Shown here: in pieces, positions 1 to 55,671 of the stretch
How the letters are laid out: the number at the start of each line of letters is the position of its first letter
How positions within the stretch are numbered: position 1 is the stretch's first letter
Source: an uncultured Rhodobiaceae bacterium
Lineage (GTDB): Bacteria > Pseudomonadota > Alphaproteobacteria > Rhizobiales > TMED25
Direction: 5' to 3'
Length of the DNA: 55,671 nt
Assembly (NCBI GenBank): GCA_913045225.1
Contig: CAJWPC010000007.1
Coordinates: forward strand, 1-55,671
Notes under the pieces: model-generated
What the model saw: the letters and a program-made list of their open reading frames with translations, nothing else
What the model was told of the DNA's origin: nothing
Database searches by the model: none
Made by a program: the position numbers and the translations under genes

Positions 1-1322
1 TTCATAGAGCTTTGATATTCTACAACTTTTTTAAGACCCTTCTGATCAAGGGCTTTCGCTACCAACTCCTTGTTTACACTATCTGGAACCTTGCCATGCA
101 TTCCAATCAAATAATTTATTATTCCAGGATACAGTGTTGAGTATGGTTCCCTACCCTCTAAAACGTTCCACAAGGATATTGCAGCCTGCCCTGTAGTATT
201 CGCAGCATATGGAGTTACTTGAGTTGGCTCCCCTAAATCCTTTAATATTTTTTTCTGTTGTTTGTATATATGAGATTGTATTTTTTCCCATTTATCTGAC
301 TCATTTTCAAGTTCTAAAATTCTAGCGAGGTTATCGACAAGACCCGGTATCGATTTAAGCGTAGAAGAAGCACCTCCCGGCACCCTCGCCTCATACATTG
401 TGTCCAATAGCTCTTTATCATATGCAGTTTCGTATTCTCTATAACGGAATCTTAATTTTAAAAGTGACTCTAAACTGTCTTTGATTGCTTTAGTGTTTAA
501 CTCTGGTGCGTGGATATTTACACTCGGATCTGGGTAGTTCGACACTAGCTCTGCCATTTTTGTCATACTTGGTTGCGCAGTGGAGCCTGAAAGCGCGGGA
601 TGCTGAACATCAATTGTTATAGGTTTTTTATTTAATAACGCTGCGAGAATTGCGGAAATATAACAAGCGGGCGCCTCTCCATATGTGGAGTGTGCATGAA
701 TAGTAATTTCTTGATCCGGAAACCTGTTTATTAATTGCGATGTTAACATATATACAAATTCGGGATTCAATCTTCCACTTGCAGATTTTAAATAAAAACC
801 CTCATGCCCGAGATCAACTAACTTTTGTGCAAATTTAAGACAATTAGAAATAGTTATATTAGGATTATCTTCAATACAGATAGTCCCATTAGCTATCACA
901 TTATAACCCTTTTCTTGTGCTTTTTTTACGGCTTCACACACACCAATGAGAGGTATATGATCATTCATACCATGAAAGTTATGGAAAACATTTATTCCCA
1001 TTTTTGCAAATTCTAGAATAACTCCTTCTACCACGTCATATGAATATGGTTCATAACCGAATAGAAAATCTCCTCTTACTAGCGCAGATTGCTTTACGTT
1101 ATGCTTACTAAAGTGGGTAATAATCTTTTCTACCTCAGCCCACTCATCACGACCCTTTTTTGCAAATAGGTCAAAAAAGGTTCCACCTGCTGTTTGCACC
1201 ATGTGACAATTTGTTTGATGAGCAGTTGGATATGCTTGAATTATTTCATCCGCAGATGGATTTGTACCCATTAGTGATTGAATACCGTCTCTGAGAACAT
1301 CATGAAAACGTATGAGTTTCAT
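1..1322 (-). CDS. Pyruvate/oxaloacetate carboxyltransferase-family protein, C-terminus cut by window edge
   Basis: This frame is open from an ATG at 1322 to the left edge (440 codons) with no stop, so the gene is partial. It resembles the carboxyltransferase domain of pyruvate carboxylase subunit B and oxaloacetate decarboxylase alpha, which moves CO2 between carboxybiotin and an oxo-acid. Visible landmarks in order are LRDGIQSLMGT near residue 10 (metal-binding Asp12), an FYLKSASGRL segment near 180 whose Lys fits the carboxylated lysine, HAHSTYGEAPA near 210 (the two metal-binding His), a GSTAQPSM segment, YEARVPGGASS near 315 and a VTPYAAN segment. No biotin-carrier domain (MKM) is visible, though one could lie beyond the edge. 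Neither the biotin carboxylase nor the decarboxylase membrane subunits are in the window, so the substrate is uncertain. Family assignment is good; the exact reaction is inference. Confidence 0.8.
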   Translation of the reverse strand, partial: MKLIRFHDVLRDGIQSLMGTNPSADEIIQAYPTAHQTNCHMVQTAGGTFFDLFAKKGRDEWAEVEKIITHFSKHNVKQSALVRGDFLFGYEPYSYDVVEGVILEFAKMGINVFHNFHGMNDHIPLIGVCEAVKKAQEKGYNVIANGTICIEDNPNITISNCLKFAQKLVDLGHEGFYLKSASGRLNPEFVYMLTSQLINRFPDQEITIHAHSTYGEAPACYISAILAALLNKKPITIDVQHPALSGSTAQPSMTKMAELVSNYPDPSVNIHAPELNTKAIKDSLESLLKLRFRYREYETAYDKELLDTMYEARVPGGASSTLKSIPGLVDNLARILELENESDKWEKIQSHIYKQQKKILKDLGEPTQVTPYAANTTGQAAISLWNVLEGREPYSTLYPGIINYLIGMHGKVPDSVNKELVAKALDQKGLKKVVEYQSSM

Positions 1323-1489
1323 TTTAACAGAACCTAACTGAGTTTGACATACAAATAGCTTATAGCATAGACACAGTGATTGAGCAAATAAGTGATACAG
1401 CCAACTATCTAATAAAGTTTCTTTTAAAAGGCACTTGAATATTTATTTTTTAAATTTACTTTTTGTAAGTTTTCAAACATATATATATA

Positions 1490-2404
1490 ATGAAAATACC
1501 ATGGATCTTTCATAAAGATTACGACATCCCTTTACCAAAAAATCATAGATTCTCATCATCTAAATTTGGTGACTTATATACTCTTTTAATTGACTCAGAG
1601 TTAGCAAAATATGCTGAAGTCTTTGTGCCAAATGCAGCAAAAGATAGCCAGCTTACAGAAGTGCATACACGTGATTACATTAGTAAGATAAAGAATGGAA
1701 ATTTATCTAACAAAGAGGAAAAAATACTCGGCCTACCCTGGTCAGAAACCTTATCAAAGCGCTCATACTTAGCGGTTAATGGAACTTATCTTGCCGCAAA
1801 ATTAGCACTCATTAATGGTATTGCTTGCCACCTTGCGGGCGGCACACATCACGCTCACGCAAATTATGGCTCAGGTTTCTGTGTTTACAATGATTTGGCG
1901 TATGCTGCTAAAAATATAATTTCTGATGGTAAATGCAAAAAAGTCTTAATTATTGATTGTGATGTTCACCAAGGAGATGGGACTGCTGAAATTTGTAAAA
2001 ATGAAACAAATATTTTTACCTGCTCTGTCCATGCCTCAAATAATTTTCCAAGTCTAAAAGCAAAAAGTGATTTAGATGTTGGCTTAGATGATAAAATTTC
2101 TGATGAAAATTACCTTGAAAAAATTAAATTTGCTCTCGCTACATGCAGTAAAAATATCGAGCCAGATCTGGTATTGTATGATGCTGGCGTGGACGTTCAT
2201 AAAAATGATAAATTAGGTCGATTAAACATTAGCAGTAAATGCATACTTGAGAGGGACTTAGAGGTGCTCAATTTTTTTAAGAAAAAAAATATACCTGTTG
2301 CAACTGTCATTGGTGGTGGATATTCTGCTGATAATATTGAACTTGCCGAAAGGCATACTCTAATTTTCCATGCGGCTGCCCAAATATTTATTTCCAAGGC
2401 ATGA
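1490..2404 (+). CDS. Histone deacetylase-like (class IV/AcuC-type) zinc deacylase
   Basis: This 304-aa protein carries the full active-site set of the HDAC/acetylpolyamine amidohydrolase superfamily. It has a GGTHHAHANYG segment at about 117-127 with the paired catalytic His120/His121, FCVYNDLA at 130-136, DCDVHQGDGTA at 156-166 (zinc ligands Asp158 and His160), a third zinc ligand Asp235 in DAGVDVHKNDKLG, and GGGYS near 278 with the transition-state Tyr. It is predicted to be cytosolic and to remove acetyl or acyl groups from lysine or small amines; the substrate cannot be read from sequence. The size suits the short HDAC11-like bacterial members. The ATG lies directly behind a TA-rich stretch with no clear Shine-Dalgarno. 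It starts a probable three-gene run with the monooxygenase and photolyase, and is transcribed divergently from the carboxyltransferase across 167 bp. Confidence 0.88.
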   Translation: MKIPWIFHKDYDIPLPKNHRFSSSKFGDLYTLLIDSELAKYAEVFVPNAAKDSQLTEVHTRDYISKIKNGNLSNKEEKILGLPWSETLSKRSYLAVNGTYLAAKLALINGIACHLAGGTHHAHANYGSGFCVYNDLAYAAKNIISDGKCKKVLIIDCDVHQGDGTAEICKNETNIFTCSVHASNNFPSLKAKSDLDVGLDDKISDENYLEKIKFALATCSKNIEPDLVLYDAGVDVHKNDKLGRLNISSKCILERDLEVLNFFKKKNIPVATVIGGGYSADNIELAERHTLIFHAAAQIFISKA

Positions 2405-2474
2405 TCTATCAAAATGCAAGCGGGTTGCAAGTTTAAGGTTGGTGCATATATATACTATATCAATTGAGGATATT

Positions 2475-2777
2475 ATGCATATAGTTATGAATAATTTTAA
2501 GATCAAAATAGGTCGTGAAGAAGAATTTGAAGAGGTTTGGAGAAACCGTGACAGCTATCTTGAAGGTGTTCCTGGTTTCTTAGATTTTCATTTAATTAAG
2601 GGCCACACCCACTCTGACCATACAATGTATGCGTCCCATAGTACCTGGGATAGCCAAGAGTCATTTTATAATTGGGTGCACTCCGAGTCATTTCGGCTAG
2701 CCCACAAAGATGCCGGAAAACATTCTGATTTATATCTTGGTCCACCCCACCTTGTAGAATATTCTGTAATTATATAA
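2475..2777 (+). CDS. ABM/IsdG-type monooxygenase family protein
   Basis: This is a 100-aa ferredoxin-fold protein of the antibiotic biosynthesis monooxygenase superfamily. It is close to the alphaproteobacterial heme-degrading type: an N-terminal Asn pair (VMNNFKIK), RNRDSYLEGVPGFLDF, then STWDSQESFYNWVHSE and SFRLAHKDA. The Asn, Trp and His fit the IsdG-type catalytic positions. I chose ATG 2475 because TGAGGA sits at a good distance upstream. The longer open frame starting at 2370 would overlap the preceding gene by 35 nt and add unrelated residues. It lies 70 nt after the deacetylase gene and 11 nt before the photolyase, so co-transcription is likely. Heme oxygenation is a family-based guess; many ABM proteins act on other aromatics or only bind them. 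Confidence 0.82.
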   Translation: MHIVMNNFKIKIGREEEFEEVWRNRDSYLEGVPGFLDFHLIKGHTHSDHTMYASHSTWDSQESFYNWVHSESFRLAHKDAGKHSDLYLGPPHLVEYSVII

Positions 2778-2788
2778 TACGACAAATA

Positions 2789-4225
2789 ATGACTGATATA
2801 GTATGGTTTAAAAGAGATCTAAGGGTCAACGATCATGAGCCCCTATATCGGGCTTCTAAAAAAAATAAGGTAATACCACTTTATATTGTTGAGAAAGACT
2901 ATTGGAAGCAACCAGATGTTAGTGATCGACACTATAAGTTTTTAACAGACTCAATCACAGATTTAAATTCTGCATTACATGATTTAGGGCAAAAATTAAT
3001 AATAAGAGTTGGCGATGCGGAGCAGATCTTTTCAGATCTAATAGAGAAGTATGCAGTTGAAACGATTTGGTCCCATGAAGAAACATGGAATAATTGGACT
3101 TACCAAAGAGATATAAAGTTACGAACAATGTTCGATAAAAAAAATGTGAAATGGCAAGAAATTCAAGTCAATGGTGTATTTAGAGGATTAAATGATAGAA
3201 AATCTTGGTCTAAAATGTTTTATCAAGAGGTCAATAAAGTACCTATTGGTTTGCCAGACAAGCTAAATAATATAAATATAAAATCCGAAAAATTACCAAG
3301 CGTAGATGATCTAGATATTAAATCGATAGAATGCCCCTACATACAAATAGGCGGTGAAAAAGAAGCACATGATGTAATTGATAGCTTCCTCACATCAAGA
3401 TCTTATGATTATTCTAAAAATATATCATCTCCATTATACTCGCATGAGTCATGCTCGAGATTATCTACATATCTGGCTTTTGGAAATATTTCACTTAAGC
3501 AAGTTTTCCATTTCACTAAATGCGCAACAGATAATTTTAAGGCCAATAGAGAAAATGTGAATATTATAAATCTTCGTTCTATTAACGCTTTCAAAAGTCG
3601 GCTTAGATGGAGGTCACACTTCATTCAAAAACTTGAAGATCAGCCAAATATCGAAAGTCAAAATCTTCATGAGGCTTACGACAGTATAAGAAATGATTCA
3701 TTCAATGAAGACTTTTACCAGGCATGGAGAGATGGTCAGACAGGTTTCCCCCTTATTGATGCCTGCATGCGATCATTAATAAAAACTGGTTGGATTAATT
3801 TTAGAATGAGAGCAATGCTTGTTAGTTTTGCAAGCAATAATTTATGGCTTGATTGGAGAAAATTTGCGCATCATTTATCAAATATTTTTACTGATTATGA
3901 GCCTGGGATCCACTACTCACAAATACAAATGCAATCGGGAACGACAGGTATTAATACAATTCGTATATATAATCCAATCAAACAAAGCTACGATCAAGAC
4001 AAGGATGGTGTTTTTATTAAAAGATGGGTAAAAGAACTTCAGGACTGCCCAATTGACTACATACATGAGCCATGGAAATGTGAAACAAAAAAGTTTAGGT
4101 ATGCACCACGAATAGTCGATGAGATTGAAACGCGTAAAAAGGCATCGAGTCAGCTATATTCAATAAAATCTAAAATACGATATTCTGAAACTACAAGGAA
4201 AATACTTAAAAAGCACGTGAGTTGA
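2789..4225 (+). CDS. Cryptochrome/photolyase family flavoprotein
   Basis: This 478-aa protein has an N-terminal photolyase antenna domain beginning IVWFKRDLRVNDHEPL, and an alpha-helical FAD domain with GFPLIDACMRSL, GWINFRMRAMLVSFASN and a C-terminal segment DYEPGIHYSQIQMQSGTTG leading to IRIYNPIKQ. The length is normal for blue-light photolyases or cryptochromes, which repair UV-induced pyrimidine dimers or sense light. By-eye alignment with E. coli PhrB puts His at the Asn378 position (near N5 of FAD), and Ile and Met at the Trp382 and Trp384 positions. Equivalents of Trp306 (RLRWRSHF) and Trp359 (LWLDWRK) are retained. Whether it repairs CPDs, repairs another lesion or signals is therefore open. 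The gene starts 11 nt after the monooxygenase. Confidence 0.9.
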   Translation: MTDIVWFKRDLRVNDHEPLYRASKKNKVIPLYIVEKDYWKQPDVSDRHYKFLTDSITDLNSALHDLGQKLIIRVGDAEQIFSDLIEKYAVETIWSHEETWNNWTYQRDIKLRTMFDKKNVKWQEIQVNGVFRGLNDRKSWSKMFYQEVNKVPIGLPDKLNNINIKSEKLPSVDDLDIKSIECPYIQIGGEKEAHDVIDSFLTSRSYDYSKNISSPLYSHESCSRLSTYLAFGNISLKQVFHFTKCATDNFKANRENVNIINLRSINAFKSRLRWRSHFIQKLEDQPNIESQNLHEAYDSIRNDSFNEDFYQAWRDGQTGFPLIDACMRSLIKTGWINFRMRAMLVSFASNNLWLDWRKFAHHLSNIFTDYEPGIHYSQIQMQSGTTGINTIRIYNPIKQSYDQDKDGVFIKRWVKELQDCPIDYIHEPWKCETKKFRYAPRIVDEIETRKKASSQLYSIKSKIRYSETTRKILKKHVS

Positions 4226-4229
4226 TAGT

Positions 4230-4340
4230 TTATTTTCTTTTCCCAGGTCGGCCGGTTCTTGGGTCCAACCTGCCCTTTCTTTTTTTTATATGAAATTGCT
4301 TTCTTTTAGCTCTGCGATACTCTCTAATTTCACTTTTCAT
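4230..4340 (-). CDS. Possible small basic protein (36 aa), AT-hook-like
   Basis: A 36-codon ATG-to-TAA frame reads on the minus strand, tail to tail with the photolyase (4 nt from its stop). A GAGAGGA Shine-Dalgarno-like sequence lies about 7 nt upstream of the ATG. The peptide starts MKSEIREYRRAKRKQ and ends DPRTGRPGKRK, with about half its residues Lys or Arg. The GRP core flanked by basic residues resembles an AT-hook, so nucleic-acid binding is plausible, but this is inference from composition. There is no recognised family. It lies 39 nt downstream of the acyltransferase stop on the same strand and could be its distal operon partner. It could also be a chance frame. Confidence 0.42.
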   Translation of the reverse strand: MKSEIREYRRAKRKQFHIKKRKGRLDPRTGRPGKRK

Positions 4341-4379
4341 ATGGCTATCCTCTCGATACTATTGATTTAATGCATCTTT

Positions 4380-5534
4380 TTAGCCATTCAAGTGCCTAAT
4401 TTTAAAAAATGATTTTCGATAGCCATTAACTAGCCAGCTAATAGGTGTAAATTTTATTGTTGTGTAATAGAGTATCACCGTAATGAGAAAACCAATCAAC
4501 ATAGATAAGATAAAAATACTAATTTGATTTAGCCCGAGAATGTATAGCTCAGCGCTAATGATGGTTACGGGAGCCAGGTGTAATATATATACAGGGTATG
4601 ATAACTCTACAAACCATTTTAAGCTTGAATGGTTTGATCTGATATAACGAGTAGAAATTGATATTAAAAAAATAATCCATGTTATTGTGTTTATTTGTTT
4701 TAGGGCATTATTTAGAATTATAAGGATTGTATTAAATTCTGCATGCTTAAATATAGCACCTCCGTTTTGAATGAGATCAAGATCATGTTTGGTAGTCTCG
4801 TGCATTAGATTATTTAAATAAAGAAAGAGCGAGAAAAAGAAAACTGACAAAAGCCCCGTTACAATCACAAACTTCCTCTTATCAAGTACGTGAAATAGTT
4901 GTTGATTTGAATACAAGAGTGTTCCTGCCAAATAAAATGGCAAGTAATAAACAAGGGCTCCAAAATTTATGTCTAAATATGTTTCAGGTGGGTAAAATAG
5001 TAATGGTGACAGAGAGCCATTTATTAAAATTGATAATTGCCCAATCATAATTAATAATAGTAATATTACCATCCACCCTCGAATTGTGAATTTCTTTGAA
5101 ATAATTCTCTTGAACCCACTAAAGAGGTGCAGAAAAGAGAGTCCAATAATGAATATAAACAAATAATATAAAAACCATAAATGATTAAGGGTAAGATCAA
5201 AATTTCCATCTAGGATATCAAAAAGGGCTGAAAAAAGTAAGCAGGTAAGACCAATTCGAATAAACCTATCCAGGGTATAACTTTTTAGCCCGATCTTATT
5301 GATCAATAAAACTGAAAAAAAACCTGACAGAAGAAAAAAAATAGGCATTCTCCAAATAGTAATAAAGTCCAACATAAGCCAGATCCAATTTTCGGCCGGC
5401 TCTATATTCTCAATGCCGAATTCAGATGCTGCTTCTGGAAAGTAAAAAATGAGCGGAGCGTGAACCGCAAGACCGAGAAGCATCGCTATTGACCTTAAGA
5501 AATCAAAACTATAAACTCGAGTTTGTTCAACCAA
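4380..5534 (-). CDS. Acyltransferase 3 family membrane protein (OpgC/MdoC-like)
   Basis: This 384-aa integral membrane protein has about ten hydrophobic helices and family landmarks: FDFLRSIAMLLGLAVHAP near residue 10 with the conserved His25, and RMPIFFLLSGFFSVLL near 62 followed by a basic DRFIRIGL segment. Acyltransferase-3 proteins transfer acyl groups, typically acetyl or succinyl, onto sugars of periplasmic glucans, O-antigen or exopolysaccharide from the cytoplasmic side. The overall look is closest to the OpgC group that succinylates osmoregulated periplasmic glucans, but no opgGH genes are nearby, so the acceptor is unknown. It lies 31 nt downstream of the exported protein at 5566-6408 and may share its transcript. 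Confidence 0.85.
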   Translation of the reverse strand: MVEQTRVYSFDFLRSIAMLLGLAVHAPLIFYFPEAASEFGIENIEPAENWIWLMLDFITIWRMPIFFLLSGFFSVLLINKIGLKSYTLDRFIRIGLTCLLFSALFDILDGNFDLTLNHLWFLYYLFIFIIGLSFLHLFSGFKRIISKKFTIRGWMVILLLLIMIGQLSILINGSLSPLLFYPPETYLDINFGALVYYLPFYLAGTLLYSNQQLFHVLDKRKFVIVTGLLSVFFFSLFLYLNNLMHETTKHDLDLIQNGGAIFKHAEFNTILIILNNALKQINTITWIIFLISISTRYIRSNHSSLKWFVELSYPVYILHLAPVTIISAELYILGLNQISIFILSMLIGFLITVILYYTTIKFTPISWLVNGYRKSFFKIRHLNG

Positions 5535-5565
5535 TTGACCTAACCTGACTTAAAATTAAATAATA

Positions 5566-6408
5566 CTAATAATAGATACCATATTTCTTATTTGATAGCA
5601 GCTCCACCAAATCAGGGGCTTTATCTTGCATTTTTTCTGGGTCAGTCAGTTTCCATTCTCCTCTTATTTCTCTAGCCCTGCCCTCTTGCTGACCACGCAG
5701 AGAAGTAATTGCCCAGTAGGTAAACTCGGTAACCTGACAGGAATAAGTACAACTTCGATCGTCATAGGTGTAGTACGCGCCATGAGGATACTTTCTTTTC
5801 GCCTTTTCAAAGTATCCGCCACGGGCGATATCCATCAATTTTGCAATGTGCGAGTCCTTATTTTGACCAAAAATATCAGGATACGCTTGGGCATAGCCCA
5901 TATGAGTGATAAGATGCAGACCTTCTTCAATGGTTGGATCCCAACCACTACCACTTAAATTCATCTCATTTGTGAAAACAGCCAAAAAAGTACCATACTT
6001 ACTTTCGACGGCATGCATACATTTGTCTTCATCATCTCTCTCACAATCCCACCCTTGCGCGTCAAATATTGGCATAAATTCATCGTATACTTCCTCTGGC
6101 CAAAAAACGTCTGCGAATTTGCGTTCACCTCTGCTGTTACGAAATACCGCGAACACACTTCCAGTTGATATAACCTTATCTATTGCTGGTTGATTATCAA
6201 CCATTCCGTCATCATTATAGTCAATTAGCCCATTCATAACGTTCTTTGCATGTTCGAGATACATTTGATCCACATCAGGCATGGCGCATATCTTTACGCC
6301 AAAACTTTCTGTCATCTTTAAATCAGTTATGTCTGGGCAGCTCGCAAATACAGTCTTACTAGAGCATAGAACCAAGATAATGATTGCTGGTAGATATCTA
6401 ATATTCAT
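5566..6408 (-). CDS. Exported protein of unknown function with EExxH and EF-hand-like motifs
   Basis: I do not recognise this 280-aa protein. The ATG at 6408 is chosen because it begins a clean signal peptide (MNIRYLPAIIILVLC with cleavage near FAS, residue 23); the frame is open 28 codons further upstream. The mature part has six Cys (24, 41, 122, 130, 220, 224), an acidic DYNDDGMVD loop at 63-71 resembling an EF-hand or dockerin calcium loop, and IEEGLHLITHMGY at 160-172. The two Glu and two His there could bind a metal, though no canonical HExxH is present. It is probably periplasmic or secreted and disulfide-bonded. It sits upstream of the acyltransferase on the same strand. The function is unassigned; a metal-dependent hydrolase is a guess. 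Confidence 0.7.
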   Translation of the reverse strand: MNIRYLPAIIILVLCSSKTVFASCPDITDLKMTESFGVKICAMPDVDQMYLEHAKNVMNGLIDYNDDGMVDNQPAIDKVISTGSVFAVFRNSRGERKFADVFWPEEVYDEFMPIFDAQGWDCERDDEDKCMHAVESKYGTFLAVFTNEMNLSGSGWDPTIEEGLHLITHMGYAQAYPDIFGQNKDSHIAKLMDIARGGYFEKAKRKYPHGAYYTYDDRSCTYSCQVTEFTYWAITSLRGQQEGRAREIRGEWKLTDPEKMQDKAPDLVELLSNKKYGIYY

Positions 6409-6602
6409 AACAATTATATGCCGTAAAAGAATAATCATCATGTTACAGGATTTAATGGAGTATGCAAATATTACTGCACATATAAGAGGCAATTAATAAG
6501 TTAAATGCAAAATAACTAAGCATAATCTCAGTTTGTTCGTGTTAAATCAAATATAAAATTATCAAAAATTACACTTACTGTGGATAAACTAGCTTGGTTA
6601 TT

Positions 6603-6631
6603 TTGACAATTAATAGTAATCGTGCTTCAAT
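6603..6631 (+). promoter_or_regulatory. Candidate sigma-70 promoter of the RidA/ABC cluster
   Basis: A perfect TTGACA at 6603-6608 is followed after 17 nt by TTCAAT at 6626-6631 (4 of 6 matches to the -10 consensus), about 55 nt before the first ATG of the cluster. The 277-bp gap 6409-6685 holds no other clear element. The region is AT-rich, so chance matches are possible. Confidence 0.4.
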
Positions 6632-6685
6632 TAGTTCAATACCAATTTTTTATTTAATATGTAATTATATTCTAGGAGTAGTTTT

Positions 6686-7138
6686 ATGTTAACACGGAAG
6701 TTTCTAAGTCCAGAAAATGTCTGGCAAAGGGTCCAAAAAACAGATCAATGTCCAGATGGTGAACTTTTGTATGTTCCAATAACATTAAACATTGATGAAT
6801 CTCGTACTTTTATTTACCTCGCAGGTCAGACGGCGCGACTACCTGATGGATCTGTTGAAAGTGATGATATGCGTGATCAATTAAGGCAGACCTGTGAGAA
6901 TATTGGGATCTGCCTAAACTATGTTGGTGCAACATTTGATGATGTAGTAACTTCCAAAACATACGTACTAGATCTACAGGAATATTATGGAGTATCTGAC
7001 GAAAGATTCAAATATTTCAAGAACAATAGGCCCGCTAGTACGCTTTTGCAGATCTCAGGATTAGGTTTTCCTAAATGCAAGATCGAAATTACTGCAGAGG
7101 CTATAATCGAGACAAGTAGACTGACGATCGATTATTGA
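6686..7138 (+). CDS. RidA (YjgF/YER057c/UK114) family protein, single domain
   Basis: This 150-aa protein has the chorismate-mutase-like Rid fold signature: IYLAGQTARLPDGS near residue 45, a central helix (MRDQLRQTCENIGICL), VGATFDDVVTSKTYVLD, and the C-terminal PASTLLQISGLGFP then CKIEITAEAI. RidA proteins form trimers and hydrolyse reactive enamine/imine intermediates. The canonical Arg of the P-A-R motif is Ser here (P-A-S), as in Rid subfamilies for which imine deaminase activity is not expected, so the role may differ. CTAGGAG lies 8 nt upstream of the ATG. It is the first gene of a run with an ABC importer and a triple-RidA protein, which suggests a dedicated amino-compound uptake and processing pathway (inference). 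Confidence 0.9.
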   Translation: MLTRKFLSPENVWQRVQKTDQCPDGELLYVPITLNIDESRTFIYLAGQTARLPDGSVESDDMRDQLRQTCENIGICLNYVGATFDDVVTSKTYVLDLQEYYGVSDERFKYFKNNRPASTLLQISGLGFPKCKIEITAEAIIETSRLTIDY

Positions 7139-7199
7139 TTTTTTTACTTTATTAAATTCTGAAATTGGTCTCATTAACCAATGAAAGGAAATTAATCTA

Positions 7200-8333
7200 A
7201 TGTATAAGATTACAAAAATATTAGCGGTTCCATCCTTATTGGTCTTCAGTGTGTTATTATTAGGTATCACAACTACACCAAGTCTTGCAAAAGCTCCTGG
7301 CGCATGGATTATTGAGGTAGATGAAGAAAGGTGTGCCGACCCAAGGGTTGCTCAAGCCAATAGAGAGGGCGAGTTACTTGTTGTGGCAAGTATTTATGAG
7401 ACTCCTGAAACCACAAAAGCTCATAGCGAAGGATTTAAAAAGTATTGGTGCCTAGATGATGATTTTGAAGTAAAGTTTGAGATCAGAAATACACCAGGTA
7501 CTATTGCAAGACTTGAAGCTGAAGCAAGTGAGGGAGTTCCCATATCAGGTGATGTAACAACAATGCCTGCAATAACATGGTTTATGGATGCTGTAGATAG
7601 AGGGCTTATTATGGCTTATAATTCGCCAAATTATGCAGAAATGAAACTTCCAGAAAAAATTGGACTGAATAATGTACCATATTGGACATCTGATATGTAC
7701 ATGTTTGTGCCAATGTGGAACAGTAATGCAATGCCAGACCTTGAGATTAACAGCTGGATGGATCTTCTTGACCCGCAATTAAAGGGTAAGATGAGTATAC
7801 TTGATGGTTCACTGCAACAATCTGTTGCTCTTGTTTATGATTACATGAAGAAGAGTGGTAAACTTCCTGATGATTATTGGGAAAGACTTGCAGATCAGGA
7901 TGTACTAATATCATCCACCTCATCCTTATCTATCGATATGATGATGTCTGGTGAACGTCCAGTATCAATACTAGGCGTATCAGCTGATGCTTGTGTGCTT
8001 CATAGTCAAGGAGCAACATTCATAAAAACAGCCGCACCTGTAGAGGGCGTAATGTTGCAAGAACAAGCTTCTGCTGCATTTGCAAGCGCCCCTCACCCTA
8101 ATGCTGCCCAACTATGGTTAGATTTCTTGAGAAGTCATGAAGGCCAAACCATATTTGAGTATCATGAAGGTCGTGTGCCTGGTAGAGCTGGTGTTCCAAG
8201 TAGTTGTGCAGTTACACCGAACAATGATGATTTGATGGACTCAGCCTTTGCTCCTGATTATGAGGCAATGGTAAAGGACGCAGATCTTGTTGCTAATGCA
8301 CAGGCAGAGTTTGGAGCATTATTTGTAAATTAA
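7200..8333 (+). CDS. ABC transporter substrate-binding protein (Fe(III)/polyamine-type)
   Basis: This 377-aa protein has a signal peptide (hydrophobic core ending in TPSLAKAPG around residue 32) and a two-lobed periplasmic binding protein body. ELLVVASIYETPE starts lobe one, and INSWMDLLDPQLKGKM near 182 is the hallmark of family-1/FbpA-type binding proteins. GERPVSILG and HPNAAQLWLDFLRSHEGQ near 300 are also typical of this family. It should capture a small solute in the periplasm for the ATPase and permease encoded downstream. The ligand cannot be told. Iron-type binding proteins carry paired Tyr ligands near the C-terminus, and I do not see a convincing Tyr-Tyr pair, so a non-iron ligand is favoured. 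AAAGGAAAT precedes the ATG. A hairpin follows the gene at 8362. Confidence 0.88.
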   Translation: MYKITKILAVPSLLVFSVLLLGITTTPSLAKAPGAWIIEVDEERCADPRVAQANREGELLVVASIYETPETTKAHSEGFKKYWCLDDDFEVKFEIRNTPGTIARLEAEASEGVPISGDVTTMPAITWFMDAVDRGLIMAYNSPNYAEMKLPEKIGLNNVPYWTSDMYMFVPMWNSNAMPDLEINSWMDLLDPQLKGKMSILDGSLQQSVALVYDYMKKSGKLPDDYWERLADQDVLISSTSSLSIDMMMSGERPVSILGVSADACVLHSQGATFIKTAAPVEGVMLQEQASAAFASAPHPNAAQLWLDFLRSHEGQTIFEYHEGRVPGRAGVPSSCAVTPNNDDLMDSAFAPDYEAMVKDADLVANAQAEFGALFVN

Positions 8334-8361
8334 TAATTCATATCAACTCTGAAATAAATTA

Positions 8362-8404
8362 TACATTGCTTTGCATTTTATCATGCGAAGCAGTGTATTT
8401 TTTT
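8362..8404 (+). terminator. Intra-operon hairpin with U-tract after the binding-protein gene
   Basis: The arms 8362-8376 and 8383-8397 form a 15-bp stem with two G-U wobbles and a 6-nt TTTATC loop, followed by seven T at 8398-8404. The wobbles weaken the reverse-strand hairpin and favour plus-strand function. It lies 28 nt after the stop of the binding-protein gene and 34 nt before the ATPase. This is the usual position for partial termination, or an mRNA 3' end, that keeps binding protein in excess of the membrane components. Confidence 0.75.
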
Positions 8405-8438
8405 AATAAAGTATAACTTTAATGGGATTTGCTAAAGT

Positions 8439-9524
8439 ATGAGCGCATTTTTAAAAGTGGAAAATCTATCAAAAAGATATGGCAACCATCAAGCAATAGA
8501 TAATGTTAGCTTTGAGATCGAAGAAAAAAAGCTTTTTGTGCTATTAGGTCCAAGTGGTTGTGGAAAAACAACAACATTGAGATGTATAGGCGGATTAGAA
8601 AAACCTGATACTGGTATCATAAGCATTAAAAATGAAACTATATCTAATAATGAAGATCAAATTTTCGTAGCTGCTGAAAAGCGTGGAATGGGCATGGTGG
8701 CTCAGTCATATGCAATTTGGCCACATATGAGTGTATTTGAGAATATTGCGTTCCCGCTTCGAATGTCAAAGTTTGATAAGAATTTGTTAGCTAATCGAGT
8801 AGAAGAAGCGCTCGATATGGTTCAGTTAAAAGGTCTCGGAACAAGAAATGCAACAGATTTATCAGGGGGCCAGCAACAACGTGTAGCGCTTGCACGTGCA
8901 ATTGTGGGCCGACCCAAATTATTACTATTCGATGAGCCACTTAGTAACCTCGACGCAAAACTTAGAGAGCAAATGCGATATTTACTGAAAGAAATACAGA
9001 CAGAAATTGGTATTACGGCTGTGTATGTTACACATGATCAATCGGAAGCAATGGGTCTTGGTGATGAACTCATAGTAATGAACAACGGCAAAATAGAGCA
9101 AAGCGATCAAGCTAGGAGCTTGTATAATAACCCTAAAACAAAGTTTGTTGGTGAATTTATAGGAACAGCAAACATGATAGAGGGTCACATAATTCAGAGA
9201 GAGTCCAATTCTTGTAAAATAACTTTAAAAAATAAAAATAGTGAACAAATAATAAAAGCCCGACTATCTCGCCATACAGACTCAGAACAAGGCGTACTCC
9301 TGTTCAGGCCAGAGTGGATATCCATTCAAAAAGGTATAAAAGACAAACAAGAAAATTCCATTGATGGCGTTGTCAGAACATATCAATACTTAGGAGATAG
9401 ATCTGAGTTAATAATAGAAACAGAATTTGCAGATATAAAGGCCTCTGTAACAGATGATGAGGAATATATCGTTGGAGATAAGGTCGTAATAAAAATAAAT
9501 GAAAATAAAGCAATAGTCTTTTGA
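8439..9524 (+). CDS. ABC importer ATP-binding protein (FbpC/PotA/MalK type)
   Basis: This 361-aa ATPase has Walker A GPSGCGKTT at 37-45, a Q-loop in MVAQSYAIWPHMSVFENI near 92, signature LSGGQQQR near 142, Walker B LLLFDEPLSNLDAKLR near 162 and the switch His in VTHDQSEA near 197. A C-terminal TOBE-like domain (about 240-361) is typical of MalK/PotA/FbpC importers and absent from exporters. It would power the permease encoded 10 nt downstream. VAQSYAIWPHM matches the Fe(III)/2-aminoethylphosphonate-type group rather than sugar importers (family impression, not proof). There is no strong Shine-Dalgarno, so coupling to the upstream gene across the hairpin is unlikely. Confidence 0.93.
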   Translation: MSAFLKVENLSKRYGNHQAIDNVSFEIEEKKLFVLLGPSGCGKTTTLRCIGGLEKPDTGIISIKNETISNNEDQIFVAAEKRGMGMVAQSYAIWPHMSVFENIAFPLRMSKFDKNLLANRVEEALDMVQLKGLGTRNATDLSGGQQQRVALARAIVGRPKLLLFDEPLSNLDAKLREQMRYLLKEIQTEIGITAVYVTHDQSEAMGLGDELIVMNNGKIEQSDQARSLYNNPKTKFVGEFIGTANMIEGHIIQRESNSCKITLKNKNSEQIIKARLSRHTDSEQGVLLFRPEWISIQKGIKDKQENSIDGVVRTYQYLGDRSELIIETEFADIKASVTDDEEYIVGDKVVIKINENKAIVF

Positions 9525-9534
9525 ATGTAAATAC

Positions 9535-11229
9535 ATGACATTGTCTAATCAAAACACCTACATAAATAATATTATTCGAAATATATCAATCGAGAAATCT
9601 CTTTTTTGGGTAACCGCAGCACTGATGTTAGTTGCTATCTTGTATCCAGCTTCCATGGCAATAAGGGCTGCATTTTTTGAGAATGATATATTTACACTCG
9701 CAGGATTTGAGAGGATTCTTCAACTAGACACAATAGTATCTGACATTTGGAACACACTCATATTTTCAGCAGGTTCAATGTTTGGGGCAACTGTAATAGG
9801 CGTTTCCTTGGCATGGGTAAATGCAAGAACAGATGTACCAGGTGTTAGAGCAATCGAGGTTTTCTGTGTTATTCCGTTTTTTTTGTCCGCTTTTGTCGGA
9901 GCCATTGCTTGGCGACTACTTTTTGTACCTAATGCAGGTATGATTTCTATGTTTCTTACCAAATACGGTTTTCCAGAATTTTTACTCCCCGATATTTACT
10001 CACTAGGTTCAATGGTTTTTATCCAGTCGGTTTTCTATTCTCCATTTATGTATCTCTACGCAGTGGCGTCATTCAGACAGATGGATCCGACACTTGAAGA
10101 GATAGCAAGGATACATGGCGCCGGTAACTGGAATACTCTTCGAAAAATTACTCTTTCCGTAAATGGGCCAGCATTATTATCCGGAATGATCCTTGTATTT
10201 GTTATGTCCGTTGGAACACTTGAAGTGCCAATGGCGCTTGGCTCTGCTGGAGGTAACTACGTTTTATCAACAAGAATTTGGGCACTCATGAATAATATGC
10301 CCCAGGATGTAACTGCTGCATCAGCGCTTGGTATGATAGCAATTCTTATTGCAGCGATTGGTATCATTATACAAAGAAGATTGCTAGGTAATAGAAAATT
10401 TACAACAGTTACAGGAAAGGGTTACAAATCGAAGAAAATATCTCTTGGGCGTTGGAAGTGGGTCGTTTTTACGCTTGCTATAACGTATATCATATTTGCC
10501 GTCATTATGCCGATTGTAACATTGATACTCGTAGCACTACAAAAGTTCTGGACAGGCTCATTTAGTATGCAATTCTTTACTTGGGCTAACTTTACAACCG
10601 TTCTCTTTGAATATGATGTTACCGCTAGAGCAATAAAAAATAGTTTATTCGCTTGCTCTGTTGCTGCCACAATTTCTGTAATTTTTGCATTAATTCTATC
10701 CCAAATTCGATCACGTAATGCCGAAGCATTTATGGGGATGTTAGTTTTATTGCCAATTGTAATACCAGGTGCTGTTTTCGGGATGATGGTGCTGTTTGCA
10801 TTTGTAAAAACACCTATTTATAATACAATTTTCATTATAATCTTTGCATATGTTATCGCCTATTTTTATCTAGCGTATAGGACGATATATTCTGTCCGTC
10901 TATCTATTCATCCTGAGCTTGAGCAATCAGCACGAATACATGGAGCAAGTTGGTTTCAGTCAACTCGGAGGATACTGACTCCACTATTAAAGCCAGGGAT
11001 TGTATCTGCATGGCTCATGTCGTTTATACTATTTATCAGGGAGTTTTCTTCTGTGATGTTCTTATACCGACATGGGACAGAAGTAATGCCAGTTGTTTTT
11101 TTCATGTTAATGGAGAGGCATTCAGCAAGATTAGCAGCATTCATGGTAATCCAGACAGCAATATTGTTGTTAATCATGATTATCTATCAACGCTTCACTA
11201 GCAAAAATGCTACCGGAGCAGCTTTTTAA
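9535..11229 (+). CDS. ABC importer permease, fused double domain (FbpB/AfuB type)
   Basis: This 564-aa protein has about twelve membrane helices in two homologous halves. Each half has an EAA loop that contacts the ATPase: EEIARIHGAGNWNTLRKI near residue 185 and EQSARIHGASWFQSTRRI near 463. This double-length architecture is typical of Fe(III)-family permeases, with one gene serving in place of two. It should form the transmembrane channel with the ATPase 10 nt upstream and the binding protein at 7200. It ends 25 nt before the triple-RidA gene, so the four downstream genes look like one transcription unit. The substrate is unknown; its neighbours suggest an amine-containing compound. Confidence 0.92.
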   Translation: MTLSNQNTYINNIIRNISIEKSLFWVTAALMLVAILYPASMAIRAAFFENDIFTLAGFERILQLDTIVSDIWNTLIFSAGSMFGATVIGVSLAWVNARTDVPGVRAIEVFCVIPFFLSAFVGAIAWRLLFVPNAGMISMFLTKYGFPEFLLPDIYSLGSMVFIQSVFYSPFMYLYAVASFRQMDPTLEEIARIHGAGNWNTLRKITLSVNGPALLSGMILVFVMSVGTLEVPMALGSAGGNYVLSTRIWALMNNMPQDVTAASALGMIAILIAAIGIIIQRRLLGNRKFTTVTGKGYKSKKISLGRWKWVVFTLAITYIIFAVIMPIVTLILVALQKFWTGSFSMQFFTWANFTTVLFEYDVTARAIKNSLFACSVAATISVIFALILSQIRSRNAEAFMGMLVLLPIVIPGAVFGMMVLFAFVKTPIYNTIFIIIFAYVIAYFYLAYRTIYSVRLSIHPELEQSARIHGASWFQSTRRILTPLLKPGIVSAWLMSFILFIREFSSVMFLYRHGTEVMPVVFFMLMERHSARLAAFMVIQTAILLLIMIIYQRFTSKNATGAAF

Positions 11230-11254
11230 ACAATAAGTGAAAGGGGAATTGGTT

Positions 11255-12538
11255 ATGACATCGAAACTCAAATACCTTAAAGAAGATAATAATATTTATC
11301 CTGTAGCAGTAAAAGCAGGCGATCTAATTTTTATTAGTGGACAAATGGCTTATGAAAGCGGAGTTGGGGTTCCAGATAATTTAAAATTGCACGAGGGTAT
11401 GCCCTATCATGGATCGCTTATTGAGAAACAACTAAAATTTATTTATAATAAACTTGAAAGTTCCCTGGATGAGGTTGACACTTCCCTAAAACACATTTTG
11501 AAAATTAACTCCTTTCATATGCATGGCGAAGACGTTGATATGGCATTGAGAGAAAGAAGAAATTGGTTTAGCAAAGATAATCCCCCTCCTAGCACTTTAG
11601 TTTTTACTCCAGAATTACCTGTTCAAGAGGCAAGGGTATCATTAGATATGATAAATATTTCAAAATCAGCTAAAATGCCAATTGAGTCGGTAAAGCTGAC
11701 TAAATCACCTGATATTGCTCAGGTAAAATCGATTGGTTGGGCAGTCTTTTCCCAAGTTTTAAAGGGTGCTGGATTTATTTTTACCCGTGGAACAACAGCA
11801 CATAACCAAGATGGCCCACTCAAGGAGACACTTCCAAATTATCCATTTCCTTATGATAATAATATTGTCAAATATCAGCTTCGTTATGAGATTGAGAGAA
11901 TGAAAGATCTACTAGAAGATGCTGGCGCGTCTTTGGAGCATGTTGTGAGAGCAGAGTTACATATGACCAATATGGAAGATATTGCAATAGTTGATGAATT
12001 ATGGGCGGAATACTTCCCCGTTGACCCCCCAGCGCGTGTTATAATCCCTGTGCCTTTAGTAGTGCTTCCAATGCGAATAGAGTCTGAGTTTATTGCTGTT
12101 GACCCAAGCGGACCTTACAAAAAAGAGATTATAAATTGTAAGGGTGTACCAGAACCAATAAGCCCTGAGTCTACCGCTGTAAAAGCTGGGCCATTCGTAT
12201 TCCTATCTGGGCAGCTTGCTACAGACTTTAAGCATGGTCTAGCACCGGAAGCTACCGTGAACCCAAGTTTTCCATATCACAGTAATCAAGCACGCCTTGA
12301 GGCAGAATATATAATAAGCAAGGTATCTAGAATTTGTGAGATTGCCGGCACATCAATTGAAAATTTAGTTAGAAGACGCGTTCATTTTGTTGACATGGTA
12401 GACATCCCGTTAACAGAAGATCTGTGGGTGAATAGATTAGGAGATAAAATGCCTGCAAGCACACTCTTTAAAACTTCCGGGCCACTACCAATCCCTGCCT
12501 GTAAAATCCAGTATGATCTTACTGCATTTATTAAATAA
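11255..12538 (+). CDS. Triple-domain RidA fusion protein
   Basis: This 427-aa protein consists of three tandem RidA-like domains, roughly residues 10-145, 150-285 and 295-427. Each repeats the same pattern: a GDLIFISGQ / GAGFIFTRGT / GPFVFLSGQ strand, a long helix, a linker strand (HILKINSFHM / HVVRAELHM / NLVRRRVHFVD), and the active-site turn before the last strands. The catalytic-type Arg (P-A-R) is present only in the middle domain (Arg261, PPARVIIPVP). Domain one has PPPSTL and domain three MPASTL. RidA proteins are trimers with active sites between subunits, so this chain may fold as an intramolecular pseudotrimer with one competent site (inference). ATG 11255 is chosen because AGGGGA lies 7 nt upstream; an in-frame GTG at 11237 is less likely. 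Last gene of the importer cluster. Confidence 0.9.
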   Translation: MTSKLKYLKEDNNIYPVAVKAGDLIFISGQMAYESGVGVPDNLKLHEGMPYHGSLIEKQLKFIYNKLESSLDEVDTSLKHILKINSFHMHGEDVDMALRERRNWFSKDNPPPSTLVFTPELPVQEARVSLDMINISKSAKMPIESVKLTKSPDIAQVKSIGWAVFSQVLKGAGFIFTRGTTAHNQDGPLKETLPNYPFPYDNNIVKYQLRYEIERMKDLLEDAGASLEHVVRAELHMTNMEDIAIVDELWAEYFPVDPPARVIIPVPLVVLPMRIESEFIAVDPSGPYKKEIINCKGVPEPISPESTAVKAGPFVFLSGQLATDFKHGLAPEATVNPSFPYHSNQARLEAEYIISKVSRICEIAGTSIENLVRRRVHFVDMVDIPLTEDLWVNRLGDKMPASTLFKTSGPLPIPACKIQYDLTAFIK

Positions 12539-12654
12539 TTTTTTCTCTTGATATCATCTACTATGATATTGTATTCCGGTAAAATGGGTGATACAAGATA
12601 GTCGAGTTTTTAAATAGAAAATTGGTATTTATTATTTAAACTACTCCGAAGAAA

Positions 12655-12677
12655 CCAGCCTTTAGGCTGGTTTTTTT
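12655..12677 (+). terminator. Rho-independent terminator of the RidA/ABC cluster
   Basis: The stem CCAGCC / GGCTGG with a TTTA loop (extended by AAA/TTT pairs) is followed by seven T. It lies about 115 nt after the last RidA gene and about 60 nt before the next gene, so the cluster has a 3' leader of moderate length. It separates the cluster from the EamA transporter gene. Confidence 0.9.
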
Positions 12678-12735
12678 GTTTACTGAGTGTATTTTTATTG
12701 CTCTAATCAGTATATAACTATAAAAATGGTTTAAC

Positions 12736-13656
12736 ATGTTAGGCAGTCTTCTAGCGCTTCTATCTGCAATGTCATTTGCGTTTAATGACGTAGCTGTACG
12801 ACGCGGGATATTATATAATTCTGTTTATAAGTCAATTGCAGTGACAGTTCCAATTGGGGTACCATTATTCATAGCCGCCATGATAGTATTTGATTGCTAC
12901 GAAGCGTTAAATAGCCTTACAATTCGATCTATTTCTTTCTTTGGTATAGCAGGCATCATTCATTTTATCTTTGGGAGATACTGTAACTACAAGTCTATTG
13001 AGTACCTAGGGACAACTCTTGCAGGTCCCGTAATGCAAATTTCATTATTGATTTCAGTATTTTTTGCATTCTTTATCTTGAATGAAATATTTACCTATCT
13101 GCATTTCCTTGGAATTATATTAATCCTCCTTGGTCCTATGATTATACTAGCTGGTAGCAGTAATAATGTAACAAAATCAGGTATTAAAATTGACTATACT
13201 CGTGGCTTTATGTGGGGAATTCTATGTTCATTTTCTTATGGCACAAGTCCTCTTTTAATAAAGCTAGGATCAAATGGTGGTGGAATAAAAGATAATATTG
13301 TAGGCGGATTTGTCTCTTATTTCTCAGCATCGATGTTATTATTTATAATATTTCTAATTGTTAAAATACCCCTTAAAGAAATATATAAAATGGAGCCATC
13401 AGGAAGAAAATGGTTTCTCATAACAGGGTTTATGGCTTTCATATCTCAACTACTAAGATACATGGCACTCGCGCTGCTTGCTATGTCCATTGTGGAGCCA
13501 ATTCAGAGATCGTCTGCTGCTTTTAGAGTATTATTTGGATATTTAATAAACAAAGAGCATGAGATCATAAATTCAAGAGTTTTAGCCGGCATCTTAATAT
13601 CATTGATGGGTGTATACGTTCTCATATCTCAATTGGGTAGTTTTGTCATGACTTAG
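12736..13656 (+). CDS. EamA/DMT-family transporter
   Basis: This 306-aa protein has about ten hydrophobic helices in two EamA repeats (starting LLALLSAMSFAFNDVAVRRG and, near residue 155, RGFMWGILCSFSYGTSPLL). Drug/metabolite-transporter proteins of this type move amino acids, nucleotides or other small metabolites across the inner membrane, usually outward; the substrate cannot be predicted. It starts about 60 nt after a strong terminator, so it probably has its own promoter. Its stop overlaps the stop of the convergent lyase gene by 4 nt. Confidence 0.88.
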   Translation: MLGSLLALLSAMSFAFNDVAVRRGILYNSVYKSIAVTVPIGVPLFIAAMIVFDCYEALNSLTIRSISFFGIAGIIHFIFGRYCNYKSIEYLGTTLAGPVMQISLLISVFFAFFILNEIFTYLHFLGIILILLGPMIILAGSSNNVTKSGIKIDYTRGFMWGILCSFSYGTSPLLIKLGSNGGGIKDNIVGGFVSYFSASMLLFIIFLIVKIPLKEIYKMEPSGRKWFLITGFMAFISQLLRYMALALLAMSIVEPIQRSSAAFRVLFGYLINKEHEIINSRVLAGILISLMGVYVLISQLGSFVMT

Positions 13657-14543
13657 TCGACCGGCATTAATTTAGGATTAATATTGAAATCTACTTCTGT
13701 AATTGAATTACCTCGTCTAATTTCATCATAATATACAATTTGTGTTGGTAGTTTTGCTTCCTGACCTATACTTTCTTTCCAATTTTTGTAGCGACTCACA
13801 AAGCTTCTATATATTCCATACTTAAAATACGTAGACTCAGGTACAAAATTTATTGGCGAGTTTGCTATTTCATGTTTTTTATTACCATTTACCCATACTT
13901 GCATAAGTTCATCCTTATAGTTCAAGCAAAATGATATGTCATTCCACTTCTCAACCATATCTTTTATATCCAATAAGTAATAATTAATCCCTTCATCTTT
14001 CACATTTGTCGGAGATCCAGTTAGGGAATGCCATTTGAAATAGAATTTTCCATTTTTGGCTGCCATCTGAATAAGTGGTGGTAATGATACATACCCGCCA
14101 GCTTTACCAGATGGTCCACCCTTTTGATGGATTTGACCCAAGTCCGTATTTGTTGGATGGACATCAATAAAATCTTTATCCAGTTTTATACTATAAGCAA
14201 AGCATTGATTACCACTTGGATCTTGTCTGGGTCTTGATGAAAATTCGACTCGCTCTCGATCTTTCTCACAATCATTCCAAGTATCATCACCAAAACAATC
14301 ACCATCTCGTAATTCAAATCTTTGATAGAATTTTCCTCTTCTAGCAGCCATTTCATCTTCTATATATTCATAATTATAGCTATTTTGACTCATATAGTTG
14401 GTATGAGTTCTGAAACCAGAATATTCTGGTGCACTTAATGCGAGTTTGCCTTTATCGTCTGTATATATTTTTGATTTAGCATCATTTGGTAAAATGAGCA
14501 CGAGCAGTAAGCACAATAGTACTAATGTGCGAATGAAGATCAT
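13653..14543 (-). CDS. Secreted polysaccharide lyase, heparin lyase I family
   Basis: This 296-aa protein has an N-terminal signal peptide (MIFIRTLVLLCLLLVLILP, cleavage near KSK). The body shows the beta-jelly-roll pattern of the Polysacc_lyase (heparin lyase I-like) family: RRGKFYQRFELRDGDC near residue 68, then a WNDCEKDRERVEF segment. Further on are FYFKWHSL near 172, KDMVEKWNDISFCLNYK, LMQVWVNGNKKHE near 215 and YFKYGIYRSFV near 240. Such enzymes cleave acidic polysaccharides by beta-elimination outside the cytoplasm. The substrate is unknown; algal or bacterial uronic-acid polymers are plausible in a marine setting (inference). No SusCD or other glycan-degradation genes are near, so it stands alone. 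It overlaps the EamA gene stop to stop by 4 nt. Confidence 0.78.
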   Translation of the reverse strand: MIFIRTLVLLCLLLVLILPNDAKSKIYTDDKGKLALSAPEYSGFRTHTNYMSQNSYNYEYIEDEMAARRGKFYQRFELRDGDCFGDDTWNDCEKDRERVEFSSRPRQDPSGNQCFAYSIKLDKDFIDVHPTNTDLGQIHQKGGPSGKAGGYVSLPPLIQMAAKNGKFYFKWHSLTGSPTNVKDEGINYYLLDIKDMVEKWNDISFCLNYKDELMQVWVNGNKKHEIANSPINFVPESTYFKYGIYRSFVSRYKNWKESIGQEAKLPTQIVYYDEIRRGNSITEVDFNINPKLMPVD

Positions 14544-14658
14544 GTCTAATAATTACAGGCGGCTAGAGTATTAGTCAACACTCAGTCAATTTTTCTCTTC
14601 ACCAATTAGTTTAATTATGCAATGATGTTTATGTTTTAATTACATATTAGATATTTAG

Positions 14659-15339
14659 ATGTTCTGTGATTTAAAAAATATAAAGACATTATTTTACGTA
14701 ATTATTTTTGCAAGTTCACTATCGGCATGTAAAATTGATTTTGAAGGTGATATTTATACATCTGACCTTATGGATGTCCTTGAGAATAGAACTCAAATTG
14801 ATATCCCAATGATTGTTAGCTTTCAAGTATCGTCTTGTGATGAAGACTTGTATGATCTTCATAGCACATTGAGTGATTATTTTTTAGAATATAGCTATAT
14901 TGGTTGTGAAGTTGGTAATGACTTTATGTCTTATGTAACGTCAAGAGTTCGTGTGCCAATCAATTCTTCACAGGATGATTTTGAAAATACAGATAGCCTA
15001 ATAGGCTATTTGGTTCAAGAATTTGATGATGGTATTTATGTTTACACTATGCTAAATCAGCTATCATTTGATATGTTAAGTAATTATGTTGAGTCACAAA
15101 CATTCCAAAGTCTTGATCTAAGCGAAAGCAGTTTAATCGTCAATGTTCATAATGATCTACGCTATTTAAATTTATCCGTTTTTCCTGGATTTGTTGATGG
15201 CGATCCAACTGTTTATGTAGAAGATTACGAAATGGAAAAAAGGGATATTTTAACAATACTGAATTCAGACTCCAGTGCAGCGCATCTTCAAATATATGGC
15301 TGGTCACCAATATTTTACATACAAAACAATCAAATTTAG
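14659..15339 (+). CDS. Predicted lipoprotein of unknown function
   Basis: This 226-aa protein has a lipoprotein signal peptide: a basic start, a hydrophobic stretch and a lipobox LSAC with the lipidated Cys at residue 24. It is followed by KIDFEGDIYTSDLMDVLEN. After the lipobox, Cys60 and Cys83 could pair in the periplasm. Asp follows at many positions, and the mature protein is acidic. The residue after the lipidated Cys is Lys, not Asp, so outer-membrane sorting by the Lol system is expected. I recognise no family. It is transcribed alone, 115 nt from the divergent lyase gene and 72 nt before the cysteine synthase gene. Confidence 0.72.
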   Translation: MFCDLKNIKTLFYVIIFASSLSACKIDFEGDIYTSDLMDVLENRTQIDIPMIVSFQVSSCDEDLYDLHSTLSDYFLEYSYIGCEVGNDFMSYVTSRVRVPINSSQDDFENTDSLIGYLVQEFDDGIYVYTMLNQLSFDMLSNYVESQTFQSLDLSESSLIVNVHNDLRYLNLSVFPGFVDGDPTVYVEDYEMEKRDILTILNSDSSAAHLQIYGWSPIFYIQNNQI

Positions 15340-15411
15340 CCCATTAGAATGAGATTCCAAGCTCCTATAAATTAATTTGTTATTCCATGTCTGAACTATT
15401 ATAAATAAGCT

Positions 15412-16410
15412 ATGAATATAATATCTCAAATTGGCAATACGCCCCTTATACACTTAAAAGAGGTATCAGAGCTTACCTCTTGCCATATTTACGGAAAGGC
15501 TGAGTTCATGAATCCTGGTCTATCAGTAAAAGATAGAGCTGCACTTAGCATCATTGAAAACGCCGAAAAACGCGGTGATTTAAAAAAAGGTGGAACAATA
15601 GTTGAGGGTACTGCTGGGAATACCGGAATAGGAATAGCGCTTGTTGCTAATGCCAAAGGGTATAATGTCAAAATTATAATTCCAGAAACACAAAGCCAAG
15701 AAAAATTTGACACGTTAATTGCACTTGGAGTTGAGCTAATAAAAGTTCCAGCTGTACCATTTTCAGATCCTAATAACTATCAACATGTTGCAAGGAGAAT
15801 TGCTGAAGAGGAGATGAAATCGAATCCAAATGGTGCAATTTTTGCAGATCAGTGGAACAACCTGGATAATATGATGGCACACTACAGAACTACTGGTCCT
15901 GAGATCCTAGCGCAGACAAATAAACAAATAGACGGTTTTATTTGTTCAGTTGGGACCGGAGGAACACTCTCAGGTGTTTCAAAATTCTTAAGGGAAAACA
16001 AATCTGATATTCAAATTGGTATTGCTGACCCAAAAGGAGCAGCAATGTATAATTTTTTTCAGAATAATAAAGTTGAACCATCCGCAGGTAATTCTATTTC
16101 AGAGGGTATCGGACTTGGAAGAGTAACTCCTATAATCGAAGAAATTGAAAAAGTGGACTATTGTTATTCAATAGAGGACATAGACGCCTTACATTACATC
16201 TATAAACTTGTAAAGAATGAGGGTGTTATTCTTGGTGGATCAAGTGCAATAAATATCGCTGGGGCTGTTAACTTGGCGAAGGATATCGGTAAGGGAAAAA
16301 CAATAGTTACGATATTATGCGACCATGGAAGCCGGTATCAAAGCAAAATATATAATCAAAAATTTCTTAAAGAGAAGAAGTTACCTGTGCCAGATTGGTT
16401 AAAAAATTAA
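15412..16410 (+). CDS. cysK: Cysteine synthase A family PLP enzyme
   Basis: This 332-aa fold-type II PLP enzyme starts ISQIGNTPLIHLKEVSEL. It has the PLP lysine in NPGLSVKDRAA near residue 41, a substrate loop VEGTAGNTGIG near 65, a phosphate-binding GTGGT near 181 and GGSSA near 283. O-acetylserine sulfhydrylases make cysteine from O-acetylserine and sulfide. The loop reads EGTAGNTG instead of the E. coli EPTSGNTG, a variant I associate with an alphaproteobacterial CysK group; cystathionine-beta-synthase-like activity is an alternative. It is monocistronic in appearance. Its stop codon overlaps that of convergent lolD (both are read from TTAA at 16407-16410), leaving no room for a terminator between them. 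Confidence 0.85.
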   Translation: MNIISQIGNTPLIHLKEVSELTSCHIYGKAEFMNPGLSVKDRAALSIIENAEKRGDLKKGGTIVEGTAGNTGIGIALVANAKGYNVKIIIPETQSQEKFDTLIALGVELIKVPAVPFSDPNNYQHVARRIAEEEMKSNPNGAIFADQWNNLDNMMAHYRTTGPEILAQTNKQIDGFICSVGTGGTLSGVSKFLRENKSDIQIGIADPKGAAMYNFFQNNKVEPSAGNSISEGIGLGRVTPIIEEIEKVDYCYSIEDIDALHYIYKLVKNEGVILGGSSAINIAGAVNLAKDIGKGKTIVTILCDHGSRYQSKIYNQKFLKEKKLPVPDWLKN

Positions 16411-17108
16411 TTCTCGACAAGCTTTCCGTTAATTATTTTTATTATTCTGTCAGATTTTTCAGATAGTTTGGTATTGTGGGTTGCGAGTAATACGCTTGTA
16501 TTATTTTTTCGAGCAAGAGATATAAACTGTTCAAAGACAACCTCAGCAGTTTTGCTATCAAGATTACCCGTTGGTTCATCTGCGAGTAGTATATCTGGAT
16601 TATTAGCCAAGGCACGGCATATAGACACTCGTTGTTGTTCGCCACCAGAAAGTTGAGACGGCAAATGATTTATTCTATCTTGTAAACCCAGATTATCCAG
16701 TAGATCTCTCGCTCTACTCTTGGCGGATGTTTTCTCTAAGCCTGACAAAAGCATGGGTATTGCAACATTATCGATTGCAGTAAAATCGGAGAGTAAATGA
16801 TGGAATTGATAAATAAATCCAATAGACACTCTTCTTGTAATTGTACGATCAAAATCGGTCATTTTAGAACATTTCACCTTATTTATAAATATTTCACCGC
16901 TATTTGGTTTTTCCAGAAGTCCTGCGATATGAAGCATTGATGATTTACCTGACCCAGAATTACCAACCAAAGATACAATCTCTCCCCTTCTCATATCCAA
17001 ATTTATCTTATTTAAAACATTTATTTTATTATCGCCTTGTATATATACTCTTGATATATTTTCTAATGATAATACTACATCTAACTGATTTATATGTTTA
17101 TTATTCAT
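16407..17108 (-). CDS. lolD: Lipoprotein-releasing system ATP-binding protein LolD
   Basis: This 233-aa ABC ATPase has Walker A GNSGSGKSS near residue 49, Q-loop IGFIYQFHHLLSDFTAIDNV near 97, signature LSGGEQQR near 158, Walker B DILLADEPTGNLDSKT near 174 and the H-loop His in LLATHNTKLS. The LolD-specific FHHLL element is clear. With LolC it extracts lipoproteins from the inner membrane and hands them to LolA. It overlaps the lolC end by 8 nt (ATG within the upstream stop region), indicating translational coupling. There is one lolC-type gene beside it rather than separate lolC and lolE, as is usual in alphaproteobacteria. Confidence 0.95.
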   Translation of the reverse strand: MNNKHINQLDVVLSLENISRVYIQGDNKINVLNKINLDMRRGEIVSLVGNSGSGKSSMLHIAGLLEKPNSGEIFINKVKCSKMTDFDRTITRRVSIGFIYQFHHLLSDFTAIDNVAIPMLLSGLEKTSAKSRARDLLDNLGLQDRINHLPSQLSGGEQQRVSICRALANNPDILLADEPTGNLDSKTAEVVFEQFISLARKNNTSVLLATHNTKLSEKSDRIIKIINGKLVEN

Positions 17109-18372
17109 TTCTTAAAACCTCAACTGGATCTATTTTTGAGGCCTTCCATGATGGATATATTGATGCCAATATTGAAAATGACAAAGCCATAGTAATAACA
17201 GATAGTAATTCGTAATTATCAATCTCAGCTGGCAGCTTGGCCAAATAGTACATTTCGGGGGAAAAAAGTTCAGTTCCCGTTATTTTTGAGATAAATAAAC
17301 GAATTGCATCTATATTTTTACAAAATATCACACCAATTATCACTCCCAGAGTCGTTCCAGCAACGCCAATAGAAGATCCTGAAATAAAAAAAATCCGGAT
17401 TATCGAGCTTTTTGATGCACCGATTGTTCTTAGGATTGCAATATCAGAGTTTTTGTCTTTCACCAGCATGATCAGGCTAGATATGATATTTAAACCAGCA
17501 ACTAAAACAATTAGTGAGACAATTATAAACATTAAGTCCCTCTCCACTTCTAGCGCGGTAAAAAAGGTTTTATTCTGCTCTTTCCAAGAAGATACATAGC
17601 CCACTCCATCTACAATTTCTCGTATCTTTATTAATGCAGGATCGAGCTCTTCGGGTTTATCTAAAAATATCTCTATTGTATTTACTTTATCTTTCTTACT
17701 AAAGTATTTTTGGGCCTCTTTTAGGGGCATATATACAAAATTCGAGTCATACTCTGACATACCGATATTGAATATACCTGTTATGGGATAAGACTTTATC
17801 CTTGGCGTTGTCCCAAATGGGGTTTGCGAGCCTTTTGGAGAGATTAGGGTGAGTGTGTCTCCCATACCCAGCATTAGATTACGTGACATACCTGAACCGA
17901 TAAGTAGCCCCTCAATTTCGCTGTAACTATCTAAATCTAAGCTTTGATCTATTTTTGGAATATTCGAAATATCATTGTAATCTATTGCTTTAACAATAGC
18001 CCCGGCTGTTTGTTCGCCCGATGACACCATGACCTGAGAGTAAATTGTTGGCACAACTGAATAAACATTATCAATAAGCTCGATATCATCTTGTATTTGG
18101 TCATAGAACGCAATATCTGAACTGTATGATTGTATAGTTATATGACCATTAATACCAAGTATTTTATCTAATAATTCTGATCGAAAACCATTCATAACAG
18201 CAAGGACGATAATTAAAGTGGCAACGCCCAACATAATGCCGACCAATGAAAACAAACTTATAATTGATATGAAACCTTCTTTCTTTTTGGAGCGTAAGTA
18301 TCTGAATGCTATCTTCCACTCAAACGATGCAAATGGACGGGTCTGTTTATTTGATTTAATTTTTTTAACCAT
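17101..18372 (-). CDS. lolC: Lipoprotein-releasing system permease LolC/E
   Basis: This 423-aa FtsX-family permease has an N-terminal membrane helix in a region reading [20 protein letters not shown] then [16 protein letters not shown] large periplasmic domain (about 60-275) follows, then three C-terminal helices ([17 protein letters not shown], the helix around 325, and a last one near 385-410), ending [17 protein letters not shown]. The sequence between the helices includes [15 protein letters not shown], the ATPase-coupling element. It pairs with LolD to release outer-membrane lipoproteins. It overlaps proS by 8 nt and lolD by 8 nt, so the three are coupled in one transcript coming from the RNase J/nuo side. 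Confidence 0.94.
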
Positions 18373-19681
18373 TATTAAATTGCTTCAGGAACTCATCAAT
18401 TTTTATTACTTGCACTTTTCCTGAAGACCTCTCTTTCAATTCGAGTGTATTATTCTGGATAGAATTTTTACCAAGTATTATTTGCTGTGGTATGCCAATT
18501 AGATCTGCTTTATTTAGTTTTTCACCTACAGAGCTGGTGGTGTCATCATAGAGAAGGCTATTATTTTGAGATATTTTTTTGTAAATCATTTCCGAGAGTT
18601 TAGCCAAATTTTCATCTTTCGGGCTAAGATTTAGAAGCACGTAGTCAAACGGTGAAACGCTTTTTGGCCAAATAATACCTTTATCATCATGGCTTGCTTC
18701 AATTATTGCTGCAACCAGGCGTGAAACCCCAATACCATATGAACCAGATTGAATTGGATTTATTTTTCCTTCACTATCTTGAACATTTGCTTTGAGTGGC
18801 TTTGTGTATTTATCACCAAAGAAAAATACATGACCAACCTCAATACCCCTCATTTCTAATCTATTTTCCTGACCAACCTTTTTCTCGTAAGTCTCCTGAT
18901 CATACATATCATCTGTTACAGAATAATATTGTGTCCATTCCTCAACGATATTTTTTGAGTCATTTTCGTAATCAACATTGTCTGCAATTTCTAAGTCTAA
19001 TATCCTCTTATCAATATAAACCTTACTCTCACCAGTATTTGCTAATATTATAAACTCATGGCTTAAGTTGCCACCTATAGGCCCCGACTCAGCCTCCATA
19101 GGAATTGCCTTTAATCCCATTCTTTGAAAAGTCTTTAAATAAGATAAAAACATCCGACTGTATGATATTCTCCCCTCTTCTTCGCTAATATCAAAAGAAT
19201 ATGAGTCTTTCATTAGAAATTCTTTGCAACGCATCACACCAAAACGAGGGCGTATTTCGTCTCTGAACTTCCATTGAATGTGAAATAGAGTTTTTGGAAG
19301 ATTTTTATAGGATTTAAAGTAATGGCTTGATATATCTGTGATTTGCTCTTCATTCGTTGGTCCATATAGTATATCTCTATCATGCCTATCTTTCATTCTA
19401 AGCATCTCGGCGCCGTAGTCATCATACCGACCACTTTTTCTCCATAAATCTGCAGATTGTATTGTTGGCATTAATAATTCAATAGCCCCTGCGCGAACCT
19501 GCTCTTCTCTCACAATTTGTTCAATTTTCTTCAAAACTGCATAACCAAAAGGTAACCAAACATAAATACCAGAACTTGCTTGGCGAATCATGCCTGTGCG
19601 TAGCATCAACTGGTGCGAGATAATCTCAGCATCTTTTGGAAATTCCTTCAAAGTTGGCAAAAAATATTCACTTAATCTCAT
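18365..19681 (-). CDS. proS: Prolyl-tRNA synthetase (short alphaproteobacterial type)
   Basis: This 438-aa class II synthetase starts [18 protein letters not shown]. Class II motif 1 lies in the segment around residue 40-60, motif 2 in [17 protein letters not shown] near 139 and motif 3 in [13 protein letters not shown] near 312, followed by a C-terminal anticodon-binding domain. It charges tRNA-Pro. At 438 residues it is much shorter than the E. coli enzyme (about 570) because the inserted editing domain between motifs 2 and 3 is missing, which is normal in alphaproteobacteria. Mis-charged Ala-tRNA-Pro is then usually cleared by a separate ProXp/YbaK protein, not encoded in this window. It lies 7 nt after the DUF1467 gene and overlaps lolC by 8 nt. 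Confidence 0.96.
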
Positions 19682-19688
19682 AACTAAC

Positions 19689-19946
19689 TCAATTAATACC
19701 CAATATTCCGTCTATTGTTAAAATATTAAAATAAAAAATTACGACTAAAATTAATAATATAATAAATGTAACAAATGTTGTAACAATGATTTTAAAGAGT
19801 AGATTCGGATTGATCGGTACGCTTCCATGTATTCCCTCAACGTCTATACCTTTATCCATATGAGTGGTAATATTTAAAGGCAGGACAATAAAGAACACTA
19901 TCCACCATAAAATAAAGAAAATACCGAATAATGTGAAATAATTCAT
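19689..19946 (-). CDS. DUF1467 family small membrane protein
   Basis: This 85-aa protein has two membrane helices (about residues 7-24 and 50-75) joined by a loop with the typical [17 protein letters not shown] segment. DUF1467 proteins are found almost only in alphaproteobacteria, commonly next to proS, exactly as here. Their function is unknown. It is 7 nt upstream of proS and 12 nt downstream of the RNase J gene, so it is part of the same transcript. Confidence 0.9.
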
Positions 19947-19958
19947 ATTAAAATCACC

Positions 19959-21635
19959 TTATACAAATGTTAAACAAACCTTTATAAAAGGCTTTTTACC
20001 CCATATTGAAAATAAATGGTTTCTTATATTTTTCTCAATATATCCTATCAGATAATCATCATCTGATTTTTTTGCTTTAGGAAGCGAGTCAAGCGCATCA
20101 TCAATTTTATATTCTATAAATTCTAAAACATTATCTATATCATCCATTTTATTTGGTATTCCAAACGTTTCAACTATTGGATCAACATAAAGTATAAAAT
20201 TTTTATCTAAAACAAGATTTATGAAAACTACACCTGACTCCTGAAGCCTTCTTCTGTCTTTTAACGCTCTATCATTTGGTGTAATAAATATATCACCATC
20301 TCTAAGGTAAAAATTTGGCTCGTTTTGATCCCAAAGCATTGGACTATCTGGATATAATCTTACAAGGTCACCATTTTTTGCAAAGATGGGATTCTTTATG
20401 TTATTTTCTCTAGCAACTTTTATATGCTCTGCCAAATGAAATAATTCACCGTGCATTGGTATAAGTGTATTGGGCTTGAGTAGGTTATACAGCTTTTCAA
20501 CTTCAGGTCTTGACGGATGACCTGTCGTATGAATGTCCTGTGTTGAGTCATCGATTATACTAGCACCATATTCTATAATTTTATTTTTTAAAAAACCTAT
20601 TGAATTTTCATTACCCGGTATGGTCTTAGAAGAGAAAATTACTGTATCATCTTTTGCTAACTGAACTATATTATTCCTACCATTCGCAATTTTACTCAAT
20701 GCAGCGTTTGGCTCACCCTGACTTCCTGTACAAATAAGACAAATATCTTTTTTTGAATTCTTGTTAATATCCCTTTCATCGATAAAAAAAATGTCCTTAT
20801 CTATATAGCCACATACCTTTGCAACTTTAACAAATCTTTTTATTGATCTGCCAGATAGGACAACTTTCCTATTATTACTATGCGCTGCATTTATTATAGA
20901 TATTAGGCGCGAAACATTTGACGAGAAAGTTGTTACAATGGCCATACCTTTTATACCTTTTATAGCCTTCTTTAAGTTTGAGGCGACCTTCGTTTCAGTA
21001 ATTGATGGCTCACTTCTAAATATATTTGTAGAGTCACATACAAGGATATCGCATTTATTATTTCCAATTTTTTTAAACTTTTCGAGATCCGTTTTTCTGT
21101 TTATTACTGGTTTTTCGTCAATCTTCCAATCAGCTGTATGGATAATGTTTATACCACCTATAGTTATATTAATTGCATTCGGCTCCGGAATAGAATGTGC
21201 AACATTAATTAAATTACACTTAAACTTACCAATGTTGAAAGCGGCATTATCTTTTAATATTTTAATATCAAGATAATTTTCAGAATAGTCTTCGGATATT
21301 TTTTCTTTAAGGAGTTCTGATGTAAATTTTGTACAATATATTGGGACATCAATCTTATTGTTAATTATTGAACTAACCGCACCATAGTGATCTTCATGTG
21401 AGTGTGTTAATATTATCGCCAATAAATTATTTTGTTTATTATTAAGAAAGTCGATATCTGGTACCATAATATCGATCCCTGGATAGTAATCATCAGCAAA
21501 TCCGATACCACAATCAACCATTATCCAATTAGTCTCGTTATTTGGAAGCTTATATCCATATAAATAAAGGTTCATACCAATCTGACCAGCCCCACCAATA
21601 GGACTGTAAAAAACTTCCATTTTATCTTGTGCCAT
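19959..21635 (-). CDS. rnj: Ribonuclease J
   Basis: This 558-aa metallo-beta-lactamase/beta-CASP ribonuclease has the zinc motif LTHSHEDHYGAV near residue 77. beta-CASP features follow, including the FSSNVSRL region near 240, CTGSQGEPNAALSK near 330 and GHPSRPEVEKLYNLLKP near 388. An HGELFHLAEH segment and a C-terminal dimerisation domain come last. RNase J combines endonuclease and 5' exonuclease activity in RNA maturation and decay. The frame is open to 21689, but ATG 21635 has a strong AGGAG five nt upstream and avoids a 47-nt overlap with birA; it gives a normal family length. It is placed between birA and the DUF1467 gene, a conserved alphaproteobacterial order. Confidence 0.95.
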   Translation of the reverse strand: MAQDKMEVFYSPIGGAGQIGMNLYLYGYKLPNNETNWIMVDCGIGFADDYYPGIDIMVPDIDFLNNKQNNLLAIILTHSHEDHYGAVSSIINNKIDVPIYCTKFTSELLKEKISEDYSENYLDIKILKDNAAFNIGKFKCNLINVAHSIPEPNAINITIGGINIIHTADWKIDEKPVINRKTDLEKFKKIGNNKCDILVCDSTNIFRSEPSITETKVASNLKKAIKGIKGMAIVTTFSSNVSRLISIINAAHSNNRKVVLSGRSIKRFVKVAKVCGYIDKDIFFIDERDINKNSKKDICLICTGSQGEPNAALSKIANGRNNIVQLAKDDTVIFSSKTIPGNENSIGFLKNKIIEYGASIIDDSTQDIHTTGHPSRPEVEKLYNLLKPNTLIPMHGELFHLAEHIKVARENNIKNPIFAKNGDLVRLYPDSPMLWDQNEPNFYLRDGDIFITPNDRALKDRRRLQESGVVFINLVLDKNFILYVDPIVETFGIPNKMDDIDNVLEFIEYKIDDALDSLPKAKKSDDDYLIGYIEKNIRNHLFSIWGKKPFIKVCLTFV

Positions 21636-21642
21636 GCGACTC

Positions 21643-22380
21643 CTAACTAAATATTTCTCCAGTATTAATAATTTCTTTCTTGCTTCCAACCCTAAGTATC
21701 AAGTTTCCTTTATCATCAATGTTTTCAAATACACCTTCGATAATAATATTTTTTTTCTTTGCTTTAATTACCCTCCCATGATCACGTGTTAGCATTAACC
21801 AATAATCCTTGAAATACGTGAATGATTCACCATAATTCCATATATTTATCATTTTATTAAAATTTATAATTAATTTATTAAAGCACTCTTCAACAGTAAC
21901 ATTCTTTTGAACCTCCTGTAAGTAAGAAAAAAATGCTTCATTCCTATCATGGGTATATCTAACATTTATACCAAAGCCGACAATCAAATAGAATTTATTC
22001 TCAATGAAAACGGACTCCAATAATATTCCGCAGAGCTTTTTTTCATCTAAGAATACATCGTTTGGCCACTTCAACTGTATTTTATTTTTCCCAATTATAT
22101 CTTCTATGGTTTTGGCGGCTACTACTGCGCTTAATATACTTAACTGACTGACGTGTGAAAAATCTAATTTAGCATCACTAATAACTGTGGTCGCATACAG
22201 TCCACCCATTGGAGAAGACCAAATATTTCCTCGTCTGCCACGCCCATCTATTTGTTGATCAGCAATAATCCAATTGAAATATTCTTTATTCTTGAGAAGG
22301 TTGATAGCAGTTTCATTGGTTGAATTAACTGAACTCAATCGCTTAATTAATAATTTATTTGGAGGCCATAAGGTCATCAT
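21643..22380 (-). CDS. birA: Biotin-[acetyl-CoA-carboxylase] ligase
   Basis: This 245-aa protein is a group I biotin protein ligase without an N-terminal DNA-binding domain, so it is not a repressor. Motifs are STNETAINLL near residue 18, DQQIDGRGRRGNIWSSPMGG near 41, QLKWPNDVFLDEKKLCGILLE near 100 and VGFGINV near 132. The C-terminal SH3-like domain holds GVFENIDDKGNLILR. It attaches biotin to carboxylase carrier proteins such as AccB. It overlaps nuoN by 4 nt (the start lies in the nuoN stop) and sits between the complex I genes and RNase J, a common alphaproteobacterial order. Confidence 0.95.
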   Translation of the reverse strand: MMTLWPPNKLLIKRLSSVNSTNETAINLLKNKEYFNWIIADQQIDGRGRRGNIWSSPMGGLYATTVISDAKLDFSHVSQLSILSAVVAAKTIEDIIGKNKIQLKWPNDVFLDEKKLCGILLESVFIENKFYLIVGFGINVRYTHDRNEAFFSYLQEVQKNVTVEECFNKLIINFNKMINIWNYGESFTYFKDYWLMLTRDHGRVIKAKKKNIIIEGVFENIDDKGNLILRVGSKKEIINTGEIFS

Positions 22381-23807
22381 ATAAATAAAGAGGCAGATGC
22401 AGTGCCTGCAAAATTTATAAAGATTGAAGGTCTTAGAAAGAATAAGAGTGTGATTGCTGTCAGCAAATAGATAATAGTCTTTAATCTCTTTGATATCGGA
22501 TCAAATGAAATTGCAGACTCTTCAAAATACATTACCTTGATAATTCTAAGGTAATAAAATGCACTGATGACACTTGATAAAACACCAAATATTGCAAGAT
22601 AATAAAGTTTTGCATCTATAGCCGCATACAAGACATAAAACTTGGCAAAAAACCCAGCTAGTGGCGGTATGCCTGCTAATGAGAAGAGAAGGATGGATAT
22701 TATTAAAGCCATAGCAGGATTTATTTTTGCAAGACCCGAAATATCTTCGATATTCTCAATATGTTCATCATTAGTTTTGAGCGCAATGATTGATATAAAT
22801 AGAGCAAGCGACATCACAAGATAAATTAGCATATAGAGAGATAGGCTTCTCACACCATCAAAAGAGCCATTAATCACACCCATCAATGCAAAACCCATAT
22901 GGCTTATTGATGAGTAAGCCAATAGTCGTTTTAGGTTACGCTGTCCAATTGCAGAAAATGCACCCAGTAACATAGAAAATATAGATAGCAAAATAAGTAT
23001 TGACTGCCAGTCCTCCATTAAGGTTGGCATAGCTGTAATTAATATTCTGACAATTAGACCGAGAGCTGCAATCTTTGGAGCAACAGCGAAGAAAGCGGTA
23101 ACTGTTGTTGGTGAGCCTTCATAAACATCGGGCGTCCACATATGAAAAGGGACTGCCGAAATTTTAAATGCAAAACCAGCAAGAGTGAAAGCAACGCCAA
23201 TTAAAATACCAACATCATATTCTGATAAATTTGCTGCAATCTCATTATAATATATTGATCCGGTATACCCATATATAAGAGATAAACCATAGAGAAGTAT
23301 GCATGAAGAGAGAGCGCCAAGAACAAAATATTTTAATCCAGACTCAGTTGATTTTGATGATTTATTACGGATTGATGCCAAAACATAGAGAGGCAGGCTT
23401 TGTAGTTCTATAGATAAGTAAAGCGAAATTAGATCATTGGATGAAACCATAATCATCATTCCAACAACTGAAAGTAAGACTAAAATAATATATTCAAACT
23501 TAAGTAGATTAATATTTCTCAGATAAATGTTTGATACAACTAATATTATTATTGAAGATATAAGTATTAATGTTTTCAAGTATAAAGAAAAAGAGTCTGT
23601 AATTAATGAGCCCCCAAAACTAACTCCTTTCGGAACGCTACCTGAAAATATTAAAAATAAAACCACTAATAGGCTAAGAATTGCCAAATTAGAAATTGTA
23701 GTATAAGTTTTTTCATTTTTTTTGAAAACCCCAATTATTAATAGAAACATAGATACAATTGTTATGGCTATTTCTGGTAAAACTGGTGTAAATATTAAAA
23801 GATTCAT
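22377..23807 (-). CDS. nuoN: NADH-quinone oxidoreductase subunit N
   Basis: This 476-aa antiporter-like membrane subunit of complex I has about fourteen helices. Landmarks are IELQSLPLYVLASIR near residue 133, FKISAVPFHMWTPDVYEG near 214 with the conserved proton-path Lys, and RLLAYSSISHMGFALMG near 289. It forms part of the proton-pumping membrane arm with NuoL and NuoM. It is the last of the 14 nuo genes, 1 nt after nuoM, and overlaps birA by 4 nt. The length is normal. Confidence 0.97.
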   Translation of the reverse strand: MNLLIFTPVLPEIAITIVSMFLLIIGVFKKNEKTYTTISNLAILSLLVVLFLIFSGSVPKGVSFGGSLITDSFSLYLKTLILISSIIILVVSNIYLRNINLLKFEYIILVLLSVVGMMIMVSSNDLISLYLSIELQSLPLYVLASIRNKSSKSTESGLKYFVLGALSSCILLYGLSLIYGYTGSIYYNEIAANLSEYDVGILIGVAFTLAGFAFKISAVPFHMWTPDVYEGSPTTVTAFFAVAPKIAALGLIVRILITAMPTLMEDWQSILILLSIFSMLLGAFSAIGQRNLKRLLAYSSISHMGFALMGVINGSFDGVRSLSLYMLIYLVMSLALFISIIALKTNDEHIENIEDISGLAKINPAMALIISILLFSLAGIPPLAGFFAKFYVLYAAIDAKLYYLAIFGVLSSVISAFYYLRIIKVMYFEESAISFDPISKRLKTIIYLLTAITLLFFLRPSIFINFAGTASASLFI

Positions 23808-23808
23808 T

Positions 23809-25332
23809 TTAAGTGCCTATTTCCAGATTAACGCTAACCAAATGGGATTGGTACTGTTCAATTGCATAATTATAATTATCTATTAAGTTCGTTGTGCTTG
23901 CAGCAGTCAAATCAATTACCATATTCGGGTAAACACCAAATAAGATTATCAGTAATACGAATGGTAGTAAGATTATATACTCTCTTAGATTTAGATCTAA
24001 CAACTTTTCAACTTCATCATTTGTAATCACACCAAAAATAACTCTTTTGTATAACCACAGAGCATATGCTGCAGACAATATGACACCGGTGGTTGCAAAA
24101 AATGCAACATACAAATTCACTTTAAATGCGCCAAGTAATGTTAAAAATTCACCGACAAATCCGCTCGTTCCAGGTAAACCAATATTTGCCATTGTAAACA
24201 CGAGGAAAAAGGCTGCATAGATTGGCATCTTCTTTACAACACCACCATACACTGCAATCTCTCTTGTGTGTAATCTGTCATAAATAACACCAACTGATAA
24301 AAATAAAGCTGATGAGATAAGTCCATGGCTAATCATTTGAAATACACCACCTTGAATTCCTTGGTCAGTGAATGTGAATATTCCCATTGTCACAAAACCC
24401 ATGTGCGCAACAGAAGAATATGCAATAAGTTTTTTTATATCTTCCTGCGCAATTGCGATAAAGGAAGTATATATAATTGCGATCACAGACAGAACAAAAA
24501 CAAGGTCAGTAAAAACAAATGATCCAATTGGAAATAGTGGGATAGAAAATCGCAATATACCATAACCCCCCATTTTTAGTAAAACACCTGCTAAGATTAC
24601 AGACCCTGCAGTTGGAGCTTCAACATGTGCATCAGGAAGCCAAGTATGGACGGGAAACATTGGCATTTTAACAGCAAACGAAATAAAAAATGCTAGCCAG
24701 AGCCAGTTTTGGATTGAATAATTAAAATCATATCCACTAAGAATTGTGACATCCGTTGTACCAGTGACTATATATATATAAATAATTGCAATTAACATTA
24801 AGACAGACCCACTTAATGTGTATAAGAAAAATTTGAATGTTGCATAGACACGCCTAGCGCCACCCCAAACACCAATAATGAGGAACATAGGAATAAGACA
24901 GGCTTCAAAAAAAAGATAAAATACTACAAGATCTAAAGCGCAAAATACTCCAATCATCAAAGATTCGAGTATTAAGAATGCAACCATATAATCCTTAATT
25001 TTATTACTAACGTTAGTCCAGCTTGCCAAGATACAAAATGGCATCAGAAATGTAGTAAGTATTATTAAAAACAGCGAAATACCATCAATCCCGACATGAT
25101 ATGTTATATTTTCTGCCAGCCATGCGTATCGTTCAATGAATTGAAATTCAGAAGATAATTTGTCGAAATTGACCCATAAAAAAATTGAAGCTAGAAAATT
25201 AACAATACACGTATATAAAGCAACAATTTTTATATTTCTTTTACCAATCTCATCCTCGCTATTTATTAGCAAGATTGTTAAAGATCCAAGTAAAGGGATC
25301 AGTATTATTGTCGATAATATTGGCCAATCCAT
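23809..25332 (-). CDS. nuoM: NADH-quinone oxidoreductase subunit M
   Basis: This 507-aa antiporter-like membrane subunit has about fourteen helices. FFEACLIPMFLIIGVWGG near residue 140 carries the conserved Glu of helix 5, and FAVKMPMFPVHTWLPDAHVE near 217 the essential Lys. IKKLIAYSSVAHMGFV lies near 297. It pumps protons in the complex I membrane arm. It shares one base with the nuoL stop (start and stop meet in TAATG), so translation is coupled, and it is 1 nt ahead of nuoN. Confidence 0.97.
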   Translation of the reverse strand: MDWPILSTIILIPLLGSLTILLINSEDEIGKRNIKIVALYTCIVNFLASIFLWVNFDKLSSEFQFIERYAWLAENITYHVGIDGISLFLIILTTFLMPFCILASWTNVSNKIKDYMVAFLILESLMIGVFCALDLVVFYLFFEACLIPMFLIIGVWGGARRVYATFKFFLYTLSGSVLMLIAIIYIYIVTGTTDVTILSGYDFNYSIQNWLWLAFFISFAVKMPMFPVHTWLPDAHVEAPTAGSVILAGVLLKMGGYGILRFSIPLFPIGSFVFTDLVFVLSVIAIIYTSFIAIAQEDIKKLIAYSSVAHMGFVTMGIFTFTDQGIQGGVFQMISHGLISSALFLSVGVIYDRLHTREIAVYGGVVKKMPIYAAFFLVFTMANIGLPGTSGFVGEFLTLLGAFKVNLYVAFFATTGVILSAAYALWLYKRVIFGVITNDEVEKLLDLNLREYIILLPFVLLIILFGVYPNMVIDLTAASTTNLIDNYNYAIEQYQSHLVSVNLEIGT

Positions 25333-27290
25333 TATGACCCCCTACCCACGATTATATAAAATGTTACTATAAAAGTTAGACCTATTATCATAGAGAAGGC
25401 ATAATGATATATTAACCCAGATTGAAGCTGGACAATTTTTTTGGTTATTTTTACAACTTGTTTGGAAATCCCATCAGGGCCAAACCTATTTATAATATTT
25501 TCATCCCCCCTTTTCCAAAATATTTTACCGACTAAAACGGCTGGGCGTACAAAAATATAATTATAAATTTCATCAAAGTACCATTTGTTTAAAAGAAAGC
25601 TATATAGAACCTCTTGGTCTTTTGCAATTTTTTGAGGAATATGTGGATTTCTGATGTATAGGTAATATGCAAAGGTAACACCGATAATCATCATGATTGT
25701 TGGTGACCATTTAATGAGATATGATACGTCATGAAGCTCTTTTAATATGTAGTTGTCTTTTAAGATAAATATTGAACTTGCCCAAAATTCTTTAAATCCT
25801 GCATAAATGAATGAGTCATAGAACGCATATCCTGAAAAAATTGATCCAATAACTAATATAATTAATGGAATTAGCATAATATTTGGACTCTCATGCAAAT
25901 GCGACATTACCTCTTTTGATGCGCGTGGTGTTCCATGAAAAGTCATAAATATAAGCCTCCAAGAATAAAACGATGTCATTAATGCTGCGACTAGAAGCAT
26001 GGTGAATGCGTAAGAGCCTATGCCGAGACTTGATACATAAGCCGCTTCAACGATTGCATCTTTTGAATAAAATCCTGCCATTCCAAACAGACCAGGAACA
26101 CCAAATCCGGTCAATGCCAATGTTCCTACGAGCATGAGTATATATGTTTTTGGTATAAACTTCCTTAGACCACCCATATACCTCATGTCTTGCTCATTAG
26201 ACATTGCATGAATTACAGAACCCGCACCCAAGAATAATAGAGCTTTAAAAAAAGCATGAGTAAACAGATGAAAAATCCCAACCTGATAAGCGCCAACCCC
26301 GAGAGCAACAAACATATAGCCAAGTTGTGAACACGTAGAATAGGCTATAACTTTCTTAATATCATTTTGAACCAAGGCAACAGAAGCTGCAAAAATAGCA
26401 GTTGTTGCACCAATAAAAACTATGAACGACATTACAGATGGCGCAAGCTCATACAGGGGTGAGCATCTTGCAACTAGAAATACACCGGCGGTTACCATTG
26501 TAGCGGCGTGTATTAATGCAGAAACAGGCGTGGGACCTTCCATGGCATCTGGTAACCAAGTATGAAGAAGAAATTGTGCTGATTTTCCCATTGCGCCTAT
26601 AAAAAGCAGAAAACATATAAAGGAAATGGCACCAATAGAGTAACCAAATATATTAATCTTTTTATCTGCAAGATCAGATGCATTTGAAAATACAGTATTA
26701 AAATCAAGTGAGCCAAAGAAATAAAAAATACAAAAGATACCAAGCGCAAAGCCAAAGTCGCCTACTCTATTTACAATAAACGCCTTTATTGCAGCATTGT
26801 TAGCACTCTCTTTGTGATGCCAAAAGCCAATGAGTAGATAGGAAGCTAATCCAACCCCTTCCCACCCAAAAAATAACTGAAGGAAATTATTTGATGTCAC
26901 AAGCATTAACATTGCAAATGTGAATAATGATAGATAAGAAAAAAATCGTTGCCTAGATGGGTCGTCTTGCATATATCCGATTGAGTAGAAATGAACAATA
27001 GCAGAAACAGTGTTTACCACCACCAACATAACTGCGGTTAGCGTATCAACACGAATCGACCAACTTAAATCCAATGCCCCTGAAGACAGCCACTTTAAAA
27101 TAACAATGACTTGATCATTCTTGCCATCAACCCAACCAACATTCAACAATACATACCACGATAACAACGCAGAGATAGCAACCAATATTGAAGTTATTAA
27201 TTCAGATTTTCTAGCACCGATTGTTTTACCAAAGAGTCCGGTTAATATTGCGCCAATGAGCGGTAAAAAAACTATTGATGAGTATAGCAT
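25332..27290 (-). CDS. nuoL: NADH-quinone oxidoreductase subunit L
   Basis: This 652-aa distal antiporter-like subunit has LQLFFGWEGVGLASYLLIGF near residue 135 (helix-5 Glu), MGKSAQFLLHTWLPDAMEGP near 224 and IKKVIAYSTCSQLGYMF near 308. A long C-terminal extension (about 500-652) includes the lateral helix that runs along the membrane arm, and the final hydrophobic anchor IIGLTFIVTFYIIV. It drives proton translocation at the far end of complex I. The gene follows nuoK by 5 nt and is fused by one base to nuoM. The length is normal. Confidence 0.97.
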   Translation of the reverse strand: MLYSSIVFLPLIGAILTGLFGKTIGARKSELITSILVAISALLSWYVLLNVGWVDGKNDQVIVILKWLSSGALDLSWSIRVDTLTAVMLVVVNTVSAIVHFYSIGYMQDDPSRQRFFSYLSLFTFAMLMLVTSNNFLQLFFGWEGVGLASYLLIGFWHHKESANNAAIKAFIVNRVGDFGFALGIFCIFYFFGSLDFNTVFSNASDLADKKINIFGYSIGAISFICFLLFIGAMGKSAQFLLHTWLPDAMEGPTPVSALIHAATMVTAGVFLVARCSPLYELAPSVMSFIVFIGATTAIFAASVALVQNDIKKVIAYSTCSQLGYMFVALGVGAYQVGIFHLFTHAFFKALLFLGAGSVIHAMSNEQDMRYMGGLRKFIPKTYILMLVGTLALTGFGVPGLFGMAGFYSKDAIVEAAYVSSLGIGSYAFTMLLVAALMTSFYSWRLIFMTFHGTPRASKEVMSHLHESPNIMLIPLIILVIGSIFSGYAFYDSFIYAGFKEFWASSIFILKDNYILKELHDVSYLIKWSPTIMMIIGVTFAYYLYIRNPHIPQKIAKDQEVLYSFLLNKWYFDEIYNYIFVRPAVLVGKIFWKRGDENIINRFGPDGISKQVVKITKKIVQLQSGLIYHYAFSMIIGLTFIVTFYIIVGRGS

Positions 27291-27295
27291 GACTA

Positions 27296-27601
27296 TTAAC
27301 CCTTCATCTCGGTAATATCCTCAACTGCTATTGAGCCCTTATTTCTAAAATAGATGACTAATATCGCAAGACCAATTGCTGCCTCTGCAGCCGCTACTGT
27401 AAGAACCAATAGAGAAAATACCTGCCCTGTAATATCATTTAGATAAGTAGAAAATGCTACCAAGTTAATGTTTACCGCTAACAGCATTAACTCTATTGAC
27501 ATTAGTATGATAATTATATTTTTTTTATTTAGAAAAACCCCAAATATACCAATTACAAATAATATTGATGCAAGTGCTAGATAGTTATTAATGGCAATCA
27601 T
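27296..27601 (-). CDS. nuoK: NADH-quinone oxidoreductase subunit K
   Basis: This 101-aa protein has three membrane helices and the family segment [21 protein letters not shown] near residues 29-49, with the conserved Glu36 of the proton path. [12 protein letters not shown] near 70 holds the second conserved Glu. It is the Mrp-like small subunit linking the membrane-arm modules. It overlaps nuoJ by 4 nt at its start. A textbook length and position. Confidence 0.97.
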
Positions 27602-28206
27602 ATTCCACTTCCTGGTTTCATATCTATATTTTTAATGGAGCTCTCCGCATCTCTTTCAACTTGCTTATTAATATCTTGCCTTTTAGCAGAGGGGCGATGA
27701 TTAACCGTCAGTATTATTGCACCTATCATAGATGCCAGAAGTATCAAACCGGCTAATTGAAAGAACAAAATATTATCCGTGTATAGGACTAAGCCGATTA
27801 TTTCTGTATTTGAGTATTGCGTATCTGTGCTTAAACTTAAATTGTCTGTAACTGAATAATCACGCTTCCATGTGAATAATACCAGCATAAGCTCGGCCAG
27901 TATGATAACCCCAATAGTCAACCCAATCGGCAGATAACTTATCACTGTTGATGAAATTGATTTAAATTCAACGTCCAGCATCATTACCACGAATAAGAAG
28001 AGGACTGCAACAGCTCCAACATAAACTATGACTAGTATGAAAGCTAAAAATTCTGCACCGAGTATGAGAAATATCCCTGCGGAATTGAAAAAACATAAAA
28101 TTAAGAAAAGGACAGAATGTACCGGATTACGCGATAATATCACCATGAAAGCGGAAGCTATCATAATAAATGAGAACAAATAGAATAATAAGCTCACTAC
28201 GATCAT
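27598..28206 (-). CDS. nuoJ: NADH-quinone oxidoreductase subunit J
   Basis: This 202-aa protein has five helices, with [19 protein letters not shown] near residue 28 and [19 protein letters not shown] near 51; the latter carries the pi-bulge helix typical of NuoJ. It is a core membrane subunit near the quinone site. The frame is open 8 codons further upstream to 28230, but ATG 28206 has AGG seven nt upstream in the nuoI stop region and avoids a 20-nt overlap. The C-terminal tail is hydrophilic (from about residue 160), longer than in E. coli but usual in alphaproteobacteria. It overlaps nuoK by 4 nt. Confidence 0.95.
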
Positions 28207-28210
28207 TTTT

Positions 28211-28702
28211 TTACCTATATTTTGCGTCAAGCTCTATGTTTTTTGAGATTGCCTCTTCCCATCTGTCTCCATTCGAGAGAAGTCTCTCTTTGTCGTAATA
28301 TAATTCTTCTCGGGTTTCAGTTGCAAACTCAAAATTCGGACCTTCAACAATGGCGTCAACTGGGCATGCTTCTTGACAATACCCACAGTATATACACTTT
28401 ACCATATCAATATCATAACGAGTTGTTCTTCGGGTGCCGTCATTTTGACGTGGACCTACTTCGATTGTAATAGCCTGTGCTGGACATATGGCCTCGCACA
28501 GCTTACAACCAATACACCGCTCCTCACCATTTGGATATCTTCGAAGTGCATGCTCTCCTCGAAACCTAGGAGATAGTGAACCCTTCTCAAAAGGGTAGTT
28601 AATTGTCGCTTTGGGCTTAAAAAAGTAACGCATTGCAAGCCTAAACGCACGAATGAATTCAATTAGTAAAAAACTTCTAAAAACCCTGATTACTCTCTTC
28701 AT
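28211..28702 (-). CDS. nuoI: NADH-quinone oxidoreductase subunit I
   Basis: This 163-aa peripheral subunit has two [4Fe-4S] clusters (N6a/N6b) bound by [16 protein letters not shown] near residue 63 and [16 protein letters not shown] near 102. An N-terminal amphipathic region ([20 protein letters not shown]) is typical of the bacterial and mitochondrial TYKY subunit. It relays electrons from NuoG towards NuoB and quinone. It lies between nuoH (14 nt) and nuoJ. All eight ligating Cys are present. Confidence 0.97.
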
Positions 28703-28716
28703 ATCTTTCTCTTATC

Positions 28717-29724
28717 CTATTTAAAAAATACAACGAATGTTGCCGTTACCGCAACCATCACAAGTGACAGAGGCAAAAAAACTTTCCATCCTAATCTCAT
28801 TAACTGGTCATACCTGTATCTAGGAACCATCGCTTTGACCATTGCGAACATAAAGAACATAAAACATACTTTTATAACAAACCAAACGAAACCCGGAATA
28901 AAGTCGAGAATGGGTAGAGGGGCATGCCATCCACCAAGAAATAAAATGGTTGCAAACGCACACATTAAAACAATCGATACATATTCACCGAGCATGAACA
29001 TCAGGTAAGGAGTAGATGAGTATTCCACCATAAAACCAGCAACAAGTTCTGACTCAGCTTCAGGCAGATCGAATGGAGGCCTGTTCGTTTCGGCTAAGGC
29101 AGAAATAAAAAATACTACAAACATTGGAAACAGTGGGATAAAGTACCAGTTTAAAATTCCGTAATCACCCGATTGGGCGTTTACAATATCAGTTAAATTG
29201 AGCGAACCACTCAATAAAATAACTGTAATAATCACAAATCCAATGGACACCTCATAAGATACCATTTGCGCTGCAGATCTGAGGGCGCCGAGGAAAGGAT
29301 ATTTGGAGTTAGATGCCCATCCCCCCATGATAATCCCGTAAACACCCAACGATGAAATTGCAAGGATATACAATACACCTATATTGATATCAGCCAAAAC
29401 AATACCTGCATCAAATGGAATTACGGCCCAAGCCGAAATCGCGAAGACGGTTGTAACAAATGGTGCAAGTAAAAAGACTGCCTTATCTGCTTTAGACGGG
29501 ATAATAACTTCTTTTAATACAAATTTTAATAGGTCCGCAAAAGATTGCAAAAGACCGAATGCACCAACAACATTTGGACCTCGTCTCATCTGCACTGCCG
29601 CCCATATCTTTCGATCTGCTAGCAATAAGAATGCTATTGTAATTAATAGTGTAGTTATCAAAAAAACACTCTTTGCAGCGATGATCGCCGCAGGATAGAG
29701 ATACATTGATAATATATTATCCAT
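28717..29724 (-). CDS. nuoH: NADH-quinone oxidoreductase subunit H
   Basis: This 335-aa membrane subunit has eight helices. [19 protein letters not shown] near residue 38, [20 protein letters not shown] near 135 and [20 protein letters not shown] near 213 are the diagnostic NuoH segments that form the quinone chamber and the start of the proton path. It overlaps the nuoG end by 8 nt and lies 14 nt before nuoI. The length is normal. Confidence 0.97.
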
Positions 29725-31771
29725 TTTTAATCTCGATGCTATTCTTTTGCATGCTGCATTCTCCCATAACCTTGCTTGATCTTGCTATAGAATTTGTAAG
29801 GTAATAGTCTGTAATGGTATTTGAGAATGCGTTACCGTTTAACTTCTGTTTTCGATTAGATAGTTGATCTAAACCATGAAAAGTATCACTTTCAATATGA
29901 TTGATATTTGAGAATATAGGATACTCTTTTCTGAGACCGGCTCTAACATCCTCAAAATTAGTATAATTAAGTGATTTTTTGACTCTTTTTGATATCTCAA
30001 CAATTATCTTCCAGTTATCTCTGGCATCTCCAGGTGGGAAGACCGCTCGGTTTGTCTCCTGCAATCTGCCCTCTGTATTCATATATAAACCATTTTTTTC
30101 TGTGTAGCAGGCTCCAGGAAGAACTATATCGGCATTAGTTGCACCTCTATCTCCATGACTCCCTATATATACAGTATGTTTATTTTTGGCATCGACCTCA
30201 TCGGCATCGAGAAGGAATAATAATTCTATCTCACTTGATGACGCCATCTTTTTAGCGCAATATTTTTCATCTTGAGGTAGAAAGTCGAGATCTAAGCCGG
30301 CAACTCGCGATGCGTATTTATGTAAAACAGCTACCCCATTCCAATCCTCTCGGATTGAACCAGTTTTTTCTGCGCAGTCAATAACCTGAGATAAAATGAT
30401 TGTTCCATCATCCCTTAAGAAGACGTCATCACCCAACAGCCAGATGATATTTTTAAAGTCGCTCAATGGAATATTTTTTAGGTCTATACTCTTTGGTGAG
30501 TCGCCAATGAAAGTATAATCATAGGTCAGATCATGCTCTTGACCTATAACATATAAACTCAAATTCCCAGTTAGCCATCTTTTGCGTATACGAGCATTCA
30601 GAACAGGAGATTCCATTCTTGGATTTGAACCGATAATAACTATTGCGTCGGCATTCTCAATACCAGCTATTGTTGGATTAAAGATGTATGATGATCTCCC
30701 ATATTGATTGCCCAATATTGACCCATCTTGTCTACAGTCGTACTTATTTGAACCGATCTTTTCCATTAATTTCTTCATAAGAAACATTTCCTCAGCCGAC
30801 ACCATATCACCTGCTATGGCTCCGATCCTATCTGGGTCAGTTTTTTTTATGAGCTTTGTTAGCAATGTTAGTGCTATATCCCATGATACCGGGATCAATT
30901 TACCGTTTTCACGAATGTATGGGGTATCAATCCTCTGAGTTTTTAAGCCATCCCAAACAAATCTTGTTTTATCGGAAATCCACTCCTCGTTTATTTCCTC
31001 ATTGTACCTTGGCATAATTCGCATCACTTCGGAACCTTTTGAGTCGATCCTTATGTTAGACCCTATACCATCCATAACATCTATGGATTCAGTTTTTCGG
31101 AGCTCCCAAGGTCTTGCATGATATTCATAAGGCTTTGATGTTAAAGCACCAACTGGGCAAAGATCAATAATATTTCCTTGTAACTCTGATGACATTCCCT
31201 TTTCTAGGTAGGTGGTTATCTCCATATTTTCTCCCCTATGGATTGCCCCCAACTCTTCAGTGCCTGCGACCTCTGATGTAAATCTTACGCATCTTGTACA
31301 GTGTATACATCTGGTCATTGTCGTTTTTACAAGCGGACCAATATTCTTGTTATCAACAGCTCTCTTATTCTCTTTGTACCTGCTCTTATTTATTCCATAA
31401 TGCAAGGCTTGATCCTGTAAGTCACACTCACCACCTTGGTCACATATAGGACAATCCAATGGGTGATTAACCAAGAGAAATTCCATTGCACCCTTTCTTG
31501 CATTGTGAACCTGGTCTGTATTTGTTAGAACCTCGGGTAACTCTCCATTTGGACCTGGTCTTAAATCAGACAAGGAGAAATGACATGAGGCAACTGGTTT
31601 TGGGGCACCCTTGACCTCAACTAGACACATCCTACAGTTCCCTGCTATTGATAATTTATCATGATAGCAAAATCGTGGAACCTCTATATCTGTTAATTCC
31701 AGGGCCTGAATTAGAGTCAAATTCTCCTCAAATTCATGTTCTTTGCCATTTATTAATATTTTTTTTGACAT
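29717..31771 (-). CDS. nuoG: NADH-quinone oxidoreductase subunit G
   Basis: This 684-aa iron-sulfur subunit has an N-terminal ferredoxin domain ([19 protein letters not shown] near residue 36, [2Fe-2S]), a His/Cys-ligated cluster ([19 protein letters not shown] near 101) and a [4Fe-4S] set ([13 protein letters not shown] near 151). A molybdopterin-oxidoreductase-like domain without cofactor function in this context occupies the remainder. It forms the electron wire of the hydrophilic arm. The size is typical of alphaproteobacteria and mitochondria (about 690) and smaller than E. coli NuoG (about 900). It overlaps nuoH by 8 nt and starts 8 nt after nuoF. Confidence 0.97.
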
Positions 31772-31779
31772 TCTAACTC

Positions 31780-33039
31780 TTATTTATTTATTCTGTTTTC
31801 AATTTCATGCCTGAAATGTCTAATTAAACCTTGAATGGGCCAAGCAGCAGCATCTCCAAGAGCGCATATGGTGTGACCTTCAACTTGCTTTGTAACCTCT
31901 TGTAGCATATCAATTTCATCGATACTGGCATCACCTTTCGTCATTCGATCCATCACTCTCCACATCCAACCGGTTCCTTCACGGCATGGTGTGCATTGAC
32001 CACAACTCTCATGCTTGTAGAAATAGCTCAGCCTAGCTATTGCCCCAACAATATCTGTCGATTTATCCATAACAATAACTGCCGCGGTACCAAGTCCAGA
32101 ATTTAACTCTTTGAGGGTATCAAAATCCATTGATAGATTCTGACATAGATCAGCGGGTAAACATGGTACAGAAGAGCCGCCAGGTATTACGGCAAGTAAG
32201 TTATCCCATCCACCCCTAACACCACCAGCATGTTTTTCAAGCAGCTCACGAAGAGTTATTCCCATTTCTTCTTCAACATTACACGGCGTATTAACATGAC
32301 CTGATATACAGAATAATTTGGTGCCTGTATTGTTTGGCTTTCCCAAAGAGGAAAACCATTCGGCTCCCCTTCTCAATATTTCAGGTGTTACCGCTATTGA
32401 CTCTACATTGTTTACTGTTGTAGGACATCCATAAAGCCCGCAATTAGCTGGAAATGGAGGTTTAAGTCTTGGCATTCCTTTTTTACCTTCAAGGCTCTCT
32501 AATAATGCGGTTTCCTCACCGCATATGTATGCCCCTGCTCCATGGTGCACGTAAATATCAAAATCCCATCCCGATTGACATGCATTTTTTCCGATAAAGC
32601 CAGCTTCATAGGCCTCATCAATTGCCTTTTGTAGGGAGTATCTCTCATTTACATACTCGCCTCTAACATAAACATAACAGACATTGGCACTCATTGCGAA
32701 TGAAGCAATTAAACATCCTTCTATGAATTGATGGGGCTCATTTCGTAATATTTCTCTATCTTTACAGGTGCCAGGCTCCGACTCATCTGCGTTGACAACA
32801 AGATAGTGTGGGCGATCCTTAACCTCTTTTGGCATGAAGGACCATTTTAATCCAGTTGGAAACCCGGCACCACCCCGACCCCTCAGGCCGGATGCCTTTA
32901 ATTCTTCAATTATCCAATCTTTGCCCTTGCTTAATAAAGTTTTCGTGCTATCCCAATTACCCCTCCGGATTGCAGCACTGATTTCAGAGCTGTTGGCCCC
33001 GTATATATTTGTAAATATTTTATCTTCATTCTTAAGCAT
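31780..33039 (-). CDS. nuoF: NADH-quinone oxidoreductase subunit F
   Basis: This 419-aa flavoprotein oxidises NADH. It has [20 protein letters not shown] near residue 52 (NADH/FMN site), [18 protein letters not shown] near 172 (FMN) and the N3 [4Fe-4S] cluster motif [13 protein letters not shown] near 343 with a fourth Cys in [12 protein letters not shown] near 388. It overlaps nuoE by 8 nt, giving coupled synthesis of the NADH-dehydrogenase module (E, F, G). Confidence 0.97.
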
Positions 33040-33676
33040 TTTTGGCCTCTAAACCTGGTTTTGTTCTATTTTTTGCAATCTCTTCTATTTCATCCTCAGT
33101 TAAAATTTTTATATTTTTATTATCTGGAGCTGATGAAAGCCTGTCTTTATATGAGCCAGGTTTTATCTCTTTTTTACTCCTTAGATCGTCTATAATATTT
33201 TTTAAATCAGTTACAGCTAAATCTTCGTAATAATCATCGTTTATCTGGATTACTGGTGCATTACAACAAGCACCAAGACATTCCACTTCTACCCATGATA
33301 GGTTGTCTTTGCTTACTGAACTCTGCTCTCCAATTTCTTCACGCAGTAGACTCTTTAATTTTTCTGAACCTGATAGCATACATGGTGTAGTACCACATAT
33401 TTGAAAATGATGAGCGCCAACTGGGTTAAGGTTAAACATAGTGTAGAATGTTGCGATCTCCATCACACGAATTTGTGGTAGATCTAGAAATTTGGCAATA
33501 TAATCTATAATATCTGATGATAACCAACCTTTATTTTGTCTCTGTGCAATCCACAAAATTGATATAATCGCCGATCCTTCTCTACCTTTGGGATATTTCT
33601 TAAGCTCCCTTTCAGCTAGTAATAAATTCTCCTTAGTGAAGCTGAAGTTATTATTATTTTTTTTGTTTTCTGTCAT
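33032..33676 (-). CDS. nuoE: NADH-quinone oxidoreductase subunit E
   Basis: This 214-aa thioredoxin-fold [2Fe-2S] subunit has the cluster ligands in [12 protein letters not shown] near residue 116 and [16 protein letters not shown] near 150, and the upstream motif [15 protein letters not shown]. It carries the off-path cluster N1a beside NuoF. A C-terminal tail of about 40 residues ([20 protein letters not shown] and beyond) is longer than in E. coli NuoE (166 aa) but shorter than in some alphaproteobacteria. It overlaps nuoF by 8 nt and starts 8 nt after nuoD. Confidence 0.96.
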
Positions 33677-33684
33677 TATATAAT

Positions 33685-34872
33685 CTACCGATCAACTTCG
33701 CCAAAAACGATATCAAGAGAGCCGAGTACAGCTGACACATCAGCGAGCATATGCCCTTTACACATGTAATCCATTGCTTGTAAATGAGCAAAACCTGGCG
33801 CCCTGATTTTACAGCGATATGGTTTATTTGAGTCATCAGAAACTAAGTACACACCGAATTCACCTTTTGGTGCTTCAACGGCTCTATAAATTTCGCCTTT
33901 AGGCACATGGTATCCCTCTGTGTATAATTTAAAGTGATGTATCAGCGCTTCCATTGACTTTTTCATTTCAGCTCTTTTTGGTGGAAATAATTTATTATTT
34001 TCTGTGGATACAGGGCCACCCTCTTTTCTTAACATATCTATACACTGTGACATTATTTTTAATGATTGCTTCATTTCTTCAACCCTCAAGAGGTATCTGT
34101 CATAACAATCACTATTCTTTCCAACAGGAATTTCAAATTGTAGCTCCGAGTATATTTCATACGGTTGAGATCTTCTCAGATCCCATGGAAGCCCAGTCCC
34201 CCTAATCATTACTCCAGAAAAGCCATATTGTTGAGCGTCTTCCTGGCTTATGAAGCCAATATCAACATTTCTCTGTTTAAAAATTCTATTCTCAGTTAAG
34301 AGCTCTTCGATATCATTAATAACAACTGGGTGTGTTTCAGTAAAATTCTCGATATCATCAATAAGATCATCAGGCAGGTCTTGATGCACGCCACCAGGTC
34401 GGAAATATGCTGCATGCATCCTACTTCCAGATGCCCTTTCATAAAAGCACATCAATTTCTCGCGTTCTTCAAAACCCCAAAGTGGTGGGGTCAAGGCGCC
34501 GACATCCATTGCTTGTGTTGTGATATTCAGTAGATGTGATAATATTCTTCCAATTTCCGAGTATAAAACTCTAATTATCTGTCCACGACGAGGAACATCA
34601 ATACCCAATAGGGACTCCACAGCAAGAGAAAAAGCATGCTCTTGGTTCATGGGCGCGACATAGTCAAGGCGGTCAAAATATGGTACTGCCTGAGTGTATG
34701 TTTTATTTTCAATAAGCTTTTCTGTACCCCGATGCAAAAGTCCAATATGGGGGTCAACACGATCTACAATCTCACCATCCAGCTCAAGTACTAATCTTAA
34801 GACTCCATGCGCAGCAGGATGCTGTGGTCCAAAATTTATTGTGAAAGTATTATCTTTTTTTGTATTATTCAT
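33685..34872 (-). CDS. nuoD: NADH-quinone oxidoreductase subunit D
   Basis: This 395-aa protein (49-kDa-type subunit) has [19 protein letters not shown] near the N-terminus, [18 protein letters not shown] near 44, [18 protein letters not shown] near 70 and [12 protein letters not shown] at the end. The quinone-site His and Tyr regions are present. It has its own gene here, not fused to nuoC as in E. coli. Three in-frame ATGs are possible (34887, 34878, 34872). I prefer 34872, which gives the 8-nt overlap with nuoC that recurs at four other junctions in this window. Confidence 0.95.
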
Positions 34873-35485
34873 CTTCATTGGTCTCATTACTGTTTACATC
34901 TGAAATATGCCCCAACCACGGGCTCTCAAAATCGAAATCTCTAAATTCTTGCCCAAGCTCCACGGGCTCTTGAATTACCCTTTTTTGCGTATCATCGTAT
35001 CTAACTTGAGTATACCCAGTGAGAGGAAAATCTTTTCGTAGAGGGAATCCCTGGAAATTGTAATCCGTCAGCATACGTCTCATATCAGGATGATTGGAGA
35101 AAGTTATTCCATATAGATCATATGCCTCTCTCTCATACCACTCTGCTGCTGGAAAGATGTTGACAATGGATGGGACCGGTTGGTTATCACTGGTTGAAAT
35201 TTTAACTCTTATTCTTTTATTTTTAGTCATTGATAATAGATGATAAACGACATCAAATCTGTCAGGCCGATTTGGGTAATCAACTCCACAAATGTCAATT
35301 AATGTTGAATATTGTAAGTCCCTTGACTCTTTTAAGAATCTAATAAAATCTTGAGTAATAGCTGATGCGATAGAAACCGAAAAATCATGGTAGGATTCGA
35401 TATTAATAATTGATTTTTTGAAGTTTGCATAGAGTAGCTTCTGAATGTCTTCATCATTTAGGTTTGCAGGGTTTTTTTTAGGCAT
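34865..35485 (-). CDS. nuoC: NADH-quinone oxidoreductase subunit C
   Basis: This 206-aa 30-kDa-type subunit has [20 protein letters not shown] near residue 83 and the diagnostic ERE-type segment [20 protein letters not shown] near 132, then [10 protein letters not shown] near 168 and [19 protein letters not shown]. It helps form the quinone-proximal connection of the hydrophilic arm. It lies 12 nt after nuoB and overlaps nuoD. Confidence 0.96.
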
Positions 35486-35497
35486 TGGAATACTTGA

Positions 35498-36019
35498 TTA
35501 TCTTGTTATATTTCCGGTTCTTCGTATTTTTCGTTGCAATTGTAGAATCCCATACAACAACGCTTCTGCTGTTGGGGGGCAGCCAGGAACATAAACATCT
35601 ACTGGTACAATCCTATCACAGCCTCTAACTACAGAGTATGAATAATGGTAGTAACCTCCACCATTAGCACAACTACCCATTGAAATAACATAGCGTGGCT
35701 CCGGCATTTGGTCGTAAACTTTTCTTAGGGCTGGCGCCATTTTATTTGTGAGTGTTCCAGCGACAATCATGAGATCAGATTGCCTTGGTGAAGCTCTTGG
35801 CGCAGTACCAAATCTTTCAAGATCATATCTTGGCATAGATGCCTGCATCATTTCAACCGCACAACAAGCGAGTCCAAATGTCATCCACATCAAGGAGCCA
35901 GTTCTAGCCCAGTTTATTAACTCATCAACAGAGGTTACAAGAAAGCCTTTATCTGATAATTCCCCTGATAAACCTTTGAAATACTCGTCTTGATCTATGG
36001 TTTGATCTTGTATCGTCAT
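35498..36019 (-). CDS. nuoB: NADH-quinone oxidoreductase subunit B
   Basis: This 173-aa subunit carries the terminal N2 [4Fe-4S] cluster next to quinone: [20 protein letters not shown] near residue 47 (tandem Cys), [20 protein letters not shown] near 112 and [20 protein letters not shown] near 141. The frame is open to 36067, but ATG 36019 falls immediately after the nuoA stop and removes a 47-nt overlap, and the resulting length is normal. The start has only a weak Shine-Dalgarno, so coupling to nuoA termination is likely. Confidence 0.95.
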
Positions 36020-36020
36020 A

Positions 36021-36398
36021 TTAGTCCCACTCGAGTGCGCCTTTTTTCCATTCATATACAAAACCAACGGTTAGAACTGCTAAAAAGATCATCATGGATA
36101 TGTAGCCGAACACACCAATTTTACCTAGCGTAATCGCCCAAGGGAATAGGAATGCTACCTCAAGATCAAATATAATAAATAAAATTGCTACTAAGTAAAA
36201 TCTTATATCAAACTTTACGCGGGCATTTTCGAATGGTTCAAAACCACATTCGTAAGTAGATAATTTTTCATTATCCGGATTTGATTTCGCCAATATAAAA
36301 GATGACCCCATAAGAGCGGCAGATACAACTATTGCAACACCAATAAAAATCAGAATAGGTAGGTAATCAAGAATGATTGGATTCATAAATAATTCCAT
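36021..36398 (-). CDS. nuoA: NADH-quinone oxidoreductase subunit A
   Basis: This 125-aa protein has three membrane helices, the [21 protein letters not shown]-type loop near residue 47-66 (with the conserved Cys) and [20 protein letters not shown] near 67. It is the first gene of the nuo operon. A second in-frame ATG four codons in (36386) has GGA upstream and gives the more usual N-terminus, so the start is uncertain by 12 nt. The promoter should lie in the 108 bp that separate it from the divergent GST gene. Confidence 0.95.
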
Positions 36399-36506
36399 GT
36401 GTAATTTAAATTATTATTATTATAAATTGACTGTCATAACAAGTAATTTAATATTAAAATTTACATTATAAGCAACTTTTATGAATTTCAAATAATTGAT
36501 AAAAAG
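36399..36506. promoter_or_regulatory. Divergent promoter region between nuoA and the GST gene
   Basis: This 108-bp, very AT-rich gap must drive both the nuo operon (minus) and the GST gene (plus). On the minus strand, two TATAAT matches occur (complement at 36419-36424 and 36465-36470); a TTGAAA lies about 15 nt upstream of the second. On the plus strand a TTGACT at 36427-36432 is followed by TA-rich sequence. None has ideal spacing, so individual promoters are not assigned. Confidence 0.35.
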
Positions 36507-37172
36507 ATGATTACTCTATTTGACTTATCCGGAAAAAATGATTTACGCTTCAGCCCCTACTGCTGGAGGGTAAAATATCTATTAAATTTTAGAAAAATCA
36601 CATATCAAACTAAACCAACCTGTTTTACTGAAAGACTGAATAATGCTTTTTTTGGTGATGCAAAGTTACCGACAATCACTGATGATGGCATAAAAATATC
36701 AAACTCATTTAATATTGCAGAGCACATTGAAAATAAGTATGTGGATATCGATAAAAGAATAATTAACCCAGTGAATAAGTCATCATTATGTTTCATAAAT
36801 CATTGGTCCGATCATTTTCTTAATGCCTCAATATTAGAGAGAGTGGCCTATGATATTATCAGTGTTCTTGATGATAGAGATATTGAATACTTTATTGAAA
36901 GCCGTAGTAAAAGATTTGGGATGAGCCCAAAAGATTTTCAGGCGTGCAATATGAAGAAATCTGAAAATAGTTTTTATAAATGCTGTAATTTTCTTGATAA
37001 GATTTTGGAGAAGCAAAGGTATTTACTCGGCGAAAATATTACATATGCAGAGATGATTGTTCTTGGCTCTTTTACATGGGGTGAAAAGGTTAGCAAAAAT
37101 ACGGAAATTGAAAAAAAATTTGAAAGATTGTCAGCTTGGAAAAATGAGTTGGTGATAACGTTAGGCCATTGA
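36507..37172 (+). CDS. Glutathione S-transferase family protein
   Basis: This 221-aa protein has an N-terminal thioredoxin-like GST domain. It begins with a strand MITLFDLSG then FSPYCWRVKYLLNF (the active-site Ser/Cys region), KLPTITDDGIKISNSFNIAE near 53 (cis-Pro and the glutathione-binding Ser position) and a helical C-terminal domain. SPYCWR resembles the LigE/beta-etherase and related alphaproteobacterial group. The substrate is unknown. It is transcribed alone, divergent from nuoA, and its stop codon lies within a hairpin. Confidence 0.85.
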   Translation: MITLFDLSGKNDLRFSPYCWRVKYLLNFRKITYQTKPTCFTERLNNAFFGDAKLPTITDDGIKISNSFNIAEHIENKYVDIDKRIINPVNKSSLCFINHWSDHFLNASILERVAYDIISVLDDRDIEYFIESRSKRFGMSPKDFQACNMKKSENSFYKCCNFLDKILEKQRYLLGENITYAEMIVLGSFTWGEKVSKNTEIEKKFERLSAWKNELVITLGH

Positions 37173-37196
37173 GATGCTAAAAAATTAGCATCTCAA
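37169..37196. terminator. Perfect 12-bp hairpin between convergent genes
   Basis: TTGAGATGCTAA (37169-37180), a loop AAAA and TTAGCATCTCAA (37185-37196) form an uninterrupted 12-bp stem. The GST stop codon (37170-37172) is part of the left arm, and the convergent Sel1-repeat gene ends 13 nt to the right. No long T-tract follows on either strand, so it is a plausible bidirectional transcript-end hairpin rather than a classic intrinsic terminator. Confidence 0.6.
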
Positions 37197-37209
37197 TATA
37201 TCTATATAA

Positions 37210-37746
37210 TTAGTATGGACAGTCAACATAACCTGAACTTAAACAAGCATCTATTGCTTTTGTGGCTGACGCCATTTGTGCATCTGTTAGTTCCTGTTGG
37301 TAGGCTGAAGCTTGCTTTTGATATCTTCTTTGACTTTTTGACTTTGGATTTGCTGAAACCATTACCCAAGTATATGCTTTTTCTAAATCCTGCTCGACAG
37401 CATCTCCTTGATAATATGCTTGACCTAAAGCGAATTGAGCAACGACGTTACCGCCTTTTGAAGCTCTTTCCCACCACTTAATTGCCTCATCCATTCTGTC
37501 TTGACCATCATCTCTGAATGCGTGTATGTGCCCAATTTCTTGTTGCGCTCTTGTTTGAGGATTCCAGAAAGGTATCCAAGAACCTTTTTCCGCAATTGGT
37601 TCATATATGGCAATTGCCTGATCGTAGCGTTTACCTTGTTGCGCGGCAGCTCCATCTCTCATATCTTGTGATAGTGAATAGCCAAACCAAATAATAAGCG
37701 CAAAGCCAAGAACTAATCCAGCTCTCCATAAAATTCCTTTATCCAT
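37210..37746 (-). CDS. Membrane-anchored Sel1/TPR-repeat protein
   Basis: This 178-aa protein has an N-terminal anchor helix (residues 5-24, AGLVLGFALIIWFGYSL). TPR/Sel1-like repeats follow: GKRYDQAIAIYEPIAEKG near 38, RMDEAIKWWERASKGGNVVA near 84 and QFALGQAYYQGDAVEQDLEK near 104. A C-terminal pair of Cys sits at the end (ACLSSGYVDCPY). Sel1 repeats mediate protein-protein contacts, here probably on the periplasmic face. It is the last gene of the sulfur/thiol operon, 29 nt after the DsbA-like gene. The partner is unknown. Confidence 0.82.
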   Translation of the reverse strand: MDKGILWRAGLVLGFALIIWFGYSLSQDMRDGAAAQQGKRYDQAIAIYEPIAEKGSWIPFWNPQTRAQQEIGHIHAFRDDGQDRMDEAIKWWERASKGGNVVAQFALGQAYYQGDAVEQDLEKAYTWVMVSANPKSKSQRRYQKQASAYQQELTDAQMASATKAIDACLSSGYVDCPY

Positions 37747-37775
37747 TTTTTAAATCCTATTCTAAAATTAAACGA

Positions 37776-38480
37776 CTAATATAATCCATATCTTAACATT
37801 ACTTTGTAGGCTTCTCTATTCCCTGACTCGGCTTGCTGACTTATATAATTATCTATTCGTTCATATTCTGACGCATAATTAACAGCTTCCTGCAGGGCCT
37901 CAAAGCCAACAGCGCCTCTCATATTTAGATCCCTTATAAAATAGGATGGCGTACCAGAGACTGATAGAGAATAACCTAAAACTTTATTATTGGCAATCAT
38001 ATCATTTACTTCTTGGCCCTTAAAATCCTCCTCTAATTTTTCGATATCAAGACCAATTTCTGCCGCAATGTCTATCGCCATTTGATATGTTACTCTTCCT
38101 GGTTTATTTAGTAATTCAGTGTGATATTCAAAATATTTTCCTTGAAACCCTGCTGCAATAGATAATTGAGACAACTCATATGAATTTTCATTTAAAATTG
38201 GATAATCTTTTAACACAACACGAACATTAGGATTCTTAGAAATCACCCTATTTAAATCAGCTAGTGCCCTTTTGCAATAACCACAATTATAGTCAAAGAA
38301 TTCTACAATAGTGATGTCTCCTTCCGGATTACCAATTATAAAATCATCTGGGTTTTCATATAGCTCAGTTTGAAATTTATCAATTAGTCTTGACTCTAAA
38401 TACAACCTTTCAATTGCAGACCCCTCTGATTTAGATACAAAGCAAGCTAAAATGATGAAAATGCTTATTAATTTTTTCAT
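37776..38480 (-). CDS. Periplasmic DsbA-family thiol oxidoreductase
   Basis: This 234-aa protein has a signal peptide (MKKLISIFIILACFVSKSEG) and a thioredoxin-DsbA domain. EFFDYNCGYCKRALADL near residue 60 contains the CGYC active site and VSGTPSYFI near 174 the cis-Pro loop. It belongs to the DsbA/Com1/BdbD-like group that oxidises or reduces Cys in exported proteins. The frame stays open to 38765, but ATG 38480 has AAGGAAG upstream and starts the signal peptide; the longer frame is a shadow of the small ORF and transporter genes. It lies 2 nt after the 50-aa Cys-rich peptide gene, so those two are tightly linked. Confidence 0.9.
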   Translation of the reverse strand: MKKLISIFIILACFVSKSEGSAIERLYLESRLIDKFQTELYENPDDFIIGNPEGDITIVEFFDYNCGYCKRALADLNRVISKNPNVRVVLKDYPILNENSYELSQLSIAAGFQGKYFEYHTELLNKPGRVTYQMAIDIAAEIGLDIEKLEEDFKGQEVNDMIANNKVLGYSLSVSGTPSYFIRDLNMRGAVGFEALQEAVNYASEYERIDNYISQQAESGNREAYKVMLRYGLY

Positions 38481-38482
38481 TG

Positions 38483-38635
38483 TTATTCTTCCTTGCATGG
38501 AGCTCCACATGGTGCACAGGCTTCTTTTGTTTGACCAGGGGAAGATATTGATAAAACGGGACTTGTAAGATGATCGTAAATAATCAGTGTAAGAGTTAGA
38601 ATAATAATGATTACATATACTTTTTTTTGATTCAT
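38483..38635 (-). CDS. Small membrane-anchored Cys-rich peptide (50 aa)
   Basis: This ATG-to-TAA frame was missed by length cut-offs. Its ATG shares a base with the stop of the YeeE-family gene (TAATG), the classic sign of coupled translation, and it ends 2 nt before the DsbA-like gene whose Shine-Dalgarno it contains. The peptide has a short basic start (MNQKKV), one strongly hydrophobic helix (about residues 6-20) and a tail with three Cys in CAPCGAPCKEE at 40-50. Topology with the Cys tail in the periplasm is expected. No family is recognised. Position between a sulfur transporter and a thiol oxidoreductase suggests a thiol or persulfide carrier, or a metal-binding accessory (inference). 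Confidence 0.75.
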   Translation of the reverse strand: MNQKKVYVIIIILTLTLIIYDHLTSPVLSISSPGQTKEACAPCGAPCKEE

Positions 38636-39735
38636 TATTTAAAACCCACTTTATCTCTGTAAATAATACCAAAATATGTGCCAACAAAAGCCATAGCGAA
38701 CCATATCCAACCGTGCAAACTACCTGAAGCTGTACCGCCCAAGAATGCCCCGATATTACAACCAAAACTTAAGCGAGCACCAATACCCATCAGTAATCCA
38801 CCAATAGCCGCAGATATTAATTCAACTTTTGGAGGCCATTTAGCAGAGGAAAACATACCAATTATGGAGGCAAGGAGTCCTGCACCAATTATCATTCCAA
38901 TATTTATTAAGCTGCTTGTATCAGAAAGTACAGAATGCTCGAGGGATCTTTTAGGCCCACTGTAATTCCAAAAGGTGAATGACTCAATGGGAATTCCTAT
39001 TGATTGAAATAGCTTTGCACCCCATAATGTAAAACCATAGGTCACACCCCATGGCGATCCAGAGAAAATCAGAACCAAAACACATAAAATTGCTACAGCA
39101 AAAGTTCCCAGAAGTAATTTTTTATCTATGCTGATATTCCTTTTTCGAACATACATGTGAAACAGAAGGAACACGCCAAAAAGCGCAATAAAATTGACCA
39201 ATGTTTTTTGTGTTGCGGTAGCATTCCCTGCAATAATAATCTGTCCGAGTGACATAATATCAATAACAAAGGGTAGTATGAATGTGCCAATAACTGAACC
39301 AATGATAAAAAATGGGAGGGCAACCATCATTCGAGTCGATCCTGAACCGAATGTGAATAGAACACCAGAACCACAACCGTTTGCAAGTTGCATTCCAAAA
39401 CCAAAAATGAAAGCACCAATTAGCAAAGATAAATTTACAGGTGCATAACTTCCTATGATATTTGGACTTAATTCTATTAGTGGAATGAAGATAATGCAGC
39501 AAAGAGAAGCCAAAAGAAAGTGATAAGAAATCATAGATGGATTTTTTTTTACAATTAAGCTTCTCCACCCTGACGCAAATCCATATTGAAAGAAAAGAAA
39601 TACTGCACCGAGTGATATACCCAGTAATAATAAGATTATTCCTTGGCTACCAGAGTCAAAAAAACTTAGCAGGCCTAAAAATAGACCTGCTAATGTAAGT
39701 AAGGTAAAAATACCAATATTATTTATTCTCAACAT
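38635..39735 (-). CDS. YeeE/YedE (TsuA-like) family sulfur-compound transporter
   Basis: This 366-aa protein has about ten hydrophobic helices in two halves, each with the family's Cys motif: GMQLANGCGSGVLF near residue 113 and GIGARLSFGCNIGAFLGG near 317. In TsuA, conserved Cys residues relay thiosulfate across the inner membrane, and related members move other sulfur-containing ions. Uptake of thiosulfate or a related sulfur species is thus the best guess. It lies 41 nt after the rhodanese gene and overlaps the Cys-rich small ORF by one base, so the sulfur operon is tightly packed. Confidence 0.88.
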   Translation of the reverse strand: MLRINNIGIFTLLTLAGLFLGLLSFFDSGSQGIILLLLGISLGAVFLFFQYGFASGWRSLIVKKNPSMISYHFLLASLCCIIFIPLIELSPNIIGSYAPVNLSLLIGAFIFGFGMQLANGCGSGVLFTFGSGSTRMMVALPFFIIGSVIGTFILPFVIDIMSLGQIIIAGNATATQKTLVNFIALFGVFLLFHMYVRKRNISIDKKLLLGTFAVAILCVLVLIFSGSPWGVTYGFTLWGAKLFQSIGIPIESFTFWNYSGPKRSLEHSVLSDTSSLINIGMIIGAGLLASIIGMFSSAKWPPKVELISAAIGGLLMGIGARLSFGCNIGAFLGGTASGSLHGWIWFAMAFVGTYFGIIYRDKVGFK

Positions 39736-39776
39736 AACAAATATATATCATAATTTTTTGCTGAAAATAAACTTTA

Positions 39777-40793
39777 TTAACCAATCATACCCATCAGTTT
39801 ATCAAGGTTTGACGGACCTGATGTCTCCAAAGGTCGTGATGGATCTTCTGTCCACTCCACCATTGAACCATCATATAATTTGACGTTTTTGTTACCCAAA
39901 ATCTCTGATAGGACAAACCAATTATTTGCTGCCCAATGTCCAGTGTTGCAGTAACTTACCACATCTTCGTTGATGTAATCAGAGAAGATTTCCTTAAGTT
40001 CGGATTCTGTTTTTAGTGTATTGTTAGCCACGTTATATGCGTTTTCTTGAAACAACAGGACGGAACCAGGTAGTCTTCCAGCGGCGCGTGCTTTACCATG
40101 CTTTGCCTCGGCGTAAAATTGATTTTCTGGCCTACCATCTAGCAATATCACATCAGATTTTGAGTCTACAATTTTTGCGACATCACCTGTACTGATGTAC
40201 AGCTCTGGGTTGAACTTTGCTGTGAAATTACCTTCAACTATCGTATCATAGGCACCTGTTGCAATCTGACTTGGATATGCATTTTCCCATGCACTGTAAC
40301 CGCCATCGAGGATGGAAACATTTTCATGTCCAAACACTTTAAAGGTCCAATAACTTCTCGCCGCGCTGCCAAAATCTGTTGAAGACACACCGGCAGGAAT
40401 AATTACAACGTGTGTATCAGAGTTTACACCCAAACTCCTTGCGAGCTCTTGAAATTGGCTTTCAGTTGGCACAAGACCTACTGTGTTGTCCACTTTTACT
40501 CTCCAACCATCTTTCATGTAATCAGAATGGATTGATGTTGGAATATGACCCTCAAGGTACGTTTCATAACTTCCATCACCAATAGAGTTTCTTATATCTA
40601 TAAGTAGAATGTTATCATTCGTTTCACCAGATTGAATTTTGTTGTATACCCAATCACTTGATACTAATGGTGTAGCATTTACCTGCGTACGCTCATCATG
40701 ATCGCACCCACCTGAAGAGGCTGGTGTAGGATTTGAAGCTGTTATTATTAGAATTGTGAATAGAGATAATACATTAAGTAGATATTTTGGCAT
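39777..40793 (-). CDS. Periplasmic two-domain rhodanese (sulfurtransferase)
   Basis: This 338-aa protein has a signal peptide (MPKYLLNVLSLFTILIITAS, cleaved around residue 25) and two rhodanese domains. The N-terminal domain (about 42-175) has DIRNSIGDGSYETYLEGHIP but no Cys in its active-site loop (IIPAGVSSTDFGS), so it is structural. The C-terminal domain (about 195-325) carries the catalytic Cys in SYCNTGHWAANNW. It transfers sulfane sulfur, for example from thiosulfate, to a thiol acceptor outside the cytoplasm. It is the first gene of the operon with the YeeE-type transporter, Cys-rich peptide and DsbA-like protein. TAGGAGAA precedes the ATG by 5 nt. Confidence 0.9.
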   Translation of the reverse strand: MPKYLLNVLSLFTILIITASNPTPASSGGCDHDERTQVNATPLVSSDWVYNKIQSGETNDNILLIDIRNSIGDGSYETYLEGHIPTSIHSDYMKDGWRVKVDNTVGLVPTESQFQELARSLGVNSDTHVVIIPAGVSSTDFGSAARSYWTFKVFGHENVSILDGGYSAWENAYPSQIATGAYDTIVEGNFTAKFNPELYISTGDVAKIVDSKSDVILLDGRPENQFYAEAKHGKARAAGRLPGSVLLFQENAYNVANNTLKTESELKEIFSDYINEDVVSYCNTGHWAANNWFVLSEILGNKNVKLYDGSMVEWTEDPSRPLETSGPSNLDKLMGMIG

Positions 40794-41037
40794 TTTGTTC
40801 TCCTATAGTATCTAGTTTAAATTTTACCTCCGCTTTAGTACTTTTGGATTATACCATGGTGTACAAGTTGGTTATTAAATACCGTGATTTTAATTTAATT
40901 ACCAGCCGACTATACTTTCAATGCTCAAATTTAAAAAAAAAATACAGTTTCTAAAAAAATTTTATATGCAATGAATTCAATCTAAAAAAATGAATCAATG
41001 TGGAATAATATTTTATTCAAATCTAATACTTTTCTGT
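40794..41037. other. Intergenic gap upstream of the sulfur operon
   Basis: These 244 bp contain the Shine-Dalgarno of the rhodanese gene and, on the minus strand, a TATAAT (complement near 40850-40855) without a well-spaced -35 element. A palindromic AT-rich stretch lies near 40970-40995, just after the dehydrogenase gene. I see no coding frame, RNA gene or clear terminator. Confidence 0.4.
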
Positions 41038-42471
41038 CTACCAAATTGAAGATATGTATTGGGCTTCCATAAATTCAAGCATTCCTTCATGACCACCCTC
41101 TCTACCGAGACCAGATTGTTTTGTACCACCAAATGGCGCTGCAGGATCAGACACGAGACCTCTATTTAGGCCAACCATTCCATAATCAAGTCGTTCACAA
41201 ACTTGCATCCCTTTTTTCATATCTTCTGTAAAAACATAAGCAACAAGACCATATTCTGTATTATTTGCCCTAGTAATTACATCCTCAGTATCCTTAAAGG
41301 TTTGAATAGCAGCCACTGGACCAAATATCTCATCATTTAAGCATTCAGAGCTATCAGGCACATTAAATAGAACGGTAGGTGGATAATAAAATCCCGGTCC
41401 ATCAATACTTTCACCACCAACGGAGAGCTCCGCACCCTTTTCGATTGCATCTTTAACAAAATATGCAACCTTGTCCCGTGTTTCTGCATTTACCAAAGGC
41501 CCAACATCAACAGTCTTATCTAGGCCATTACCAACTTTTAGAGAACCCATCCTCTGCGAAAATTTATCTTTAAATTCTTCAGCAACATTCTCATGAACAT
41601 AAATTCTATTCGCGGCAGTGCAAGCCTCTCCTAAATTTCTCATTTTCGCAACCATACATCCATCTACAGCAGTTTCCATATCAGCATCATCAAATACAAT
41701 CAAAGGTGCATTTCCTCCAAGTTCCATTGATGTCTTCAAAACCTGGTCAGATGCAACTTTTAACAACTTTCTTCCAACCTCCGTTGACCCAGTAAATGAT
41801 ACCAGTCTCACTCTGTTGTCATGCAAAAGATGATCAACAAGTTTTGATGTATTTCGTGAAGGTAAAACAGAAACAAGTCCTTTTGGAACCCCAGCCTCCT
41901 CCAGTAATGGCATTAACTCGAGCATTGTTAGGGGGGTTTCTGATGCAGGTTTTATAATCACGGGACAACCCGCAGCGATAGCAGGCGCTATTTTTCGAGT
42001 ACCCATAGCCGCTGGGTAGTTCCAAGGTGTTACCAGGACCGATATTCCAATTGGCTTATATTGAACAACAATCCTAGCTCCAGTTGCTGGTGCATGTGAT
42101 ATTTGTCCAATTCCCCTGACAGCTTCTTCAGAATACCACCTAAAAAATTCAGCTGAATAAAGTGCTTCACCTTTTGCATCCCCATATGCCTTTCCATTTT
42201 CAAGTGTGATCAGTTCAGCAAAGTGTTCAATCTTGTCCATAAATAATTCATATGCTTTTCGTAAAATTACTGACTTGTCTCTCGGTGAAACTTTTGCCCA
42301 ACTCTCAAAAGCTATTTCTGCCGCATTGATAGCTTTTTTAGCATCTTCAATACCTGCGGATGCAACTTTTGTAATAACTTCTTCAGATGCAGGATTGATT
42401 ACGTCAAACGTAGCGCCACCCTCTCCATCTAACCATTTGCCATCAATGAATAATTTATTTTTATATTGCAT
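41038..42471 (-). CDS. gabD: Succinate-semialdehyde dehydrogenase-type aldehyde dehydrogenase
   Basis: This 477-aa aldehyde dehydrogenase has VTPWNYPAAMGTRKIAPAIA near residue 147, KPASETPLTMLEL near 171, FTGSTEVGRKLLKVASDQ near 225 and SMELGGNAPLIVFDDADME near 247 with the general-base Glu. The catalytic Cys is in LGEACTAANRIYVH near 280. AAPFGGTKQSGLGREGG near the end is typical of the GabD group. It should oxidise succinate semialdehyde (or a related short semialdehyde) to succinate with NAD(P). The ATG at 42471 has AAGGTGA upstream and is preferred over the in-frame GTG at 42480. It stands alone, with no gabT nearby, so the feeding pathway is not visible. Confidence 0.88.
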   Translation of the reverse strand: MQYKNKLFIDGKWLDGEGGATFDVINPASEEVITKVASAGIEDAKKAINAAEIAFESWAKVSPRDKSVILRKAYELFMDKIEHFAELITLENGKAYGDAKGEALYSAEFFRWYSEEAVRGIGQISHAPATGARIVVQYKPIGISVLVTPWNYPAAMGTRKIAPAIAAGCPVIIKPASETPLTMLELMPLLEEAGVPKGLVSVLPSRNTSKLVDHLLHDNRVRLVSFTGSTEVGRKLLKVASDQVLKTSMELGGNAPLIVFDDADMETAVDGCMVAKMRNLGEACTAANRIYVHENVAEEFKDKFSQRMGSLKVGNGLDKTVDVGPLVNAETRDKVAYFVKDAIEKGAELSVGGESIDGPGFYYPPTVLFNVPDSSECLNDEIFGPVAAIQTFKDTEDVITRANNTEYGLVAYVFTEDMKKGMQVCERLDYGMVGLNRGLVSDPAAPFGGTKQSGLGREGGHEGMLEFMEAQYISSIW

Positions 42472-42588
42472 AACTTTCACCTTGTATTAATAAATAAAGC
42501 ATCTAAATAATATATATTAATTGTTTTAAAATAGAAACTAAAGTTTAACAGTCAGAAAACAGTTATCACCCCAGGTAAAGCAGCAAAA

Positions 42589-43509
42589 ATGAACCAAAAC
42601 ATAATCCAAATATCACACCTATCTAAAACCTATAAGGATGGAACAGTTGCTCTAGAAAACATAAATCTAAATATAACTGATGGTGAAATTATTGCCTTGC
42701 TGGGTCCTAACGGCGCTGGTAAGACAACCCTAATTTCTGCCATTTGTGGTATTACGAATATATCATCAGGGAAGGTTACCGTCGGTGGGTATGATGTTGT
42801 TGAAAATTATAAAAAAACTCGTGCCCTAATTGGTCTTGTACCTCAGGAAATAGCATTGCAACCATTTGAAAAAGTTATTGATGTTGTCAGATACTCTCGT
42901 AATTTATTTGGATGTGCAAATGATGATGCACATATTGAAAAGATTCTTCGACGACTTCTCCTCTGGGATAAAAAGGATAAGAGAATTGTTGAACTGTCGG
43001 GTGGCATGAAAAGACGTGTAATCATTGCAAAGGCACTGAGCCACGAACCAAAGATACTTTTCCTTGATGAGCCAACAGCTGGTGTTGACGTCGACTTGAG
43101 ATTTGATATGTGGGAATTAATAAAGAAATTAAGAGAAGATGGTACAACAATAATTCTAACCACACACTACATAGAAGAAGCGGAGGAAATAGCAGATAGA
43201 ATATCTATAATAGATAAAGGGAAAATACAATTGACAGAACAAAAGGCAGAATTAATGCAAAGATTAGGCAAAAAAGTCATTAACATTAAGCTTGATCAAG
43301 AAATAGATATTCAACTATTCAGTGACGAACATAATCTTAGCCAAGGCTCTGATAAAGCTTCAATAATAATGCATTACAGTGATGCTAAAAAAGATGACTC
43401 TCTCGATAGATTATTAATAAAAATAAAAAAGGAAAAATATAAAATAGTTAATATTGAGACAGACGAGAAATCTCTTGAAGAAATTTTTCTTGACGTAGTA
43501 GGTAAGTGA
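42589..43509 (+). CDS. ABC-2 type exporter ATP-binding protein (YadG-like)
   Basis: This 306-aa ATPase has Walker A GPNGAGKTT near residue 38, signature LSGGMKRR near 141, Walker B ILFLDEPTAGVDVDLR near 160 and switch His in LTTHYIEEAEE near 196. A C-terminal regulatory region (about 220-306) is typical of the DrrA/NodI/YadG group of exporters. It should energise the permease encoded 1 nt downstream. The cargo is unknown (lipid, polysaccharide or drug). It is divergent from gabD across 117 bp. Confidence 0.92.
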   Translation: MNQNIIQISHLSKTYKDGTVALENINLNITDGEIIALLGPNGAGKTTLISAICGITNISSGKVTVGGYDVVENYKKTRALIGLVPQEIALQPFEKVIDVVRYSRNLFGCANDDAHIEKILRRLLLWDKKDKRIVELSGGMKRRVIIAKALSHEPKILFLDEPTAGVDVDLRFDMWELIKKLREDGTTIILTTHYIEEAEEIADRISIIDKGKIQLTEQKAELMQRLGKKVINIKLDQEIDIQLFSDEHNLSQGSDKASIIMHYSDAKKDDSLDRLLIKIKKEKYKIVNIETDEKSLEEIFLDVVGK

Positions 43510-43510
43510 A

Positions 43511-44272
43511 ATGAACTTCTACGCCATAAAAGCAATATATGTATTTGAAATGTCCAGAACACTAAGGACACTCATTCAGAGTATTGCATCGCCGGTAATT
43601 TCAACAGTTTTATATTTTATCGTCTTTGGATCGGCAATTGGAAGCCGTATGGAAGACATTAGTGATGTGAGCTATGGGAGCTTTATTGTGCCCGGCCTAA
43701 TATTACTGACAGTATGCCTACAGAGTATATCGAATGCATCTTTCTCAATATATTTTCCAAAGTTTATTGGATCAATCAATGAACTTTTGTCTGCGCCTGT
43801 CTCTTATCTTGAATTAGTGATTGGTTTCATTTCCGCGGCTGTCACAAAATCAATGACGATTGGTTTAATAATTCTTATTACAGCATCTTTTCTTGTAGAT
43901 ATTGAAATTAAGCATCCCATTTGGATGATTTGTATTTTATTCCTATCTTGCGTTTCATTTAGCCTCATGGGTTTTATTGTCGGGATTTGGGCTCGAAGCT
44001 TTGAACAAATCACAATTATACCTGACTTGATCATCACGCCATTAGTATTTCTAGGCGGAAGTTTTTATTCAATTAGCCTCCTTCCTGATTTTTGGCAAAA
44101 AGTGACTCTATTTAACCCAGTTGTTTACTTAATATCTGGTTTCAGATGGGCTTTTTTTGGAAATGCTGATGTATATATAGGGTACAGCATTCTGGCAATC
44201 TTAGTCTTTACTTTTACATGTATGCTAATAATATGGAGAATATTTAAAACTGGCTATAGAATAAAAAGCTGA
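43511..44272 (+). CDS. ABC-2 type permease (YadH/NodJ-like)
   Basis: This 253-aa membrane protein has six helices. SRTLRTLIQSIASPVISTVL near residue 14, YGSFIVPGLILLTVCLQSI near 56 and VFLGGSFYSISLLPDFWQ near 178 are ABC-2 permease landmarks, with a final NPVVYLISGFRWAFFG near 199. It forms the exporter with the ATPase 1 nt upstream. The two-gene module resembles yadGH; the substrate is not predicted. A 49-nt gap separates it from the VTT-domain gene on the same strand, which may be co-transcribed. Confidence 0.92.
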   Translation: MNFYAIKAIYVFEMSRTLRTLIQSIASPVISTVLYFIVFGSAIGSRMEDISDVSYGSFIVPGLILLTVCLQSISNASFSIYFPKFIGSINELLSAPVSYLELVIGFISAAVTKSMTIGLIILITASFLVDIEIKHPIWMICILFLSCVSFSLMGFIVGIWARSFEQITIIPDLIITPLVFLGGSFYSISLLPDFWQKVTLFNPVVYLISGFRWAFFGNADVYIGYSILAILVFTFTCMLIIWRIFKTGYRIKS

Positions 44273-44321
44273 ATTTTCGAACTTGTAATATTATACTAAA
44301 AGAAACAAATTAAGTTTTGGT

Positions 44322-45047
44322 GTGATGCAAAAATCTTACCCAAAAATATTAGCCCTATCAATTTATGCATTTGCATTTACTCTTCTTGTTTATTTATTTT
44401 TTATTACATTCACAATAAATGAAATAAAATCATTAGAGTTTTTGGTAACTATCAGAGACTCATACAGTCAATATGCACTAAATTTTTACCCACTAAAAGT
44501 ACTGTCCGTTTTCCTAATTTGTTTTTTTTGGGCTTTCTTCCTTGGGTTTAACTCTCCAATTGCCATTTTTGCAGGAATGATTTTAGGTACATACATGGGA
44601 ACTATTATTTCCGTCATTGGATTAACCTTAGGCTCAGGTCTCTTATATTTTTTTGCTCAGTTTTTTTTTAAAGAGAATATATCCAGTTTATTCAACAAAA
44701 AATATCAAAGCATGCGATCTCTTTTTCATCAGAATGAATTAATATTTTTTATTTTTTATAGGCTCTTTGTTGGTATCCCATTTGGATTATCAAACTTGTT
44801 AGCTATCCTGTTCAATGCACGAATAATCAATTTTTTATTAGGTACTGCAATTGGTATATTGCCATCAGTATTTATTTGGGCATCAATTGGAAGAGGTTTT
44901 GATAAAATTTTAATAGAAAGTGAGGGTATCCCAAAATTTATTGATATTTTAAAATCAGAGGAAATCAGAATTCCGCTAATTATATTTACAATTTTTATTT
45001 TATTTATCTATGTTTCAAAAAAATTTATAAATCGACTCGAAGATTAA
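44322..45047 (+). CDS. VTT-domain (TVP38/TMEM64, DedA-related) membrane protein
   Basis: This 241-aa membrane protein has about six hydrophobic segments. The core VTT region (about residues 75-200) contains SPIAIFAGMILGTYMGTIIS, YRLFVGIPFGLSNLLAILF near 145 and the re-entrant type loops typical of TVP38/DedA proteins. These are now thought to move or scramble lipids, including undecaprenyl phosphate, in bacteria. A GTG at 44322 and ATG at 44325 are both possible starts. It is convergent with the exported protein at 45061 and separated from it by 13 bp. Confidence 0.8.
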   Translation: MMQKSYPKILALSIYAFAFTLLVYLFFITFTINEIKSLEFLVTIRDSYSQYALNFYPLKVLSVFLICFFWAFFLGFNSPIAIFAGMILGTYMGTIISVIGLTLGSGLLYFFAQFFFKENISSLFNKKYQSMRSLFHQNELIFFIFYRLFVGIPFGLSNLLAILFNARIINFLLGTAIGILPSVFIWASIGRGFDKILIESEGIPKFIDILKSEEIRIPLIIFTIFILFIYVSKKFINRLED

Positions 45048-45060
45048 GCTATGATTATTT

Positions 45061-45792
45061 TTAATTTCGCCTCCTTATAAGCCTTTCCATATTCGAATTT
45101 TGTCTTTTTTGATATGCATTAGGATTATAAATATCTTCAGACAACTCATATACATTTATTGAAGAGCTATTACCAGGAAAATCAATAAATAAACCATGGA
45201 CAAGTCCATTCATTACATAAGGCAATGAGTTAATTTTTCCTTCACTTTCTACTTTTCCTTGATAAACCTTAAGCTGGTTATCTGATGAAAAAATATCTAC
45301 ATTTAGATATCGATGATATGAGACATCTCTTAATGTCTTGTAGCCAATGAGAATTCTGTTTCGTGGGCTCTTTGTTTTAATTCTAAATTCAAAATTATCT
45401 CTCTTTTTTTCGTAAATAACATTATCTCCTTTCCTTGTGTATTTATATATAGGATAATTTATAAATTTTATTCTCTCATTCATTCCATATTCAAACTCGA
45501 GAAAAAAATCCGCCTCATCCTGATCATCGACGATCACGTAATTTAACTTCTCCAACTCATTTTTGAATAATTTTTTATATGTTCTGTATTCCAAGTCATT
45601 ATTCATCGAACGCTGTTTATGAGAAATAAAAAGTTTAATATTATCAATTTTTTTAAATTCAAGGTCATGAAAAACCTCGACCACCATCTCTAATTTATAT
45701 TCATTATTATACAGAGTTATGGTCGAGGCATCTTGGGGAGAAATACCAAGAAATATGAGAAGCACAAAAAGAAATTTTGTATAAGACTTCAT
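45061..45792 (-). CDS. Exported protein of unknown function
   Basis: This 243-aa protein starts with a signal peptide (MKSYTKFLFVLLIFLGISP, cleavage near DAS). The mature part is rich in Lys, Glu, Asn and aromatic residues. It shows KIDNIKLFISHKQRSMNND near 48, then a KNELEKLNYVIVDDQDEADF element near 76-95 like those in small periplasmic proteins that pair with DUF4136-like folds, though this resemblance is weak. It contains no Cys, so it is not disulfide-bonded. Many charged residues in the last 20 positions (RLIRRRN) could touch the membrane or cell wall. I recognise no family. It lies 66 nt downstream of the nuclease gene on the same strand and may be co-transcribed with it. Confidence 0.68.
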   Translation of the reverse strand: MKSYTKFLFVLLIFLGISPQDASTITLYNNEYKLEMVVEVFHDLEFKKIDNIKLFISHKQRSMNNDLEYRTYKKLFKNELEKLNYVIVDDQDEADFFLEFEYGMNERIKFINYPIYKYTRKGDNVIYEKKRDNFEFRIKTKSPRNRILIGYKTLRDVSYHRYLNVDIFSSDNQLKVYQGKVESEGKINSLPYVMNGLVHGLFIDFPGNSSSINVYELSEDIYNPNAYQKRQNSNMERLIRRRN

Positions 45793-45858
45793 ATAAGTTA
45801 AGATTAATTCAGAAATGTGTCTTATTTATGTCATCGAGTCTATTAATGAGCATTGTAT

Positions 45859-46569
45859 CTAAATGCCAACATTATTATAAACGTCCCATCGTTTTTTCAA
45901 ATATTGACAGGTATCACAATATTTTTTTCCAGCTGGTATTTCATCACTACTCAGCTGATTTTTTGCTGCGATAATTTTATCTTCCACCCAATCAGCATTG
46001 CATTCTAATTCTACCAGATGAAGATCAAATTTTAAAATTTGGTTGAACATTGGTTCGTTTTTTTGTCCATTATAATAAACAAGATATGCTGTATCTGATA
46101 CATCGAAACCATTTTTTCTGAACAACCATTGGTACATTTCAAGTTGTCTCTGGTAGCCTCTTGCATACTCATATTTTTTTGTCTCATTCCAATCAAATAT
46201 TTTTTTTGAGGTTGATTTAACATCTGACACTATCAACTGTCCATTTGGCTTGACCCACACATCATCGATGGCGCCATAAAAGTGATAACCATGAGCCTCT
46301 GAGGTGTATGAAAGGCCTTGTCTAAAATTTCTCCACTTATCAATATCAGCATGCATGAATGGAATAGCATCAATATTATGTTCCAAAAATAATGGATGTG
46401 GCTCACCTTTTTGTCGATAATGATCGAACTCATTTTTACATAACTCATCAACAGCTGAATTTAATGTGAACGGAATCTGCGACAAACTAACTTTATATTT
46501 ATATTGAAGCACAAAGCATCTTGGGCAACCTAAATATTTTTCAACACCTGAACGACTGATCTTTTGCAA
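45859..46569 (-). CDS. PD-(D/E)XK nuclease family protein with four-Cys Fe-S-like signature
   Basis: This 236-aa protein carries the RecB/Cas4-type nuclease core: GAIDDVWV at 99-106 (metal-binding Asp102/103), LIVSDVKST at 112-120 (Asp116, Lys118) and GYQRQLEMYQWLF at 138-150 (the Q-x-x-x-Y motif, Gln142). Two Cys near the N-terminus (Cys15 and Cys18, in LGCPRCF) and two near the C-terminus (Cys218 and Cys221, in KYCDTCQY) bracket the core, as expected for a [4Fe-4S] clasp in AddB/Cas4-like enzymes. It should cut single-stranded DNA ends, but no helicase or cas gene is adjacent. It is next to two tRNA genes on the same strand. Confidence 0.85.
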   Translation of the reverse strand: MQKISRSGVEKYLGCPRCFVLQYKYKVSLSQIPFTLNSAVDELCKNEFDHYRQKGEPHPLFLEHNIDAIPFMHADIDKWRNFRQGLSYTSEAHGYHFYGAIDDVWVKPNGQLIVSDVKSTSKKIFDWNETKKYEYARGYQRQLEMYQWLFRKNGFDVSDTAYLVYYNGQKNEPMFNQILKFDLHLVELECNADWVEDKIIAAKNQLSSDEIPAGKKYCDTCQYLKKRWDVYNNVGI

Positions 46570-46660
46570 ATTTCTATCCTATCCAATTTGAGAATATACT
46601 AAACATAACATTGTAAAAAATTAATAAAAAATAACTATGAGAACCTAATTATACTAGAAT

Positions 46661-46738
<78 letters not shown>

Positions 46739-46742
46739 GTAA

Positions 46743-46818
46743 TGGTAGGCGGTGACAGGCTCGAACTGCCGACCCTCTCGGTGTAAACGAGATGCTCTCC
46801 CAACTGAGCTAACCGCCC
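46743..46818 (-). tRNA. tRNA-Val(TAC)
   Basis: The minus strand folds to a cloverleaf with acceptor GGGCGGT and CACCGCC, an anticodon loop TTTACAC (TAC), a T-loop TTCGAGC and an encoded CCA; 76 nt. It lies 4 nt from tRNA-Asp, so the pair is surely co-transcribed. Confidence 0.96.
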
Positions 46819-46883
46819 ACTACATTAAACAATACATACAGTAAAACAAATAAAAAATCTAGAAATAATATACTAGGTTGAAT

Positions 46884-46914
46884 AAAAAAAACGTGCAGTT
46901 TTTATGCTGCACGT
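46884..46914 (-). terminator. Rho-independent terminator of the HU gene
   Basis: On the minus strand the stem ACGTGCAG / CTGCACGT with an 8-nt loop is followed by a run of seven T (plus-strand A at 46884-46890). It ends the HU transcript 35 nt past the stop and precedes tRNA-Val, which therefore must have its own promoter or rely on read-through. Confidence 0.92.
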
Positions 46915-46948
46915 AATTTGGTTTAAAGAAAAACTGTATTAAATTATT

Positions 46949-47221
46949 CTAGTTTACTGCATCTTTAAGAGCTTTACCTGCCTTAAATTTTGGACTTTTT
47001 GATGCCTTAATTTGAATAACTTCACCTGTACGTGGATTTCGGCCAGTTGTCGCTTTTCTATTAGCAACAGAAAACGTACCAAAACCAACGAGTCTAACAT
47101 CACCCCCACCACTAAGAGCGGATGAGATTGAGTCAAATACAGAGTCAACTGCGCTCGCTGCTACAGTTTTTGAAATACCAGCCGCATCAGCGACATTATT
47201 AATTAAATCATTCTTATTCAT
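46949..47221 (-). CDS. hupB: DNA-binding protein HU
   Basis: This 90-aa HU/IHF-family nucleoid protein begins MNKNDLINNVADAAGISKTV. It has VRLVGFGTFSVANRKATTGR near residue 42 (the flexible DNA-binding arm, with RNPRTGEVIQI) and ends in a KFKAGKALKDAVN segment. The NPRTGE signature with a Pro that intercalates into DNA is present. HU bends DNA and compacts the nucleoid, and one HU gene next to lon is the alphaproteobacterial norm. It is separated from lon by a 217-bp gap that should contain its promoter, and it ends in a strong terminator. Confidence 0.97.
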   Translation of the reverse strand: MNKNDLINNVADAAGISKTVAASAVDSVFDSISSALSGGGDVRLVGFGTFSVANRKATTGRNPRTGEVIQIKASKSPKFKAGKALKDAVN

Positions 47222-47438
47222 AGTATTAGCCCTTTCAGAGTTTATTTTAATAATTTAACAGAAATAGTTAATTAATGATTAATCCTAACAATTGATCCAG
47301 TGCTAATCAAAAAAAATAAGTGAAATTTGGTAAAAACAGCAGAAAACTGGTACTTATACACCATTTTAGTAAAAAAAAATAAAATTTATTGAAAAATTGT
47401 AAAAGCTAAGCTCGGTGTTATTTGATACACAGAATCAG

Positions 47439-49859
47439 TTAATGGGCGATTGTAGGACGAGCTTTTTCTTTTGAACCGGCTATACTTTGATCGTGAGCCT
47501 CAATATCTTCTTTGCTCCACTCTATAGGTTTAAGCTCAGTTGCAAGAGCGCTCTGGATGATTTCATCAATATTCGTAACAGGTACAATTTGTAAATCTTT
47601 AGTAATTTCATCTGAAATCTCAGATAGGTCTTTTTCATTCTCATTTGGAATAAACACTGTTTTTATACCACCCCTTGACGCTGCCAGTAGCTTTTCCTTT
47701 AACCCTCCAATGGGCAATACGCGACCTCGAAGTGTTATTTCGCCTGTCATTGCTACATCTTTTTTAACAGGGACTTGTGTCATCAATGAAATCATTGCTG
47801 TTGCCATGGCCACGCCAGCGGATGGTCCATCTTTTGGGGTTGCGCCTTCAGGCACATGAACATGTATGTCTCTTTTATCAAATAGAGGAGGCTTTATTCC
47901 ATATTTCGTAGCGTTCGACCTTACGTACGATGCTGCGGCAGAAATTGATTCTTTCATCACATCTTTTAAGTTTCCTGTTACAGTCATGGAGCCTTTTCCT
48001 GGCATCATTGCACCTTCAATTGTTAGTAATTCACCGCCATATTCAGTCCAAGCTAAGCCAGTCACAATTCCAATTTGATTGTCGCGCTCTGCCTCTCCAT
48101 ACCTAAATTTGTAAACACCTAAGTAGTCAGAAATATTATCTTTTGTTATTTTAATACTTTTTATGCCATCTGATAAAATGTTTTTAGTGGCTTTTCGTGA
48201 AATCTTTGATAGCTCACGCTCTAGGCTCCTAACCCCTGATTCTTTTGTGTATCGCCTTATGGTCTCGAGGAGCGCTGTGTCATCGATGTTTATTTCTGAC
48301 TCATCAAGTCCATGTTGTTTGAAAACTTTTGGTAAAAGGTGTTTTTTTGATATTTCTAGTTTTTCATTTTCTGTGTAGCCGGCAATTCTAATTATTTCCA
48401 TTCTATCCATGAGTGCGGGTGGGATATTTAAGGTGTTAGCTGTTGTAATAAACATTACATCAGATAGATCGTAATCAACTTCTAAATAATGATCATTGAA
48501 TTTATCATTTTGTTCTGGATCCAGAACTTCTAATAGAGCCGCCGAAGGATCACCTCTATAATCTGAGCCTAATTTATCAATTTCATCTAAAAGGAATAAC
48601 GGATTTTTTGTCTTCACTTTTTTCATAGATTGTATAATTCGTCCAGGTAATGAACCAATGTATGTTCTTCTATGCCCTCTTATTTCAGCCTCATCTCTGA
48701 CTCCACCTAAGCTCACCCTTACAAAATCTCTGCCGGTTGCCTGAGCTATAGATTTACCCAACGAAGTTTTACCAACACCAGGTGGGCCAACAAGGCATAA
48801 AATAGGCCCCTTTAATTTCTTTGTTCTTTTCTGAACCGCTATATACTCAATTATTCTTTCTTTTACTTTTTCAAGGCCATAATGATCATTATCTAAAATA
48901 TCTTCAGAAAATGTTATTGGTTTATTAAACCGTGATTTTTTTGCCCAAGGTATCGATACAATCCAATCTAAGTAGTTTCTGACGACAGTAGCTTCAGCGG
49001 ACATTGGGCTCATTTGTTTGAGCTTCTTGAATTCTGATTTTGCTTTTTCTCGCACATCTTTTGGCAGCTTTAAATTTTCGAGCTTATTTTCGAGCTCATT
49101 AATATCATCGCCTGCATCCTCAGAGTCTTTACCTAACTCTTTTTGGATTGCTTTCATTTGCTCATTCAAATAATACTCTCTTTGAGTTTTTTCCATCTGA
49201 CGTTTGACGCGCCCTCTAATTCTCTTTTCAGTCTGCAGCACATCTATTTCACCCTCAAGAAAACTTAGTATCAATTCGAATCGTTCTTTCAGATTATTAA
49301 TTTCAAGTATTTGTTGTTTTTGTGATAGTTTTATTTGTAAATTTGATGCAATTGTATCTGCTATTTTTGAGTAATCATCAATCTCAGAAACGGTGTTAAA
49401 TGTATCAGTTGATATTTTTCGATTAATTTTAGTATAACTCTCAAATTGCATTAAGCAGGATCGCGCCAACGCCTCAATTTCTGGATCATCAAGAACAATC
49501 TCATTTACCAGATCAACTTCTACCTGATGAAATTTATCTCCCGGTACGAAGTTACGAATTTTTGCCCTACTCGTACCTTCAACCAGAACCTTGACAGTAT
49601 TATCTGGTAGTTTTAATAATTGCATTATTGATGCGACAGTGCCGTGGGTGTAAAGATTATCTTCGGTTGGATCTTCCGTAGTAGAGTCTTTCTGTGCAAC
49701 CAGAAAAAGCTCTCTATCATTATTCATGACCTCCTCGAGTGCTTGTATTGATTTTTCTCTGCCAACAAAAAGGGGGACAACCATATTCGGATAGACCACG
49801 ATATCACGTAGCGGAAGGATGGGATATAAACCTTTATTAACTTTTATGACATCATCCAT
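47439..49859 (-). CDS. lon: ATP-dependent protease Lon
   Basis: This 806-aa protease has an N-terminal substrate-binding LonN domain (PILPLRDIVVYPNMVVPLFV at 13-32), the AAA+ module with Walker A GPPGVGKTS near 355 and Walker B LFLLDEID near 418, and a C-terminal Ser-Lys protease domain. The catalytic Ser is in PKDGPSAGVAMA near 680, and the catalytic Lys about 43 residues later (GLKEKLLAA). It degrades misfolded and regulatory proteins. It is downstream of clpX (97 nt) and upstream of hupB, a conserved quality-control neighbourhood. A heat-shock-like promoter is possible just upstream. Confidence 0.97.
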   Translation of the reverse strand: MDDVIKVNKGLYPILPLRDIVVYPNMVVPLFVGREKSIQALEEVMNNDRELFLVAQKDSTTEDPTEDNLYTHGTVASIMQLLKLPDNTVKVLVEGTSRAKIRNFVPGDKFHQVEVDLVNEIVLDDPEIEALARSCLMQFESYTKINRKISTDTFNTVSEIDDYSKIADTIASNLQIKLSQKQQILEINNLKERFELILSFLEGEIDVLQTEKRIRGRVKRQMEKTQREYYLNEQMKAIQKELGKDSEDAGDDINELENKLENLKLPKDVREKAKSEFKKLKQMSPMSAEATVVRNYLDWIVSIPWAKKSRFNKPITFSEDILDNDHYGLEKVKERIIEYIAVQKRTKKLKGPILCLVGPPGVGKTSLGKSIAQATGRDFVRVSLGGVRDEAEIRGHRRTYIGSLPGRIIQSMKKVKTKNPLFLLDEIDKLGSDYRGDPSAALLEVLDPEQNDKFNDHYLEVDYDLSDVMFITTANTLNIPPALMDRMEIIRIAGYTENEKLEISKKHLLPKVFKQHGLDESEINIDDTALLETIRRYTKESGVRSLERELSKISRKATKNILSDGIKSIKITKDNISDYLGVYKFRYGEAERDNQIGIVTGLAWTEYGGELLTIEGAMMPGKGSMTVTGNLKDVMKESISAAASYVRSNATKYGIKPPLFDKRDIHVHVPEGATPKDGPSAGVAMATAMISLMTQVPVKKDVAMTGEITLRGRVLPIGGLKEKLLAASRGGIKTVFIPNENEKDLSEISDEITKDLQIVPVTNIDEIIQSALATELKPIEWSKEDIEAHDQSIAGSKEKARPTIAH

Positions 49860-49892
49860 AATGCAAACTCACAATTTAATCATATAGTATTA

Positions 49893-49921
49893 ATTTGGAG
49901 CTTAACGTACCGACTTTCAAG
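49893..49921 (-). promoter_or_regulatory. Candidate heat-shock (sigma-32-like) promoter of lon
   Basis: On the minus strand CTTGAAA (complement at 49915-49921) is followed, 14 nt later, by CTCCAAAT (complement at 49893-49900), about 35-60 nt upstream of the lon ATG. The -35 part matches the RpoH consensus fully; the -10 part is only partly like CCCCATNT or the alphaproteobacterial variant. Heat induction of lon is common knowledge; this site is tentative. Confidence 0.35.
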
Positions 49922-49956
49922 TTTTTTTAATAGAAATAAACTATTATTAGCAGATA

Positions 49957-51225
49957 TTACGCAGAATTCCCTAAATCTTCTTTTTGATCTGAGTAGATAT
50001 ACAGAGGTCTAGATTTACCCTCAATAACTTCGTTTGAAATTACAACTTCTTCAACAAGCTCCAGCTCAGGTAATTCGAACATTGTTTCAAGGAGTATAGA
50101 CTCTAAGATTGAACGAAGTCCACGCGCACCTGTTTTTCTTTCAATTGCTTTTTTTGATATTGTCCTTAGCGACTCATCTGAAAAAGTTAGCTTTACATTC
50201 TCAATTTCAAACATTCTTTGATATTGTTTTATTAAGGAGTTTTTTGGCTCGGTGAGAATTTTGACTAGCGTCTCCTCATTCAAATCTTCGAGAGATGCAA
50301 TAACTGGAACTCTTCCAACAAATTCAGGTATGAGCCCAAACTTGAGCAAATCTTCTGGCTCCAATACCCTAAATAACTCATCCAAATTCTTCTCTTCTAC
50401 TTCATCGATGCTGGCACTGAAACCCATTGAGGTGTCGTTAGTTCTTTTTGCAATTATCTTTTCTAGCCCTGCAAAAGCTCCGCCACAAATAAAAAGTATA
50501 TTTGTGGTATCCACTTGTAAGAATTCTTGCTGGGGATGTTTTCTTCCTCCTTGAGGCGGAACACTTGCAATTGTGCCTTCCATGATTTTGAGTAAGGCTT
50601 GCTGCACACCCTCGCCGGACACGTCTCTTGTGATTGATGGATTATCAGATTTTCGGCTAATTTTATCAACTTCATCGATATAAACAATTCCACGTTGTGC
50701 TTTTTCAACATTGTAATCTGCAGCCTGTAATAGTTTAAGAATTATATTCTCAACATCCTCACCAACGTAGCCAGCCTCCGTAAGACTTGTTGCATCAGCC
50801 ATTGTAAATGGAACATCCAATATTCTGGCCAGTGTTTGGGCCAGAAGCGTTTTACCGCTCCCAGTTGGACCAACTATAAGTATATTTGATTTTGATAACT
50901 CAACATCGCTTGACGCTTTAACTTCCGTACTTAATCTTTTGTAGTGGTTGTGTACAGCAACCGATAGTACTTTTTTTGCATGTTTTTGACCAATAACATA
51001 CTCGTTTAATATGTTAAATATCTCGGATGGAGATGGGAGTTCTTTATCAGATTTTATGATTGATGATTTAGTTTCTTCTCTTATTATATCAGTGCATAAA
51101 TCAACACATTCATCACAAATGAATACTGTAGGACCTGCAATAAGCTTTCTTACTTCATGTTGACTCTTACCGCAAAATGAACAATACAGTGTTGATTTTG
51201 TGTCATTATTTCCAACTTTACTCAT
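49957..51225 (-). CDS. clpX: ATP-dependent Clp protease ATP-binding subunit ClpX
   Basis: This 422-aa unfoldase has the N-terminal zinc-binding domain ([13 protein letters not shown] at 13-25 and [10 protein letters not shown] at 34-43; four Cys). AAA+ motifs follow: Walker [10 protein letters not shown] near 117 and Walker [10 protein letters not shown] near 180. The pore loop [11 protein letters not shown] lies near 145 and the ClpP-docking IGF-type loop region near 265. It unfolds tagged substrates and feeds them to ClpP. The gene follows clpP by 69 nt and precedes lon. Confidence 0.97.
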
Positions 51226-51294
51226 GTATCACCATAAAATTAAATTAACTTATTTTATCCCACATTTGTTAATAAGAAATAAATTTGGGATCTG

Positions 51295-51918
51295 TTATTT
51301 TTCATCAGATTCTTCCCTGGATGCGATTACTGCATCAACGATTCCAAATTTTTTTGCCTCCTCAGAGTCCATAAAATAATCTCGATCTAGGGTTTTTTCA
51401 ATTGTATTGTATGATTGCCCTGTATGATTTACATAAAGATCATTGAGCCTCTTTTTTATCTTAATGATATCTTCCGCATGCCTTTCAATATCACTAGCCT
51501 GACCAGAAAAACCTCCAGATGGTTGATGGACCATAACTCTCGAGTGCGGGAGGCAATACCTCATCCCCTTCTCACCCGCGGCCAACAGTAAGGACCCCAT
51601 TGATGCCGCCTGACCAATGCAGAGAGTTGATACAGGAGGTCTAATAAATTGCATAGTGTCATAAATTGCCATGCCGGCAGTTACTATACCACCAGGTGAG
51701 TTGATATATAGAGATATCTCTTTTTTGGGATTTTCAGCTTCCAGAAATAATAATTGCGCTGTTACTATTGTAGCAACACTATCATCAATTGGACCTGTTA
51801 TAAAAATTATCCTTTCTTTCAAAAGCCTCGAGAATATGTCATAAGCTCTCTCACCTCTATTCGATTGCTCAACAACCATTGGTATTAGGTTCATTGCAAG
51901 GTCCTCTTTTTTTGTCAT
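51295..51918 (-). CDS. clpP: ATP-dependent Clp protease proteolytic subunit ClpP
   Basis: This 207-aa serine protease has the catalytic Ser106 in [11 protein letters not shown], His131 in [10 protein letters not shown] and the Asp near 180 ([15 protein letters not shown]). It forms the tetradecameric chamber used by ClpX. It starts 8 nt after trigger factor and precedes clpX, a conserved tig-clpP-clpX order. The start could lie at Met9 ([12 protein letters not shown]); the first ATG is used here. Confidence 0.97.
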
Positions 51919-51926
51919 TTTGTTAC

Positions 51927-53399
51927 CTATTTTTTCGTTTTTGATTTACTTGGTTTTTTGTCAGCAGTTCTTTTTGTAGATTTAGCGACTTTCTTTTTTG
52001 TTTTTGGCTTGGTCTTCTGTTCTTCATGGTCATGCTCGTGTTCATTACCTAATAGTTTAGCCCTATCTACCTGCTCCTCCTTAATTTTGACCAGAGTTAG
52101 TATATGATCAACTACTTTTTCCTCTACTAATGGAGATCTTATCTGCATCATAGCTCCCGGATTTTCCTGGTATAATTTGATTATTTCACTTTCCTGACCT
52201 GGATAATTTCTAGCTTGTTCAAAAAGTGCTTTGTTTACTTCATCATCAGATACAGTAATTGACTCATCTTCAGCAATCTTGTTAAAGAAGAGTCCGAGTC
52301 TTACTCTACGTTGTGCTATATCGTCATATTCTTTTCTAGTTTTCTTCTCATCTTTGATAACATCTTTGACCTTTTTTCCAGATTTCTCAATATCCGCAAT
52401 ATAATTATTCCAAATTGAGTCACTTTCATCCTTTACAAGGGTTGGGGGTAAATCAAATTTCAGTTTTGGATCTAAGCCATCAAGTAAATTCCTCTTTAAA
52501 TCAGATTTAGAAATCGACTCATAATCCTTTTCAAGTTGTTCAGAGATTTGCTCTTTCAGCTTTTTCAAATCATCAAACCCAAGCTTTTTGGCGAAGTCAT
52601 CACTGATCTTTGTTGGTACTTCTTTTTCGATTTTCTTTACTTTTGTTTCAAATATAGCATCCTTATTGGCTAGATGCGGAACTTGATAATCCTCTGGAAA
52701 TCTTACATTGATATTCAACTCTTGATCTTTTGCCGAGCCAGTTAATTGTTCTTCAAAACCCGGAATAAATGCACCAGAACCTATGACTAGCGGAGCATCA
52801 TTTGCAGTACCACCATCAAAAATTTCACCATCAATCTTCCCGACGAAGTCAATTATTAGCTGATCTCCGGATTCGGCTTTTTCCGTTGATTTTCTCTCCT
52901 CGTAACTCTTATTCTCGTCTGCAATCCGCTGTAATGCCTCATCAATATCCTCTTTTGTGACTTTTGCTGTTTTCTTTATGATGGATATCGTATTATACTT
53001 AGGTACATCTATTTCTGGTATTATTTCATAAACCATTTTGTAAGATAAATCCTTCTCTAACCTAATGATTTTATCGATTTCTTCTTTTTCTTTGTCCTCT
53101 GATGGCTTGCCTTGATAAAATGATATCTTAGGCTGAATCGCAGGTCTTTCATTTCGATCACTCATTGCTTTTGCAGATGTTTCCTTTACTAGGTCTTCAA
53201 TAATTTCAGGCATAAGCCGCTGCCCAAAAACTTTTCTGAGGTGGTGAATTGGAACTTTTCCGGGTCTGAATCCTTTTAACTGGACAGTATTTTTCAGCTC
53301 TTCCAACTTAGAGAGAAGCTTATCCTCAATATTATCACGCGGAACATCAACTTTGATTTCCCTATTTAAATCTTTTGCTAAAACCTCAGAAACATTCAT
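51927..53399 (-). CDS. tig: Trigger factor
   Basis: This 490-aa ribosome-associated chaperone has a ribosome-binding N-domain with [19 protein letters not shown] near residue 39, a PPIase/FKBP domain (about 170-270, with [20 protein letters not shown] near 172) and a helical C-domain. The last 50 residues form an unusual tail: a His/Glu patch ([11 protein letters not shown]) followed by a Lys-rich stretch (about 20 Lys, with [12 protein letters not shown]). E. coli TF is 432 aa and lacks this; Lys-rich extensions do occur in other alphaproteobacteria. It heads the tig-clpP-clpX run and lies 25 nt from tRNA-Leu. Confidence 0.95.
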
Positions 53400-53424
53400 A
53401 TTATACTCACTTGTCGAATTTAGA

Positions 53425-53510
53425 TGGTGCGGGCGAAGGGAATCGAACCCCCACTCCTAAAAGGAACCAGAACCTAAATCTGGCGCGTCTACCAGTTCCG
53501 CCACGCCCGC
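53425..53510 (-). tRNA. tRNA-Leu(TAG)
   Basis: The minus strand folds to a class II tRNA with acceptor GCGGGCG, a D-loop with GGTAGAC, the anticodon loop GATTTAGG (TAG), a long variable arm and an encoded CCA. The length is 86 nt. It lies just upstream of trigger factor on the same strand. Confidence 0.95.
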
Positions 53511-53724
53511 AGGATTAATACGTTATAATATAATCATTGTGAATTTAAAACAAAATTCTAAAAAAAATAAACAATGCGATGACAAGAGCAAAGTCATAAT
53601 AATTGTCTAAAATTTAGTCAATATGCTTATATTTTAATCATTTTTCTGGATTTTTAATATAAAATCTACAATAATCACAAAAAAAAACCGATGAAAAAAG
53701 CGTATTTGTAACATTTTCATATGT

Positions 53725-53740
53725 TGGCACGTTTTTTGCA
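53725..53740 (+). promoter_or_regulatory. Sigma-54 promoter of glnBA
   Basis: TGGCACG at 53725-53731, four T and TTGCA at 53736-53740 match the sigma-54 consensus (TGGCACG N4 TTGCW) at every fixed position; the GG and GC elements have the required spacing. It lies 32 nt upstream of the glnB ATG, so transcription should start near 53751. This predicts NtrC-type nitrogen control. In the remaining 53511-53724 I find no clear NtrC palindrome; the sequence is AT-rich. Confidence 0.88.
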
Positions 53741-53753
53741 TACTTATCCTTAA

Positions 53754-54110
<357 letters not shown>

Positions 54111-54130
54111 TAATAAAGGAGTAAGATATT

Positions 54131-55540
54131 ATGCCAAAAGTTAGTGATATTTTAAAAGAAATAAAAGATACAGATATAAAGTTCGTTGATCTACGTTTTA
54201 CAGACCCAAGAGGAAAACTTCAACACGTGACCATGGACGCATCTGTTATGGATAGTGACGCATTCGCAGAAGGTATTATGTTCGACGGATCATCGATTGC
54301 TGGATGGAAGGCCATTAATGAGTCTGACATGACTCTAATGCCAGACCCAGATACTGCACACACAGATCCGTTCTTTGCGCAGTCAACAATGGGAATTTTC
54401 TGTGATATTTTGGACCCTATATCTGGCGATGGCTATGAGAGAGATCCTCGTTCTGTTGCAAAGAAAGCAGAAGCTTACTTAAAATCGACAGGTATTGGAG
54501 ACACTTCGTCTTTTGGTCCCGAGGCTGAATTCTTCATGTTTGATGATGTAAGGTTTGCAGCGGATCCATATCAGACTGGTTTTGAACTAGATTGCACAGA
54601 GTTGCCATCAAATACCGCAACAGAATATGAGTCAGGTAACCTCGGTCATAGACCAAGAACGAAAGGTGGTTATTTCCCTGTCCCTCCTGTGGACTCAGCA
54701 CAAGATATTAGATCTGAAATGATCAGTGTTATGGCTGATATGGGTGTAGTTACAGAAAAGCATCACCACGAAGTCGGTGCAGCACAACATGAATTGGGTA
54801 TCAAATTTGATAGCCTAACAAAAATTGCTGATAAGCAACAAATTTATAAATATGTTGTTCACCAAGTTGCAAATGCCTACGGTAAAACAGCGACCTTCAT
54901 GCCAAAACCAATATATGGTGATAATGGAACAGGTATGCATTGCCACCAATCAATTTGGAAGAATGGTAAACCAGTGTTTGCTGGCTCTGAGTATGCTGGA
55001 TTATCCGAGACCGCTCTTTATTATATTGGCGGTATTTTAAAGCATGCTAAAGCTATAAATGCTTTTACAAATGCATCAACTAACTCATACAAAAGACTTG
55101 TTCCGGGATTTGAAGCTCCTGTGCTTCTAGCGTATTCTGCCAGAAATAGATCTGCATCATGCCGTATTCCTTTTGGGCAATCACCAAATTCAAAGAGGAT
55201 TGAAATACGTTTTCCTGATCCATCTGCTAATCCTTATTTAGCGTTCTCATGCATGCTTATGGCGGGTATTGATGGTATCAAAAACAAAATTCATCCAGGT
55301 AAGCCAACAGATCACGATCTGTATGAATTACCTGAAAAAGAACTGAAGAAAATACCAACCGTGTCTGGAAGTCTAAGAGAAGCTCTTGCAAGCCTTGAAA
55401 AAGATAATAGCTTCCTTACAGAGGGTGATGTATTTACCAAAGACCAGATTGAGGCCTATATTGAACTCAAAATGGAAGAAGTCATCAGGTTTGAGCACAC
55501 ACCTCATCCTGTAGAATTTGATATGTACTATAGTGTGTAA
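54131..55540 (+). CDS. glnA: Type I glutamine synthetase (GlnA)
   Basis: This 469-aa GSI-beta-type enzyme has [17 protein letters not shown] near residue 51, [12 protein letters not shown] near 129, [19 protein letters not shown] near 213 and [19 protein letters not shown] near 257. [11 protein letters not shown] near 339 precedes the adenylylation site Tyr398 in [11 protein letters not shown]. It makes glutamine from glutamate, NH4 and ATP. The Tyr site shows GlnE control is possible. It follows glnB by 20 nt (GGAG before ATG), and a strong terminator ends the operon. Confidence 0.98.
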
Positions 55541-55564
55541 ATAACTAAATATTACTAACAAGAG

Positions 55565-55604
55565 AACCAAAAGTAGCACTGATGTGTTACTTTTGGTTTT
55601 TTTT
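55565..55604 (+). terminator. Rho-independent terminator after glnA
   Basis: The arms AACCAAAAGTAGCAC (55565-55579) and GTGTTACTTTTGGTT (55584-55598) pair over 15 bp with one wobble, with a TGAT loop, and are followed by six T. It lies 25 nt past the glnA stop. The last 67 bases of the window are AT-rich, with a possible new ATG at 55659 that is too short to judge. Confidence 0.92.
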
Positions 55605-55671
55605 ATTCAACAGTTTTCATATAATAGAAAAATCTATTGATTCTTTTCTTTTGCTATTATGAATGACCTTT

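Follow-up and report, generated by a model that had tools for sequence, protein, structure and literature searches.

In transporters of the YeeE family, sulfur is believed to travel from one cysteine to the next, and a cytoplasmic partner, YeeD, is known. Periplasmic sulfane sulfur is carried by SoxY (of SoxYZ) on a flexible C-terminal cysteine arm, GGCGG. In the TsuA-TsuB (YeeE-YeeD) system, C293 of TsuA is described as the first residue of the relay, and C22 as lying beside YeeD, where sulfur exits on the cytoplasmic side (available sections of PMC11073785). YedE1E2, also named PmpAB, is reported to import zero-valent sulfur, whereas polysulfide was consumed no faster with two full-length YedE3 proteins (available sections of PMC10812762). 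For the presentation of sulfur to YeeE-family transporters from outside, SoxYZ and DsbA have been considered, and the same source describes Hden_0678 of Hyphomicrobium denitrificans, a 56-aa one-helix protein encoded beside SoxT1A and a DsbA-like protein (available sections of PMC11582611).

The window, i.e., the whole stretch of 55,671 nucleotides analyzed here, belongs to a genome of 1.34 Mb in 13 contigs, whose nearest named relative as judged by YeeE is a record of the OCS116 cluster (96%), with Rhodobiaceae records next. On the minus strand, a rhodanese gene, a yeeE-like gene, an ORF for a small peptide and a dsbA-like gene follow one another (Table 1). Rhodanese and yeeE are spaced by 41 nt, the yeeE stop TAA overlaps the peptide ATG in TAATG, and two nucleotides (CA) lie between the peptide stop and the ATG of the dsbA-like gene. 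This 50-aa frame with its coupling to both neighbors had been pointed out in a first-pass annotation and was confirmed. The encoded peptide, MNQKKVYVIIIILTLTLIIYDHLTSPVLSISSPGQTKEACAPCGAPCKEE, reveals no match in the profile sets of Pfam and NCBIfam. A Sel1-repeat protein is encoded 29 nt behind the dsbA-like gene, and a Sel1-repeat-like gene occurs in this position in all ten loci of the window's family with sequence there (31-100% identity); it may be part of the peptide operon.

Table 1. Genes of the locus in their order on the minus strand; positions are given in reading direction.
Feature	Position	Strand	Evidence
Rhodanese-like sulfurtransferase, hydrophobic N-terminal segment, catalytic loop CNTGHWA	40793-39777	minus	Rhodanese PF00581, 8.2e-27
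YeeE/YedE-family sulfur transporter, 366 aa	39735-38635	minus	Sulf_transp PF04143, 7.5e-48
Cys-tailed peptide ORF, 50 aa, stop TAA included	38635-38483	minus	ORF and translation
DsbA-like thioredoxin-fold protein, CGYC, N-terminal hydrophobic segment	38480-37776	minus	DSBA PF01323, 6e-21
Sel1-repeat protein, N-terminal hydrophobic segment	37746-37210	minus	

The transporter belongs to the YeeE/YedE family by its profile match and by its fold: the AlphaFold2 model (mean pLDDT 92.3) finds its best PDB match in 6leo, with TM scores of 0.70/0.77, which is the TsuA fold. C121 and C326 correspond to TsuA C91 and C293, while G52 replaces TsuA C22, such that the third cysteine, which in TsuA meets YeeD (available sections of PMC11073785), is missing. 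Both relay cysteines are present in 80 of 80 YeeE proteins compared, with or without a neighboring rhodanese, and the position of C22 is Gly (76) or Ser (4) and never Cys; the three-cysteine pattern of TsuA/SoxT thus does not occur in this set. Nor does the protein reach the NCBIfam cut-offs of the TsuA thiosulfate transporter equivalog (54.2 bits versus 400; 30.8 versus 645). The same two relay cysteines are found in YedE1E2/PmpAB of the same superfamily, which differs in being split into two short proteins and for which the available sections of PMC10812762 and PMC11582611 mention no such peptide. A link to selenium was considered and rejected, as the YedE/FdhT match of YeeE is weak (105 bits versus an NCBIfam cut-off of 350), the rhodanese reaches 12.7 bits for TsoB against a cut-off of 805, and the Tso literature, in the sections available, gives no reason for such a link.

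Among 14 genomes of the window's family, yeeE was found in 11; completeness of the remaining three ranges from 53 to 77%. A small ORF follows yeeE in all 11 genomes; it encodes CAPCGAPC in ten and is interrupted by TGA in one (L008). The same ORF also recurs behind yeeE in other lineages, which bears out the earlier view that the start/stop coupling exceeds chance. For the ten uninterrupted sequences the pooled pN/pS is 0.36, computed from uncorrected proportions over 45 pooled pairs that are, owing to the pooling, not independent. Comparison of the window peptide with its three nearest relatives yields pN/pS of 0.026/0.115, 0.110/0.625 and 0.127/0.488. Within CAPCGAPC, codon differences are synonymous throughout, and the other two forward frames of these ten sequences contain 56 and 26 stops. 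Frame and motif, whose loss in close relatives had been named beforehand as counterevidence, recur behind yeeE. That the ORF is a genuine gene under purifying selection is well supported by these sequence comparisons. In L008 (G006:C9) and L017, which stem from one MAG, TGA takes the place of a Gly codon inside CAPCGAPC; a sequence error or a broken copy is assumed, recoding being less likely.

When YeeE was used as the query, 64 of 385 genomes in the class and 99 of 398 in the phylum had a match, and loci were extracted for the best 30 of the 64 and the best 30 of the 99. Our set of 81 yeeE loci is composed of 11 family loci (L001-L011), 16 named loci (L020-L035) and 54 loci from these searches, and was selected by similarity to the window YeeE rather than at random; eight further named loci (L012-L019) were left out as copies of family loci. 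A rhodanese gene is located directly upstream of yeeE in 39 of the 81 loci, and an ORF encoding a helix plus Cys tail follows yeeE in all of these 39 (38 found by script, L110 by eye), compared to two of the 42 rhodanese-minus loci by our judgement (L078, L121). The uncorrected script counts are 38/39 versus 8/42. Inspection by eye removed six unrelated proteins in rhodanese-minus loci, repaired the frame of L001, which ran into the dsbA-like gene, and added L110, which had failed the script's hydropathy threshold. The script required a tail Cys; when it was repeated without this demand, no Cys-less one-helix ORF (35-120 aa, start within 160 nt of the yeeE stop) was found in the 81 loci and nine plasmid loci. 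In the rhodanese-bearing loci the peptide begins close to the yeeE stop, at -4 to +14 nt in 38 of 39 and at +65 nt in L027.

Among the plasmid loci the peptide occurs in all five with rhodanese (four species) and in none of the four without. The Fisher p for the linkage of peptide and rhodanese across the yeeE loci is tiny, yet it ignores relatedness. In a quick tree built from 80 YeeE rows, rhodanese and peptide change five times each; across three independent pairs they change in the same direction in 2.7 on average, and the sign test gives a median p of 0.25, the independent pairs being too few for significance. The window itself displays the full unit, i.e., a rhodanese upstream of yeeE and, behind it, a peptide with N-terminal helix and at least one tail Cys. 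Both the existence of the peptide gene, which comes third in a conserved rhodanese-yeeE-peptide unit, and its partnership with the other two are well supported by this recurrent arrangement. C79 and C218 of YeeE were considered as a required partner site, since they are found in 21 and 23 of the 39 proteins with peptide versus 1 and 1 of 41; we rejected them because they largely mark a single clade, and the CAPCGAPC members L031, L103 and L104 outside it lack both.

The catalytic Cys is present in all 39 rhodaneses, within a CNT(G/A) loop; no other column shows Cys in eight or more of them. A hydrophobic N-terminal segment is present in 37, with the exceptions of L120 and of L023 on a truncated contig, and export of the rhodanese is presumed from this segment. 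The role of the thiol oxidoreductase, which the first-pass annotation had counted among the partners, does not generalize: a gene similar to the window's dsbA-like gene (tblastn E up to 1e-3) occurs in ten of the 39 rhodanese-yeeE loci, all from the window's family, where the contig of the 11th locus ends before the position in question. It was not found in the other 28 loci, although in 12 of them the searched downstream flank measures at most 1.5 kb, and some genes could thus be missed. Since the DsbA-like neighbor was found only in the window's family, rhodanese and YeeE are the conserved partners.

The peptide family comprises 41 members, the 39 next to a rhodanese plus L078 and L121. The earlier description of one membrane helix with a CAPCGAPC tail holds as a sequence prediction, and so does, as a prediction, the periplasmic side of the tail. 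An AlphaFold2 model based on 13 aligned peptides places the helix at residues 3-24, with pLDDT blocks of 88 and 94 over residues 1-20 and of 71, 65 and 71 over residues 21-50. The helix of the window peptide ends in DHLTSP and its flexible tail in CAPCGAPCKEE; across the family an Asp at the helix end is nearly constant and the linker is variable. Lys and Arg number 79 before the helix and 27 in the 20 residues after it (41 peptides), and this excess suggests, by the positive-inside rule, that the N-terminus is inside and the Cys tail in the periplasm. The lipobox pattern is absent from all 41 peptides.

Tails fall into several types: CAPCGAPC in 25 members, the truncated L008, a single Cys in ten (reading GGCGAP, GGHCS, GGFCG), multi-PC repeats with 4 to 28 Cys in four, and L078 with three Cys. 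The three-Cys tail noted in the window thus stands for the CAPCGAPC variant and is not a family-wide feature, given the members with one tail Cys and those with up to 28. NPCAA/APCAA-like repeat tails with many Cys behind a similar helix head were seen in L076 (28 Cys), L102 (20), L077 (8), L130/L131 (6029-6403) and L132. L076 and L077, tested as repeat-tail members, belong to no Pfam or NCBIfam family, and eight tail variants compared with both sets gave a single weak match, to YniD (15.6 bits versus 40). Downstream of the peptide, L130 (6396-6983, annotated 'hypothetical protein' in S. meliloti), L077, L078 and L132 each encode a protein that contains HGHFHCFLRP or a closely similar motif.

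For the function of the peptide we propose that it is a membrane-tethered carrier of sulfane sulfur from a periplasmic rhodanese to YeeE, a proposal to which we give about an even chance. The peptide would be anchored in the inner membrane, its N-terminus on the inner side and its Cys tail reaching into the periplasm. Sulfane sulfur from thiosulfate or another donor would be loaded onto the catalytic Cys of an exported rhodanese, which would pass it on as a persulfide to a tail Cys (rhodanese-SSH to tail-SSH). The flexible tail would then deliver it to YeeE at its outer mouth, and YeeE, which retains the first two cysteines of the relay (equivalent to TsuA C293 and C91), would move it inward. 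The tail would hence extend the relay of YeeE by a 'zeroth' cysteine. The persulfide chemistry, the contact to YeeE and the direction of transfer are inferred. A persulfide carrier fits the single-Cys tails (10 of 41) better than a metal site does. Repeat tails could store or buffer sulfur. Points against the carrier are that YeeE proteins without a peptide keep the same two cysteines, so that the relay needs no peptide in general, that the linkage rests on few independent events, that L121 has a peptide without an adjacent rhodanese, that tails of 20-28 Cys resemble a sink rather than a carrier, that two full-length YedE3 proteins, unlike YedE1E2, did not accelerate polysulfide use (available sections of PMC10812762), and that a small helix beside SoxT1A lacks Cys altogether.

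As a carrier, the peptide would resemble SoxY in its flexible C-terminal Cys arm, to which the GGCGAP, GGHCS and GGFCG tails come near. It is not a member of that family: no SoxY domain was found, no SoxZ gene was seen, the window peptide matches nothing in Pfam or NCBIfam, no tail ends in GGCGG, and the peptide has a membrane helix and about 50 aa. With TsuA-TsuB the unit shares the transporter family and a small Cys-bearing partner adding one relay step; YeeD, however, is cytoplasmic, TusA-like and placed at the exit side, whereas the peptide is predicted at the entry side (available sections of PMC11073785). Neither a PF01206 match nor, in the window peptide, a CPxP motif points to TusA/YeeD. 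Hden_0678, compared by its description only, is likewise a small one-helix protein whose N-terminus is predicted to lie inside, and its gene neighbors encode a YeeE-family transporter and a DsbA-like protein; it differs in being stated to lack Cys and in its setting, beside a cytoplasmic rhodanese within a region for sulfur oxidation (available sections of PMC11582611).

The Cys-less helix beside SoxT1A implies that such small helices may function independently of Cys. In this respect it favors an alternative in which the peptide would serve YeeE as a structural or assembly subunit, or the rhodanese as a docking site, its cysteines forming a disulfide with the partner or regulating it. Strict gene order, closeness to yeeE and the nearly constant Asp next to a variable linker agree with such a role. 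Yet the tail Cys is kept in 39 of 39 rhodanese-bearing loci while the rest of the tail has changed beyond recognition, such that thiol chemistry seems to be the point, and we consider a subunit or docking function unlikely.

Somewhat poorer prospects are assigned to a metal or metalloid site (e.g., for copper, zinc, mercury or arsenic) shielding the operon's thiols or the YeeE pore. Thiophilic metals could be chelated by CxxCxxxC and by NPCAA repeats, the latter with 8-28 Cys, and in one genome an ORF that we take, by eye, to be ArsC-like lies near the unit (L063, 9643-10005). Ten of the 41 members have a single tail Cys, however, which argues against any strict need to chelate a metal or to form an internal disulfide, and the constant neighbor is a rhodanese.

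A thiol-disulfide relay of the peptide with the DsbA-like protein, keeping YeeE or the rhodanese reduced or oxidized, appears quite improbable. It draws on the dsbA-like gene that follows the window peptide after 2 nt and is present in all ten family loci with sequence there, as well as on a DsbA step considered at SoxT1A (available sections of PMC11582611), but no similar gene was found in the searched flanks of the other 28 loci, which measure at most 1.5 kb in 12 of them, and single-Cys tails cannot form an internal disulfide. Finally, a chance frame between two genes, which the shortness of the ORF and the absence of Pfam and NCBIfam matches might suggest, is refuted by conservation of the ORF in Alphaproteobacteria, Gammaproteobacteria and Hydrogenophilaceae, together with synonymous codon changes and start/stop coupling. 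A putative sulfur relay remains the best reading of the operon.

The reach of the family was also explored with a profile (A1) built from 21 peptides and run against the same class and phylum sets of 385 and 398 genomes. Besides the window it gave at least seven strong matches (E below 1e-9; G226, G316, G271, G455, G742, G515, G652), six of them directly behind rhodanese-yeeE. In the seventh, G455 (L066, 5981-6427), a C-terminal yeeE remnant and an intact peptide share one open frame. These tallies are lower bounds, as in large genomes scoring covered 17 first-look candidates. Weak matches (E 2e-4 to 0.01; 15 of 19 genomes in one scan, 6 of 11 in the other) were taken as chance, and three of their neighborhoods (L070-L072) contain no yeeE match. 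As A1 misses diverged tails, the additional search with YeeE was made. Peptide-based searches confirmed none of 31 pattern matches in viral contigs and nothing in plasmids; the plasmid members were found through YeeE and rhodanese.

The nine plasmid loci were hand-picked from 95 records with a YeeE match. Rhodanese and peptide occur together in Sinorhizobium meliloti (two strains), Ciceribacter, Palleronia and Marivivens, whereas the loci of Paraburkholderia, Caballeronia, Halomonas and Azospirillum have neither a peptide nor a rhodanese match in the sequenced stretch examined. The S. meliloti ORF (L130, 6029-6403) overlaps the yeeE stop with its start and is not listed among the genes of the PLSDB table, itself incomplete. 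The main text of a Ribo-seq study of S. meliloti (PMC10117765) mentions neither YeeE nor rhodanese. Open-licence PMC papers yielded no relevant paper on CAPCGAPC, NPCAANPC or similar motifs and none on YeeE with a small cysteine-rich membrane protein, and neither they nor Pfam or NCBIfam hold a description of the wider family. The peptide had initially been called overlooked, which is true of its description but not entirely of its annotation, as the Palleronia and Marivivens plasmid records list it as 'hypothetical protein'.

Within the window's family, TusA is present in 13 of 14 genomes, SoxB in none over the cut-off (two have weaker matches), and the PF01077 sulfite reductase in none, seven of the 14 being of high quality. 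A general tie between the peptide and a missing sulfite reductase was rejected, as PF01077 is present in 14 of 19 other peptide-bearing genomes. For the family itself, the lack of PF01077 in its 14 genomes implies that import of reduced sulfur may matter.

Occurring with every adjacent rhodanese-yeeE pair examined, the Cys-tailed peptide is a concrete candidate for presenting sulfur to YeeE from outside, and as its gene is located on pSymB of the tractable S. meliloti 1021, the question is directly testable. Tentatively, and with doubts that outweigh our confidence, we suggest that these peptides may form a new class, in which a tiny tethered helix with a disordered Cys tail would add a periplasmic 'zeroth' Cys, loaded by an exported rhodanese, to the transporter's relay. 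The class would have been expanded in rhizobia and others to a Cys-repeat sulfur store, and to bacteria such as the OCS116 cluster, where searches found no sulfite reductase, it would offer a reduced-sulfur route.
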